A stretch of DNA of 50,460 nt from an uncultured Acidobacteriia bacterium (GTDB lineage: Bacteria > Acidobacteriota > Terriglobia > Bryobacterales > Bryobacteraceae), in NCBI GenBank assembly GCA_903925015.1, contig CAIYDY010000076.1, positions 1-50,460 of the forward strand, given 5' to 3'. The position numbers and the translations under genes were made by a program. Shown here piece by piece: positions 1-50,460 of the stretch. Within the stretch, counting starts at the first letter, position 1, and every line of letters starts with the position of its first letter. The notes beneath the pieces are model-generated. The model saw only the letters and a program-made list of their open reading frames with translations. It searched no databases and was not told the origin of the DNA.

Positions 1-128
1 GCCACGTGGTTTTCCGTCATACCGAGGGAGGACGGTTGTCTGTCCCCGCCGCGAAACCCATAAAACCGCTGTACGTCCGACTATTTCTGGACTTTATTGA
101 CAGACTCGGTGGGGAAGATGCCAACTAG
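1..128 (+). CDS. hicA: HicA-type mRNA interferase toxin, C-terminal part only (cut by window edge)
   Basis: Reading from base 3, an open frame gives HVVFRHTEGGRLSVPA, then KPIKPLYVRLFLDFIDR, and stops at TAG 126-128. This matches the end of HicA (YcfA-like) toxins. In that family a GSH motif carries the catalytic histidine and is followed by a strand, a 'VP.H/AKP' turn and the last helix. The first visible residue is probably the catalytic His, but the glycine and serine before it lie outside the window. HicA cleaves mRNA during translation and is neutralised by HicB. The stop lies 11 bases inside the following hicB-like gene, the usual toxin-antitoxin overlap. The identification rests on about 41 residues plus gene order. 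Confidence 0.75.
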   Translation, partial: HVVFRHTEGGRLSVPAAKPIKPLYVRLFLDFIDRLGGEDAN

Positions 129-495
129 CGACGCGCTTATCGATTCATTTCCGTTCACGATCCGCCCTTTGACCGCTGAAGACGGGGGCGGGTTCATGAT
201 TGAGTACCCCGACTTGCCGGGTTGCGTCTCGGATGGCGGGACGCCGGAGGACGCCATCGCTAGCGGTCGGGATGCCGTCGCAGCCTACGTCGCCAGTTGC
301 GAGCAGTACGGTGACCCGATCCCGACTCCGGGTTCGGCGAGCGGCCAATGGAGGCAGCGGGTTCCCCGCAGTCTTCATTCGCGTTTGGTGTCACGCGCCC
401 AGCAGGAGGGCGTGAGTCTGAATACGCTTGTCACGGCGATGATAGCCGAAGGTTTGGGGGTGCGAGGTGCAGGGGAACGTCCCCGGCGGCGGTAA
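118..495 (+). CDS. hicB: HicB-family antitoxin with C-terminal DNA-binding region
   Basis: The N-terminal half has the HicB fold signature: GGGFMIEYPDLPGCVSDG, followed by a TPEDAIASGRDAV helix. The C-terminal part (VPRSLHSRLVSRAQQEGVSL) looks like a ribbon-helix-helix segment that binds the operon's own operator. ATG 118 is preferred over TTG 97 because GGTGGGGAAG lies just before it and homologues start near this point. It overlaps the end of the HicA remnant. HicB sequesters HicA and represses the operon. Length (125 residues) is normal. Whether the pair is active cannot be judged because the toxin is truncated by the window. Confidence 0.85.
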   Translation: MPTSDALIDSFPFTIRPLTAEDGGGFMIEYPDLPGCVSDGGTPEDAIASGRDAVAAYVASCEQYGDPIPTPGSASGQWRQRVPRSLHSRLVSRAQQEGVSLNTLVTAMIAEGLGVRGAGERPRRR

Positions 496-513
496 AATTC
501 CGTTACCGTGCGC

Positions 514-1824
514 CTAACCCCGCAGTTCCAAACCTCGCATCGTGCCCTGGCCGGACGCGAAGCGGTCCTCCTCGATCCCCAGCCGCTGCAGGACCGATAC
601 AAACAGATTCGGCAGCGGGTAGTTCCATTCGCGGTCGAAGCTCAGGTGCTGGCCATGCTTGAACCCGCCGCCCGCGAACAACAGCGGCAAATTCGTGGTC
701 ACGTGGGTATTGGCGTTGCCCATGTTGCTGCCGTAAAGGATCATGGTCCGGTCGAGCAGGTTCTCGCCGCCCTCGTGCCGTGATTTCAGGTCGCTGAACA
801 GACCGGCGAGCAGCTTCATATGCCCGCGGTCGATCTTCTCCAACTGGGCCAGCTTGGACGCGTTCTTTCCGTGGTGCGACAAATTGTGGTAACCGTCGTC
901 GGTCGGTTGGTCGTCCACCGTGATGGCCGGGGAGTTCACCGAATCCAGCAGCAGCGCCACAAACCGGGTCGAATCGGTTTCGAAGGCCAGCCGCGCCATG
1001 TCGTACATCAGGCGCACCTTTTCCATGTAGGCGCGGGGGTCGGTAGGGTCCACCGGGGCGGATTCCTTCACCACCGGCTTCGGCTTCTGCTCCCATTCGG
1101 ACGCACTCGCAAGTCGGCCTTCCAGATCGCGGACGCCGGTCAGGTATTGGTCCAGACGCGCGCGGTCGGCGGGGCCGATCTTCTTTTCCAAGCTCTTCGT
1201 CTGGTCCGCCACCGTGTCCATGATGCTCTGGCCGAGCGACAATCGCCGCATCTGCGCCTGTACCTCGGCGGGAGTGCCGGTGATGAACATGCGCTTGAAA
1301 ACGGTCGCGGCCTTTTCTTCGGATGGAATCAGCACGCCGCCGCGCGTCCAGGAAAGGCTGCGCTGGCCCTGTTGCACGTTGACGCCGAGGGTCAGCGACG
1401 GGAAGCGGGTCTGGTTGCCGAGGCGCTCAGCCACGTACTGGTCGAGCGAAATCGTGTTGCGGAAGCCGCCGCTGGAGGGGTGCGGGGCGGCGGTGAGGAA
1501 GCAGTTGTCGGCGGGGTGGCCGGCGTCGACGTCGGGGTGGGACACGCCCGACATCACGGTGAAGTCGTTCTTATGGTCGGAGAGGTGCTCCAAGTAGGTG
1601 GAGGGTTTGTAGCCGACGCCGGAGGAGGCCGCTTCCGGGAAGAAGAGGTCGGGGAGCAGGCCCAGATTGTTGCAGATGCCGAAGAAGCGGCGCGGAACCG
1701 GATTGATTTCGGCGCGCGCGAATGCCGGAGTCATCGCCTCGAGCATGGGCAGTGCCAGCGCTACGCCCGCGCCTCCCAGAAAGTGGCGGCGGTTGAGGTG
1801 TTGTTTGGTCGCGACGGATGACAT
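514..1824 (-). CDS. DUF1552 secreted protein
   Basis: This 436-residue protein begins with a Tat-like signal: [20 protein letters not shown], with a twin arginine and an Ala-rich end near residue 36. The remainder matches the DUF1552 family of Planctomycetes, Verrucomicrobia and Acidobacteria, with family-typical stretches such as [13 protein letters not shown] and [14 protein letters not shown]. Function is unknown. It starts 26 bases after the stop of the cytochrome-type gene 1851-4361, and the two families are usually adjacent, so they are probably co-expressed and may act together outside the cytoplasm. The start ATG has AGAAGGA upstream. Confidence 0.9.
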
Positions 1825-1850
1825 GGGCGGTCCTTCTCTCTAGTTGTATC

Positions 1851-4361
1851 TCATTTTGACCGGAAAAGGTCGCTTTGAATGATGGCTTCGATAATCGATT
1901 CCGCTCCGTACCCCGTGGGCTTGGCCTGGTCCAGAATCGCTTCGAGACGGGGGCGGTCCCCGAAGCGGACGGGGGCCCCGGTGGCGTAGGTTGTCAGCTG
2001 CGTGGCGAGGTTGCGGGCGATCTGGCGCTCGTCGGCCAGAATCAGCTTTTTCAACTCCCGGACATCGGCGAACGATCGGCCGTCGGGCAATGTTCCCGAC
2101 GCATCCACCGGCAGGGCGTAGTGGAATGTGAACGCCTGGCCGGCCTTGCCGATTCCCGGCGCATGCGGGCCGCCGTCGCCCAGAGCCCGGTACTTTTCCC
2201 GGTAGCCGCCCACCACGTCGAACGATTCGAGAGCGAACCCGGCGGGGTCGATTCGGGAATGGCAGGATTTGCAGAAGGTCTGGCTGCGGTGCTGGTCCAG
2301 CTGCTGGCGAATGGTCTTGGCACCGCGAGTGTCGGGCTCAACCGGAGGCACGCCGCTGGGCGGGGGCGGAACCGGATGGCCGAGAATGCGCTCGTTGATC
2401 CAGACGCCGCGCAGGACGGGGGATGTTGTGGTGCCGTTGGCCGTGATTTTCATCACGCTGGCCTGTGTCATGAGGCCTCCGCGCACGGAATCCGGCGGCA
2501 GCGGGACGGACCGGATGGCCGCACCTTTCACGCCCGGGATGCCGTAATGGTCGGCCAGACGCTCGTTGAGCATGGCGAAGTCGGAGGAAACGATGGTGCG
2601 CGAGGGCAGGTTGCGGCGCAGCATTTCCGTGAAAAACGCACGGGGTTCATCGCCGGCGGATTCGACAAGATAGTCGTCGAGGTAGTAGTCGGCGTAGATG
2701 TTCTCGTCGGGGGACTGGTTGTTGAGCTTGCGGAGGTCGAGCCAGTAGTCGAGGAAGGCGGTGACGAAGCGTTGGGAGCGGGCGTCGGCGAGGAGGCGCT
2801 TGGCCTGTGCCTTGAGGATGGCCGGGTCCTGTAGCTGGTTGCGGTCGGCAAGTTGGCGCAGGGTGGCGTCGGGTTCTGTGTTCCAGAGGAAATAGGAGAG
2901 GCGGGAGGCGAGGGCGTGGCTGTCGAGGCGGCCCGGTCTTTCCTCAAGAGTGACGAAGGCGGGCGAGATCATGGCGGCGGAATAGGCCGCGATCATGGCG
3001 TCCTGGAACGAATACCCGGAGGCGGTGGCCTTGTCCGCGATCTTGGCGAAGCGTTCGACCTCGCCCTCGGGGACCGGATGGCGGTAGGCGCGCTTCAGAA
3101 ACGCGGCCAGGAGGGTTTTGGCATCCTTGGTTTCGCCGTTACCGAACAGAAGTTGGTAGCCGGAAGTGGGCCATTCGTCGACAATGGGGCCCTCGGCCTC
3201 CAGCCAGCGGAAGGAGACGGCGGGTTGGCCCTCCTTGGTCGCCCATGGGTTGCGCCAGGTGTTGCCTGGGGGGCGGGAGCGGAAGAAGCGGGCGGCGTCG
3301 ACGCGGATGGTCTCGCCCTGAAGCAGGTAGACGTCGATTTCGTTGGTGGTCGGGTCCGGATGGACGTCGAAGCGCCCCAACCAGCGCTGCTGGCGGGGAG
3401 GGAGTTCGGAGTAGAGCGTGATCGGCTCGTCCGTGCGCCCGGCGGTGATGTTCTCGGGGTCTGGTTTCCAGAATTTTTCCCCGGCGGTGGGGCCGATCCA
3501 CACCGTGTGGGCGTTGAGACGGAGCTTGTAGCGACCGGAAACAGGGGCTTTGAACTTATTGAATTTCAGCTCGATGGGCTCATAGCTGCTGCAGACGACG
3601 GCCACGCCTTCGATTTCGCGGGTCGGGGACGGCTTCGACGGTGGCGTGCGGGGGCCGGTTTTGTGGAGCACCGGGAGGTCGGCCGAGTTGCCGAGAACGG
3701 GGAAGGCGTCGCGCTCGTTGGATTTCGGGAAGCGGATCTGGCCGAAGAACGAGTTTTGCTCGCGCGAGTAGAAACGGGTGGTGACGGCGACCGGTTTCGA
3801 GGGCGTTTTCTGCAGCACTTCGCGGAGGGCGTAGTCGGCGGCGGCCAGGTACTGGTTCATGTGGACATGCGAAACGTCGAGGGCCTCGCCGACCTTGTTG
3901 AATTTGTACGCGATGCCGTCCTCGGGCAGCATGTTCTGGATTTGGAGCCACGGGGCTCCGAGGAGGTCGCGCAGGGTGTTTTCGTATTCCTGGCGGTTCA
4001 TGCGGCGGATGACGGAGCGTCCCGAAGCGGCGTAGCGGGTGCGGTCGGCGGCGGTGAGCGGGCTGGCGAGGGCCGTGAGGAAGGCGTCGCGGACCGGTCT
4101 CGTTAGTTTGGCCGACGGAGTGGGCGGCATTTCACCGTCGCGGACGCGGTCGTGGATCTTGGCCCAGATGGCGAAGTTGTCGGGCTTGGCGGGGTCGAAG
4201 GGAAGGGCGGTCAGGTCGAGTTTGCCGGAGGCCAGTTTGGCGTTGTGGCAAGAGATGCACTGGGTGGTGATGAAGGTACGGACCGGCGGGGGTGCTTGGG
4301 CGGCTAAGGCGGGCAAGGCTGCAGCGGCCCATAGGAGGCTTGATCTGATCGGCACGGGCAT
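1851..4361 (-). CDS. Planctomycete-type cytochrome c protein with DUF1587/1595/1592/1588/1585 domains
   Basis: From ATG 4361 the product is 836 residues. It opens with a signal peptide ([20 protein letters not shown]) and a haem-binding CISCH at residues 35-39. A DUF1587-like block ([14 protein letters not shown]) comes next, then a C-terminal series matching DUF1595, DUF1592, DUF1588 (second CKSCH motif near residues 697-701) and DUF1585. The open frame continues 99 codons upstream, but that part is antisense to the vapB-like gene and has no signal peptide, so 4361 is chosen. A TATAAT box lies 19 bases before it. The family is exported and proposed to bind haem; no reaction is established. 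It is the upstream gene of a two-gene operon with the DUF1552 protein. Confidence 0.9.
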
Positions 4362-4380
4362 CCGGGTTCCCACGGACTCT

Positions 4381-4386
4381 ATTATA
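4381..4386 (-). promoter_or_regulatory. -10 box of the cytochrome/DUF1552 operon
   Basis: The minus strand reads TATAAT here, 19 bases before ATG 4361, which predicts a short leader. The best -35 candidate, TTGCTC, sits 20 bases upstream, which is longer than ideal. The element is in the divergent gap between this operon and the vapB-like gene, so the antitoxin could affect both directions. Confidence 0.45.
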
Positions 4387-4428
4387 TTCACCTTTTGGAG
4401 GGACACGAGCAATACCGGCGATGGAGTT

Positions 4429-4665
4429 ATGGATCCTGAACTCATGATCAAATTCCAAATCACCGTTCCGGAAGGCCAGCTGTCGGAGTGGAAACGATCT
4501 GCGGAACTGAATGGTGTTTCGGTGGCGGAATTGATCCGGCAAACAATGTCCGAGAGGCTTAGGGCCAAGCCGACGGCGACCGATCCCTTCGAGTCGATTA
4601 CGGGCTTGGCGGACGCTCTGGACACGGATCTGGCCAGCCGCGTGGATGAAATTCTCAACGCATGA
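4429..4665 (+). CDS. VapB/RHH-type antitoxin-like small protein
   Basis: A 78-residue protein from ATG 4429. The sequence [20 protein letters not shown] followed by [19 protein letters not shown] has the beta-strand/helix/helix pattern of a ribbon-helix-helix antitoxin. The acidic C-terminus ([17 protein letters not shown]) is the type that binds a PIN toxin. It runs directly into a decayed PIN gene (4646-4944) on the same strand, so it is the antitoxin half of a vapBC-like module whose toxin is broken. The open frame extends further upstream, but that part is antisense to the cytochrome gene and is rejected. An orphan antitoxin can persist as a repressor; that is inference. Confidence 0.75.
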
Positions 4666-4944
4666 GATTTTCATCGACAACAGCTATTTTGCGGCCCGTG
4701 TGATGAAACGGGATCAATGGCACCAGCGCGGGGGCTATTTTCCACCGCCCTCATATTTCTGGAGCGCACCCGCTGGAATGAGTCGATACGGACGATCCAC
4801 CCCGATCCGGTGGTCCAGGAAGAAGCTTGGGACCTTTTCGGAAAATGGGGCGGGAGTGGGGCCAATGCCATAGACTGCGTAAGCTTTGCGATGATGAACC
4901 GCACCGGCATCCGCAAGGCCGGGTTCGAAACATTGAACCAGTAA
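4646..4944 (+). pseudogene. Frameshifted, internally deleted PIN-domain (VapC-like) toxin
   Basis: In one frame, codons from 4661 read [20 protein letters not shown], the typical start of a PIN nuclease with the first acidic residue in IFIDNSYF. In another frame, 4717-4944 reads EEAWDLFGKWGGSGANAIDC followed by VSFAMMNRTGIRKA, the typical end of a PIN domain with the DC-SFA-M block. The frames switch near 4720-4740. The middle is shorter than in a complete PIN domain of about 130 residues. The usual 'F-FD-HF' segment before the final GFETL is missing. No start gives an intact PIN protein, so the RNase is almost certainly inactive. Confidence 0.75.
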
Positions 4945-5019
4945 CGCGCACTTTTTGTGGTAGAATTTCCACTCGGTGCGGCCAACGCCCCGCTATACTT
5001 CTATTTTGAGGAGTTCTTT

Positions 5020-5871
5020 ATGATTCGCATGCTTGATCGGTCCAGTATCATCGTCCGGGTGTCGATTCTGATCGCCCTCGCAGTTCCTTCCTTCACCTCG
5101 CCCGCACAAGCGCAATCGGCCAGCGAAGTTCAGGCCATGGTGAAGGCCCTCACCGGCAAGTGGGTGGAGGATGTGTCGAAGCGCCAGCTCGGTTCAGCAG
5201 CACCCCTCCGCTTCCAGAAGAACGCCAAAGGAGAGCTTGAAGAGGAATTGGGGCCTCCGGGGCATACCTTTGTCGTCCCGGTCATTTTTGATGGCAAGTC
5301 ACGAGCGACGGGCCAAGGTAAGGCTTCCGTTGCCTGGAAGCAGACCGCGCCACGCCATTTCGAGTCCCAGCTGTGGGAGGCAGGAAGATCCATGGGGACG
5401 CGGAAGCTCGAAATCAGTGAGGACGGCAAGACGATAGCGGAGATTTCGGAAACGTTGCTGCCGAACGGGAAGACCGACACGTCCAGACCGGTGTATCGTC
5501 GCGAAACTGGAACAGGCACATCCCTGGAGGGCCTCTGGAAGATGGTCTCGGATGGCAGCCCGGCGGAAATCATCACGATTCAGCCAGTTGGACCGAACAG
5601 CATTCGACTCGCCGGTTCGAGCGGCGATGCAAGCACCAATACGCTGGACGGGAAGCCCGCCATCGTCACCGCACCGATGGTGATGGATGGAGGGACCCGC
5701 GCACTTCGGATCAAGGACGCGCGCACGCTGGAAGATACCATCGCCGTGAAGGGTTCCGCCTTCGCCACGGGCACCATGCAACTCTCCCCGGACGGGAAGA
5801 CGTTGAGGAGGTTCATGACGGTTTTGGGGGTCAAGGCGGACCCCAGCGCTGCGGTCTATGTGAAGCAGTGA
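5020..5871 (+). CDS. Secreted protein of unknown function, lipocalin-like repeats
   Basis: Starting at ATG 5020 (GAGGAG upstream), the 283-residue product has a signal peptide ending near AQAQS. The remainder is rich in beta-strand patterns, with two related halves: a first block around LTGKWVEDVSKRQLG and a second around LEGLWKMVSDGSPAEIITI. Each moves from 'GxW' through a polar strand ladder to a PDGKTL-like turn (SEDGKTIAEI, SPDGKTLRRF). This resembles small lipocalin-like extracellular proteins of acidobacteria. No catalytic motif is visible. An open frame from GTG 4957 adds 21 residues before the signal peptide and is less likely. Neighbours give no functional hint. Confidence 0.7.
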   Translation: MIRMLDRSSIIVRVSILIALAVPSFTSPAQAQSASEVQAMVKALTGKWVEDVSKRQLGSAAPLRFQKNAKGELEEELGPPGHTFVVPVIFDGKSRATGQGKASVAWKQTAPRHFESQLWEAGRSMGTRKLEISEDGKTIAEISETLLPNGKTDTSRPVYRRETGTGTSLEGLWKMVSDGSPAEIITIQPVGPNSIRLAGSSGDASTNTLDGKPAIVTAPMVMDGGTRALRIKDARTLEDTIAVKGSAFATGTMQLSPDGKTLRRFMTVLGVKADPSAAVYVKQ

Positions 5872-5905
5872 TAGGCGATCAATCCATGCAATACACTGTG
5901 GGTAC

Positions 5906-6148
5906 ATGCCCACAATGCAGACGATCCAAATTGTGGTTGATCCAATCCTCCTCAAGGCAGCCGACGCTGCGGCCACACGTGGGAATCTGAACAGATCCGA
6001 ACTGGTCCGCGAAGCTTTGCGACGCCACCTGAAGTGGTTGGATGATCTTGAGCTCGAAGAGCGGGACCGCGCGGGGTACTTGGCCCAACCGCAGTCTGCG
6101 GAAGAATACCGGGTGTGGGAGGAAGCTGCGGCATGGCCGGAGGATTGA
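5906..6148 (+). CDS. Ribbon-helix-helix antitoxin (MazE-like partner)
   Basis: An 80-residue protein. TIQIVVDPILLKAADAAA forms the strand and first helix, and RSELVREALRRHLKWLDDLE the second helix of an RHH (CopG/MetJ-like) DNA-binding domain. The C-terminus is acidic and Trp-rich (EEYRVWEEAAAWPED), as in antitoxins that bind MazF dimers. The gene overlaps the MazF-like gene by 16 bases. The likely role is neutralising the toxin and repressing the operon. ATG 5915, three codons later, is a possible alternative start. A TACACT hexamer lies 8 bases before ATG 5906 and may be a -10 box. Confidence 0.85.
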   Translation: MPTMQTIQIVVDPILLKAADAAATRGNLNRSELVREALRRHLKWLDDLELEERDRAGYLAQPQSAEEYRVWEEAAAWPED

Positions 6149-6459
6149 GCCGTGGCGATGTTTTTCTTTGCAGCTTTCCCGCGCCGGACAAAGACCGACC
6201 TGTATTGATTCTCACCCGCGACGCTGCGATCAGCCATTTGAACACGGTCACGGTCTCGCCGGTCACCTCGACGATCCGCGGTGTGCCTTCAGAGGTCCGA
6301 CTCGATGTGGATGACGGCATGAAGGGCCCGTGCGCGGCAAATTGCCACAATATCGTTTCTGTGTCTCAAAGAAGACTGATCAAGAGGGTTGGCCGTGTGA
6401 GCTCGCGTCGAATGGATGAGGTGTGCTCTGCCATTCGTTTCGCCTTGGGGTGCGGCTAG
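6133..6459 (+). CDS. MazF/PemK-type endoribonuclease toxin
   Basis: A 108-residue protein starting at ATG 6133 inside the antitoxin gene. GLSRGDVFLCSFPAPDKDRP is the MazF first strand and loop (usually 'RGDVWLV.L.P..G.E..K.RP'). It is followed by PVLILTRDAAI, VSPVTSTIRGVPSEV and KGPCAANCHNIVSVS, where the usual Asp of 'S.a.cdQi.tv' is replaced. The order and length fit the PemK/MazF family, which cleaves mRNA at short sequences. The reading frame is intact, so of the three toxin-antitoxin loci here this one is complete within the window. Confidence 0.85.
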   Translation: MAGGLSRGDVFLCSFPAPDKDRPVLILTRDAAISHLNTVTVSPVTSTIRGVPSEVRLDVDDGMKGPCAANCHNIVSVSQRRLIKRVGRVSSRRMDEVCSAIRFALGCG

Positions 6460-6497
6460 CCCGCCGCCAGCACACCCTCAAACGGTAACCTAATAGA

Positions 6498-7274
6498 TTG
6501 CCCCCCACGAAACTGGCCCCGGAGGAAATCCGCAGAGGCATCGACGAACTTGGTCCCTGGTTCTATGCCTTCGACTTCGGCGACGGACTGAAGACCACCC
6601 CCCTTATCCCGCCCCAGGTGGTGGGGATCCACGGCACGCGCCTCGAAATGGTGGAGACCGCAGCTGTAGCGCATTTCGGCGACCGGCTGGCAGGTCTTGA
6701 CTGTCTCGACATCGGCTGCCACGAAGGTTTCTACGCGATCCAAATGGCCAAGTACGGCATGAAGGTGTCGGCTGTGGACGCGCGTGAGGAGAATCTGCGG
6801 CGGGCGCGGTTTGCGGCTGCGGCATCGGGAGCGGAGATCGCCTTCCGCCAGGGCCGCGTGGAGACGCTGGCCGGGGACGAGGGCCGGACGTACGCGCTGA
6901 CGCTGTTCCTGGGAGTGCTCTACCATGTGGAGGACCCGATGCTGTGCCTCCGCCAAGTAGCTGCGGTGACCGGCGAGATGTGCCTGATCGAAACCCAGGT
7001 GGTGGACGAGATGGAAGGCTCCACCGAATGGGGCGCTCAGGAGTGGACGCGGCCCTACAAGGGGATTCTGGCGATCATCGACGAATCGGGCGAATTCGAC
7101 AACGGCAACCGCGAGACGGGCGTGACGCCGATGGCGACCTGCCCTTCGCCGAAAGCGCTGCTCTTCATGCTTCGGCAGGCCGGTTTTTCGAGGGCGGAGA
7201 TTCTGGTGCCGCCCGCCGGAGCCTATGAGCAACATGCACGGGGGAAGCGCGTGGTTTGCGCGGCATATAAATGA
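6498..7274 (+). CDS. Class I SAM-dependent methyltransferase (CmoB/DUF1698-like)
   Basis: A 258-residue protein. LDCLDIGCHEGFYAIQMAKY is the glycine-rich SAM-binding motif I, and SAVDAREENLRRAR holds the acidic residue that binds the ribose. LTLFLGVLYHVEDPMLCLRQ is the later motif seen in CmoB-like and DUF1698 enzymes. The substrate cannot be read from sequence. The gene overlaps the next methyltransferase by ATGA (4 bases), and a Wzt-like ABC ATPase follows. The operon context suggests modification of a cell-surface glycan or a similar polymer. The start is uncertain: TTG 6498 has no clear ribosome-binding site, and no ATG lies nearby. Confidence 0.8.
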   Translation: MPPTKLAPEEIRRGIDELGPWFYAFDFGDGLKTTPLIPPQVVGIHGTRLEMVETAAVAHFGDRLAGLDCLDIGCHEGFYAIQMAKYGMKVSAVDAREENLRRARFAAAASGAEIAFRQGRVETLAGDEGRTYALTLFLGVLYHVEDPMLCLRQVAAVTGEMCLIETQVVDEMEGSTEWGAQEWTRPYKGILAIIDESGEFDNGNRETGVTPMATCPSPKALLFMLRQAGFSRAEILVPPAGAYEQHARGKRVVCAAYK

Positions 7275-8131
7275 GCATTCCCGATCAGTTTCTGGAACGC
7301 GCGAATGAGTTTGTCGCGCGGGCGAAGGCCTTGGGCCTTGCGGACGCCGACCGCTATTACTGGTACCACACCGTCGATTTGGGCGATGGATTGGTGACGC
7401 CCGGCATGTACGACTACCGGGAGACCATTTCGCAATTCGGATTCCCCGAGGATATGACGGGGTTGACCGTGCTGGACGTCGGCTCAGCCACCGGTTTCTT
7501 CGCGTTCGAGTTTGAGCGGCGCGGGGCGCGGGTGATTTCGGTGGAATTGCCATCGCTGCGGGATCTGGACCGGTTTCCCGGCCAGAACGTGGAGGATTCG
7601 CTGCGCAAAATCGAGGGGATGATTTTTCCCGATTCGCTCGACCAGGAGAAGTTTGTCCGCCAAGGCCACGGCGAGCGGGACCTCTATTGGTATCTGCTGG
7701 AAGGCCCGTTCCGGTTCTGCCGCGAGCGGTTGCAATCGCGCGTGGAGCGCTGCTATTCCACGGTGTACGACTTGACCGTGGAGCGCACCGGCGTCCGCGA
7801 AGGCTTCGATTTCGTGTTCTTCGGCGACGTGATGATCCACACGTTGTATCCGCTGAAGGCGCTGGCCGCGTTGGCGGCGCTCTGCACGGGGACGCTGGTG
7901 TTCGCGGGCGTGCTGCCGGAAGGGCCGCAGGAGCCGCCGGCGATGATGTACATCGGCGGGTCGGATGCGGCCGACGACGAGGTGGCATGGTGGCATCCGA
8001 ATCTGTCATGCCTGATGCAGATGCTGAAAAAGCTGGGCTTCGCATCGGTGGAGCAGGTGGGCTTCCACACGGGGCTGCTGTACCCCTCGGGCTACCGGTT
8101 CGAGCGGGTCGTTTTGCGGGCCCAGAAGTAA
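7271..8131 (+). CDS. Class I SAM-dependent methyltransferase
   Basis: This 286-residue protein is coupled to the preceding gene through an ATGA overlap. LTVLDVGSATGFFAFEFERR is motif I and VISVELPSLRDLDRF the motif II region. FDFVFFGDVMIHTLYPLKAL corresponds to the motif IV/V segment. A long insertion between motifs II and IV (about residues 100-165), rich in aromatic and charged residues, distinguishes it from its neighbour, so the two probably methylate different positions or substrates. The N-terminal YYWYHTVDLGDGLVTPG resembles the WFYAFDFGDGLKTTP of the upstream gene, suggesting an old duplication. It lies 6 bases before the Wzt-like gene. Confidence 0.85.
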   Translation: MSIPDQFLERANEFVARAKALGLADADRYYWYHTVDLGDGLVTPGMYDYRETISQFGFPEDMTGLTVLDVGSATGFFAFEFERRGARVISVELPSLRDLDRFPGQNVEDSLRKIEGMIFPDSLDQEKFVRQGHGERDLYWYLLEGPFRFCRERLQSRVERCYSTVYDLTVERTGVREGFDFVFFGDVMIHTLYPLKALAALAALCTGTLVFAGVLPEGPQEPPAMMYIGGSDAADDEVAWWHPNLSCLMQMLKKLGFASVEQVGFHTGLLYPSGYRFERVVLRAQK

Positions 8132-8137
8132 AACGCC

Positions 8138-9373
8138 GTGACCGCGCTGGAGGTTCGAGATCTCGGGAAGAGCTATCCGCTGAGCCAAACGCAGTGGGGT
8201 CGGCTGCGCCACGTTTTCGGCGGGGGAGTTTCGGATCAAGGCCTTTGGGCGCTGCGCCATGTGAGTTTCCGGGTGGAAAAGGGCGAGGCGTTCGGGATTG
8301 TCGGCGCGAACGGTTCCGGGAAAAGCACGCTGCTGCAGATCATCGCGGGCATCCTGCGCCCGACTACGGGGACGGTGGAATGCCACGGGCGGCTCTCGGC
8401 CTTGCTGGAGTTGGGGTCGGGTTTTGCGCCGGAATTCACGGGCCGGGAGAACGTCTACCTGAACGCGTCGATTCTCGGCCTTTCCCGGGACGAAACGGCA
8501 TCGCGCTTCGCGGCGATTGAGAAGTTCGCCTCGATAGGCGATTTTATCAACCAGCCGATCCGCACCTATTCCACAGGCATGGTGCTACGCCTGGCGTTCG
8601 CGGTGTCGGCGCACGTGGATCCGGAGATTTTGGTGGTGGACGAGGCGCTCGCGGTGGGCGACATCGCGTTCCGGCAACGCTGCATGCGGCGGATCCACGA
8701 TCTGCGTGCCGCCGGGACCACGATCCTGTACGTTTCCCACGACACCACCGACGTGAAGGCGCTGTGCGAGCGGTGTCTGTGGCTGGAACATGGCGAAATG
8801 CGGGCTCTGGGGGAATCCGATGGGGTGATCGCGGAATACCTGAGCGCGTCGCTGCAAAAGGAAGCGAGACCGCGCAGGCAGGCCGGTCCGCCGCCGGAAA
8901 TCGTCACATCGGTGCGCGGCACCCACCGCTACGGAAACCGGCACGCGATCATTACCGGCGTGGAGCTGACGGGGCCGACCGGAACACCGGTTTCAACGTG
9001 GGCTCCGAAGGCGTCGGTGGTGCTGCGCGTCGGTTTTCGCGTGGACGGGCAGGTGCAGGAGCCAATCGTGGGCTTTCTGGTCCGGAATGCCAAGGGCGAG
9101 ACGATCTTCGGGACAAACACGGCGCGGGAGGACTATCCGTTGCCCGAAATGAACCCGGGAGACGTCAATACAGTGGATTTCCATTGGACGATGCCGGAGC
9201 TGCTGCCGGGACCGTACTTCATTTCGGTGGCGGTCAGCGAGGGGACCTTGGAAAAATTCGAGGTTTGCGATTACGTGGAGGATGCCATCGCCATCGCGTC
9301 CGCGCAGGGCGATCCGGGTGCCAAAGGCTACATGCGGTTGCCGTGTAGCGGCGTGACAGTGCATAGGGGTTAG
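8138..9373 (+). CDS. Polysaccharide ABC exporter ATPase, Wzt-like, with C-terminal glycan-binding domain
   Basis: A 411-residue protein from GTG 8138. Residues 1-235 form an ABC ATPase: Walker A GANGSGKSTLLQ, signature YSTGMVLRLAFAVS, Walker B EILVVDEALAVGD, then the switch His in LYVSHDTTD. The order and short signature are typical of the Wzt/TagH/RfbE group that exports O-antigen or teichoic acid. Residues about 255-411 match the Wzt C-terminal domain, a beta-sandwich that recognises the non-reducing end of the finished glycan. The permease (Wzm) is absent from the window. Two methyltransferases precede it, and in known systems methyl caps are what Wzt reads, so a capping role for them is plausible inference. 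Confidence 0.88.
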   Translation: MTALEVRDLGKSYPLSQTQWGRLRHVFGGGVSDQGLWALRHVSFRVEKGEAFGIVGANGSGKSTLLQIIAGILRPTTGTVECHGRLSALLELGSGFAPEFTGRENVYLNASILGLSRDETASRFAAIEKFASIGDFINQPIRTYSTGMVLRLAFAVSAHVDPEILVVDEALAVGDIAFRQRCMRRIHDLRAAGTTILYVSHDTTDVKALCERCLWLEHGEMRALGESDGVIAEYLSASLQKEARPRRQAGPPPEIVTSVRGTHRYGNRHAIITGVELTGPTGTPVSTWAPKASVVLRVGFRVDGQVQEPIVGFLVRNAKGETIFGTNTAREDYPLPEMNPGDVNTVDFHWTMPELLPGPYFISVAVSEGTLEKFEVCDYVEDAIAIASAQGDPGAKGYMRLPCSGVTVHRG

Positions 9374-9390
9374 ACTATTGGGTAAGATTT

Positions 9391-9406
9391 GGTTGTCGAG
9401 ACAACC
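9391..9406. promoter_or_regulatory. 16-base perfect palindrome before the PEP-CTERM gene
   Basis: GGTTGTC-GA-GACAACC is a perfect inverted repeat of 7-bp arms, ending 13 bases before ATG 9420 and 4 bases before GGAGG. It could be an operator or a small mRNA hairpin controlling access to the ribosome-binding site. No T-run follows, so it is not a terminator. Confidence 0.35.
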
Positions 9407-9419
9407 GAACGGAGGAACC

Positions 9420-10295
9420 ATGTCCAGACTTTTCACACGTTTCGCGGTGTTTGCTCTTGTGCTGGGTGCGCCCGCGTTTGCCGCTTCGCTGGTGGCCACC
9501 GGCGGCAACACGCTTTGGCGCTTGGACTCCGCCTCGGGGACGCCCTCCGCCATCACCACCGTCGCCAACAAGGGCCTCGATTCGGTGATCTACGGCAACG
9601 GCAAGTACGTCTTCACCACGCTCGAAGGCGATATCTACACCTACGATTCGGTGCACGGCAACCAGGTTCTTGCCACGGGCTCGTTCGGCCAGACACGCGA
9701 TTTGGCGATGGATCCGGGTGGCGGCAGTTTTCTGGTTTCGGACTATCTGGGTGGCGTGATTTACCGTGTCGACCTTACGAGCGGATCACTTTCCACGCTG
9801 GCGACTGTAAACCAGCCGCAGGGCTTGGCGTATGCGGGGAACAGGCTTTATGCGCTGGGCAGCCATAGCTTGTATGAACTGAATCCCACCACGGGCGCGG
9901 TTCTGAATGAAGCGTCGCCGCTGGCGAGCGACGGCCTGACGTATGATTCTTACTCGGGCAAGCTATGGACCTCGTCGGCGCAGGGAATCAAATCCATCAC
10001 GCTGGATTTGGCGACGGTCACTACATTCCAAGCGGGCGTCGTGCAGCCCTATCCAGATGGATTGGCGGCAGACGGTCTGGGGAATTTGTACATTGCGGGC
10101 TACAACTCGAACGTGTACCAATACGTGATTGCCACGGACACGCTGACCGTGGGCACGGCGCTGACCGGGCTGGACGACATCGCGCCTGCAAGCGGTCCCG
10201 GTACGCCGCCAGCCGAAACTCCGGAGCCGGCGAGCATTTTTCTGGTGTCCGCCGGTTGCGCTGTGGCATTCGGAATGCGGTCGAAAGCCCGTTAG
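9420..10295 (+). CDS. PEP-CTERM secreted protein with beta-propeller-like repeats
   Basis: The start ATG 9420 has an ideal GGAGG at 9411. The 291-residue product has a signal peptide (RLFTRFAVFALVLGAPAFA) and then propeller-like repeats of the SMP-30/NHL kind: LAMDPGGGSFLVSDYLGG, VNQPQGLAYAGNRLYALG, YPDGLAADGLGNLYIAG. It ends in ETPEPASIFLVSAGCAVA followed by a basic tail, the PEP-CTERM sorting signal cleaved by exosortase. The protein is probably exported and processed at the cell surface. No exosortase gene is in the window. The binding partner or ligand is unknown. Confidence 0.88.
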   Translation: MSRLFTRFAVFALVLGAPAFAASLVATGGNTLWRLDSASGTPSAITTVANKGLDSVIYGNGKYVFTTLEGDIYTYDSVHGNQVLATGSFGQTRDLAMDPGGGSFLVSDYLGGVIYRVDLTSGSLSTLATVNQPQGLAYAGNRLYALGSHSLYELNPTTGAVLNEASPLASDGLTYDSYSGKLWTSSAQGIKSITLDLATVTTFQAGVVQPYPDGLAADGLGNLYIAGYNSNVYQYVIATDTLTVGTALTGLDDIAPASGPGTPPAETPEPASIFLVSAGCAVAFGMRSKAR

Positions 10296-10340
10296 ACCCG
10301 AGCTTCCTCCCCGAACGGGTCGCCCCGCAATCCAGCCAAC

Positions 10341-10346
10341 TATAAT
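10341..10346 (+). promoter_or_regulatory. -10 box directly upstream of recN
   Basis: TATAAT lies 9 bases before GTG 10356, so transcription would begin at or within a few bases of the start codon, implying a leaderless or nearly leaderless mRNA. No good -35 hexamer is seen 16-18 bases upstream. No LexA-type box was recognised. Confidence 0.45.
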
Positions 10347-10355
10347 TGGGAACGA

Positions 10356-12026
10356 GTGCTGCTAGAGCTGGCGGTGGAGAACTACGCCGTTGTGGACCGC
10401 ATCCGGGTGCGCTTCCACACGGGACTGAACCTGCTCACGGGTGAAACGGGGAGCGGGAAATCGATTGTCGTGGACGCGCTGGGCCTGCTGTTGGGCGGGC
10501 GGTCGTCGGCGGACATGATCCGGTCGGGATCTGAGAAAGCGCGCATCTGCGGGGTTTTCGACGCCGGGGACCGTGCGGCCAAGGTATTGGATCAGGCCGG
10601 CTTCGAGACCGACGGCGGGGACCTGCTGCTGGAGCGCGAGATTCTCTCCAATGGCAAGAGCCGGGTTTACGTCAACAACCGCCCGGCGACGGTGGCGCTG
10701 CTGAAGGATCTGGCCCCGCATCTGGGCGATATCCACGGCCAACACGATCAACAACTGCTCTTCGACCCCATTTCCCAACTTGCGCTGCTGGATTCGTTTG
10801 CCGGTGCGCGCGGCCAACGTCTGAAAGCGCGCGAAATCTACGCGGCGTGGAAGAAGACTGCCGACGAGATCGCAGAACTGGAATCCAATTCGCGCGAAAA
10901 GAACCGGTTGCTCGACCTGTGGCAGTTCCAGCGCAAGGAGATTGAATCGGCGGCGCTGCGGGTCGGCGAGGATGCCGAGTTGGAGGCCGAACGCAAAATC
11001 CAGCAGAACTCCGGCAAGCTTTTGGAGTTGGCGGGTTCCGCTTGGGCGTTATTGTACGAGGACCCGGGGGCCGTTTGGCCGGCCACCCGCTCGGTCGCGA
11101 AAAAGCTGGACGATTTAGCCAAGATTGACGCGGCGATGGCACCTGTGCGGCAGGCCTTGGAGCCTGCGTTGATCGCCATCCAGGATGTCGCCTACACCTT
11201 GCGCGACTATTTGGGCCGGGTGGAGGCCAACCCGGCGCGCTTGGAGGAGATTGAGAACCGGCTGGCCGCAATCGAGAAGATGAAGCGGAAGTACGGCACG
11301 GGCGTAGCGGAAATTTTGGACTTCCTGGCCGATGTTTCCCGCAAGATCGAGGCCGTGGAGAATTCAGGGGAGCGATTGGAAGCCTTGCACCGGGAGCGTG
11401 CCGGTCTGGCCGCGAAATACTCGGAAGCTGCGGGCGTTTTGACGGAACTGCGACGGGCGAAGGCGGTTGAGTTGGGTCGGCGCGTGGAGGAGGAGTTGAA
11501 GCCGTTGGCCATGGACCGGACGGTGTTCCGAATTGCCGTGCAACCTGCGGAATGGTCCGAAACCGGGGCGGACAAGGTGCTGTTTCTGGTGTCTCCGAAC
11601 GCGGGCGAGGAGCCCAAGCCGATGGAAAAGATTGCGTCGGGCGGCGAATTGAGTCGGATTGCGCTGGCGCTGAAGACGTGTTTGGTCGGAGGGCGGGCGT
11701 CGGGGTCGGTGCAGAGGACGTTGGTGTTTGACGAAATCGATACGGGCATCGGCGGTCGCGCGGCGGAGGGTGTGGCTCGGCGCTTGAAGGCACTTGCGGC
11801 GGAAAACCAGGTCATTTGCGTCACGCACTTGGCGCAGATCGCATGTTTTGCCGACCACCACTACCGCGTGGGCAAGTTGGAACGGAATGGGCGCACGGTT
11901 TCGGAGATCGACGAGTTGGATGCGACCGGAAGCACGGAGGAGATCGGACGCATGCTGAGCGGCCAAGTTTTGACTCCGGAAGCGATCCGGAACGCGCAGG
12001 AGTTGGTGCGGGCGGCCCGGGCGTAG
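10356..12026 (+). CDS. recN: DNA repair ATPase RecN
   Basis: The 556-residue protein has the RecN layout. The N-terminal SMC-like half has MLLELAVENYAVVDRI and Walker A GETGSGKS at residues 29-36. A central coiled coil spans about residues 165-375. The C-terminal half has ASGGELSRIALALK (signature), TLVFDEIDTGIGGRAAEGV (Walker B) and CVTHLAQIACFADHHYRV. RecN is a cytoplasmic SMC-related protein acting early in double-strand break repair. Length is normal. GTG 10356 gives the conserved MLLEL start. It ends 2 bases before the convergent gene on the other strand. Confidence 0.96.
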   Translation: MLLELAVENYAVVDRIRVRFHTGLNLLTGETGSGKSIVVDALGLLLGGRSSADMIRSGSEKARICGVFDAGDRAAKVLDQAGFETDGGDLLLEREILSNGKSRVYVNNRPATVALLKDLAPHLGDIHGQHDQQLLFDPISQLALLDSFAGARGQRLKAREIYAAWKKTADEIAELESNSREKNRLLDLWQFQRKEIESAALRVGEDAELEAERKIQQNSGKLLELAGSAWALLYEDPGAVWPATRSVAKKLDDLAKIDAAMAPVRQALEPALIAIQDVAYTLRDYLGRVEANPARLEEIENRLAAIEKMKRKYGTGVAEILDFLADVSRKIEAVENSGERLEALHRERAGLAAKYSEAAGVLTELRRAKAVELGRRVEEELKPLAMDRTVFRIAVQPAEWSETGADKVLFLVSPNAGEEPKPMEKIASGGELSRIALALKTCLVGGRASGSVQRTLVFDEIDTGIGGRAAEGVARRLKALAAENQVICVTHLAQIACFADHHYRVGKLERNGRTVSEIDELDATGSTEEIGRMLSGQVLTPEAIRNAQELVRAARA

Positions 12027-12028
12027 GG

Positions 12029-13435
12029 CTAGCGGCCCACTGGACGAAGCAATCGGCAATCCTTCGACAACCCGGGGACCGGCACGGCTTCGAGGACTCC
12101 TCCGCGCTCCAAGGCCTCCACGGCTCTTCGCCACGGCTTGGATTCCGGCAGATCGTCGTCCGGGGTGATCGCGACGTAGTCCGGAACTTGGATGCGCACG
12201 GCACGAAGGAGCAGTGCGGGATTCACAGCTGCTTCGGGACGCGGGGCGTACCAGAGGTCGTAGCCGTTTGGATCGATTCCGCGAATTGCCGCGCGGCCGG
12301 TTCGAACGGTCATATTGGCGTCCAAGTTCGCCATCACCAGGGCTCTGGCGGGTGTGTTTTGGCGAATCCACGCATAGAGGGGCTCGGCCGGATCGGGAAG
12401 AAGCATCTTGGGAATCCGGTAGAGGCTGCACCCGACCGGCAAACCGATCCCCAAAACCACGAAGGCCGCGAAGGCCTCTTTGCTGCGCATGTTTCGGAAA
12501 GCTCGGTATGGAATCCAAAGGATCAACGGCAGAACCACGACCAAGGATCGCTGTGGCGGCCAGCTCCACGAAAGAACCGCCACTACGTAGAGGAATAGGA
12601 CCAGATCCGGCATCAGCTGGCGGCGGCGGAACCAGGACCACAGCAGAATGATGGTGGAGATAACGGCTGCATTCTCGCTGGACACACCCGACAATAGTTC
12701 AAACGGTGCCAACGCCACCCAGTAGGCGTTGTGGCCGAAAACGCTTGCCTTTTCGCTTAGCTGGAGCCCTGTGAGAATGCTCCACTTGGCGTAGTGGCCG
12801 CTGGAGTGGGAGAGCGTCCAGCCGACCATGGGTGCTCCAACCAGCATGGCGGCAACCGAGAACCGAATTGCATCCTTGAGCCTACGACCGACGACGAGGA
12901 TCGCCATGGCCGCAACAATCAGCGCCACGCCGGGCATGCGGGTTCCCGCCGAGAGTCCGGCCAACAAGCCGGCCAATTCCATACGCCCGTCCAGCAGGGC
13001 GACCAAGGCGCTGGTGACCAGTAGGGCGAAGAGGGGTTCGGGGGAGAGTGTGGTTCCGGCATCCACCACAGCGGGGGCGGCCAAAGTGGTTGCCGCGATC
13101 AAGAATGCCGCCCAGGGACTGGCCCCGATCCGACGGAGCAATGCCGTCAGCGCACAGAACCAACCCGCTGTGAAAAGCACCGGGAGCAGCTTCAGCCAAT
13201 GGGCATCCTGGGAGACGAAGCCGAACAACGCCATTACGACCGGAAAAAGTGGGGGAAAGTGTGCGTCTGCCGGGAAGCCGTTTCCGTGGGCCAGGGACTG
13301 GGCCGCCAGCAGGATTTCGGCGTCGGCGTGGGATCTGGTGACCGGTCCCGGCCACCATGCGGTGGCGTACAACGCAATCAGGGCAAGAATGAAAGCAGCG
13401 GTGGCGGTCTTCTGCCAGACCGAGAATTTGCTCAT
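12029..13435 (-). CDS. Polytopic membrane protein, GT-C (ArnT/PMT-like) glycosyltransferase candidate
   Basis: From ATG 13435 the product is 468 residues with roughly ten hydrophobic segments over the first 350 and a soluble C-terminal tail. After the first helix (ATAAFILALIALYATAWW) comes a periplasmic loop with an acidic ADAEILL motif and FPPLFPVVMALFG. This is the layout of family 39-type transferases that use lipid-linked sugars. The C-terminal part (YAWIRQNTPARALVMANLD, then YDLWYAPRPEA) also fits. A 13-codon upstream extension from GTG 13474 is possible but lacks support. Donor and acceptor cannot be inferred. Confidence 0.7.
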   Translation of the reverse strand: MSKFSVWQKTATAAFILALIALYATAWWPGPVTRSHADAEILLAAQSLAHGNGFPADAHFPPLFPVVMALFGFVSQDAHWLKLLPVLFTAGWFCALTALLRRIGASPWAAFLIAATTLAAPAVVDAGTTLSPEPLFALLVTSALVALLDGRMELAGLLAGLSAGTRMPGVALIVAAMAILVVGRRLKDAIRFSVAAMLVGAPMVGWTLSHSSGHYAKWSILTGLQLSEKASVFGHNAYWVALAPFELLSGVSSENAAVISTIILLWSWFRRRQLMPDLVLFLYVVAVLSWSWPPQRSLVVVLPLILWIPYRAFRNMRSKEAFAAFVVLGIGLPVGCSLYRIPKMLLPDPAEPLYAWIRQNTPARALVMANLDANMTVRTGRAAIRGIDPNGYDLWYAPRPEAAVNPALLLRAVRIQVPDYVAITPDDDLPESKPWRRAVEALERGGVLEAVPVPGLSKDCRLLRPVGR

Positions 13436-13490
13436 GCGGGGAGAAGTCCCTTTGTAGCACAGGGACCCCTCCACACGCAGGAATGAAACA

Positions 13491-14624
13491 CTAGGCGGTC
13501 AGGATTTTCTTGCAGAATTCGAAGCACTTGGCGACCTCGGTGACCGCATCGGAGCCTTCCGGAATCGCGTACTCGAATTCGATGTTGGCCGGGAAGTCGT
13601 ACTTCTGCTTCTTCATGGTGAGAAGAACGTCCTTGATGGGGGTGTCACCGGTGCCCCAGACGACGTTGGGGGAAACCTCGCACTTGTCGGGCTTGGTGCG
13701 GTCCTTCAGATGGAGGTTGGTGATGCGGCCGTGGTGCTTGGCGATGAACGGGAGCGGGTCGTAGCCGGCGGCGGTGAAGTGGCCGATGTCGAGGTTGACG
13801 CCGATGTACTTGCTGAAGCCCATGATCTGCTCGAAGGTTTCGGGCTTGGCGAATTGTTCGGGATCGTGGACGTCGGCGTGTCCGTGGCCGCCGAACATCA
13901 GTTTGTGCTTGTCGGCGAACGGGGCCACCTTCTTCGCCATGGCGACGGTGGTGCTGCAGGACATGGCGCGTACGCCGAGACCCTTGGCCATCTGGAAGGC
14001 GTACTCGATTTCATCGTCATTGGTGCTGTTGACGTTCATGTTGTAGCAGAGAACGCGCAGCTCGATTCCGGCGTCGTTGAACTGCTTGCGGACGCCAGCC
14101 CAAGTGGCGGCGTTGGCAGCGGCCTTCCATTCCTTGAGCTTGGCATGGGCTTCCAGCATCTCCGGGGTTGCGGGACCACGGCCGCGTCCGCCGCCGCCGA
14201 CTGGAGCCGTACCCGCGGCTTTGTTGGCTTCCGCTTGGGAGAACTGGCCGGATGGGGTGTTCACAGGGCAGCCGTTGGGTGCGTCCGCAACAGGACCGCG
14301 ACCCCTGCCGCCGAATCCTCCGGGACCGCGACCACCGCCAAATCCGGGCATGGCGGGTGCGCCGGCAAGGGCTTCCGCATCGCCCGACATGAGTTCCACG
14401 GAACTGATGCCCATCTTGACCATGGCGGGGATGATGTCAGCCTTGGCGACACCCTGGCGCAGGCTGTAGGTGATCATGCCGACCTGGACGCCACCGAATT
14501 TCGAGCTGGCGGCAGTGGCCGCGCCCGCGAACCGGGGCAGCGCCAAGCCACCAAGCGATAGGCCAGCCAACGCTGGCGCGCCGGCAAGGGCGGTTTTGCC
14601 GAAATCTCTTCTGTTGAATGTCAT
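13491..14624 (-). CDS. Tat-exported sugar phosphate isomerase/epimerase (TIM barrel) with Gly-rich insert
   Basis: The protein begins MTFNRRDFGKTALAGAPALA, a twin-arginine signal. It then shows the xylose-isomerase-like TIM-barrel pattern: VQVGMITYSLRQGVAKADI, MGISSVELMSGDAEAL, LMFGGHGHADVHDPEQ, YIGVNLDIGHFTAAGYDPLP, ITNLHLKDRTKPDKC and FPANIEFEYAI. The His, Asp and Glu residues in the last blocks are the usual metal ligands. Between the second and third strands (about residues 85-160) there is an unusual Gly/Arg/Pro-rich stretch (GFGGGRGPGGFGGRGRGP). The enzyme probably works in the periplasm on an unknown sugar. ATG 14624 is used because the codon before it is TTG. Confidence 0.88.
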   Translation of the reverse strand: MTFNRRDFGKTALAGAPALAGLSLGGLALPRFAGAATAASSKFGGVQVGMITYSLRQGVAKADIIPAMVKMGISSVELMSGDAEALAGAPAMPGFGGGRGPGGFGGRGRGPVADAPNGCPVNTPSGQFSQAEANKAAGTAPVGGGGRGRGPATPEMLEAHAKLKEWKAAANAATWAGVRKQFNDAGIELRVLCYNMNVNSTNDDEIEYAFQMAKGLGVRAMSCSTTVAMAKKVAPFADKHKLMFGGHGHADVHDPEQFAKPETFEQIMGFSKYIGVNLDIGHFTAAGYDPLPFIAKHHGRITNLHLKDRTKPDKCEVSPNVVWGTGDTPIKDVLLTMKKQKYDFPANIEFEYAIPEGSDAVTEVAKCFEFCKKILTA

Positions 14625-14730
14625 CAAGGGCCTCTGGGCGGGGTCTTACGCGAGACCAGCCGCGCTTACAACGATATCGCGCTTGATGGCGAGGGGCGGT
14701 GGCGTTTGCATTCCTTTACGCTTGGGGGCT

Positions 14731-14743
14731 GGGAAACGTTTAC
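14731..14743. promoter_or_regulatory. LacI-family-like operator palindrome upstream of the TonB receptor
   Basis: GGGAAACGTTTAC contains the AAACGTTT core typical of LacI/GalR-family operators, with a central CG. It lies about 50 bases upstream of the predicted -35 element. A second short inverted repeat, TTCAGC-AAT-GCTGAA, is at 14755-14769. Both suggest sugar-responsive control of the receptor; no regulator gene is nearby. Confidence 0.35.
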
Positions 14744-14791
14744 TTTCAACATCTTTCAGCAATGCTGAACGGTTGCTTCAGAGGATCTGGT

Positions 14792-14820
14792 TTGACTCCG
14801 GCGTCAGCGGTACATATGCT
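14792..14820 (+). promoter_or_regulatory. Sigma-70 promoter of the TonB-dependent receptor gene
   Basis: TTGACT (14792-14797) and TATGCT (14815-14820) are separated by 17 bases. This predicts a start of transcription near 14827 and a leader of about 40 bases that includes CAGGGAG before ATG 14866. Confidence 0.6.
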
Positions 14821-14865
14821 TTATTGGTGGCATTTCAGGCCCTCAACGTCTTTCAGGGAGTTTCT

Positions 14866-17800
14866 ATGAAAATCGGAAGTACAGCCCGAGTTTGGCTGGC
14901 AGTTTCAATCTCATTTTCCATATTTCTAAGCCAGCCCGCCTCGCTGCGGGCCCAGGCGACAGCGGTTGCCCAAATTGGCGGGCAAGTAACGGATTCCAGT
15001 GGCGGCTCGGTGGTCGGTGCAAAGATCACGGCGACGGAAATGAACCGCGGTATCAAGCACAACGCAACCTCGGACAACAGCGGGGCGTATACGCTCTCCA
15101 ACCTGCCGGTGGGTCCCTACCGGTTGCAAGTAAATGCCGCCGGGTTCAAGGAATATGTCCAGACCGGCTTGGAGTTGCAGGTCGGCATGACCGTCCAGAT
15201 TGATGCCCACATGCAGGTGGGGTCAGTGAATGAAACGGTGGAAGTGACAGCCGAAGCCGCCTTGGTGGAAACCAAGGAAACCTCGGTGGCCCAGGTGATC
15301 GACGAGCGGCGCATCAACGAACTGCCCCTCAACGGCCGCCAGGCGACGCAGTTGATCCTGATCTCCGGCGGTGCCACCTACGCCGATTCGGGCGATACGG
15401 GCAGCAAGACGTTCTTCAGCTCCACCCGGATTTCGGTGGCGGGCGGACAGGGCAATGGCACGGCTTATTTGCTGGACGGCGGCGACAACACCGATGCCAT
15501 GTCCAACGTGAACCTGCCGTTCCCTTTCCCGGACGCTCTGGAGGAATTCAGCGTGGAAACCAGTGCGGTTTCCTCGAAGTTCGGTACGCACCCCGGCGCG
15601 ACGGTCAACGTTGTGACGAAGTCCGGCGGCAACAGCTACCATGGCGATCTCTTCGAATATCTCCGCAACGGCAACGTGAACGCGCGGAACTTCTTCGCGC
15701 CGACCCACGATTCGCTCAAGCGGAACCAGTTCGGCGGCACCATCGGCGGCCGCATCATCAAGGACAAGCTGTTCTTCTTCGCCGGCACGCAGCCCACGCG
15801 CAACCGGTCGAATCCGCCCACGTCGATTACGCATATTCCGAACGCGGCGTCGTTGACCGGTGACTTCAGCAGCCTCACCAGTACCGCTTGCAACAGCAAG
15901 GCGATCCAGTTGATCGACCCGAACAACGGCAACGCGCCGTTCACCGGCAACCAGATTCCGCTCTCGAAGCTGAATCCGGTGGCCATGAAGATCGCGACGC
16001 AGTACTTGCCTGCGACCAGCGACCCCTGCGGCCAGGTCACCTACGGCATCCCGGTCACCGGCGATGAAAACCAGGTGATCGGCAAGGTGGATTGGGTCCG
16101 CAACGACAAGGACCGGATGTTCTTCCGCTACTTCATCGACAGCTACAAAAATCCTCCGGTCTTCGACGGCAAGAACTTGCTGACGACCACTTCACCTGGC
16201 AACTTCGAACTGGCGCAATCGGCCACGTTCGGCGACACCTACGCTTTCGGTCCGAACACCGTCAACTCGTTCCACTTGACGTTCTCCCGCATCCGGGACA
16301 ACCGTGGTCCGACGGACGCCCCGATCAGCCCGACGGCGCTCGGCGTGAACATTTACAGCGCCGTTCCGAACTTCCTGCTGCTCTCCGTCACCGGCGGCTT
16401 CAGCACCTTCTGCGGCACCTGCGCGCCGGGTCACTTCAACGACACCAGCTACCAGATGGCAGACGACGTGGACATCATCCGAGGCAAGCACGAAATAGCT
16501 TTCGGATTCAACGTGCTGAAGACCTACAACGACACGGTTTCCGGTTTCAACGAAAACGGCAACTTCACGTTCAACGGTTCCCGCACCAACCTCGGTTTGG
16601 CCGACTTCCTGACGGGCAACCCGAACGATTTCACGCAGACCAACGCCACTCCGGACGACCTCCGGCAGTGGATTATGAGCTTCTACGTCCAGGATACCTG
16701 GAAGATCAGCAAGAAGTTCACCTTCAATGTGGGCCTGCGCTGGGAACCGACCTTCTCGGATCCCGACAAATACAAGCGCGGGACTTCGTTCAACATGGCG
16801 GCATTCTATGCCAACCAGCACAGCACGGTTGTGCCGAACGCTCCGGCGGGTCTGTTCTTCGACGGCGACGCGGGCATCCCGCGCGGTTTGTGGAAAGGCC
16901 AGAAAGCCAACTTCGCCCCGCGCGTCGGCATGGTTTTCAATCCGCACGGCGACGGTCGCGACACACTGCGCGTGGGTGCCTCCATCCTGTATGATTCGAC
17001 CGAAACTTGGTTCAACGAGCGGGAAACCACCAATCCCCCGATCGGCACGGCACTCGACATCCCGAACCCGGTTGGCGGCTTCAGCAACCCCTATTTGAAC
17101 TACGCCGGCGGAAGCCCGTTCCCGACCAACGGCAAGTCGATCTTCCCCAACTACGGCGTGTACATCAACATGCCTCTGGCCCCGAAATCGACCTACGTGG
17201 CGAACTGGAACATCAGCTACCAGCGCCAGTTCCTGAAGGACTGGGTCTTCTCGGCGACGTATCTGGGCAACAAGACGACCCATTTGTGGATTGCGCACGA
17301 AGTGAATGCGGCCCAATACATTCCGGGCAACTGCGTGGCGGGCCAGTATGGCTTGACGGCGGCGGGTCCTTGCTCGACAACGGGCAACGCGAATTTCCGG
17401 CGCATCCTGTATTTGGCGAATCCGACGCTGGGCCAGTCCTATGCCAGCATCGATACCGCCGACGACGGGGCGGTGGCGCACTACAACGGACTGATCCTCT
17501 CGCTGCAGCACCGCTTTGCGAAGAACTACACGGTGCTGACGAACTATACGGATTCGTCGTGCGTGTCGGATTTCGATTTCGGTGCCGCACTGGCCGGGTC
17601 GACGAATTCGCAGCCAAACAGCCGGACTGCGGACAAGGCAGCGTGCATCTTCGATGTGCGCAGGAACTTCAACTTGTCGGTGGTTGCCACGAGTCCGAAG
17701 CTGGCCGGCGTCTGGGCAAACCGCGTTCTGGGCGGCTGGCAGATTGCTCCGCTGATCCGTGCAATTTCGGGTTCCCCGATCAACGTTACTTCGGGCATCG

Positions 17801-18222
17801 ACAACTCGCGGACCGGGCTTGGCAACGACCGCCCGAACGTGGTGATGGACAATCCGTATGCTGCGAGTCCGGGTTGCACCCCGGCTCCCTGCCACCTGTT
17901 GCTGAATTCGGCGGCATTTGCGCAGAACGCGGTGGGCACCTACGGCAACCTCGGCCGCAATGCACTGCGCGGACCGGGTTCCTTCTTCTTCGATACGTCC
18001 GTTAGCCGCATCTTCGCGGTCCGGGAGTGGTTGAAGCTGGAGGCCCGTGCGGAGGCGTTCAACATCCTGAACCACACCAACTTCGTGGGTGCGATCTCGC
18101 CCGCTGGTGGAAGTTCGTTCAGCACGGCATCGACGAATTTGAGTTCGTTGGCGTCATTCGGGAAGAACAACGGGGCGTTTGATCCGCGCATCTTCCAGTT
18201 CGCGGTGAAGCTGCACTTCTAG
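14866..18222 (+). CDS. Oar-like TonB-dependent receptor with carboxypeptidase-regulatory domain
   Basis: ATG 14866 gives 1118 residues with a signal peptide ending near SLRAQ. Residues about 37-110 form a carboxypeptidase-regulatory-like domain (GGQVTDSSGGSVVGAKITAT, LSNLPVGPYRLQVNAAGF). Residues about 125-250 are the plug region (INELPLNGRQATQLIL, YLLDGGDNTDAM, NVVTKSGGNSYHGDLFEYLR). The remainder is an outer-membrane barrel ending in the aromatic FQFAVKLHF. Acidobacteria carry many such receptors, thought to import large or scarce substrates, often glycans. The open frame extends upstream of 14866 but that stretch is antisense to the preceding gene. No TonB box was identified. Confidence 0.93.
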   Translation: MKIGSTARVWLAVSISFSIFLSQPASLRAQATAVAQIGGQVTDSSGGSVVGAKITATEMNRGIKHNATSDNSGAYTLSNLPVGPYRLQVNAAGFKEYVQTGLELQVGMTVQIDAHMQVGSVNETVEVTAEAALVETKETSVAQVIDERRINELPLNGRQATQLILISGGATYADSGDTGSKTFFSSTRISVAGGQGNGTAYLLDGGDNTDAMSNVNLPFPFPDALEEFSVETSAVSSKFGTHPGATVNVVTKSGGNSYHGDLFEYLRNGNVNARNFFAPTHDSLKRNQFGGTIGGRIIKDKLFFFAGTQPTRNRSNPPTSITHIPNAASLTGDFSSLTSTACNSKAIQLIDPNNGNAPFTGNQIPLSKLNPVAMKIATQYLPATSDPCGQVTYGIPVTGDENQVIGKVDWVRNDKDRMFFRYFIDSYKNPPVFDGKNLLTTTSPGNFELAQSATFGDTYAFGPNTVNSFHLTFSRIRDNRGPTDAPISPTALGVNIYSAVPNFLLLSVTGGFSTFCGTCAPGHFNDTSYQMADDVDIIRGKHEIAFGFNVLKTYNDTVSGFNENGNFTFNGSRTNLGLADFLTGNPNDFTQTNATPDDLRQWIMSFYVQDTWKISKKFTFNVGLRWEPTFSDPDKYKRGTSFNMAAFYANQHSTVVPNAPAGLFFDGDAGIPRGLWKGQKANFAPRVGMVFNPHGDGRDTLRVGASILYDSTETWFNERETTNPPIGTALDIPNPVGGFSNPYLNYAGGSPFPTNGKSIFPNYGVYINMPLAPKSTYVANWNISYQRQFLKDWVFSATYLGNKTTHLWIAHEVNAAQYIPGNCVAGQYGLTAAGPCSTTGNANFRRILYLANPTLGQSYASIDTADDGAVAHYNGLILSLQHRFAKNYTVLTNYTDSSCVSDFDFGAALAGSTNSQPNSRTADKAACIFDVRRNFNLSVVATSPKLAGVWANRVLGGWQIAPLIRAISGSPINVTSGIDNSRTGLGNDRPNVVMDNPYAASPGCTPAPCHLLLNSAAFAQNAVGTYGNLGRNALRGPGSFFFDTSVSRIFAVREWLKLEARAEAFNILNHTNFVGAISPAGGSSFSTASTNLSSLASFGKNNGAFDPRIFQFAVKLHF

Positions 18223-18230
18223 TTGCCCGC

Positions 18231-18258
18231 TTAGCAGTTGTGGACAAGCGCCAGGACC
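18231..18258 (+). repeat. Direct repeat copy 1 (partner at 19155-19183)
   Basis: This stretch begins TTAGCAGTTGTGG and ends GGACAAGCGCCAGGACC. It matches 19155-19183 at about 27 of 29 positions with one gap. The second copy is the 3' end of the lipase gene. Similarity resumes around 18268-18298 versus 19233-19270, with about 40 bases missing in this copy, so it looks like a shrunken duplicate of the lipase 3' end. Confidence 0.6.
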
Positions 18259-18290
18259 TTTCCGGATGACTCCGGGGGCCTGGCGCTTGT
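18244..18290 (+). terminator. Hairpin downstream of the TonB receptor gene
   Basis: ACAAGCGCCAGG and CCTGGCGCTTGT form a perfect 12-bp stem, with a smaller CCGGA/TCCGG stem inside the loop. It starts 22 bases after the TonB receptor stop. There is no proper T-run, so termination may be weak or the hairpin may protect the mRNA 3' end. It overlaps the direct repeat shared with the lipase gene. Confidence 0.5.
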
Positions 18291-18306
18291 TGTTGATGGG
18301 CAGGTG

Positions 18307-19053
18307 TTACGCGCGGCGACGGCGGGCGGCAAGGGCCGCTAGACCGGTGGCTGCGAAGAGGAACGAGGCAGGCTCCGGGGTACCCGAGGACGTATCCAAG
18401 ATCGTCTGTGACGGAACGGCGATGCCGACTGCGGATAGCTCGAGCTCATTTTCGCCACCGTTGAGCGTCAGGTAGCTCGGGGTGAAGCGGTAGTAGGAAT
18501 ACGAGGTGGAGAACTGGAAGTACTCCTCGTAGCCGATGTTCCCGGCCGTCGAGCCAAGGCCCGGTGTCAAGCTGTTGTTCAGCAGGGTCGGTGCGGTGCC
18601 GGTGAATTGGTTGAGCGTGAACGCGGCGTTGACTCCCGGTTGATCCGCCTCATTGACGCTGTGCGGGTTGAAAAGGGAGGTGAAACTGCTGCCGTCGTTG
18701 CTGCCGAGGATTTCATACTGGAAGACGTCCCAGGCATAACCTAAGTGGTCGATGTTGTCGAAGACGACGATGTGGTCCGTCGCAGTCCCGAACTGGACAT
18801 CGACCGGGCCCGCAAACCCGATAAAGCGGCGATAGTTGGCGGCCAGAAGAGTGGCGTTGGTGGGCGTGTAGGAGATGGTGCCGGTGAGATCCCTGATGAA
18901 GGTGCCGTATGTCGAAATTGTACTTGTGAAGTCTGATAGATTCGAGTCCTGGCCCTAGACGGTGGCGGCTTGGGAGCTGGAAGCTCCCGTGGCAAGCAGG
19001 CACGCGACCGCCACGAGGTGACCGCGAAAAACGCAGTGTTTGGTTCTTGACAT
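18307..19053 (-). pseudogene. PEP-CTERM protein gene interrupted by one in-frame amber codon
   Basis: From ATG 19053 one frame runs 249 codons to the stop at 18307, with a single TAG at 18955-18957 (codon 33). Before it is a complete signal peptide ending GASSSQAATV. After it, starting GQDSNLSDFTSTIST, the frame continues without further damage through FIGFAGPVDVQFGTATDHIV and EILGSNDGSSFTSLF, which read like a discoidin- or lectin-type beta protein. It ends in TPEPASFLFAATGLAALAAR plus arginines, a PEP-CTERM signal. A single nonsense change, for example from CAG or TGG, explains everything. Suppression, a very recent mutation or a sequencing error are all possible. Confidence 0.82.
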
Positions 19054-19146
19054 GGTTTGGGATAATCTTCCTCAGCGCAATAATACCAACAACTTCTGGG
19101 ATGGATTGTAAAGTTTCAGGGAATTCTTACGCCCTGAAATAGTGCC

Positions 19147-19722
19147 CTAGCTATTTAGCAGCTGGTGGACAAGCGCCAGGACCCTGTGGTCGCGGAGCAT
19201 CCAGGCGTGGGCGGCGACGTCGACGCGGTGGGTGCTGCTTCCGGGGAGCCTGGCGCTCGCCGTTGGCAGGATCATCAGGTCGTAGGGAGTCCAGATCGAC
19301 GCCACTTTGAGGTGGCCGAGGCGGTGGACGTCGTGGTTGAGATCTTTTAGAAACGTGCTGCGGGGGCGCATCTGGCGGGCACCGTGGCGGGGTAGCAGGT
19401 GCGCTGTCAGGGTGCCGCCGTGTGGCGAACCGATGGTGATCAAGCGATGGGTACGGTCAAGGCCCCCCAGGCGTTGCAGGTAGTATCGGGCGACAATGCC
19501 GCCCATGCTGAAGCCGACGATGTCGATGGGCTGGTGGGGTGCGACGTGGGTTTCGATGTAGTTGGCCGCCTGTTTGGCGAGGTGCTCCAATGGGGCTTGG
19601 CCGCCGTTCGGGACGAAATCGAAGGCGTGGGTTTCGCGGCCGTCGGTGTCAAGTTTTGCCACCAGATGGCGGAAAAGGCGGGCCCTGTCGCCGAGTCCGT
19701 GCAGCAGAATCACCGGATTCAT
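19147..19722 (-). CDS. Alpha/beta hydrolase, small lipase-like
   Basis: This 191-residue protein has the lipase pattern. VILLHGLGDRARLFRHL carries the oxyanion 'HG' loop. DIVGFSMGGIVARYYLQR has the GxSxG nucleophile elbow. ITIGSPHGGTLTAHL and WTPYDLMILP supply the likely Asp, and a final HAWMLRDHRV region supplies the His. It resembles bacterial triacylglycerol lipases and esterases of the LipA/PHB-depolymerase-like type. No signal peptide is visible, so a cytoplasmic esterase is likely. Its last 29 bases are duplicated at 18231-18258. The divergent YihY gene begins 30 bases from its start. Confidence 0.87.
   Translation of the reverse strand: MNPVILLHGLGDRARLFRHLVAKLDTDGRETHAFDFVPNGGQAPLEHLAKQAANYIETHVAPHQPIDIVGFSMGGIVARYYLQRLGGLDRTHRLITIGSPHGGTLTAHLLPRHGARQMRPRSTFLKDLNHDVHRLGHLKVASIWTPYDLMILPTASARLPGSSTHRVDVAAHAWMLRDHRVLALVHQLLNS
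19155..19183 (+). repeat. Direct repeat copy 2 (partner at 18231-18258)
   Basis: This copy is the last codons of the lipase gene on the minus strand, coding VLALVHQLLN. The matching 28 bases at 18231-18258 lie 924 bases away on the other side of the broken PEP-CTERM gene. Identity is about 27/29. Confidence 0.6.
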
Positions 19723-19752
19723 TTGTTTCCGTCATGATACCGGAGAGCGGGT

Positions 19753-20637
19753 GTGACAAGATTGGGGAGCGTGGGTATCATTCTACGGAAATTTCCGTGG
19801 CTTTTGCGTCGGTCGCTGCTGGCGGCGATCGACGACGGACTGTTTGCTGCGGCAAAGGGTGCCGCGTACTCTGCGCTATTGTCCTTCTTTCCCGTGCTGA
19901 CGTCCGCAGCCACCATCTTTGTCCAGACACGGGCGCACTATGTGCAGCAGAATATCGCGACGTTCCTGCGGGAGATTCTGCCGCCCGGAACCGAGGACGT
20001 CGTGCTGCAGCAGTTCCGGGAACGCGGCCAGCGGCCGACATCGCTGATCGTGATTGCACTGGTGCTATCGCTGTGGGCGGCGTCGAGCGTGATCAAGAGC
20101 CTGATCGACGGGTTCAACGCGGCGTACAGGGTGCCGCAAAGTCGTTCGATGCTGGCGCATATCGGGATGGGCCTGGGGCTGGTGATTTTCGCGGGGATTC
20201 CGCTGTTGGGCGCCTCCGCGCTGATTTTCTTCGGCGGTGCGATTGAGGCAGCCGTGTTGCGCGTCCTGGACGTGGATCCCGTTCTGAACCCCCTGACGGG
20301 TTCCTGGTTGCTGCTTTCGAGGGTGATGCGCTGGGTGGTTGCCTATGGGGCAACGGCGAGCTTCACGGCGATCCTGTACTACTACGGGCCGTACCGGCAG
20401 CAGCGTTGGCGCATGGTGTGGCCGGGGGCATTGGTGGCGACCACGTTGTCGATGCTGGCGAATTTGGGTTTCGGCTGGTATGTGCGGAATATTACGAACT
20501 ACAACCTGTTGTACGGTAGCGTCGGCAGCAGCATCGCGCTGCTCTCGTGGATGTATATCTTGGCGCTGATCGCGCTCTATGGCTGCGAGTTCAATGCCGA
20601 GGCGGAGCGGTTGGTGGTGGCGCTGGGAAAGGGTTAG
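19753..20637 (+). CDS. YihY/BrkB-family inner membrane protein
   Basis: A 294-residue protein with six hydrophobic segments and the YihY signature. GAAYSALLSFFPVLTSAATI is the 'A-S--F---P' first helix. It is followed by RGQRPTSLIVIALVLSLWAA, SVIKSLIDGFNAAYRVPQSR and YGPYRQQRWRMVWPGALVAT, then YGSVGSSIALLSWMYILALI. The family was once called RNase BN, but that activity belongs to another protein; members are inner-membrane proteins of unclear role. The start is GTG 19753. Its TAG overlaps the TAA of the convergent BamE-like gene. Confidence 0.88.
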   Translation: MTRLGSVGIILRKFPWLLRRSLLAAIDDGLFAAAKGAAYSALLSFFPVLTSAATIFVQTRAHYVQQNIATFLREILPPGTEDVVLQQFRERGQRPTSLIVIALVLSLWAASSVIKSLIDGFNAAYRVPQSRSMLAHIGMGLGLVIFAGIPLLGASALIFFGGAIEAAVLRVLDVDPVLNPLTGSWLLLSRVMRWVVAYGATASFTAILYYYGPYRQQRWRMVWPGALVATTLSMLANLGFGWYVRNITNYNLLYGSVGSSIALLSWMYILALIALYGCEFNAEAERLVVALGKG

Positions 20638-21473
20638 GGGACGACGGTCCTCGGGGCCGTTTCGCTGCCCAGGCCAGCGTATTGGTCTTTCACCTTCACG
20701 ACTTTGTTGCCCTTGAAGGTGATGAAGGTCACCTTGCCAGGAGGTTGGCCGTAGATCCAGTCCTCCAAGTCCTCACCGTCCTTAGTCTCGCGGTATTTGC
20801 GGATGGGATTGCCGAGGGTCAGTTTGACTTGGTCGCGGTCCATGCCCTCGGTGACGCGCTTTTCGGCGATCGCCTTCTGCATTTCCGGGGAGAGGGTCTC
20901 GGAATACAGTTTTGCGGCTGAGCGGAGGTCGAAATCCATCAGGGGCAACAGGATTTTCTTCACGTCCGCCGAGGTGACGTTCTCCATCGGCTTGTGGAAG
21001 TTGATTTCGATGCTGGTGCCTGTCGATGCGGCGTAATCGCCGTTGCCGACCGGTCGACCCGCGCCGCCCATCCCGACCTCGATGTGGTCGTACCACTTTT
21101 TGCCGCTCTTCAAGCCGCCGTTGATTTCAAGTACGAGCTTGTCGCCTTCAAACGCGACGTGGGTGATCTTGACCTGGTCGCCGACGCGGGCCGCAGTCGC
21201 TCCACCTTGTGACATTCGCTGCCATAGGCCTTTGTCCCAAGTGCCGTCGATATCGAAATCCAGTGGTTTCTTGGAGCGGGGGATGTAAGTTTTTGCCTTG
21301 GCGTATTCCGCCGAGAGGCCGCGGAGGATCTCGATTTTCTCGTCCTCAGTAAGCTTGTCGTGGCTGGGAAGGACGCCGCCTTGGGCGAGTCCAGCCGCTA
21401 GGATTAGGCAAAGGGCGCTTCGGAGGGCTCGTCCAGGAGCGTGGTTCGGCCCTTTGAGACCGGCACTTTCCAC
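20634..21473 (-). CDS. Exported protein with C-terminal BamE/SmpA-like domain
   Basis: The protein has a signal-like segment (RALRSALCLILAAGLAQGG), a central beta-rich region (WDKGLWQRMSQGG, KITHVAFEGDKLVLEING) and a C-terminal SmpA/OmlA pattern: TEGMDRDQVKLTLGNPIRKY, then EDWIYGQPPGKVTFITFKG. In BamE-type proteins this domain scaffolds outer-membrane assembly; here it is fused to about 180 extra residues, so the role is unknown. The start is unclear. GTG 21473 gives 279 residues and overlaps the CPBP gene by 70 bases; no ATG lies close. The open frame continues far upstream, but that is antisense or alternate-frame shadow of the CPBP gene. Confidence 0.7.
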   Translation of the reverse strand: MESAGLKGPNHAPGRALRSALCLILAAGLAQGGVLPSHDKLTEDEKIEILRGLSAEYAKAKTYIPRSKKPLDFDIDGTWDKGLWQRMSQGGATAARVGDQVKITHVAFEGDKLVLEINGGLKSGKKWYDHIEVGMGGAGRPVGNGDYAASTGTSIEINFHKPMENVTSADVKKILLPLMDFDLRSAAKLYSETLSPEMQKAIAEKRVTEGMDRDQVKLTLGNPIRKYRETKDGEDLEDWIYGQPPGKVTFITFKGNKVVKVKDQYAGLGSETAPRTVVP

Positions 21474-22276
21474 ACTGCCAACGCCAGCAGCATCACCACG
21501 GCGGACGTGAGGATGCTGGCCTCCGGGCCATAGTCGCCACCGCTCCAAAGTTTTCCGGCTTTCCATACGAGCTTGTACCCCGTCACTCTGATTGTAAGAC
21601 CGCTGAGATCGACTCCGAGGAACGGAAGTACAAGATTCCATGCAAAATGCATGCCGATGGGCAGCCAGAGGTCGCGCGAACGGTAAACGGCCCCTCCGAA
21701 AAGGATTCCGAAGAGCGCGGTGTTGACGATTCCGAGGGTGGAGGCACCGGGATTGATCAGGTGCGCCACGCCGAAGAGCGCTCCGGTAGCAAGAATGGAG
21801 GCCCAAGTGCCGTAGCCGCGCATGAGGAATTGGAGGGGGAAGCCGCGAAAGGCGATCTCCTCCCCCATGGCACCGCAAAACAGGAGGACGGGCATGAAGA
21901 GGGTGCCGCGCCAGGAAATGTCCGGGTTGGCGATCTTTTCAAATGAGGCAAGACCGAGGGGAATGGTGGGGAGGATGACGAGTGCCGCCGCAGCCGATCC
22001 AAGACCAATTCCAGTGAGGAGGTTGCGGCGGGATCCCGGGAGCCAGTCGAGACCGAGATCGGCGAGGCCGCCGGATTCGTAGATTGCCATGCAGAGGGAA
22101 TTTCCCAGAGCGGCCGCCAAGAGCAGGGGTACGGTGAGTCCGACCATTTCGCCGGCGATGGAGCGGCCGATCGGGGTGAGGATTTGGGCCAGGATCCAGG
22201 ACATGAAAACGCAAGTTGCCGCACCCAGCAGGGGGCGCAGTGGATCGCGTCTTCGTGTCGGGGCCGGTTCCGGCAT
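21404..22276 (-). CDS. CPBP-family (Rce1-like) intramembrane protease
   Basis: ATG 22276 gives 290 residues with about eight hydrophobic segments. The three CPBP motifs are complete: EEIAFRG (Glu-Glu and Arg), FGVAHLI (His) and HFAWNL (His and Asn). Together they form the catalytic metal-binding site within the membrane. Family members process CAAX proteins or peptides; the bacterial substrates are mostly unknown. It starts 2 bases after the stop of the GHMP kinase and overlaps the BamE-like gene, so the three are one operon. Confidence 0.9.
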   Translation of the reverse strand: MPEPAPTRRRDPLRPLLGAATCVFMSWILAQILTPIGRSIAGEMVGLTVPLLLAAALGNSLCMAIYESGGLADLGLDWLPGSRRNLLTGIGLGSAAAALVILPTIPLGLASFEKIANPDISWRGTLFMPVLLFCGAMGEEIAFRGFPLQFLMRGYGTWASILATGALFGVAHLINPGASTLGIVNTALFGILFGGAVYRSRDLWLPIGMHFAWNLVLPFLGVDLSGLTIRVTGYKLVWKAGKLWSGGDYGPEASILTSAVVMLLALAVWKVPVSKGRTTLLDEPSEAPFA

Positions 22277-22278
22277 GG

Positions 22279-23322
22279 TCAGGCTTGGCCGGAGGCGGCG
22301 GTTTTGGCAGGGGTGGACTTGGTCACCTTGACCTGAACGCCCTTGGGTGCCACCTTGGCATCCAGAACCTGGGCACCTGATTGCGCAACCACGTCGGCAA
22401 CACGCTGTTTGGCGTCGGGTTCCACCAGGAACACGACACAACCGCCGCCGCCCGCGCCGCAGACCTTGGCTGCGGTGCTGCCGGCGTTGCGGGTCACGGT
22501 GATCAGGTTGTCGATCAGATCGGTGGTGATGGTGGGGATGTTTTCGCGGCGGCTGACCCAATCCGCGCGCATCAGGCGGGCGGCTTCGGGCCAATCGTGG
22601 CGGTCGAGCGCATTGCGCATTTGGCAGGCGAGGCTGGCGATGTTGGCGAAATTGCGGTGCACGGTCTTGTCGCCGTCGATGTGCGCCTTCATCACTTCCC
22701 AATTGTTGATGCCGGAATTGCGGGGCACGCCGGTGTAGGCGAGGACGAAGCGCTGGTCCAACTCCTCGGCGGAAACGGCGAGGCCGTGCCGGGTGATCCC
22801 GGCGGGGCTCAGTTCAATGGCCGAAACACCGCCGTACATGGCGGGGTAGTAGTCCTGCGCTCCTGTGGGGACGCGGATCACCTGGGCTTCCACGTTTTGG
22901 ACGATTTCGCGGAGCTTTTCCAGCTTGTAACCGCTTCCCGTGAGCTTGTTGAGCGCCGAGGCCACGGAGATCATCAGAGCCGACGAGCCCGAGATGCCAG
23001 CGCCGGCGGGAGCTTCGGAATGCGATTCCATCTCGAAGCCACCCACTGGTGCGAAGAACTTCACGAGCAGGGCTAGCAGCGTCAACTCGTAGCGGGGGGC
23101 GGAACGGAGTTCGTCGAGGGATTCGAAGGTCTCGCTCACCCCCAGGTCTCGGGAGCGGAGAACGATCCGGCTGTCGGGGCGGGTCGTGATATCGCAATAG
23201 GTGTAACGGTTGACCGCGAAGTTCACCGTGACAGCGTTGTCATGGAAGAGGTAGAGCGGCCAGATGTCGAGTGTTGCGCCTGCCAAGTCTACACGGCAGG
23301 GCGCTTTGGTGGTAATACGCAT
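22279..23322 (-). CDS. GHMP-family sugar kinase (heptose-7-phosphate kinase-like)
   Basis: From ATG 23322 the product is 347 residues. TKAPCRVDLAGATLDIWPLY is motif 1 (substrate binding). EAPAGAGISGSSALMISVAS is motif 2, the ATP loop (P-x3-G-x-G-S-S). AAKVCGAGGGGCVVFLVE is motif 3. The arrangement is closest to D-glycero-D-manno-heptose 7-phosphate 1-kinase (HddA) and L-fucokinase-like proteins. It probably phosphorylates a sugar that ends in a nucleotide-activated surface component. Further heptose genes were not found nearby. It is first in an operon with the CPBP and BamE-like genes. The upstream extension to 23391 lacks conserved sequence. Confidence 0.88.
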   Translation of the reverse strand: MRITTKAPCRVDLAGATLDIWPLYLFHDNAVTVNFAVNRYTYCDITTRPDSRIVLRSRDLGVSETFESLDELRSAPRYELTLLALLVKFFAPVGGFEMESHSEAPAGAGISGSSALMISVASALNKLTGSGYKLEKLREIVQNVEAQVIRVPTGAQDYYPAMYGGVSAIELSPAGITRHGLAVSAEELDQRFVLAYTGVPRNSGINNWEVMKAHIDGDKTVHRNFANIASLACQMRNALDRHDWPEAARLMRADWVSRRENIPTITTDLIDNLITVTRNAGSTAAKVCGAGGGGCVVFLVEPDAKQRVADVVAQSGAQVLDAKVAPKGVQVKVTKSTPAKTAASGQA

Positions 23323-23379
23323 TTTTGGAGCGGGGAATACACGAACATAGCATATAGATAGGCGACAGGAGGCTTGAAC

Positions 23380-23874
23380 ATGGCAGTGCAACGCATACTT
23401 CAGCTGGGCGATCCGGTGCTCCGGCTCATATCGACGGCGGTTTTGGATGGTGAAACGGCTCGGACGACGTTGGCGGACCTACGGGACACGCTGCACGACT
23501 TCCAGGCCCGGCATGGCTTCGGGCGTGGCATCAGCGCGATCCAAATTGGGCGGCCGGAGCGCATCATTTACATCGAATTCGAGGGTGTGGCCTACGAACT
23601 GGTGAATCCGCAGTGGCAGTTCCTCAGTCCCGAGAAGTTCGTGCTTTGGGACGATTGCTTCTCGTTCCCGGAGATATTGGTGCTCCTGGAACGGTCCGAG
23701 CATGTGAAACTACACCACGCAGGGGGCACGCTGGAGGCCAGGGGTTCATTCGCGGAGCTTCTGCAGCATGAAATGGACCATTTGGACGGCATTCTGGCAG
23801 TGGACAGGGCGCTTACGGGCAACAGCTTGGCCACGCGTACGGAATGGCTGCGGCAGCAGGCGGAAGCGCGATAG
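23380..23874 (+). CDS. Divergent peptide deformylase-like metalloprotein
   Basis: ATG 23380 has a strong ACAGGAGG upstream; the product is 164 residues, normal deformylase length. The three deformylase motifs are present but altered. Motif 1 reads [10 protein letters not shown] instead of G-G-LAA-Q. Motif 2 reads DDCFSFP instead of EGCLS, keeping the Cys metal ligand but losing the first Glu-Gly. Motif 3 reads [11 protein letters not shown], keeping both His ligands and the catalytic Glu. A metal site is therefore intact, but substrate preference may differ from removing formyl groups off new proteins. It is divergent from the GHMP kinase and 10 bases before an isomerase gene. Confidence 0.85.
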
Positions 23875-23884
23875 GCTGGAAATC

Positions 23885-24799
23885 ATGCAACTCGGTTTTG
23901 TCACGGCGATAGTCCCGGAGCTCCCGCTCGCGGATGTCCTCTCCCTGGCCCGTACGGTGGGCTACGACTGCGTGGAGGTGATGTGCTGGCCCCCGGGCAA
24001 GGCGGAACGGCGCTATGCCGGTGTGACCCATCTGGACGCCACGTCCTTCGACGCGGCGGCGGTACAGGACTTGGTGGCGGCGAGCGGCGTTTCGCTGAGC
24101 AGTCTGGGGTACTACCCGAATCCGCTGGCGCCGGACGAAGCGGAATCGGCGGTGGCGATTGGCCATATCCGGCAGGTGATTGTGGCGGCGCGGGCGCTGG
24201 ACTTGGACTGCGTGACCACGTTTGTGGGACGGGACTGGACAAAATCCGTCGATGCGAACTGGCCTCGGTTCCTGGAGGTTTGGCGCCCGCTGATGGCGTT
24301 TGCGGAGGACCACGGGGTCAAAATTGGCATCGAGAACTGCCCGATGTCGTTCACGCGCGATGAATGGCCGGGTGGAAAGAACCTCGCCACGAGCCCTGCG
24401 ATCTGGCGGCGGATGTTCGAGGCGATTCCGAGTGCGAACTTCGGGCTGAACTACGACCCGTCGCACATGGTCTGGCAGCAGATGGACTATCTGGCACCGA
24501 TGCGCGAGTTCGCGTCGCGGCTGTTCCGCGTGCATCTGAAGGACGCGCGGGTGGACCGGCACAAGCTGGACCAGGTGGGGATCATGGGGCATCCGCTGGA
24601 ATACCACACGCCGAAGCTGCCGGGGTTGGGTGACGTGGATTGGGGTCGCTTCTTTTCCGTGCTGGGGGATACGGGTTATACGGGCCCCGTTTGCGTGGAG
24701 GTGGAGGACCGTGCGTATGAGGGAAGTTTGGATATGCGCCGACGTTCCCTGGTCCAGAGCCACGACTATGTAAGACAGTTTATCGGTCGTACAGCCTAG
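23885..24799 (+). CDS. Sugar phosphate isomerase/epimerase (TIM barrel)
   Basis: A 304-residue protein from ATG 23885 with the AP-endonuclease-2/xylose-isomerase-like fold. Recognisable blocks are [56 protein letters not shown] (Glu ligand), [20 protein letters not shown] (Asp-x-x-His), [17 protein letters not shown] (His) and [15 protein letters not shown] (Glu). All expected metal ligands are there and no signal peptide is present, so it is cytoplasmic, unlike the paralogue at 13491. The exact sugar is unknown. It probably shares a transcript with the deformylase-like gene and ends at the terminator 24825-24864. Confidence 0.92.
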
Positions 24800-24824
24800 A
24801 GACTAAAGTAAGTCTGGGTCGATT

Positions 24825-24864
24825 AAAAGGGCCGGTTCCGGGGTTACCCGGGACCGGCCCTTTT
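24825..24864 (+). terminator. Rho-independent terminator after the isomerase gene
   Basis: AAAAGGGCCGGT pairs perfectly with ACCGGCCCTTTT, the stem being extended by CCGGG/CCCGG with one mismatch. The T-run continues as TTTTCTTGTT. Placed 26 bases after the stop, it isolates the peptide gene and CHAT operon from the upstream genes. Confidence 0.9.
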
Positions 24865-24978
24865 CTTGTTGCGTCCGCGCGTACGGACCTAAAAGATTTT
24901 GGCCGCGGTTGCTCGATTTCTTCGCTTGTGGGTTAGGAGCCTACACACGGGATTGACCCCCGAAGAAAGGAGAACTAT

Positions 24979-25050
24979 ATGGCTGACATCCTTATAGCTC
25001 TTGCCGCAATCGTTGACGCGATTGTCCAGCAAGACTCTGGCACGCCTTAA
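24979..25050 (+). CDS. Small ORF, 23-residue hydrophobic/amphipathic peptide
   Basis: An ATG with an excellent AAAGGAGAA eight bases upstream begins a 23-codon frame: MADILIALAAIVDAIV followed by QQDSGTP and TAA. The first 16 residues could form one amphipathic or membrane-inserting helix with two Asp on it. The rest is polar. Size and pattern recall type I toxins or membrane-active signal peptides, but no family was recognised. It sits between a strong terminator and the promoter of the CHAT protease gene, so it is transcribed separately or with a long leader. It could be a signal or substrate for the CHAT system; that is speculation. Confidence 0.55.
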   Translation: MADILIALAAIVDAIVQQDSGTP

Positions 25051-25148
25051 TCGACGGCCCGAACACGCGCCAGGAAGGCCGGAGGTCGAACCGGAGGGTA
25101 GGAGCCCAACGGGACGGCCAAAGGCCTTGCTGTTCGCAACATAAACTT

Positions 25149-25176
25149 TTGACGGTCAAATTCCGTCGGGTACAAT
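25149..25176 (+). promoter_or_regulatory. Promoter of the CHAT operon, probably leaderless
   Basis: TTGACG (25149-25154) and TACAAT (25171-25176) are 16 bases apart. The -10 box ends 7 bases before ATG 25184, so transcription should begin at or next to the start codon. No Shine-Dalgarno sequence precedes the ATG (CGCAGAA), which agrees with leaderless translation. Confidence 0.6.
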
Positions 25177-25183
25177 CGCAGAA

Positions 25184-28159
25184 ATGCGACCCGGAATAGC
25201 CGTTGGCCTCCTATTGCTTGCCGTCGCACCGGCACAGCAACAGGTTTGTCCAGGGTTTCCAGACAAGGCAGCTTCCGACAGGGTACCGGTCAAATTCCCT
25301 GTGACGAGGTGTGTTTTGCTTTCTGTAGCACCAGGTGAATCCGTCCAGCTTCAAGTCGAACAGCCGTTCGACTTGAAGCTGGCGGTAACAGGTCCGGCTG
25401 GCGGTACCATCCAACTATTCGATGAATTCGAGTTCGGTCCGGAGACATTGACTCTGTTCATTCCGGGCGATTACCACGTTCAAGTGCTACCCGCAAAAAC
25501 TGCAACATCCGTGGCCTCTGCTATATACATGCGTCGTCGAACCCTCCCATTACAAGAGGGTCAAAAATATTTTGACGCGGAATTGGCGGCAACCAAAGCG
25601 AGAATCTCCGGAACACACGACGACCTGGAGAAGGTCCTGCAGGTGTGGCGGGATTTGGGGGACCTCTCCGCGGTCGGGCGCACGCTGCTTGCGCTGGGAG
25701 ATGCGGATGTCAACGGCAGCCATCTGGCAGCCGCGCGTGCGGAGTACCAGGATGCGGCAGACACCTGCAGCCAGGATAAATACACCAGGTGCGTGGCCGA
25801 AGCCGAAAACAACGTGGCGTTCTGCGCCCAACGGTTGGGCGACCTGCAGACAGGGCTGTCCATGCTCCCCAAGGTAGCGGGGAAGTGGCGTTCGCTGCGC
25901 ATGCCTGTTCAGGAAGGCCAGTCCCAATCGAATCTGGGGTGGGTCTATTATCAGGCAGCTGAGTATCGCCAAGCCATTGCGGCGCTAGAAAAAGCGAAGT
26001 TCTTGTTGGCGGGTCAGCGGGAACTGTCGGCGTATTCCAAAGCCTCAAATGTGTGGGCACTATGCCATTTGGCTCTGGCGGACTACGATTCCGCATATGC
26101 CGGCTTTTCAGAAGCCCTGGCCACCGTGGACAAGAAGGACTACTTCACCCAGGCGACGATCCAGCTGAGTCGGGGAATTCTGCGGCTTCGACAGGGACGG
26201 CTCCGGGAAGCCGATGATTTCATCGCCCAGGCCATCGCCGCCGGACAAAAGACGCCGAGTGTGACGTTGCAAGCGCAGTTGCTCGGTGCCAAGGGCGCAA
26301 TCCTGATGGCCAAGGGGGATATTGAGGGTGCGGGCAAGGCGTTCGCCGATGGCTTGGCTTTCGCCGTTAAAGCCGGAAATCCCCGTGAGATTGGCAACTT
26401 GCTGCACCAATCGGGCCTGAATGCCATGCGGCGAAAGGATCCCGAGGGGGCGCGGAAGTTGCTGGTGCAGGCTGCCGAGAGCCGCTGGAAGCTTGGACTG
26501 CGGGATGCGGCATCGGAGAGCCTGCTGGAGTTGGCTCGGGCGGAGATGGCGGCGGGGGATCGGGCGTCAGCGCTGGTTTCGGCGCAAAGAGCGCTCACGG
26601 CGATCCAGTCTGTCCGGTCGGATGTCCCCAGCCCCGGGATGCGTGCGACTTACTACGAACGGAAACGCGCTGTCTTCGACACTCTGGTTGACTTGGCGAT
26701 GGCGGACCGGGCTGATGGCGGTGCCCGCGGACTGCTGGCAGCAGAGCAGGGACGCTCCCGGGCTTTGCTCGACTTGCTGACGGAGGGACCGTTGGCGTCG
26801 CCCAGGACGCGCGAGTTGGCTGCGGCCAAGGCTGGGATCGACAAGGAGATTGCCTACGTCTCCAGCCAGTTGGAGAGGCCCCGTCCGGAACTGAAAGGCG
26901 GCTTGACGGAGAAACTGCAGATTCTGTTGGACCAATCCGAGTCTGTTGGAAATGATTTGGCGCGGGAAGCGGCCCGGCGGGATGCGGGCGGTACCACCAA
27001 GACGATCGGGGAAATCGCCGCGCAGGGGCTGGACGCTGACACGATGTTGCTTGAATACCACTTGGGCGAAAACGCCAGCTACCGCTGGACGCTTCGGCAC
27101 GATGGCCGACTCGAGTCCGAGGTCCTGCCTCCCCGGAAAGCGGTGGATGCCCTGGCCAATCGGTTCGTGGCACTGCTCAACGACCCGGACGGAAGGGCAA
27201 AATCACCGGAGGCACGGTTGGAATTTGGGCGTCTGCGGGCTCGCTTGTCGATCCTGCTGTTGGGGAAGCCGGGCGACGCAGACTTGCCCGGCCATCTCAT
27301 ATTCGCCTTGGACGGCAGCCTGAACCGGGTTCCAATGGCAGCTCTTCGCGGACCGAAAGGCGGATACCTAGGGCTGGAGCGGGATCTCGGGGAAACGCCA
27401 TCGGGCACATTTTTGGTATCGGGGATGAAACCGCGCCCGACCGCACCCTATCCAAAGGATATTTTGGCCTTCGCGGATCCGGTGTTCTCCACCGAGGACG
27501 AGCGGGTGGACGCAAGGCCGGCCTCCAAGCGCGCCGCCGGGGACAAGACCCTGCAGCAGCTCTACTTTGCCACCGAGTTGAAGGCGCTGAAACGAATTGT
27601 GCCCGCCAATCGGCTAACCGTGTTGAAAGGCTTCGAGGCTGTGCCGTCGGCCTTGCGGAAAATGCCTGTGGCGCAATATGCGTTCCTGTACTTTTCGACG
27701 CACTCGATCATTGACGAGCGATATCCCGAGCGGTCCAGGATTGTGCTGTCGCTGGTGGCGGATGCAACCGGAACGGCTGTGGATGGCAACCTGCATCCTG
27801 CGGATCTGGCCAAACTGACGCTCAACGGCTCCACGGCGGTGCTTTCAACATGCGAATCGGCGCTAGGCAAGATGGTGGACGGCGAGGGGTTGGCGGGCTT
27901 TACGCAAAGCTTTTTCGCGGCTGGCGCGTCGCAGCTGGTGATGTCGCTTTCCAATGTGGACGCGGGTGCCTCTGCGCAATTCTTCGAGACGTTTTATAGT
28001 AGTGTGGTGGGGCGGAAACCCCAGACGGTGGAACACTCGCTGAGACTGGCACGGGGCCGGTTGGCGGGAGATCCGCAGTTCGGCGATCCGTACTATTGGA
28101 GCAGCTTTTTTGTGGTTGGCAGACCGGTTCTGTCGGACGAGATCAGAAGGGATTTTTGA
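25184..28159 (+). CDS. Exported TPR-CHAT protein (caspase-like protease)
   Basis: The 991-residue protein starts with a signal peptide (MRPGIAVGLLLLAVAPAQQQ). A short beta domain follows, then TPR-like helical repeats from about residue 145 to 470 (for example WVYYQAAEYRQAIAALEKAK). Next is AAEQGRSRALLDLLTEG, a standard CHAT lead-in, and the CHAT domain at about 640-985. The catalytic dyad is intact: His840 in YFSTHSIIDE and Cys890 in STCESALG, followed by GLAGFTQSFFAAGASQLVMS and DPYYWSSFFVVG. CHAT proteases are relatives of caspases and separase that cut specific partner proteins. Its stop overlaps the sigma-factor start (TGATG). A periplasmic location is inferred from the signal peptide. 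Confidence 0.92.
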   Translation: MRPGIAVGLLLLAVAPAQQQVCPGFPDKAASDRVPVKFPVTRCVLLSVAPGESVQLQVEQPFDLKLAVTGPAGGTIQLFDEFEFGPETLTLFIPGDYHVQVLPAKTATSVASAIYMRRRTLPLQEGQKYFDAELAATKARISGTHDDLEKVLQVWRDLGDLSAVGRTLLALGDADVNGSHLAAARAEYQDAADTCSQDKYTRCVAEAENNVAFCAQRLGDLQTGLSMLPKVAGKWRSLRMPVQEGQSQSNLGWVYYQAAEYRQAIAALEKAKFLLAGQRELSAYSKASNVWALCHLALADYDSAYAGFSEALATVDKKDYFTQATIQLSRGILRLRQGRLREADDFIAQAIAAGQKTPSVTLQAQLLGAKGAILMAKGDIEGAGKAFADGLAFAVKAGNPREIGNLLHQSGLNAMRRKDPEGARKLLVQAAESRWKLGLRDAASESLLELARAEMAAGDRASALVSAQRALTAIQSVRSDVPSPGMRATYYERKRAVFDTLVDLAMADRADGGARGLLAAEQGRSRALLDLLTEGPLASPRTRELAAAKAGIDKEIAYVSSQLERPRPELKGGLTEKLQILLDQSESVGNDLAREAARRDAGGTTKTIGEIAAQGLDADTMLLEYHLGENASYRWTLRHDGRLESEVLPPRKAVDALANRFVALLNDPDGRAKSPEARLEFGRLRARLSILLLGKPGDADLPGHLIFALDGSLNRVPMAALRGPKGGYLGLERDLGETPSGTFLVSGMKPRPTAPYPKDILAFADPVFSTEDERVDARPASKRAAGDKTLQQLYFATELKALKRIVPANRLTVLKGFEAVPSALRKMPVAQYAFLYFSTHSIIDERYPERSRIVLSLVADATGTAVDGNLHPADLAKLTLNGSTAVLSTCESALGKMVDGEGLAGFTQSFFAAGASQLVMSLSNVDAGASAQFFETFYSSVVGRKPQTVEHSLRLARGRLAGDPQFGDPYYWSSFFVVGRPVLSDEIRRDF

Positions 28160-28689
28160 TGAACTGCAGAGACGTTCCGCCCAACTTGTGGTCCCACGCC
28201 AGGGCTGCCATCTTCATGTTTTTCAGCCGAAGGCTGGGGATGGAGCGGGCCGACGAGGTGGCGCAGGCGACCCTGCTTGCGGTCCTTCGGCGCGAAGACT
28301 ACTTGTTCGACAAGGAAGAGGACTTTCTGCGCGTGTGCCTGGGCTTCGCGAAGAAGGTGGCACCGGAACTGGCCAGAAGCGCAGAGCGTCGAAGTATGGA
28401 CGCGCTGGACTTCGAAACTGCGGCACCGTCGGCGAGGATTGGCCGCTTGGAAGGTGTCGAAACCAGCATTTACCTCGAAGAGACGATGCGGCGGGGGTCC
28501 GAGCAGCTGTCGGACTTGGAGTGGCGGCTGACCAACCGCTCAACGGTTTGTACCGGCGATGAGCTCATCGACGAGTTTCCAGATGAGTTTAAGAATGTGG
28601 AAGCCCTCAGGGTCCAACTGTTCCGGGCGCGCCGAAAACTCGCGAAAATCGTTGGTTGGCAGAAAAAGCGGACTCACGTCAAAATTTAG
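28159..28689 (+). CDS. ECF-like RNA polymerase sigma factor
   Basis: A 176-residue protein whose ATG overlaps the CHAT stop by one base, so translation is probably coupled. Region 2 is recognisable: FSRRLGMERADEVAQATLLA, then DKEEDFLRVCLGFAKKVAPE, matching the ECF helix pattern that binds the -10 element and core polymerase. The C-terminal part ends in VEALRVQLFRARRKLAKIVG, as in region 4 (usually 'V-SRL-RAR--L'). The helix-turn-helix before it (CTGDELIDEFPDEFKN) is unlike the common form, so it may recognise an unusual -35 element. It likely directs a regulon that is held off by the following gene product. Confidence 0.82.
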   Translation: MNCRDVPPNLWSHARAAIFMFFSRRLGMERADEVAQATLLAVLRREDYLFDKEEDFLRVCLGFAKKVAPELARSAERRSMDALDFETAAPSARIGRLEGVETSIYLEETMRRGSEQLSDLEWRLTNRSTVCTGDELIDEFPDEFKNVEALRVQLFRARRKLAKIVGWQKKRTHVKI

Positions 28690-28751
28690 GGCTAGTACCG
28701 GCTTTTTTGTTGTAATGCGTCGCGCTCCCAAGTCATACCATCATAGAGACC

Positions 28752-29525
28752 GTGAAAGACTATTTACTGGGAATCATGGATGCCCACGAGGCTGATGCCC
28801 TCGAGGAGCAGTATTTCACCGACCGCACTGTGCTGTTGCAATTGCGGGCCGTGGAAACCGAATTGATCCAGGACTATTTGGCCGGTCGGCTGTCACCGGT
28901 GGAACGGGGCCTTTTCGAGGGCCGCTACCTGAGGATTCCAGAGCTGCTGCAGCGTGTGGAGGAGGTTCGGGCCAGCATGCCCGCCGCAGCCCCGCAATTG
29001 CCGACGTTGGTGCCTCGGGAAACTCGCCGGGCACCGGGCGGCATGCTCAAGGGCTTCCTGTTCGCTGTGGCTGCGGCTGCCTCGGTCTGCTTGGTGTGGG
29101 TGTTCCGCCATCCGGCACCGACTGCCATGGTTGCCGTCGGAACCATTCGCAAACCAGCACAAATTACCGGCAAATCCATCCGATTGCAGGGCGGTGTTTC
29201 GATGGGCACCGAGCAGGCCGCGCGATTGGAGCTGGGTGGCGACGCACCCACCATACAGTTCCGGCTGGTGCTACCGCCGGGAGCCGCAGGTGCTGAATGT
29301 TCCGTCAAGCTTTCCCGGAAAGACAGGGACGGGGAGTTGAACGTAGTTTGGGAGAGTCCTGCGCCCATGCACTCGGCACGGGTTGGAGATGCGTGGGAAC
29401 TGACAGTGGACCTGCCGACTGCACTGGCAAAACGCGGAGAGCACGTTTTCGAGGTCGGCTGGCCAGGCCATCGACCCGGGAGGATGTATCCGGTCCGGCT
29501 GGTAGAACCGGAAAACGTAAGGTAA
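28752..29525 (+). CDS. Single-pass membrane protein, candidate anti-sigma factor
   Basis: From GTG 28752 the product is 257 residues. The first ~95 are cytoplasmic and acidic/helical: EADALEEQYFTDRTVLLQLR, then ETELIQDYLAGRLSPVERG and FEGRYL. This helical pattern is common in acidobacterial anti-sigma-type proteins that lack the zinc HxxxCxxC motif. One membrane helix follows (GFLFAVAAAASVCLVWVF), then a C-terminal beta domain of about 140 residues (IQFRLVLPPGAAGAECSV, GEHVFEVGWPGHRPG) that would be periplasmic. Position after the sigma gene and topology support an anti-sigma role. The 62-base gap has no clear terminator. The periplasmic part is a plausible substrate for the CHAT protease; untested. 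Confidence 0.72.
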   Translation: MKDYLLGIMDAHEADALEEQYFTDRTVLLQLRAVETELIQDYLAGRLSPVERGLFEGRYLRIPELLQRVEEVRASMPAAAPQLPTLVPRETRRAPGGMLKGFLFAVAAAASVCLVWVFRHPAPTAMVAVGTIRKPAQITGKSIRLQGGVSMGTEQAARLELGGDAPTIQFRLVLPPGAAGAECSVKLSRKDRDGELNVVWESPAPMHSARVGDAWELTVDLPTALAKRGEHVFEVGWPGHRPGRMYPVRLVEPENVR

Positions 29526-29530
29526 TACCC

Positions 29531-30091
29531 CTACTTGGCGTTCATGCGGTAGACGTAAATCATATGTTTGCTGCCGCCAACCAGAACTGTGTCCACCTTC
29601 GCGGCCTTCCAGCCACGAATCTCAAAATCGTGGGAGACAACGCGGGCTGTCGGTTTGAGGTCCCGTTCCAGGACCGGTTTCAGCCGTTCGTTCGAGCTGG
29701 TCATCAGGTAGAGCGTCACCACATCGGCGTCGCTCAGTTTCGTCCGGAGGGCGTTGCCGTGGATCACCTTGACTTGGTCGGTCAACCCGAGCGATACGAT
29801 CCGGGCTTGGGTTGCCTCGGCGATGTCGCGGCGGATTTCAACGCCTACCGCCTTCGCGTTGAACTTCCTGGCAGCCGAAATCAGGATACGACCGTCACCA
29901 CAGCCCAAATCGTAAACGACCTCGCCCGGTTTCACGTCGGACAACTCCAGCATTCGGTCGACAACGGACTCGGGCGTTGGAAATGCGGGGGCCAGGGTGT
30001 CTGGGTCGGTGTATTTTTGTGCGGACAGAATGGCAACCCAGCAAAGGGCCGTCACGGAAAATCTTAGTGCCGCGTTCACGCTCAGTTTCAT
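29531..30091 (-). CDS. SAM-dependent methyltransferase with an apparent signal peptide
   Basis: From ATG 30091 the product is 186 residues. The first ~25 (LRFSVTALCWVAILSAQKY) look like a cleavable signal peptide. Then comes TPESVVDRMLELSDVKPGEV and a full methyltransferase core: VYDLGCGDGRILISAA (motif I), AVGVEIRRDIAEAT (acidic motif II), VIHGNALRTKLSDADVVTLY (post-II). This is the DOT1-like/PCMT-like layout. Export of a SAM-using enzyme is puzzling because SAM is cytoplasmic; the N-terminus may instead be a membrane anchor. It starts 2 bases after the stop of the VWA-like gene, so the two are co-transcribed. Confidence 0.85.
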   Translation of the reverse strand: MKLSVNAALRFSVTALCWVAILSAQKYTDPDTLAPAFPTPESVVDRMLELSDVKPGEVVYDLGCGDGRILISAARKFNAKAVGVEIRRDIAEATQARIVSLGLTDQVKVIHGNALRTKLSDADVVTLYLMTSSNERLKPVLERDLKPTARVVSHDFEIRGWKAAKVDTVLVGGSKHMIYVYRMNAK

Positions 30092-30093
30092 CG

Positions 30094-31371
30094 CTACTTT
30101 GTGGACGTTGAAGCGGTGGCTACAAGTTTCATCTTTGCCAACCGGCCCATGATGTCGGTCCACGCGTTCCATAGATCGCGCGGGCGGCTAATGGTGTATT
30201 CAAAGCCGCGCATGCGCTTGACGACGGTTCCAATCGAGTCCCTCCACGGCGTCTGTGCCGGGGTCAGGATGTAGTTCATGTAGAACACGGGGAACGGGGA
30301 GGCTGCGATTTCCTTGAAACTGTCGGCCGGTAGGGGCTCGTCCAGCATCACCTTCGGACCGGCAAAGATTACCGCGTCCGAGTCGTGGGTGCCGAGCTCG
30401 TCCTGGAGAAGTTTGGCGAGAAAATCGGTCTCGCTGTGCTTGTCCACAAGTTTGTTGTAATCGACGATACCCAGCTTTAGCTTGGACAGAGCCTTGCCGA
30501 GCTCCGGGAAATCGATCTTGTCCGAGTCGTCCTGCCGGTAGACCACTTTTTGGTCGTTCATATTAAAGGCGACCAGCGAGAAACGGTGGATTTTGGGCTC
30601 GCGCGAAATGTTGCGCAAGATCGAGACCAAGGCGCTGGTGTCGATGGGTTGCATGGCCGCGGCTGCGGAGCGTTGGGGCGAAAAATTGAGAAGAATCTTA
30701 ACCTTGAAGGGCTCTTCGGGCGAGATCCTGGTCACCGGTGGCTCGTCGCGGAAGAACTCCCGCTCGGAGGCCTCGATGGCTTTGGGTGCAATGGCGGTCC
30801 GGATACCCTGGTCCTTGGGCGGCAGCGTCGCCGAGAGGTCCCAATTTTGGGAGCAGACGCGCTCCATGCGGTCGCGCATCATGAACGACACGTGGTACGA
30901 GCCTTCGCCGAGGTCGAAGCCGCCCTGCAGGAATGCGTCTCCCTTGGCATCCTCCTCAATGTCGGGCACGGTGTAGTGCTGCGAGAAGTAGACGGGGGAG
31001 TCCTTGGCGTCGTCGGATGTAACTTTCAGAAGAATGGTGAGCTGGTCGCCGGCACCGGAGATTTCGCGCAAGGGCAAAACGATGTCGTAGCCGGTGTGGA
31101 AGCGGAGGTCAAAACCGAGAACCGGCTTCACCTGCGTCGCGGTACAGGGAAGGTCCTTCTTCACATCCTCGATTTCGAGGATTGCCGAGTCCGACGCCAA
31201 GAGTTGTATTGCGCCGTGGGACGACACCCCCTGCATCAGGTTTTGCGCGGCGGCGCGCGGGAGAATGCTTGCAAGCAAAAGTGGGCTCAGCAGCCACACC
31301 GTTGTTCGCCCGAGCGTGCGGGCAGTTTCGCTGTTAGAGTCCTGTGCCGAGGAGCAAAGCTGTCGAATCAC
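30094..31371 (-). CDS. Secreted VWA-like protein (acidobacterial type)
   Basis: From GTG 31371 the product is 425 residues with a long signal region (TTVWLLSPLLLASILPRAAA). The second half has an alternating strand/helix layout like a von Willebrand A domain: FKVKILLNFSPQRSAAAAM, ALVSILRNISREPKIHRFSL, VAFNMNDQKVVYRQDD, DAVIFAGPKVMLDEPLPADS. The usual DxSxS metal site reads NFSPQ, so metal-dependent adhesion is doubtful. A conserved CSQNWDLSATLPPKDQ block precedes it. Function is unknown. It is the upstream partner of the methyltransferase 29531-30091. Confidence 0.72.
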   Translation of the reverse strand: MIRQLCSSAQDSNSETARTLGRTTVWLLSPLLLASILPRAAAQNLMQGVSSHGAIQLLASDSAILEIEDVKKDLPCTATQVKPVLGFDLRFHTGYDIVLPLREISGAGDQLTILLKVTSDDAKDSPVYFSQHYTVPDIEEDAKGDAFLQGGFDLGEGSYHVSFMMRDRMERVCSQNWDLSATLPPKDQGIRTAIAPKAIEASEREFFRDEPPVTRISPEEPFKVKILLNFSPQRSAAAAMQPIDTSALVSILRNISREPKIHRFSLVAFNMNDQKVVYRQDDSDKIDFPELGKALSKLKLGIVDYNKLVDKHSETDFLAKLLQDELGTHDSDAVIFAGPKVMLDEPLPADSFKEIAASPFPVFYMNYILTPAQTPWRDSIGTVVKRMRGFEYTISRPRDLWNAWTDIMGRLAKMKLVATASTSTK

Positions 31372-31529
31372 GTTTCACCGGCTTCCGAATCGTTTCAAGA
31401 AGATGGAATGGAACCATCGTACACCCGATAGAGTGCGGGGGAAAATAGATTCCTCTCACCCCTACCGATAAAAAAGTTGACTGCGGCGGGGCTGCGGGCG
31501 GAACGGCTTCATTTGTGGCCGTCTTCGAA

Positions 31530-32654
31530 ATGCTACGATTCGGCTTGACCCGTAGAACGTTCGCGGCGGCGATGATTGTCGCCGGCTGCTCCCGAAAACT
31601 CGCGCCGCGCTTTTCCGGCCGCCTCTTTACAGCCAGCGCCGGTGCCCGGGGCATCGCGGTGGCGGATCTATCCCAGTTCCGCCACATGTTGACGATTCCG
31701 CTCGACCACGCGCCGTCCCAAGTGTTAGTCGCTACCGGAGCCGTGTACGCCGTCTGTCCCGAGGGCCGGAATCTCGTGAAGATCGATATGGACCGGCTGG
31801 TTCCGGCGGCGACGGTGGGCTTTCCCGGTCGGATCTCGGCGGCTGCGGTCACTCCGGACGGGCGCAGGATTGTGGTTGCGGCGACACAGCCGAATACCTT
31901 GTTTGTGGTGGATGCCGGAAGCGCCAAGATCACCGGACGAATCGCGCTGCCAATGGAGCCCGGAGTGCTGGACCTGACGGACTCCATGGTCGTGGTTGCC
32001 GGTGCGGCGGATGACAGCCTGGTCCGGGTGGCTTTGCCGGGCGGCACTGTCTCCGGTGTTGCGAGGACGGGAGCGGGTGCGGGCCCCATCCTCTTTCGAA
32101 AAGACGGCAATATGATTCTGGTTGGTCAGCCGTCAGTAAAAGGCATCGTCGCTGTGGACGCGGCCACCGGTGCCCTTGTCGCGCGGCTGACTTTGCCTTT
32201 CGCGCCAGGACGGTTTGCAGTCAACGGGGATGGCGGCCAGATGTTCGTGACCGGGTCGCCGGACGACGCGATTGCCATCGTCAATACCTACCAGGTTGAA
32301 GTGGACCAGACGATCATCGCGGGTCGCACACCTCGCGGGATGGCGGTTGCGGCTGGACGGAACTTGTTGCTGCTGGCAAATCCTGCCAGTGGGGACGTAA
32401 CGATCCTGGATATCGAAACAAGGAAGCTGGCGGCGTCGGTCCACGTTGGGGGCGAACCGGGTCAGATCCTGATGACGCCGGACGAGGAGTACGGGCTAGT
32501 GTTCAACGGCTCCGGGGACGTCGCCGTGATGAGAATGCAGACGGTACTGGACAAGAAGAACAAGACCAAGCCGCTCTTCACGATGTTTTCGACCGGTCCG
32601 TCCCCTCAATCGGCGGTTGTGGTTGCCACCGAGGTCGAAGCAACGAAATCGTAA
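31530..32654 (+). CDS. YVTN/YncE-type beta-propeller lipoprotein
   Basis: ATG 31530 gives 374 residues. The N-terminus combines a twin arginine and a lipobox (TRRTFAAAMIVAGC, Cys20), suggesting a Tat-exported lipoprotein. The remainder is a seven-bladed YncE-like propeller: VYAVCPEGRNLVKIDMDRL, AAAVTPDGRRIVVAATQPN, FAVNGDGGQMFVTGSPDDAI, GMAVAAGRNLLLLANPASGD, ILMTPDEEYGLVFNGSGDVA. Such proteins act as extracytoplasmic scaffolds or cofactor sensors; the ligand is unknown. It is followed 59 bases later by a much larger propeller protein on the same strand. GTG 31515 is an alternative start. Confidence 0.85.
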   Translation: MLRFGLTRRTFAAAMIVAGCSRKLAPRFSGRLFTASAGARGIAVADLSQFRHMLTIPLDHAPSQVLVATGAVYAVCPEGRNLVKIDMDRLVPAATVGFPGRISAAAVTPDGRRIVVAATQPNTLFVVDAGSAKITGRIALPMEPGVLDLTDSMVVVAGAADDSLVRVALPGGTVSGVARTGAGAGPILFRKDGNMILVGQPSVKGIVAVDAATGALVARLTLPFAPGRFAVNGDGGQMFVTGSPDDAIAIVNTYQVEVDQTIIAGRTPRGMAVAAGRNLLLLANPASGDVTILDIETRKLAASVHVGGEPGQILMTPDEEYGLVFNGSGDVAVMRMQTVLDKKNKTKPLFTMFSTGPSPQSAVVVATEVEATKS

Positions 32655-32713
32655 AGGACCACGCGGCGGGTGTAAACCAATTGAACTTGGGCCGCGTTAT
32701 CATGGATAGTCCA

Positions 32714-35700
32714 ATGCGAACTGTGCGCCCGATACCGCTCCTGATCCTCGCCTTGTTTTTGTGTTGCCACGGTATAACCGCGGCGACCTTCGGAACGGTG
32801 ACGGCACCGACGGGCGGGGCCTCGTATTCGGATATCGTGCTGGACGAACCGCGCTCGCTTGTGTACCTCGTAAACAGTGGTCTGGCGCGCATTGAGGTCT
32901 TCAATATCAAGACGCGTGCCTTTGCAACGCCTATTGCCACCGATGCCCAGCCGGTCTCGGCGGCGATCTCGAAGGACCGGAGTTCCCTTTACGTGACGTC
33001 GTATTCCACCTCGACGTTGGACATCATCGATCTGACGCGCAACCAATTGCTGAACCGGATCGGATTGCCGACCAGCCCGGAGGGTGTCGCGGTCGGTGCG
33101 GACGGGAAGGTTTTGATTACCGCGGTTTCCGCGACGGGCGGAACCGCCAACACGCTCCTGATCTACGATTCGGCAAAATCGGCGGCACTGGCCCCAATTC
33201 AAGCGGTTTCCGTGGTGCCGCCCGCAGCAACCCCTCCAATCCTGCCGCCGCCCTCGAACAGGGCTTATAATTCGTTCCGCAGCCGCCTGGCGGTTTCGGC
33301 CGATGGCAAGTTCATCATCGGTGTGAACGGGCCGAATGCCAATACCCGTGTGGTGTTCGTTTATGAGACAGCTTCGGGAACGGTGCTGCGGAGCCGGACG
33401 GTGGCAAATTTGTCCACGGTGATCGCGATTTCCCCCGACGCCTCGAAATTCATGGCGGGCCCGGTGTTGTTCGACCTCCTGACATTGCAGGTTCTGGCGC
33501 AGGAGAACACGGCAAACGCACCCTTCGTATTTCCGAACGGGAACGCGAGCAACTTCAACCTCCAGGCCAACCAGGGCGGCAGCGTCTTCTCGCCCGACGG
33601 AAGCGTGCTCTATGCGGCGTTCAACATAGCACCCGTTGGCTCCACGCGCGCGAACACAACGGAACTGCTGCTGAACGATCCCGACAACCTATTGATCAGC
33701 ATGGGCATCCAGATGCCGGAAAACCTGGCTGGCAAGATGGTGATCGACGCCGCTGGCGCAAATATCTATGCGATTTCGGACTCGGGCTTCATCACGCTGC
33801 CGGTGGGCACCATCAACCAGCAGCCGTTGGCGATTCCCCAATCCCGCTCCGTCCTGCTGACGAAGGACACATGCAATATTTTCACCGGCACAACTGCGGT
33901 GGATGTGGTGGCGAATACGGGTCGCGGACGGATCACAGCCACAGTGGCCCCGTACGTGATTCCGCAGCAGGGCGGTCAGACCCAGATTCCCGGCTTCCCT
34001 TTCCCCATTCCGACCCAGCCGACGCCGCAGACCAGCATCACAACACCGAATCCTGTCGCGCAAGCCGTGAACACAGGCAGCTCGCCGCAGATCAACTTCA
34101 CGTACAGCCCGACGGCTGGCACAAATCCGGGCACGATCGGCCCCACGGATTTTCTGGTGAGTTCGCCCGAGGCGATCAACATTCCCGGGAACATCCATGT
34201 CTACCAGAACTACCGCGATTCTGTCTCGACAGGCACGGTGATGCCGATTGCGATCAACGCGCAGAGCACCTACGGGGTCTCGGACATCCTCCTGGACAGT
34301 GCGCGGCGGCGAATCTACCTCACAAATTCGGGCTTGAACAGGGTGGAGGTTTTCGATACCCAGAAGAAGACGTTCCTGACGCCGATCAAGGTGGGGCAGC
34401 TGCCGGTGGGGATGGCGATGGGGCTGGACGGTGTCACGCTCTATGTCGCGAATTCCGGTGGCGAATCGATTAGCATTGTCGATCTGAACAAGGGCGTCCA
34501 GACGGGGCGGGTGGTCTTTCCGGCGTTTCCGCTGAATGCGGCGGTCGCGGTGGCTGCACCGGTGGCGATTGCGGCAACCAGCCGCGGGCCGCAGTTCGTG
34601 CTCTCAACTGGCGGAACCCAGGGAACATTGTGGAAGGTCATCGGCAACCAAGCGATTCCGCGTCCTTTGAATCCGGTGGTTTTCGGGACGACGGCGACGA
34701 CGGTGAGCGGTGGCGGCAACACCGCGACCGGGTTCTGGAGCCTGGCGGCAACTCCGGGCGGCGAGAACATGATCCTGATGACCGGAACCGGCAACGCGTA
34801 CCTGTATGACTACACGGTGGACGATTTCACGATTGCCAAGCAGGTCCTGGCCGCACCGCTGACGGGGTTCCGGGGACCGGTCACGGCAGGTCCGCAGGGC
34901 CGGTACTATGCGGTCGGCGGAACGATCTTGAACGCTTCGCTGACGCCGGTTGTGGGGAGTTTGAACGGCTCGGCTCCCAACGGGCGCCCGGTGGCTGCGG
35001 TGGCATCCGTGTCGGCCAACCAAGTGGCGCTGTTCACAACGCCGCTGCGTCCGAATGCCGCAGCTCCCGTGCAGGATGCGGGAACTGTGGAACTGTATGA
35101 TCCCGTGATTGGTGCCCCGGCAGGCAGTGCCACGGCGCTGGAGGGTCCGGCTTCGGTGATCATTGGCAACAATGGCGCGGTAACACAGTTCGCGCACCTG
35201 ATGGTGGTGGATCCTTCGGGGCCAACGGCGTATGCGGTAACCGCTCAGGGGCTTTCGATCATCAATCTTGCCAATGCGGCTGCTCCCCCGACCTTGCGGC
35301 CAAGCGTAAATACGGGTGGCATCGTCAACTTGGGCGACTATACGGCCCCGCTGGCTCCAGGAGGGATGATGGCGATTTTCGGGAAGAATCTGGGCAGTAC
35401 GCAGTCCGCAACTTCACCCTTGAAGACGCTACTAGGAGGGGTCTGCGTGACTCTCAACGGAACGCCGATCCCGCTGGCGATGACATCCACGGGACAGATC
35501 AACGCACAGGTTCCACTGGAATTGGCGGCTGGGCGGTATCCGCTGGTGATTCGGTCGATCGACAACCAAGCGGCATCGGCACCGTCGACAATCACTCTGA
35601 CCAAGTACGCCCCCGCAGTGATGATTGCGGCCAAGAGCCAGCCAACGGTGTTCCACAGCAACGGCGGCTATGTGACGGCCGAGGCGCCGGCCAAGCGCGA

Positions 35701-36016
35701 CGAAACGCTCACCATTTACGCCACCGGCATGGGGCCGACGCATGGCGGCATCGTGAAGACAGGGCAGGTCTCGCCTTCGACTCCGGTGGCCGACACCGAC
35801 CCGGTGCAAGTTTTCTTCGGGAACCCGCTGCTGAAGCAATCGAAGATGATCGTGAAGTCCAGCCATATGGTTCCCGGATTGGTTGGGGTGGACGAAATTC
35901 AGGTGACCGTTCCGGGGTTCCATACCAAGGGTGCGGCAGTGCCGATTCTGATCAAAGTTGGCAGTGCCAGCAGCTTGACCACCGGGCCAAACGTACCTGT
36001 GATCGCGATTGAGTAG
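32714..36016 (+). CDS. Large secreted double beta-propeller protein with TIGR03437 C-terminal domain
   Basis: ATG 32714 gives about 1100 residues with signal peptide RPIPLLILALFLCCHG; ATG 32702 is an alternative. Two related propeller modules are visible, the first opening YSDIVLDEPRSLVYLVNSGL and the second VSDILLDSARRRIYLTNSGL, joined by a Pro/Gln/Thr-rich linker (QTQIPGFPFPIPTQPTPQ). The last ~230 residues match the Solibacter-type C-terminal domain: LAPGGMMAIFGKNLGS, NGTPIPLAMTSTGQINAQVP, LTIYATGMGPTHGG. This domain caps many exported acidobacterial proteins and is taken as a sorting or attachment element. Substrate unknown. Confidence 0.9.
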   Translation: MRTVRPIPLLILALFLCCHGITAATFGTVTAPTGGASYSDIVLDEPRSLVYLVNSGLARIEVFNIKTRAFATPIATDAQPVSAAISKDRSSLYVTSYSTSTLDIIDLTRNQLLNRIGLPTSPEGVAVGADGKVLITAVSATGGTANTLLIYDSAKSAALAPIQAVSVVPPAATPPILPPPSNRAYNSFRSRLAVSADGKFIIGVNGPNANTRVVFVYETASGTVLRSRTVANLSTVIAISPDASKFMAGPVLFDLLTLQVLAQENTANAPFVFPNGNASNFNLQANQGGSVFSPDGSVLYAAFNIAPVGSTRANTTELLLNDPDNLLISMGIQMPENLAGKMVIDAAGANIYAISDSGFITLPVGTINQQPLAIPQSRSVLLTKDTCNIFTGTTAVDVVANTGRGRITATVAPYVIPQQGGQTQIPGFPFPIPTQPTPQTSITTPNPVAQAVNTGSSPQINFTYSPTAGTNPGTIGPTDFLVSSPEAINIPGNIHVYQNYRDSVSTGTVMPIAINAQSTYGVSDILLDSARRRIYLTNSGLNRVEVFDTQKKTFLTPIKVGQLPVGMAMGLDGVTLYVANSGGESISIVDLNKGVQTGRVVFPAFPLNAAVAVAAPVAIAATSRGPQFVLSTGGTQGTLWKVIGNQAIPRPLNPVVFGTTATTVSGGGNTATGFWSLAATPGGENMILMTGTGNAYLYDYTVDDFTIAKQVLAAPLTGFRGPVTAGPQGRYYAVGGTILNASLTPVVGSLNGSAPNGRPVAAVASVSANQVALFTTPLRPNAAAPVQDAGTVELYDPVIGAPAGSATALEGPASVIIGNNGAVTQFAHLMVVDPSGPTAYAVTAQGLSIINLANAAAPPTLRPSVNTGGIVNLGDYTAPLAPGGMMAIFGKNLGSTQSATSPLKTLLGGVCVTLNGTPIPLAMTSTGQINAQVPLELAAGRYPLVIRSIDNQAASAPSTITLTKYAPAVMIAAKSQPTVFHSNGGYVTAEAPAKRDETLTIYATGMGPTHGGIVKTGQVSPSTPVADTDPVQVFFGNPLLKQSKMIVKSSHMVPGLVGVDEIQVTVPGFHTKGAAVPILIKVGSASSLTTGPNVPVIAIE

Positions 36017-36088
36017 GGCTCCAGAACCACGCCAACATGCGTTGATTCCCACGCGCGATTGTTTTGTAGGACAATGGGAAGAGCTAGT

Positions 36089-38446
36089 ATGCGATTCCTT
36101 GCCCTCACCTTGACCGCGCTCTTGCTCGTCTCGTGCAACCGCGACCCCAACTATCTGAAGCAGAGATCCTTGGAGGCCGGAAACCGGTATTACGATGCTG
36201 GTCGATTCAAAGAAGCGTCGATCATGTACCGGAAGGCGATCGAAAATGATCGCAAGTTCGGCATGGCTTACTACAAGCTTGCCTTGGTTAGTCTAAAACA
36301 GAATTCGGCGGGAACAGCGGTCCCGGCACTGCGCCGCGCGATCGAACTGCTGAAGCTGGGGACCACGGAGTCGAACGATTCGATCCTGAAGCTCTCCGAA
36401 ATTATGGTCGTTGCTGCCCAGTCCATTGAACGCAACGAGGCTGTGGTCAAGGAAGTCAACGACTATGCCAGCGGATTGCTCAAGCGGAATCCGAATAGCT
36501 GGGAAGGCCACAAACTGATTGGCGATTTGAGCATGTTGGACCTTGGTGCGCGCTTCAAGGCTGGCCAAGCGGTGGAAGCAAAGAAGGCGTTGAGCACGGC
36601 TATCGGGGAATACCGAACCGCCCTTTCTGCGAAACCGAGCCCGCCAAATGACCGGATCATTACACTGGCGCTGGGCCGAACCTTGGCCATGGATGGCGAG
36701 GCGGTGGAGGCGGAATCTCTGTTCAAGGGTTTGGTCGACAAGGACCAGAAGAATCTCAATGCGTATTACGACCTCTACCGGCTGTACGTTGGCCAACGTC
36801 GACTGGGCGATGCCGAGAACCTGCTGAAATCGGCAATCAAGACTAATGCCAAGGACACGGCGCTGCGCTTGGAACTGGCGAGGTTCTACTTTGCCACGAA
36901 CAAGAAGGACGATCTCCTGGCTTTGCTCAGCCAGATGAAGGCGAATCTCAAGGATTTTCCCCAAGCCTACATCCAGTCGGGCGACTTTTTCATGCGCGTC
37001 AACAACTTCGACGACGCGATCAAGCAGTACGAGGAAGGCATCCGCAAGGATCCGGCGCAGAAGAACAACTACCTAAAGCACGAGATTGAAGCGTACGTCC
37101 GCCAGGGCAAGCTGGACTTGGCTTTCGCCAAGAACGCGGAAATTCTGAAGAACGATCCCAAGGACCCCGAAGCCCGCGGTTTGAAGGCGACGTTCATGCT
37201 CGACAAGGGCGACATTACCCAGGCGCTGACCGAACTGCAGTCGGTAGTGACCGCGAAGCCCGGAAATTTTGTCGCTAGGTTCAACCTCGGACGCGCCCAT
37301 TTTGCGCGCGGCGAACTGGAACAGGCACGGCAGGAATTTGACCGCGCTATTGAATTGCGCCCTGACTATCTGCCGGCGCGCCTCGCCCAAACCCAAGTTG
37401 CATTGCTGCGCGGCGACTTTGACAACGCAATCCGCTACGCAGATGCGATTTTGAAGGTGTCTGCGAACAACATTCCCGGCAAGGTGATGAAGGCATCGGC
37501 GCTGCAGCGGATGCAGCGGTTTGACGAGGCACGGGAAATCCTGGCCCCGATCATCGCCCAGAACCCGGGCCAAGTGGAAGCCCTTTTGGAATTGGGTGTG
37601 TTGAGCCTCAACCAGAAGAAGAACAAGGAAGCAATCGAATTGTTCCAACGCGCTTATGCGGCGCAGCCGAACAACATCCGTGGTCTGCTCGGGCAGTCCA
37701 AGGCCCTGCTGTTGGACGGCCAGATCGACAAGTCGGTCGATTTGATCCGGGCGGAGTCGGAAAAGAATCCCGACCGGCTCGACCTCCTGCGGGAACTCGG
37801 CAATGCCCAGATGTCGGCGGGGCAGTTCGATGCCGCGATCTCGACCTTCCAAAAACTGATGGCCAAATCGAAGGACCCGCGCGTACAGGCGGATCTTTGG
37901 AGCCGCATCGCACAGGCCTACCGCTACAAGGGTGATATCCAGCACGCGATTGAATCGCTGGAGAAGGCTCACCAGGGGATGCCGGACAATGCGACGATCG
38001 ATACGAACCTCGCCATGTTGTACGAGGAAATCAACAAGATCGATCTGGCCCGGAAGTACTACGAGTACGCAATCAAGGCGGATTCCACCAACGCCTACGC
38101 CCTCAACAACTTGGCGTATCTGATCACGGAATCCAACGGCGATCTGAACGAGGCGCTGACCTACGCGCAGCGCGCCAAGCAAAAACTGCCGAACTTCACG
38201 GAAATCACCGATACGCTCGGGTGGATCTACCTGAAGAAGAACCTGACGGACAGCGCGATTGACAACTTCAAGACGCTTATCGTCCAGGCTCCGCAAAACC
38301 CGGTCTACCACTACCACTACGCGATGGCTCTCAACCAGAAGGGCGACCGTGAGAACGCCCGGAAGGAATGCCAAGCGGCGCTGGCCAACCGGCCGACGAA
38401 GGTGCAGGAAGACCAGATCCGGCAGCTGATGGCCAAGATCGGCTAG
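36089..38446 (+). CDS. TPR-repeat lipoprotein
   Basis: ATG 36089 follows GGGAAGAG and gives 785 residues with a lipobox (LTALLLVSC), so it is anchored in a membrane, probably the outer one. Nearly the whole mature chain is TPR repeats, e.g. AGNRYYDAGRFKEASIMYRK, YIQSGDFFMRVNNFDDAIKQ, ARFNLGRAHFARGELEQARQ, ALNNLAYLITESNGDLNEAL. It resembles the TPR lipoproteins linked to PEP-CTERM/exopolysaccharide systems (PrsT-like), but no exosortase or polysaccharide locus is adjacent. Role is probably scaffolding. ATG 36074 is a weaker start. A bidirectional terminator follows. Confidence 0.88.
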   Translation: MRFLALTLTALLLVSCNRDPNYLKQRSLEAGNRYYDAGRFKEASIMYRKAIENDRKFGMAYYKLALVSLKQNSAGTAVPALRRAIELLKLGTTESNDSILKLSEIMVVAAQSIERNEAVVKEVNDYASGLLKRNPNSWEGHKLIGDLSMLDLGARFKAGQAVEAKKALSTAIGEYRTALSAKPSPPNDRIITLALGRTLAMDGEAVEAESLFKGLVDKDQKNLNAYYDLYRLYVGQRRLGDAENLLKSAIKTNAKDTALRLELARFYFATNKKDDLLALLSQMKANLKDFPQAYIQSGDFFMRVNNFDDAIKQYEEGIRKDPAQKNNYLKHEIEAYVRQGKLDLAFAKNAEILKNDPKDPEARGLKATFMLDKGDITQALTELQSVVTAKPGNFVARFNLGRAHFARGELEQARQEFDRAIELRPDYLPARLAQTQVALLRGDFDNAIRYADAILKVSANNIPGKVMKASALQRMQRFDEAREILAPIIAQNPGQVEALLELGVLSLNQKKNKEAIELFQRAYAAQPNNIRGLLGQSKALLLDGQIDKSVDLIRAESEKNPDRLDLLRELGNAQMSAGQFDAAISTFQKLMAKSKDPRVQADLWSRIAQAYRYKGDIQHAIESLEKAHQGMPDNATIDTNLAMLYEEINKIDLARKYYEYAIKADSTNAYALNNLAYLITESNGDLNEALTYAQRAKQKLPNFTEITDTLGWIYLKKNLTDSAIDNFKTLIVQAPQNPVYHYHYAMALNQKGDRENARKECQAALANRPTKVQEDQIRQLMAKIG

Positions 38447-38468
38447 GCAATCCGGGAGTTGGAAATAG

Positions 38469-38501
38469 AAAGGGGACTGGCCCGAAGGCCAGTCCCCTTT
38501 T
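38469..38501. terminator. Bidirectional terminator between convergent genes
   Basis: AAAGGGGACTGGCC and GGCCAGTCCCCTTT make a perfect 14-bp stem around a CGAA loop, followed by a T-run. The arm order also gives T-rich sequence on the other strand. It serves the TPR gene and the esterase gene. Confidence 0.92.
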
Positions 38502-38516
38502 TGCTGTTCGGCGTGG

Positions 38517-39710
38517 CTATTTGATGGGGGCGGGTTGGGCTGCTGCGGGTGCTGCCGGAGGAACTGCGGGGCCGCCACGTCCGGCACCGCGCCCGGGTCC
38601 CGGCCCATTCGTCGGCAACGGCTGGGTCATGTAAACAGCAATATCCTTAGCCGCCTTCGTCTCGACACCCGGCTTTTGCAGGAAACCCAAGTCGCGGAAC
38701 CAGTCGATGAAACGGTATTGCCAGGTTCCATAGGGGATGGCGTTGCGGTCGGTGAGCCCCCCGGACATGCGGCTGCCGTCGGGAAGCGGGTCGCCGGGAT
38801 GCCGTCCGTTGCCGTAGATGTGCATTTCAACGTTGGGGACACCGACATTCAACATGGCGGAGAAGTATTCCATGGCCCAAACGGCGTGTCCGCGGTCGCC
38901 TGAGCCACCGCAAACGACGAAGGCCGGGGGCACGTTGCGGGGAATCGGCGGAGCCGTCCGGTTGCGGGAGAACGGAGTTGGACCGGGGTAGATCACGCCG
39001 ACGAAGTCCGGTCGGGAGGAGATGCCGGACAGAGGGTCGGCGGGGTCGCTGTTCTTTTTATCAAAATCCTCGAACAGGACTGCGGCCGGGGTCGCCAGCT
39101 CAGCCCCGGCGGAGAAACCCATGATTCCGATGCGCGCGGGGTCGATGTTCCACTCCTTGGCGTAGGCGCGAACCATACGGACGGCTTGCTGGGCATCGTA
39201 GACCGCATCAGTCTGGGCGTTGTAGCCGTCCCGCCGCAGCCGGTTGCGCAGGATGACGGTGTTGATGCCGTAGTTGTAGAAGAACGGGACAAAATCGGCC
39301 GATTCGCCGCCGACGTTGAGGGTGTTGTGCCCGCCTCCAGCCACCACGATCACGGCCGAGCCGGTATTGATCGCGCGCTCGACCAGGTGGACCTCAATCG
39401 AAGGGTTGTGGATATTGACGATGCTGCTGATCCTGCCGGCGACCGCACCGCTCATGTTGTACTGCTCGGCCTCTTTCACCTTGTCGGCCTTCAGGTAGGG
39501 TGATCCGGGCGGGAACAGCGGCACTACGATTCCGCCGGCCACGATGGGCTGCGGGGAGTAGGGCGCATCGGTAACCGGACCTGGCTTGGGGACACTCTGC
39601 GCAGCGGGCAATGCGGGCAGGGGCGCGCGGCCCACGGGCTGCTGGGCGAATAGTGTGGACGCGCAGCACGCAGCTAGCAACAGCGAGGTGGAGTGGTTGA
39701 TGATTCTCAT
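38517..39710 (-). CDS. Exported alpha/beta hydrolase (acetyl-esterase/BD-FAE-like)
   Basis: The 397-residue protein has a signal peptide (STSLLLAACCASTLFAQQP). Its core has GSAVIVVAGGGHNTLN (oxyanion loop), IGIMGFSAGAELATPAA (GxSxG nucleophile), PPAFVVCGGSGDRG (acid region) and IYGNGRHPGDPL (catalytic His), as in bacterial acetyl-esterases and carbohydrate esterase families. It probably removes acyl groups from plant or microbial polysaccharides in the periplasm. The C-terminal ~30 residues are Gly/Pro/Ala-rich (GPGPGRGAGRGGPAVPP), resembling the insert of the exported isomerase at 13491. It is divergent from the LytTR regulator. Confidence 0.9.
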   Translation of the reverse strand: MRIINHSTSLLLAACCASTLFAQQPVGRAPLPALPAAQSVPKPGPVTDAPYSPQPIVAGGIVVPLFPPGSPYLKADKVKEAEQYNMSGAVAGRISSIVNIHNPSIEVHLVERAINTGSAVIVVAGGGHNTLNVGGESADFVPFFYNYGINTVILRNRLRRDGYNAQTDAVYDAQQAVRMVRAYAKEWNIDPARIGIMGFSAGAELATPAAVLFEDFDKKNSDPADPLSGISSRPDFVGVIYPGPTPFSRNRTAPPIPRNVPPAFVVCGGSGDRGHAVWAMEYFSAMLNVGVPNVEMHIYGNGRHPGDPLPDGSRMSGGLTDRNAIPYGTWQYRFIDWFRDLGFLQKPGVETKAAKDIAVYMTQPLPTNGPGPGRGAGRGGPAVPPAAPAAAQPAPIK

Positions 39711-39840
39711 ATCCGTTGACTATATCGCGGATGGCTCCGGGAAAAATCGCCGAACGCGCGGAACAAACCTCCTCGGCGCGCGTATCAAGAGAAGGGTATG
39801 GGCTGATTCGGCACGAATCGCGGCATGCCCAGGGAAGACT

Positions 39841-40608
39841 ATGGCGAACTTCAAAGTAATCATCGTTGACGACGAGAGCGCGGCACGGCGCCGTGTGAGG
39901 CGGCTCTTGTCGCTGGAAACCGAGTTCGAGATAGTTGCCGAATGCGCATCGGGCACTGAGGCGGTGTCTGCGCTACGGGAGTATCGTCCTCATCTGATGT
40001 TTTTGAATGTGCAACTGCCAGAAACGACCGGTTTCGATGTGCTGCGCAACGCGGGGGACGCAAACCCGTTGGTGATCTTCACGTCCGCCTATGAGGACTA
40101 CGCCTTGAAAGCGTTCGAACTGCAGGCGTTCGATTACTTACTGAAACCGTTCGACGGGCACCGCTTCCGGGAGTCGGTTCAACGCGCAAAAGTACGCCTC
40201 GCGGAGATGACGGCTGCTTCGCCGGCGCGTGATCTCTCCAAGATGTTCCAACAGTTTTCCGCGCGGCGGACGGCACCGGACAGGATTGCGATTCGCAGCC
40301 GGGGCCGGGTTGTGTTCGTCAAGCTTGAAGATGTGGATTGGTTCGAGGCTGCCGACAACTACGTCAGCCTGCACTGCGGACGGGAGACACATGTGATCCG
40401 GGAAACGATGAACGACTTGGAGTCGCGTCTGGACCCGAGCCGTTTCCTTCGGGTCCACCGCTCCGCGATCGTCAATTTGGACCGCATCAAGGAATTGCAG
40501 CCATGGTTCCGGGGCGATTACCGCGTCATCCTGCGGGACGGTACCGAGCTGACATTGACGAAGACGCACAGGGAGAAACTGGAGTCGCGGCTCTTAATGG
40601 GTACGTAG
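39841..40608 (+). CDS. LytTR-family response regulator with Asn at the phospho-acceptor site
   Basis: ATG 39841 gives 255 residues. The receiver domain has the acidic pair VDDE, the Thr/Ser in FTSAY and Lys in LLKPF, but the phosphorylation site reads MFLNVQLPE with Asn56 (AAT at 40006-40008) where Asp is normal. The C-terminal LytTR domain (about 150-250) is complete: IRSRGRVVFVKLEDVDWFEA, NYVSLHCGRETHVIRET, FLRVHRSAIVNLDRIKEL. LytTR binds pairs of 9-bp repeats. The regulator is likely active or inactive without phosphate, or may be controlled by protein contact. No histidine kinase is adjacent. A metallo-beta-lactamase-fold gene follows 20 bases later. Confidence 0.92.
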   Translation: MANFKVIIVDDESAARRRVRRLLSLETEFEIVAECASGTEAVSALREYRPHLMFLNVQLPETTGFDVLRNAGDANPLVIFTSAYEDYALKAFELQAFDYLLKPFDGHRFRESVQRAKVRLAEMTAASPARDLSKMFQQFSARRTAPDRIAIRSRGRVVFVKLEDVDWFEAADNYVSLHCGRETHVIRETMNDLESRLDPSRFLRVHRSAIVNLDRIKELQPWFRGDYRVILRDGTELTLTKTHREKLESRLLMGT

Positions 40609-40628
40609 CCATGTACAGTAGGAGATAG

Positions 40629-41582
40629 GTGGCGAACTTGGAAGCCCCCGTCGAGCTGGCGGCTGGCGTGGCATATCTGACAACCGGCATCTCCAACGTT
40701 TACTACGTAGGGGACAAGGACAATTGGGTCCTGGTGGATGCGGGAGTGGTGGGGTATACCCGCCAAATCCTAGCCGCGGCAGCCGCCCGGTTTGGAGCCG
40801 ACGCGGTTCCCCGCGCGATCCTTCTCACCCATGGCCACTATGACCATGTCGGTTGCGCCGGTGAGCTGCATACCCACTGGGGAGTTCCGGTGCTGGCCCA
40901 TGCGTTGGAGCTTCCCTACCTGACAGGGAAGTCGGACTATCCACAGAAAGATCCCACGGTTGGGGGCGCTATGGGGTTCCTGAGCCGCTTTTTCCCTGCC
41001 CGAACGGTAGATCTACGCGGGCCGTTGATCGAACTGCCGGAGGGTCCCGTCCCCGGTCTGCCTGGTTGGACAACGATCCATACCCCGGGCCATACCCCGG
41101 GCCATGTTTGCTTTTGGCGGGAAGCGGACGGCTTTGTCATTGGTGGCGACGTGGTGGCGACAGCGGACTTAGACTCGTGGATCGGCATCACTGTCCAAAG
41201 ACCGAAGGTTTCGAGGCCCCCATCGCCGTTCACCTACGACTGGAACTTGGCGCGGAGTTCCATCCGACAGATTGCGGAGTTGTGCCCGCGCACGCTCGCT
41301 TGTGGCCATGGACCACCCATGGGTGCCGATGCCGCGGTGCAGTTGGCCCGCTTCGCGGAGGATTTCCGCGCACCCTCGCATGGCCGTTATGTGGACACGC
41401 CGGCAAAGGCGGATAGGAATGGAGTGGTCTACGAGCCGCCCGCGCCGCCGGACCGGCTCCCGAAAATCGCCGCCGGAATCGTGGCGGGGTCGCTGATATT
41501 GGCGGGCGCAATCTATCGGAAGCGGGGAGGAAAGACCAAGGCCGACGGTTCAGGACGGTCGAAAACGGACTCCAGCGCATGA
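40629..41582 (+). CDS. Metallo-beta-lactamase-fold hydrolase with C-terminal membrane anchor
   Basis: GTG 40629 has AGGAGAT just upstream. The 317-residue protein has the MBL metal motif THGHYDHVG, then TPGHTPGHVCFW, GFVIGGDVVATAD and CGHGPPMG, giving a two-metal site like glyoxalase II-type or related hydrolases. Near the C-terminus (residues about 280-300) is a hydrophobic helix, IAAGIVAGSLILAGAIYRKR, followed by a basic tail. This would tether the enzyme to the cytoplasmic face of the membrane. The substrate is unknown. It is probably co-transcribed with the LytTR regulator and ends 7 bases before a Pho-box-like repeat. Confidence 0.88.
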   Translation: MANLEAPVELAAGVAYLTTGISNVYYVGDKDNWVLVDAGVVGYTRQILAAAAARFGADAVPRAILLTHGHYDHVGCAGELHTHWGVPVLAHALELPYLTGKSDYPQKDPTVGGAMGFLSRFFPARTVDLRGPLIELPEGPVPGLPGWTTIHTPGHTPGHVCFWREADGFVIGGDVVATADLDSWIGITVQRPKVSRPPSPFTYDWNLARSSIRQIAELCPRTLACGHGPPMGADAAVQLARFAEDFRAPSHGRYVDTPAKADRNGVVYEPPAPPDRLPKIAAGIVAGSLILAGAIYRKRGGKTKADGSGRSKTDSSA

Positions 41583-41589
41583 TTGAAAA

Positions 41590-41607
41590 CTGCAACAAAA
41601 CTGCAAT
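41590..41607 (+). promoter_or_regulatory. Pho-box-like direct repeat before the OlsF-like gene
   Basis: CTGCAAC-AAAA-CTGCAAT: two 7-bp half sites with a 4-bp A-rich spacer, an 11-bp period, exactly the geometry of PhoB sites (CTGTCAT-AAAA-CTGTCAT; 13 of 18 bases match). It lies 28-46 bases before the candidate starts of the acyltransferase gene. Ornithine-lipid synthesis is phosphate-starvation-induced in several bacteria, so function and site agree. Confidence 0.45.
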
Positions 41608-41634
41608 GGAATCTTCATCAAATTTGGGCTTGGA

Positions 41635-43431
41635 TTGAAGTATTGTAACAATGTGCCATTCTCGTTTCCGAACTCCGAACGCCTTCCCAAGCCACTTGCG
41701 GGTGCGGTCAACCGATTCCTGAAGATCGATCAACTTGAACGGCTGTACGATACGGCCCGGGTTGGCGGGTCATTGGCGGTAGATTTGTTGCGGGAACTGG
41801 GTGTCCAGGTTCAAGTCAGCCAGTCCGATCTGGACAAGATACCCAAAAAAGGGCCGGTGGTGGCAGTCGCAAACCACCCGTACGGACTTCTGGACGGTGC
41901 GCTGCTCGGGGATCTTCTGACGCGGGTGCGCTCCGATGTCAAGGTTCTGACTACGACGGTACTGAGCGCGCTGCCGGAGTTGGTGGGAAGCTGCATCTTC
42001 ATTGATCCGTTCGACCGTCCCGAGAATCGGGCCGCCAATGGACGTGCACTGCGCGAGGCGATTGCGTTTGTGCGACGCGGCGGCATGCTTCTGGTCTTCC
42101 CGTCCGGCGAGGTTTCCCATTTCGATTTCCGGGCCGGATCCATTCGGGACCCCGAATGGCGCAGCACGGCGGCCCGATTAGTACGGATGACGCGGGCGAA
42201 AGTATTGCCGATCCTGGTGCGCGGCGCAAACGGCCTTCCGTTCCAAATGCTGGGGATGGTGCATCCACGGCTCCGCACAGCCGCGTTGCCGGCGGAATTG
42301 CTGAACAAGCGCGGCAAGGTAGTCGAGGTGCGTATCGGCGGCGTAATCGAACCCTCTGAGATCGAGGCAAGTCCCGACGACGAGGCCGCGATCCGCTACA
42401 TGCGTCTCCGCACGGAGGTGCTGGCCAGCCGAGTGGATGCGAGCGAGTCGATTTCCAATAGCCCGGAGCCGCAGTCTGTTGAAGTCGCGGCCGCGATGGA
42501 TCCGGAACGTGTCGCAGCGGAAGTGGCGGGTTTGCCTTCGCTGTGTCTGATGGAAGACACGAGGGAGTACTCGGTGTACTTGGCCGAGGCACCGCAGATT
42601 CCCTTGGTTTTGCGGGAGATCGGCCGGTTGCGTGAAATCACATTCCGGGCCGCCGGTGAGGGCACCGGGGAAGCTGTGGATTTGGACCGCTACGACCCCC
42701 ACTATCTCCACCTGTTCGTTTGGAACAAGGAGAAGCGGGAAGTGGTGGGTGCCTACCGCATCGGTGATGTACCCCGGTTGCTGGCGAGATTCGGCCGCAA
42801 GGGCTTGTACACGAACTCGTTGTTCCACTTCCGCCGGAACTTCCTGGAGCGTTTGGGGCCCGCGCTGGAGTTGGGACGATCCTTTATCCGGCCCGAATAC
42901 CAGAAGCAATACTCCCCGTTGTTGTTGCTGTGGAAGGGTATTGGTGCGTACGTGGCGCGCCGTCCGGAATACTCGACGCTGGTGGGAGCTGTCAGCGTGA
43001 GCAACCAGTATTCGAAGACTTCACGCGAGTTGATCGCGCGGTATTTCGAACGGGACAGGACCGCCTATATGGGCTCCGTGATTCCAAGGCCGGCTGTGCG
43101 CGCACGCAGACCGTTGCGCAGCAATTTCCTGCGCAATTGGGACTTGAAGGCGTTGTGCTCGCTAACGCCGGATGTGGACTGTCTTTCGGCCCCCATCGCA
43201 GATATTGAGCCGGATGGAAAGGGAATCCCGATCCTCGTGAAACAGTACGTGAAGCTGGGGGGGCGGCTGTTGGCGTTCAGCGTCGATCCGCAGTTCGGGA
43301 ACACCTTGGATGGCTTCGTGATGGTCGACATGACCGCGACACCGCAAGAAATGCTGACCCGGTACATGGGCAAGGATGGCGCCAAGGCGTTTTTCGGGTG
43401 GCACGCGGCCACAACCAAGCATGCGGCTTAG
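41635..43431 (+). CDS. Two-domain acyltransferase, OlsF-like ornithine-lipid synthase candidate
   Basis: About 598 residues. The N-terminal half is PlsC-like: VVAVANHPYGLLDGALLGDL carries the NHxxxxD catalytic motif, FIDPFDRPEN block II, MLLVFPSGEVSHFD block III. The C-terminal half (about 300-580) matches OlsB-type N-acyltransferases: IPLVLREIGRLREITFRAAG, LDRYDPHYLHLFVWNKEKRE, GAYRIGDVPRLLARFGRKGL, ELGRSFIRPEYQKQYSPLLL. This fusion order is that of OlsF, which makes ornithine lipids with both acyl steps in one protein. It would give a phosphorus-free membrane lipid. The start is TTG 41635 or GTG 41653. The Pho-box-like repeat upstream supports the assignment. Confidence 0.85.
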   Translation: MKYCNNVPFSFPNSERLPKPLAGAVNRFLKIDQLERLYDTARVGGSLAVDLLRELGVQVQVSQSDLDKIPKKGPVVAVANHPYGLLDGALLGDLLTRVRSDVKVLTTTVLSALPELVGSCIFIDPFDRPENRAANGRALREAIAFVRRGGMLLVFPSGEVSHFDFRAGSIRDPEWRSTAARLVRMTRAKVLPILVRGANGLPFQMLGMVHPRLRTAALPAELLNKRGKVVEVRIGGVIEPSEIEASPDDEAAIRYMRLRTEVLASRVDASESISNSPEPQSVEVAAAMDPERVAAEVAGLPSLCLMEDTREYSVYLAEAPQIPLVLREIGRLREITFRAAGEGTGEAVDLDRYDPHYLHLFVWNKEKREVVGAYRIGDVPRLLARFGRKGLYTNSLFHFRRNFLERLGPALELGRSFIRPEYQKQYSPLLLLWKGIGAYVARRPEYSTLVGAVSVSNQYSKTSRELIARYFERDRTAYMGSVIPRPAVRARRPLRSNFLRNWDLKALCSLTPDVDCLSAPIADIEPDGKGIPILVKQYVKLGGRLLAFSVDPQFGNTLDGFVMVDMTATPQEMLTRYMGKDGAKAFFGWHAATTKHAA

Positions 43432-43438
43432 ATAAAAG

Positions 43439-44062
43439 TCAGGCGATACTGACCAGCCCTTGGCGGATAGCGTAGACCACCAACTCGGCAGTGTTGTGCA
43501 TCTCCAGTGCCTGCATGATGTTGGCCCGGTGTACTGAGACAGTATTCACGCTGAGCGACAGCATGACGGCGATGTCCTTGTTGGACTTGCCATGGACGAT
43601 CAGCTGGAGCACTTCCAACTCCCGCGTGGAAAGGGAGCGAGTCTCGCCCGGACCGATCACGCCGAGTCGGGGATCCAGAACCTGTTCTCCCAGAAAAACC
43701 TGCCGAACGGCGTCCACCAACTCCAGGTCCATTGCGTTCTTCAGTAGATAGGCGCGCGCGCCAGCGTCCAAACAGGTGCGGACGTAAGCGGCTTCGGCAT
43801 GCATGCTGAGAATCAGGACCTTGACGGCTGGATTCGCCGCCAGAATGCGACGTGTGGCCACGGCTCCATTCATGCTGGGTAGAGCGAAATCCATCACGAC
43901 CACGTCGGGTCGAACGCTGGTCGCCATGGTGACGGCTTGGTGCCCATCGCTGGCCTCGCCCACGATGCGGATGTCGTCCTCGTCCTCCAGCATGCGGCGG
44001 AAACCGCTGCGAACCAAGGCATGGTCGTCCACCAGAAGGACGTCGATTACGCGCTTAGCCAT
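43439..44062 (-). CDS. NarL/FixJ-type response regulator
   Basis: A 207-residue regulator. The receiver has VDDH, the phospho-acceptor Asp in VVMDFALPSMNG, Ser in LILSMH and Lys in YLLKNA. The C-terminal LuxR-type helix-turn-helix reads LSTRELEVLQLIVHGKSNKD and SVNTVSVHRANIMQALEM. It overlaps the histidine kinase gene by 8 bases, so they form a two-component pair with co-ordinated translation. Regulon unknown. It converges with the OlsF-like gene with only 7 bases between stops. Confidence 0.95.
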   Translation of the reverse strand: MAKRVIDVLLVDDHALVRSGFRRMLEDEDDIRIVGEASDGHQAVTMATSVRPDVVVMDFALPSMNGAVATRRILAANPAVKVLILSMHAEAAYVRTCLDAGARAYLLKNAMDLELVDAVRQVFLGEQVLDPRLGVIGPGETRSLSTRELEVLQLIVHGKSNKDIAVMLSLSVNTVSVHRANIMQALEMHNTAELVVYAIRQGLVSIA

Positions 44063-45335
44063 TGACCGATCCTCCAGCGAGAATCGGGACCGTCACGCGC
44101 ACCACGGCTCCCGGGTCCGCGGAAATGAATTCCACGCTGCCATCCACAAGTTCCACTCTCTCCCGCATTGACACTAGGCCCAATCCCACCTTTTCCACAT
44201 TACCGAATCCAATCCCTTCGTCGCGAATTTCGAGGACAACGGAATTCCCGGGAAAACTCAGAGTGACCGCAACCAAGCGGGACCTGGAATGCTTGGCGAC
44301 GTTGTTCAGAGCTTCCTGAACCACGCGGTAAAGGTGGGTTGCGATCGTAGCGTCCAGCTCGCGGGTCTCAGCCGGCCTTTGGTACCGGACCTCAATGCCG
44401 GTCCTCCGTCCGAAACTGGTGATGTAGAGGTCCAAGGCGCTCTCCAAACCCACCTCGGTCAGAATTACGGGGTGGAGGGCATAGGAAAGGGATCGGACTT
44501 TCTCCAGAGTGGCTTGGACCAGTTCGCGGACTTCATGCAGGTCGCCGGCCTTGCGGTCCGCGCGGTTGAGCATCATTCCGATGGCAGTCAGGATCTGGCC
44601 GAATTCGTCATGCAGCTCCCGCGAGATGGAGCGGTAGGTGTTTTCCTGCATCGAGATCAGCTGGCGGACCAGTTCGCTGCGCCGCTTGGACAGGGCTGCG
44701 ACTTGTTCGAACAGGCGTCGGTTGAACTGGATGAGCCAGATGCTGGTGACACCGATGGCGGCGACGATTCCGACCGCAAAGATTCCCGAATTGCGTAGAA
44801 ATTGGCCGTAAATGCGCAGGGTAGAGCTCTCGGCGTTCCCCTCGCCTTGATTGGAGTCCAGTAGCAGGCGGGTAGTCTCACTCCGAATGGATGCCTCCCG
44901 AAGCTGCAGAGTTCGGCGGAGTTGGTCGCGTGCCGCGCCTTCATCGCCGGTCCTGGCTATCTCGAAAGATTTCTCGAAGTCAACCCACAGTGATTTGTAC
45001 TGGCCATCCAGCGCTGTTCCGCGAATGGAGGATCGGTCGGGAGGGCTGGATCGCGATTCGACTTCGGCCTTGAGATACCGGTACTCGGGCTCCCACCCGA
45101 GGACTGGAGGTGGGGAGGGTGCCTCAAGAAGGCTGCGGATGGCCATGGAAAGCATCGCAAACCTGTCCTGAAGCAGCAACAGGCGACGCGTCTCGCTGCG
45201 GCTACGGTCCATGTTGACAGACTGGATGTCCCTTAGGCTGCGCAGTTGGCTTATGGAATAACCGGCATAGCCAACCACGGAAATCAATGTGACCGAAAGG
45301 CCGAGCGCTAGGCGGAGGGTCGGCGAGCGCTTCAT
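44055..45335 (-). CDS. NarX-type sensor histidine kinase
   Basis: ATG 45335 (GGAA upstream) gives 426 residues. Two membrane helices (about 12-30 and 195-215; ALGLSVTLISVVGYAGY and GIFAVGIVAAIGVTSIWLI) flank a ~165-residue, mostly helical extracytoplasmic sensor. The cytoplasmic part has a coiled coil and the HisKA_3 motif ISRELHDEFGQILTAIGMML, phospho-His in ELHDE. The ATPase boxes follow: VVQEALNNVAKHS (N), IRDEGIGFG (G1), GLGLVSMRERVEL (G2). The signal is unknown. A longer start at GTG 45413 adds 26 residues with no hydrophobic content. It is paired with the NarL-type regulator. Confidence 0.94.
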   Translation of the reverse strand: MKRSPTLRLALGLSVTLISVVGYAGYSISQLRSLRDIQSVNMDRSRSETRRLLLLQDRFAMLSMAIRSLLEAPSPPPVLGWEPEYRYLKAEVESRSSPPDRSSIRGTALDGQYKSLWVDFEKSFEIARTGDEGAARDQLRRTLQLREASIRSETTRLLLDSNQGEGNAESSTLRIYGQFLRNSGIFAVGIVAAIGVTSIWLIQFNRRLFEQVAALSKRRSELVRQLISMQENTYRSISRELHDEFGQILTAIGMMLNRADRKAGDLHEVRELVQATLEKVRSLSYALHPVILTEVGLESALDLYITSFGRRTGIEVRYQRPAETRELDATIATHLYRVVQEALNNVAKHSRSRLVAVTLSFPGNSVVLEIRDEGIGFGNVEKVGLGLVSMRERVELVDGSVEFISADPGAVVRVTVPILAGGSVNG

Positions 45336-45472
45336 CAATTCCTGCGCGTGTGTCCTTTGCTCCTTTTGCTCCACTCTCTTTTGCGCCACTGTGCCAGAGT
45401 ACAACGGACACACGCGTTTGTTGCAGCTAAGCTAGTAGACGGGTATGAATACGATGCCGGTTGGTGGCCCGA

Positions 45473-45838
45473 ATGTGGTGGCGTAAGCAAAAGGACGAAG
45501 TTCCGAAGGTGGAGCTGCGGGAAATCTGTGCTGATGCAGATTTGGACGAGGTCCTTGGGCAGGAGGACGTGGTTGTATTCAAACACAGCACGTCCTGTCC
45601 CGTTAGCTGGGTGGCGCATAGTCAAGTCATGAGGTATTTGGGGGGACATCCGGATTCACCGTTCGTGATGGTCAACGTGATCAAAGCGCGTCCCACTTCG
45701 CAGGAAATCGCGCGTCGGACAGGGGTCCGGCACGAGTCACCGCAAATTATCGTGTTGCACAAAGGGGCGGTGGTGACGTCCATGTCGCACGGGGAAATCA
45801 CAGAGAATCGCCTCGGCGAAGTTGTGCCGAATTCATAA
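45473..45838 (+). CDS. Bacilliredoxin-like protein (YtxJ/BrxC family)
   Basis: ATG 45473 gives 121 residues with a thioredoxin-like fold. VVVFKHSTSCPVSWVAHSQV contains the family's TCPxS-type active-site motif: a single reactive Cys where thioredoxins have CxxC. The cis-Pro region reads VRHESPQIIVLHKGAVVTSM and the C-terminal helix HGEITENRLGEVV. YtxJ/BrxC proteins remove bacillithiol from mixed disulfides during oxidative stress. Bacillithiol genes are known in some Acidobacteria such as Solibacter, so the function fits. No bsh gene is in the window. Confidence 0.85.
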   Translation: MWWRKQKDEVPKVELREICADADLDEVLGQEDVVVFKHSTSCPVSWVAHSQVMRYLGGHPDSPFVMVNVIKARPTSQEIARRTGVRHESPQIIVLHKGAVVTSMSHGEITENRLGEVVPNS

Positions 45839-45897
45839 CTGAAGACCCTGGTACTGGAACCTTCCGGCGCGGTCTTTATCATACCCAAACATCGTTG

Positions 45898-45930
45898 GGA
45901 TGAAATTCCGGTTAGACTGGAATTTCATCC
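45898..45930. repeat. Perfect 12-bp inverted repeat immediately before a small membrane-protein gene
   Basis: GGATGAAATTCC and GGAATTTCATCC flank a 9-base loop and end directly at ATG 45931. The arm is AT-rich for this genome. No T-run follows. It could be an operator, or an mRNA hairpin that hides the start codon region of the small ORF. Confidence 0.6.
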
Positions 45931-46032
45931 ATGATCTGGGTCATACTTATGGCGATTGCCGTCGTGCTCGCCTTCGCGTTCGTGGGAGTGCTGCTGGCGG
46001 GCCTCTCCGACTCCCGCCGTGTGGAGCCGTAG
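45931..46032 (+). CDS. Small ORF, 33-residue single-helix membrane protein
   Basis: ATG 45931 starts MIWVILMAIAVVLAFAFV, then GVLLAGLSDSRRVEP and TAG. The first ~24 residues are an uninterrupted hydrophobic helix; the tail has two Arg and acidic residues, so the N-out/C-in single-span topology is clear. It is too short to match a known family with certainty. There is no obvious Shine-Dalgarno because the inverted repeat occupies the space. It stands alone between the bacilliredoxin and the end of the Sua5 gene. A second ATG at 45949 gives a shorter version. Confidence 0.5.
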   Translation: MIWVILMAIAVVLAFAFVGVLLAGLSDSRRVEP

Positions 46033-46114
46033 CTTCTTAGTCAATCGCGGACGACTTGGCCGTGAACCAGTTCCTACCGCAACCGGATGCCGCGTTCGCA
46101 CGGCCCTTCCGCTT

Positions 46115-46993
46115 CTAGCCCGCAGCCCGCGCGATCCGGTCGCGGACACCCGCCCAGTTGGACGTATTGGGAGGCATCTCGATCGCAATCCAATCCAAGC
46201 CTTCCTGATCCAGTTCGTGCAGAAGTGCATACAGCCTGCGGGCGTAGGCATCAGCGTTGGTAGGCATCGATTTCAGGTCGAGGACCTTTCCGCAACCGGA
46301 ATTGGGAGGGGTGCCGAGGATCACGCGGGTCCTAGGGCTGTAGTGCTTGTGGTGCTGGCCGGGTGATTCGGCACCGGTCCCAACCTCAACGGGTCCAATG
46401 ACAGCCTCGATCCGGTCCCTGCCAATCTGGCCGGGACGGAGAATCTTCGGTGTCGGCCCAGCCAGCGAAACTACAGCGCTCTCGATTCCGACATCGCACG
46501 GACCGCCGTCCAACACCATATCAACGGCTTCGCCCAACCCGGCGCGCACATGTTCCGCCGTCGTCGGGGAGATCCCGGTGAACCTGTTGGCGCTGGGTGC
46601 GGCGAGCGGAATGCCGCAGACCTGAAGTAACCGCAACGCGAGGGGGTGGGCCGGAATCCGCAACCCGACGCTGGGCAGGCTCGCGGTTACCAAATCAGGA
46701 ATGCAGGATTTTTTGGGAACAACAATGGTCAGCGGACCAGGCCAAAACGCCCGCGCAAGTTCTTCGGCCTCACGTGGCCAGACCGCAGCCAATTCCCGCG
46801 CTTGGTCCACCGATGCCACGTGGACGATCAGCGGACTCGTCAGTGGACGGCCCTTGGCTTCGAAAATGCGGCGGACAGCGTCGGCATCGAGCGCATTCGC
46901 ACCCAAGCCGTACACCGTTTCCGTCGGGAATGCCACCAAGCGGCCTGCGCGCAGGAGTGCTGCTGCCCGCTCCAATTCAGATGCAGTGTCCAT
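46115..46993 (-). CDS. tsaC: Threonylcarbamoyl-AMP synthase, Sua5/TsaC
   Basis: The 292-residue protein has the YrdC/Sua5 signature: GRLVAFPTETVYGLGANALD, RRIFEAKGRPLTSPLIVHV (KxR ATP-binding), PLTIVVPKK, PLAAPSANRFTGISPTTAEH (SxN), GGPCDVGIESAVVSL. It is longer than TsaC (~190) and includes the C-terminal Sua5 domain (SPGQHHKHYSPRTRVILG onward). The enzyme joins threonine, bicarbonate and ATP to make threonylcarbamoyl-AMP for the t6A37 modification of tRNAs. It is the last gene of the queA-prfB-tsaC cluster and starts 3 bases after prfB stops. Confidence 0.94.
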   Translation of the reverse strand: MDTASELERAAALLRAGRLVAFPTETVYGLGANALDADAVRRIFEAKGRPLTSPLIVHVASVDQARELAAVWPREAEELARAFWPGPLTIVVPKKSCIPDLVTASLPSVGLRIPAHPLALRLLQVCGIPLAAPSANRFTGISPTTAEHVRAGLGEAVDMVLDGGPCDVGIESAVVSLAGPTPKILRPGQIGRDRIEAVIGPVEVGTGAESPGQHHKHYSPRTRVILGTPPNSGCGKVLDLKSMPTNADAYARRLYALLHELDQEGLDWIAIEMPPNTSNWAGVRDRIARAAG

Positions 46994-46996
46994 TCC

Positions 46997-48131
46997 TTAG
47001 TCGGGGGGGAACTCGGCGGATTCCTTCACCGTCTTCCCGGTCTTGCGCCAGACGAGCCAGGAATGAATCAGATCCTCCAAATCGCCATCCAGAACCCGGT
47101 CCACATCCCCCACGGTGAGCCTGGAACGCAGATCCTTGACCATCCGGTAGGGTGCCATCACGTAGTTCCGGACCTGGCTCCCGAAGTTGATTTCGAGCTT
47201 GGACGCTTCCGTCTTGCGCGATTCCACGCGCTTCTTCTCCAGTTCGTGCTCGTACATTTTGGCGCGAAGCTGCTTCATCGCGCTGTCCTTGTTCTTGAAC
47301 TGGGAACGCTCGTTCTGGCACTGGACCACGATCCCGGTGGGGAAGTGGGTGATGCGCACAGCGGAGTCCGTCATATTGACGTGCTGGCCGCCCGCACCAC
47401 CGGCGCGGAAGGTGTCGATCCGGAGGTCGCCTTCCTTGATGTCGATCTTGATCTCGTCGTCGATTTGCGGATAGACGAAAACTGAGGCGAAGGAGGTGTG
47501 GCGGCGCGCATTGGCGTCGAAGGGGGAGATTCGGACGAGGCGATGGACGCCGATCTCCGATTGCAGCATCCCGAACGCGTTCTGTCCGTTCACTTCGAAT
47601 GTGACCGACTTGATGCCGGCACCTTCGCCTTCGAGGCGGTCCGTAATCACGGCGGTCATGCCGTTGCGCTCCACCCAGCGGAGGTACATGCGCATCAGCA
47701 TTTCAGCCCAATCCTGGGATTCGGTGCCGCCCGCGCCGGGGTGGATGGTCATGATGGCGGCGAGAGAATCGTTGTCGCCGGAAAGCAGCATGGCGGTTTC
47801 GAGCTTGCCGAGCAGGGCCTGATAGGGCTTCAACTCCCGCATGATGTCGGCGGCGACATCCTCACCCTCGCGGAGGAGTTCGAAAAGAGTGTCCAAGTCA
47901 TCGGTCAGGGAGGTAATCTTGGCGTGGCTTGCGACGGCCTCCTCCAAGCGCTTGCGATCCTGCATGACTTTCTGGCTGCGCTCGGGCTGGTTCCAGAAGT
48001 CGGGGGAGGAGATCAGTTCCTCGGTGCGGGCTAGTTCCTGTTTCTTCGCAGGAGCGTCAAAGATAGCTCCGAACGGCAGATGCTTGTTCGCGGAGCGGCG
48101 CGTATTCGCGTTCCAATTCTTCGAGCGTCAT
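46997..48131 (-). CDS. prfB: Peptide chain release factor 2, with programmed +1 frameshift
   Basis: Translation from ATG 48131 gives a 24-residue first frame, MTLEELEREYAPLREQ then ASAVRSYL, ending at TGA 48057-48059. A +1 shift at CTT-TGA-C continues as DAPAKKQELARTEELISSPD and through the complete RF2: IHPGAGGTESQDWAEMLMRM, LVRISPFDANARRHTSF (SPF stop-codon motif), GAGGQHVNMTDSAVRITHFP (GGQ peptide-release motif). The total is about 377 residues, normal for RF2. Looking only at the second frame, the gene would seem to start internally at ATG 47965. RF2 releases proteins at UGA and UAA and regulates its own level via this frameshift. Confidence 0.97.
48056..48071 (-). promoter_or_regulatory. 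Programmed +1 frameshift site of prfB
   Basis: On the minus strand CGGAGC-TAT-CTT-TGA-C: a slippery CTT, the in-frame UGA followed by C, and a Shine-Dalgarno-like GGAG three bases before TAT, as in E. coli prfB (AGGGGGTATCTTTGAC). Low RF2 lets ribosomes slip by one base. Confidence 0.95.
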
Positions 48132-48143
48132 GATTCCTTCATT

Positions 48144-49157
48144 TTACAAAATCAGCATGCAGTCCCCGTAGGAAAAGAACCGGTAACGGGATTCCACGGC
48201 ATGCCGGTATGCCGCCATGGTGAGTTCGGGTCCCGCAAGGGCGGCAACAAGGAGCACCAGGCTGGTGCCCGGAAGGTGGAAATTCGTCAGCATCGCACCA
48301 ACCCGCCGGAACGGCCGGTCCAGACCCGGATGGATAAAGAGATTGGTGGATCCCGAAAGCGCGCCGGATCGGCTGGCCGATTCCACGGTGCGCACAGAAG
48401 TGGTGCCGACCGCGACGACGCGGGACGCCGATTCGATCCTGTCCCAGGCTTGTGGCGTGATTGAATAGCGCTCGTAGTGGAGGGAGTGGTTTTCGAAATC
48501 CTCCCTCTCGATCCCCTGGAATGTACCCAGACCCACATGAAGTGTCACGCGGGCGATTTCCGCACCCGCCGCGTCCGACCGTTCCAGAATTTCGGGAGTA
48601 AAGTGCAGCCCGGCGGTTGGTGCGGCCACGGAACCGCGCTCACCGGCATAAACCGTCTGGTAGCGCTCGCGGTCGGCTGTGGCGTCGGGCCTCTTGATGT
48701 ACGGAGGCAGGGGCATGTGGCCAAGCCGTTCGATGTTCTCCACAATGTCACCGGTGCCGCTCAATCGGACCGTGCGTTCCCCCCGCTCCCCTCGCGCGAT
48801 GATCTCAGCCTGAAACGAATCGTCGAAATGCACACGCGCGCCAGTCCCCAGCTTTTTCCCTGGCCGGACCAGGGCGCGCCACTCGGCTTCGGCGGTCCCG
48901 AGCGGCTCCAGCAGCAGGACTTCGGCGGCACCTCCACCTTCGCGTTCGCCCAGCAGGCGCGAAGGGAGAACGCGGGAATCGTTCAGGACGAGGCAATCGC
49001 TGGGAGCGAGGTATTCGGGCAGGTCCCGGAAATGGCGGTCTTCCAAGCGCCCGTCTGCCCGGTGGACCACCAACATGCGGGCTCCATCACGTTCGGGAGG
49101 CGGCTCCTGGGCAATCAGCTCGGGGGGTAGGACGTAGTCGAAATCTGAAAGTCGCAT
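48144..49157 (-). CDS. queA: tRNA preQ1(34) S-adenosylmethionine ribosyltransferase-isomerase QueA
   Basis: A 337-residue protein starting MRLSDFDYVLPPELIAQEPP, the family N-terminus. Further conserved blocks: DSRVLPSRLLGEREGGGAAE, EWRALVRPGKKLGTGARVHF, GSVAAPTAGLHFTPEIL, VTLHVGLGTFQGIE, YSITPQAWDRIESA, VGTTSVRTVES, FLHP-like FIHPGL, TNFHLPGTSLVLLVAALAG. QueA moves the ribosyl part of SAM to preQ1 in tRNA, making epoxyqueuosine. It lies 12 bases before prfB and 6 bases after the VWFA-like gene, so it belongs to the tight minus-strand operon. Confidence 0.97.
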   Translation of the reverse strand: MRLSDFDYVLPPELIAQEPPPERDGARMLVVHRADGRLEDRHFRDLPEYLAPSDCLVLNDSRVLPSRLLGEREGGGAAEVLLLEPLGTAEAEWRALVRPGKKLGTGARVHFDDSFQAEIIARGERGERTVRLSGTGDIVENIERLGHMPLPPYIKRPDATADRERYQTVYAGERGSVAAPTAGLHFTPEILERSDAAGAEIARVTLHVGLGTFQGIEREDFENHSLHYERYSITPQAWDRIESASRVVAVGTTSVRTVESASRSGALSGSTNLFIHPGLDRPFRRVGAMLTNFHLPGTSLVLLVAALAGPELTMAAYRHAVESRYRFFSYGDCMLIL

Positions 49158-49163
49158 GGTGGA

Positions 49164-50105
49164 TTAGTCAGACCAATAGGCTTGGCGTGCGCGTATTTTC
49201 AAGGATGGCTGCGCCGGAATGGAAACTTCGATGCGGTGCATGCCTTTGGCGGCCGTTTCGGGCTGGGGGAAGGCGAGGATGTACTGGCTGTGGACCTCTG
49301 CGCCGAAGTTCTCGATGGCCTTTTCCAGAGAGCTTTCGCGCAGGAAAGGGTATTCGGATCCCCCGGTGGATTGTGCGAAAGCCTGAACATGGTTGGTCCT
49401 GCCGAGGCGGAACAATTCGTCAAATACAGCCATGAAGTTGGGTCCCGAAGGAGGGGGCAGGTCTTCGGGCCTTGCGAGCCAGGCGGTGGAGGAAACCGAG
49501 TACGGTGCGGCAAAAACCTCAATCCCCTCGCGCTCGATCGATTCCAACACATGGGATAGCTTGGCGGAACTGCCGCGGTCCTTGCTTTCGGAAACCACGA
49601 GGAGGATCTTCCGTCCCTTGCGGTCGCGCAGGGTTTCGGCGGCTTCGATCACGGCGTCGAACATGCGGGCCTGCTTCCCCCCGGCGGCGCGCAGTTTCTT
49701 CATCGCGCTTTGGATCGACCCCGAATCGGACGTGAAGGGCCGGATCCAGGCAATCTCGCTGTCGAACGTAACGATCGCTGCTTCACCCCTCGCGCCGATC
49801 ACGAGCGGCTGGATCAGGCTGCCGATACGGCGGATTTTGGCCAAGGCCGGGGCCGATAGGCCTGATGTTTGGATGGCGAGGATGAGGGAGATGGGTGCGA
49901 AGCCGTTGCCGAAGGTGTCGAGGGTGATCTTCCTCGGAGAGCCGTCGTCCAGGACAAGGAAATCGCGCGCGAGAAGCCCGTCCACGTTCTTGCCATTCAG
50001 ACTGGTCACGCTCGCCGGGACTTGGACAACGCGGGTTTCGGACCGGAAGGGTGCCTGGCCCTGGGCGGCCAAACTGACAACCAGAATGGTGGGGAATAGA
50101 CGCAT
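49164..50105 (-). CDS. Secreted VWFA-related acidobacterial protein (TIGR03436-like)
   Basis: A 313-residue protein with a short signal peptide (FPTILVVSLAAQGQAP). The family N-terminal strand set is present: VVQVPASVTSLNGKNVDGLL, ARDFLVLDDGSPRKITLDTF. The VWA-like core has ISLILAIQTSGLS, AAIVTFDSEIAWIRPFTSD, RMFDAVIEAAETLRD, RKILLVVSESKDRGS. The first metal-site Asp (usually 'DxSxS') is Gln in AIQTSGLS, so the site is probably empty. The C-terminal SQYILAFPQPETAAKGMHR block is family-typical. Function unknown. Its ATG overlaps the upstream hydrolase stop (TAATG). Confidence 0.9.
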   Translation of the reverse strand: MRLFPTILVVSLAAQGQAPFRSETRVVQVPASVTSLNGKNVDGLLARDFLVLDDGSPRKITLDTFGNGFAPISLILAIQTSGLSAPALAKIRRIGSLIQPLVIGARGEAAIVTFDSEIAWIRPFTSDSGSIQSAMKKLRAAGGKQARMFDAVIEAAETLRDRKGRKILLVVSESKDRGSSAKLSHVLESIEREGIEVFAAPYSVSSTAWLARPEDLPPPSGPNFMAVFDELFRLGRTNHVQAFAQSTGGSEYPFLRESSLEKAIENFGAEVHSQYILAFPQPETAAKGMHRIEVSIPAQPSLKIRARQAYWSD

Positions 50106-50460
50106 TATCGCTGCGCCCGGACTTGATCCACGACACGGAGCACCGCTGCGGAAACGGTCTCCGGGGCGTCGAGCTGGAGCCAGTGGCCGGTACCCGGGAC
50201 CAGGACGTGCTCTCCCCGGGTGGAAAGCGCCGCATCGAGGTGGTGTTCGGAAACGTGTTTGGATGCGGAAAGCACGACAAGCGGTAAATCGCCCACCGAA
50301 CGGTTTTCATCGAGCTGTGTGACGCTCTTCGGGAGCATCTCCAGATTCGCGGCCATCGCTTCGAAGGACGACGGCTGGCTCCAATGCTGCGCAACCACTG
50401 GCCACAGTTCGCGTGGAAGCTTGCGGACCTCTCCAACCAAGCGGTGGGCAACACCGGCAC
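50105..50460 (-). CDS. Alpha/beta hydrolase, C-terminal part (cut by window edge)
   Basis: The frame is open to the window edge and runs to TAA 50105-50107, giving about 117 residues. It has the second half of an alpha/beta-hydrolase: LPRELWPVVAQHWSQPSSF, GDLPLVVLSASKHVSEHH, HVLVPGTGHWLQLDAPETV with the catalytic His in TGHW. The nucleophile elbow is outside. A cap-helix region (WSQPSSFEAMAANLEMLPKS) suggests the haloperoxidase/epoxide-hydrolase type. Translationally coupled to the VWFA-like gene. Confidence 0.85.
   Translation of the reverse strand, partial: AGVAHRLVGEVRKLPRELWPVVAQHWSQPSSFEAMAANLEMLPKSVTQLDENRSVGDLPLVVLSASKHVSEHHLDAALSTRGEHVLVPGTGHWLQLDAPETVSAAVLRVVDQVRAQR

Follow-up and report, generated by a model that had tools for sequence, protein, structure and literature searches.

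A CHAT protein, ECF sigma factor and membrane anti-sigma gene set in Acidobacteriota as a putative extracytoplasmic signalling unit

Introduction

CHAT proteins and ECF sigma factors have already been connected in the DdvS/DdvA pair of Myxococcus xanthus, in the type III-E CRISPR components Csx29/Csx30/CASP-sigma, and in the genomic context of ECF54. DdvA is a transmembrane anti-sigma factor whose deposited structures (PDB 8rot and 8rw5) carry the molecule name "CHAT domain-containing protein"; according to PMC12288465, an antiphage island is under DdvS control. Csx29, a CHAT protease, cuts the sigma inhibitor Csx30 and so relieves the sigma factor, according to PMC10028731. For ECF54, PMC8999054 describes genes for CHAT proteins, subtilases and carboxypeptidases in the neighbourhood and proposes proteolytic control.

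We analysed a stretch of 50,460 nucleotides (the window) from an uncultured Acidobacteriia bacterium. New here is a split, widespread triad of CHAT, sigma and anti-sigma genes without type III-E CRISPR, together with fused counterparts. Our literature search found no description of such a split triad in Acidobacteriota, and the word CHAT is absent from PMC8103513 and PMC7406223.

Results

The CHAT gene and its product

A preliminary description of the window had proposed an exported protease with TPR repeats and an intact CHAT dyad, followed by an ECF-like sigma gene at a TGATG overlap and then by a single-span protein with anti-sigma layout. The features of the first gene are as follows.

25184..28159, + strand: TPR-CHAT protein, exported, putative cysteine protease (ORF of 991 aa; Pfam; AF2 model)
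25184..25243, + strand: N-terminus resembling a signal peptide, approximately the first 20 residues (sequence and in-house heuristic)
25274..25549, + strand: N-terminal beta-sandwich domain, residues 31-122 (AF2 strands and domain HMM)
25550..26611, + strand: TPR superhelix, residues 123-476 (Pfam and AF2)
27005..28120, + strand: CHAT region, residues 608-979 (Pfam and AF2)
27701..27703, + strand: CAC codon of His840, catalytic dyad position (sequence check and alignment)
27851..27853, + strand: TGC codon of Cys890, catalytic dyad position (sequence check and alignment)

Both the repeats and the dyad were verified. TPR_12 matched the protein with an E value of 6.6e-16, and Pfam CHAT (PF12770) matched residues 699-979 with an E value of 2.9e-44 and 152.1 bits, compared with a curated cut-off of 24. 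The PF12770 score and the His/Cys dyad place the protein in the CHAT family as a putative protease. The AF2 model had a pLDDT of 82.9 and a pTM of 0.74. In a very near genome the CHAT gene appeared as two overlapping matches with a stop inside the second, and this gene looks frameshifted or misassembled; the CHAT of locus L057 was likewise split.

The proposed export agreed with an in-house heuristic, used rather than SignalP, for the N-terminus. Among triad CHATs the heuristic was satisfied by 30 of 35 (19 of 23 in a named set), with five failing. The control segments, for which fewer codons were scanned than for CHATs, satisfied it in 2 of 55 cases for sigma and 4 of 63 for anti-sigma.

The sigma and anti-sigma genes

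28159..28689, + strand: divergent ECF-type sigma factor, 176 aa (ORF; family profile against ECF structures)
28752..29525, + strand: single-span anti-sigma factor, 257 aa, GTG start (ORF, alignments, AF2)
28755..28976, + strand: cytoplasmic helical anti-sigma domain, residues 2-75, YLLG...YF motif (alignment and AF2)
29049..29108, + strand: transmembrane helix, residues 100-119 (sequence and AF2)
29172..29504, + strand: outer domain, Ig-like/beta-sandwich, residues 141-251 (AF2-based)

The TGATG overlap was confirmed at 28157-28161, where the sigma start overlaps the CHAT stop. The window sigma protein alone gave no Pfam sigma match above the cut-off and matched TIGR02989 at E 0.001, far below that model's cut-off. 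A profile built from nine sigma genes of such loci matched SigL (E 5.4e-9), RpoE/SigE (E 1.1e-7) and SigW (E 8e-5), as expected from the earlier assignment; Sigma70_r4_2 was found in four of the nine family members and Sigma70_r2 in one (E up to 0.1). By this family profile the window protein is classed as an ECF sigma factor, its single-sequence matches being weak.

The anti-sigma ORF begins after a gap of 62 nt. Its AF2 model (mean pLDDT 79, pTM 0.45) contains helices at residues 2-75, a helix at 100-119 and strands at 141-251, which upholds the single-span reading and predicts the layout of a class I membrane anti-sigma factor, with an N-terminal helical domain, one transmembrane segment and the C-terminus outside. 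Single anti-sigma sequences gave weak database matches, zf-HC2 was weakly matched in 14 of 21 family members, and the best PDB match of the anti-sigma profile was 3hug_B at an E value of only 0.17. The outer part of an unusual 641-aa anti-sigma (L119) matched no Pfam family. Inspection by eye of both anti-sigma alignments (A2 and A5) revealed no conserved cut site.

Upstream elements and surroundings

24979..25050, + strand: candidate hydrophobic micropeptide ORF, 23 aa, ending ...VQQDSGTP (upstream of CHAT; Shine-Dalgarno-like sequence)
25149..25176, + strand: sigma-70-like promoter match, TTGACG-16-TACAAT (just before the CHAT ATG)

In L139, L140 and L052, the triads nearest to this one, short hydrophobic ORFs of a similar kind occupy the same position, a pattern that was defined only after being noticed. 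The region contained two such promoter matches, compared with 1.1 expected in shuffles; given that this number is near the shuffle expectation, the sigma-70-like match is no evidence by itself. It is not kept in L139 or L140, and the four-row upstream alignment contained no conserved ECF promoter before CHAT.

No CRISPR repeat array was found within the window, and a CRISPR link of the triad was dropped for that reason. The preliminary description had stated that no CRISPR is present. This holds for the window only, given that the genome contains three cas1 matches, all on other contigs. Rfam gave no match in the window. A search for defence systems with the three proteins yielded nothing beyond a weak ZorC match (TPR part, E 0.004). 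A defence island beside the triad was also considered and dropped, as PADLOC on the neighbours gave methyltransferase-type matches only, at 29534-30172 and its L050 counterpart; with Pfam also considered, the product of 29534-30172 is most likely a generic methyltransferase.

Recurrence of the gene set

The gene set recurs across Acidobacteriota in three orders: CHAT-sigma-anti, sigma-anti-CHAT and tail-to-tail. These orders are intermingled on a CHAT tree from which seven same-contig loci had been removed beforehand, and its well-supported branches force at least four label changes for CHAT-sigma-anti, at least four for sigma-anti-CHAT and at least five for tail-to-tail. Gene finding relied on six-frame HMM searches whose models came from these same loci, and the counts given here therefore cover this subfamily and are partly selected by the models.

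Starting from CHAT, 27 of 46 loci of Acidobacteriota had a sigma/anti-sigma pair no farther than 3 kb away, against two of seven loci of other bacteria and none of 27 of Cyanobacteria. Starting from the anti-sigma gene, we examined a class set of 40 loci hand-picked from a longer list, the strongest places plus weaker ones by choice. In 26 of these loci a CHAT gene lay no more than 2.5 kb away on the same strand, and in one more it lay on the opposite strand; the remaining 13 had none within that distance on either strand, and three of them (L124, L127 and L130) sit on short or ending contigs. Several anti-sigma loci without CHAT encode a transmembrane helix. From a phylum set queried with alignment A5, itself derived from CHAT-anchored loci, we took the 35 best split places. 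CHAT was present beside 29 of them (27 on the same strand, two on the opposite), or 27 of 33 after exclusion of two contigs already in the query alignment; at six of the 35 there was none within 2.5 kb on either strand. Even in genome G021, where 7.3 Mb hold 38 first-look CHAT candidates, only approximately 4% of random points would fall within 2.5 kb of one. Other CHAT genes of Acidobacteriota adjoin S41 peptidase or DUF4384 genes.

The His and Cys of the dyad were kept in all 94 alignable sigma-linked or fused CHATs, four fusions included, and also in all 84 alignable CHATs without a sigma pair (nine same-contig loci having been removed beforehand). Given this equal retention in unpaired CHATs, the dyad says nothing for the anti-sigma factor as substrate.

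Fused forms

Four genomes (L223-L226) encode the anti-sigma domain, transmembrane segment, TPR and CHAT as one polypeptide adjoining a sigma gene, with Pfam CHAT matches of E 6e-58 or better. They were among seven long-frame anti-sigma candidates, of which L218 and L227 are not CHAT fusions and L219 lacks an anti-sigma match. The anti-sigma profile match in the fusions ends past the transmembrane segment (profile positions 113-125), whereas it extends into the outer domain in 94 of 98 split anti-sigmas. The N-terminal beta domain of CHAT was found in none of the four fusions versus 33 of 45 CHAT-sigma-anti loci; it was present in 13 of 26 sigma-anti-CHAT loci and two of ten tail-to-tail loci. 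The preliminary description had taken the three genes to belong together and had suggested synteny in relatives as one check, its absence counting against the idea; synteny is indeed conserved, and the fusions strengthen the case.

Comparison with known systems

Ranked by E value, DdvA came first among the PDB matches of the window CHAT model (3.8e-15); its TM-scores were only 0.28/0.32, and the overall shapes therefore differ. A His in "ATHG" and a Cys in "VVLAACE" of DdvA line up with the CHAT dyad motifs, the alignment being weak (E 0.13), and phmmer with the fusion L223 gave no DdvA match at an E value of 0.01. Like the window triad, DdvS/DdvA combines an ECF sigma factor with a transmembrane anti-sigma factor, and the layout of DdvA is shared by the four fusions from Acidobacteriota. 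Whereas DdvA is one polypeptide, the anti-sigma factor and TPR-CHAT of the window are separate proteins, each with an extra beta domain. No antiphage island of the DdvS kind was seen beside the window triad.

The type III-E set likewise consists of a TPR-CHAT protein, an ECF sigma factor and a sigma inhibitor, and the window CHAT model matched Csx29 chains (8eey_B, E 1.2e-13; 7y84_C, TM-score 0.57 over the target). That system is cytoplasmic, however, whereas the triad has a CHAT protein predicted to be exported and a membrane anti-sigma factor. Pfam and NCBIfam scans found no Csx30-like protein among the three window proteins, and the Cas7-11 locus with array that marks Craspase differs from the window, which has no repeat array. 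The preliminary description had named type III-E as the known parallel; the resemblance to Csx29 stands, whereas DdvA and the ECF54 context had been missed.

In PMC8999054, proteolytic control of ECF54 is proposed for ECFs without an anti-sigma factor, with an actinobacterial model member; judged by gene context, the window locus differs from that group, as it has an anti-sigma gene at 28752-29525. Regulated proteolysis of the RseA/RsiW type (DegS, RseP) offers a further parallel, with a single-span anti-sigma factor bearing an outer part and with M50 proteases, for which Peptidase_M50 gave three matches over the cut-off in this genome. Unlike in those systems, the candidate site-1 protease here would be a CHAT cysteine peptidase from the same gene set.

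Discussion

We consider it highly likely that the three genes work as one functional unit. The opposite view, that they are neighbours by inertia without joint function, could draw on the inheritance of linkage among close relatives and on the many unpaired CHATs (19 of 46 Acidobacteriota loci). The linkage nevertheless persists in three gene orders that are dispersed on the CHAT tree, chance proximity is small by the G021 estimate, and anti-sigma/TPR-CHAT fusions exist, so that inertia appears very improbable. CHAT and the anti-sigma factor very probably form one extracytoplasmic unit. With an exported CHAT protein and the anti-sigma layout described above, the CHAT domain and the anti-sigma outer part would share a compartment, a view strengthened by the natural fusions.

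Our main reading, which follows the proposal of the preliminary description and to which we assign a probability of roughly 45%, is that the anti-sigma factor receives its first cut from the exported CHAT protein. The anti-sigma factor would bind its ECF sigma and hold it at the inner face of the membrane, with the Ig-like domain outside in the same outer compartment as the exported beta-sandwich/TPR/CHAT protein. The latter would use its TPR and beta domains to sense a signal. Once activated, it would cut the outer part of the anti-sigma factor at site 1, and a membrane protease of the RseP type would follow with a second cut that releases the sigma factor. Here we infer the sigma/anti-sigma binding, the CHAT/anti-sigma contact, the proteolytic activity, the cut itself and the signal, and assume that a cysteine protease is active in an oxidising outer compartment. 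A fuller version would be an extracytoplasmic, CRISPR-independent, Craspase-like logic, widespread in Acidobacteriota, with a dedicated TPR-CHAT site-1 protease, existing in split forms docked by paired beta domains and in self-cutting fused forms, with the micropeptide perhaps a ligand or regulator in the window lineage; we offer this version tentatively, as a somewhat unlikely one.

TPR-CHAT might instead dock on the anti-sigma factor as a sensor or co-inhibitor and act through a conformational change driven by an outside ligand, with any first cut made by another protease. The four fusions, like DdvA, carry TPR-CHAT simply as the outer part of their anti-sigma factor, and they lack both the anti-sigma outer domain and the CHAT beta domain, as expected if those two domains dock the split proteins to each other. 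That beta domain is not universal among split systems, however, as its frequencies in sigma-anti-CHAT and tail-to-tail loci indicate, and the dyad is kept in all alignable rows including the fusions, whereas a pure sensor could lose it; we regard this explanation as unlikely. ECF operons are often autoregulated, and CHAT, which comes first in the window operon, could also be the output, an exported protease induced for other targets (defence, cell death or envelope turnover) by a sigma/anti-sigma pair that senses through the Ig-like domain. Unpaired CHATs, with their complete dyad retention, have other jobs, and other CHATs of Acidobacteriota neighbour S41 peptidase or DUF4384 genes. Such a role is nonetheless improbable: its fusion to the anti-sigma factor sets TPR-CHAT upstream of the release of sigma, the eight tail-to-tail loci among 46 would require a separate promoter, and the one promoter-like sequence ahead of CHAT is sigma-70-like and does not exceed the chance expectation.

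The natural split and fused versions make the cleavage account directly testable with few proteins. They also offer a route to the origin of the protease-sigma branch of type III-E CRISPR, although an evolutionary link is speculation. If the account is true, the CHAT/sigma link of type III-E CRISPR and of Myxococcus DdvA would be a case of a broader principle, and Acidobacteriota, a major soil phylum, would possess their own envelope signalling devices built around caspase-like proteases.

Gene set and structure models

The TPR-CHAT, sigma and anti-sigma genes of the window, which together we call a triad, form a real, conserved and very probably functionally joined set. The features of this region are as follows.

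24979-25050: short open reading frame (ORF) upstream of CHAT, encoding MADILIALAAIVDAIVQQDSGTP
25184-28159, + strand: TPR-CHAT protein, 991 aa
28159-28689, + strand: sigma factor, 176 aa, start overlapping the CHAT stop (TGATG)
28752-29525, + strand: third protein (anti-sigma), 257 aa, GTG start
29534-30172, - strand: methyltransferase, signal-like N-terminus

Pfam assigned residues 699-979 of the TPR-CHAT protein to CHAT (E 2.9e-44). The AF2 model of this protein, built from an 18-row alignment (pLDDT 82.9, pTM 0.74), consisted of an NH2-terminal beta domain (residues 31-122), a TPR superhelix (residues 123-476), a helical link and a CHAT region from about residue 608, with pLDDT falling below 50 over residues 890-900, which flank Cys890. 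The sigma protein is divergent and gave nothing over the cut-off against Pfam. A nine-row profile of triad sigmas had ECF factors as its top PDB matches (SigL, 5.4e-9; RpoE/SigE, 1.1e-7). The third protein was modeled as a helical N-domain followed by one transmembrane (TM) helix and an outer beta-sandwich, for which Foldseek returned cupredoxin and Ig-like folds (best E 5.5e-4, low TM-score). The TGATG overlap, the ECF-like sigma gene and the anti-sigma layout proposed in the preliminary description were all borne out, the sigma ORF beginning within the CHAT stop. A weak zf-HC2 match was present in 14 of 21 members of the anti-sigma family, and the anti-sigma profile weakly matched PDB entry 3hug_B (E 0.17), which we take to be RslA, the partner of SigL. 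The sigma model overlooks some sigmas, given that anti-sigma matches at two loci (L071, L085) adjoin genes with weak region-4 matches.

The three nearest triads (L139, L140, L052) each have, starting 190-280 nt ahead of CHAT, a hydrophobic ORF of 24-26 aa that is similar to the one upstream of the window CHAT and has a Shine-Dalgarno-like sequence. With the pattern defined after the fact, such an ORF was found in 7 of 12 loci (weaker in L056 and L079) and in 105 of 3000 random stretches; among the five loci with none, one has only 95 nt upstream. A locus nearly identical to that of the window (L138, G017:C938) encodes the identical short peptide, and its CHAT gene matches as two overlapping pieces, the second of which contains a stop; this reflects either a frameshift or an assembly error. 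The methyltransferase matched part of the PADLOC mad2 profile (E 2e-19), as did its counterpart at L050, and is most likely a generic methyltransferase. Three cas1 matches in the window's Acidobacteriota genome (G000) lie on other contigs (C91, C264 and C425), and CRISPR systems are therefore located elsewhere in this genome.

Conservation of the gene neighborhood

Conserved CHAT/sigma/single-TM synteny in acidobacterial genomes, which the preliminary description had proposed as a check, was found. In a CHAT-first census of named genomes, covering the best 80 of 143 relatives, 27 of 46 Acidobacteriota loci had a sigma/anti-sigma pair no more than 3 kb from CHAT (15 CHAT-sigma-anti, as in the window, 4 sigma-anti-CHAT and 8 tail-to-tail), compared with 2 of 7 from other bacteria (a Myxococcaceae and a Verrucomicrobia MAG) and 0 of 27 from Cyanobacteria; 8, 2 and 5 pair-less CHATs, respectively, were <1.5 kb from a contig end. 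Besides the window triad, the window's genome carries another triad (G000:C39, L079) and a further CHAT that lacks one (L080).

When the anti-sigma was searched first, matches were obtained in 61 of 151 genomes of the class set. Among the 40 loci fetched, 26 had a same-strand CHAT no more than 2.5 kb away, 1 had it on the other strand and 13 had none in that range, three of which (L124, L127, L130) are on short or ending contigs. Hydropathy indicated that the anti-sigmas of CHAT-less L098, L099 and L101 also lack a TM helix, as does the second anti-sigma of L122, which is >5 kb away from CHAT. Other anti-sigmas that have no neighboring CHAT do carry a TM helix (L103, L107, L110, L119 and others). 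The L119 anti-sigma (5122-7044) adjoins a sigma gene and has a 500-residue outer part without a Pfam family. The phylum set yielded matches in 130 of 247 genomes, and the 35 best split places (all those listed above a cut of our choosing, own locus excluded, 2 being contigs already in the query alignment) had CHAT on the same strand in 27, on the other strand in 2 and none in 6.

A quick tree was computed for 130 CHAT domains. It placed the window CHAT in one group with L050, L051 and L052, whose loci are all of the CHAT-sigma-anti order (support 100), and a single branch (support 78) had all cyanobacterial CHATs on the same side. Gene orders were clustered yet interspersed. The starred branches impose a minimum of 4, 4 and 5 changes on the three orders, respectively, and of 9 on the label "none" (no pair). 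The linkage therefore either outlived rearrangement or arose repeatedly. In another Acidobacteriota CHAT class, an S41 peptidase gene follows CHAT (L065, L074; Pfam, two proteins tested), with similar-sized neighbors at other loci; a third class has DUF4384 proteins downstream (L054, L055) and protein kinases upstream (L058, L064).

CHAT dyad, predicted export and natural fusions

The CHAT dyad described earlier as intact, His840 and Cys890, was without variation in 12 (alignment A3) and 18 (alignment A6) triad CHATs. Once nine loci had been excluded as lying on duplicate contigs, every CHAT row with letters at both columns had the two residues: CHAT-sigma-anti, 51/51; sigma-anti-CHAT, 26/26; tail-to-tail, 13/13; and fused, 4/4, with three extra rows in these groups being gapped fragments. 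Given that pair-less CHATs also keep the dyad (84/84, 3 more rows gapped), the alignments indicate retention, yet without special retention in sigma-linked CHATs.

A home-made signal-peptide rule, scanning 140 codons for CHATs and 90 for controls, was passed by 30/35 triad CHATs and 20/24 other CHATs, compared with 2/55 sigma and 4/63 anti-sigma segments. Over 200 codons in the named set, 19/23 triad, 20/21 cyanobacterial and 13/16 remaining CHATs passed. These rates indicate that predicted export is usual for window-type CHATs.

Four natural fusions (L223-L226; ~1170-1220 aa), each adjoining a sigma gene, carry the anti-sigma domain first, then a hydrophobic span recognized by visual inspection, and TPR and CHAT last (Pfam CHAT E 2.6e-63 to 6.1e-58). 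Their anti-sigma match stops at profile positions 113-125; in split anti-sigmas (E<1e-30) it extends to position 225 or beyond in 94 of 98. The NH2-terminal beta domain of CHAT was found in 0/4 fusions, 33/45 CHAT-sigma-anti, 13/26 sigma-anti-CHAT, 2/10 tail-to-tail and 18/72 unlinked CHATs. The beta domains of CHAT and anti-sigma may therefore dock in place of a covalent link, although this incomplete distribution argues against docking as a general rule. Two long frames adjoining sigma matches (L218, 1327 aa; L227, 977 aa) have an anti-sigma-like NH2-terminal match and, on visual inspection, a von Willebrand type A-like region, with ankyrin-like repeats also in L218; neither contains CHAT.

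Relation to known systems

Ranked by E-value against the PDB, the window CHAT model matched DdvA, a transmembrane anti-sigma of Myxococcus xanthus, first (8rw5, 3.8e-15; 8rot, 5.3e-15), followed by separase and then chains of Csx29, the type III-E CRISPR TPR-CHAT protease that cuts Csx30. By TM-score over the target, however, Csx29 was nearer (7y84_C, 0.57; 8eey_B, 0.49) than DdvA (0.32). The sole PDB match of the CHAT-domain profile was 8rot_B (E 0.13), whose His and Cys align with the dyad motifs. DdvS has DdvA as its cognate anti-sigma (PMC4374960) and controls an antiphage island (PMC12288465). ECF54 has CHAT genes in its context without an anti-sigma (PMC8999054), and the Csx29/Csx30/CASP-sigma system of type III-E CRISPR joins CHAT to a sigma inhibitor (PMC10028731).

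The single most likely account is that CHAT would make the site-1 cut in the anti-sigma, given the two exported or outward-facing parts, the kept cysteine dyad, the natural fusions and the Csx29 precedent; the site-2 protease could be among the three M50 matches of the window's genome. Much of the same data would also fit CHAT as a sensor docked on the anti-sigma, or as an output of the sigma/anti-sigma pair. Given that DdvA joins CHAT to an anti-sigma and that type III-E systems join it to a sigma inhibitor, the gene set is a variant of a known theme of CHAT and sigma control and not a separate kind.
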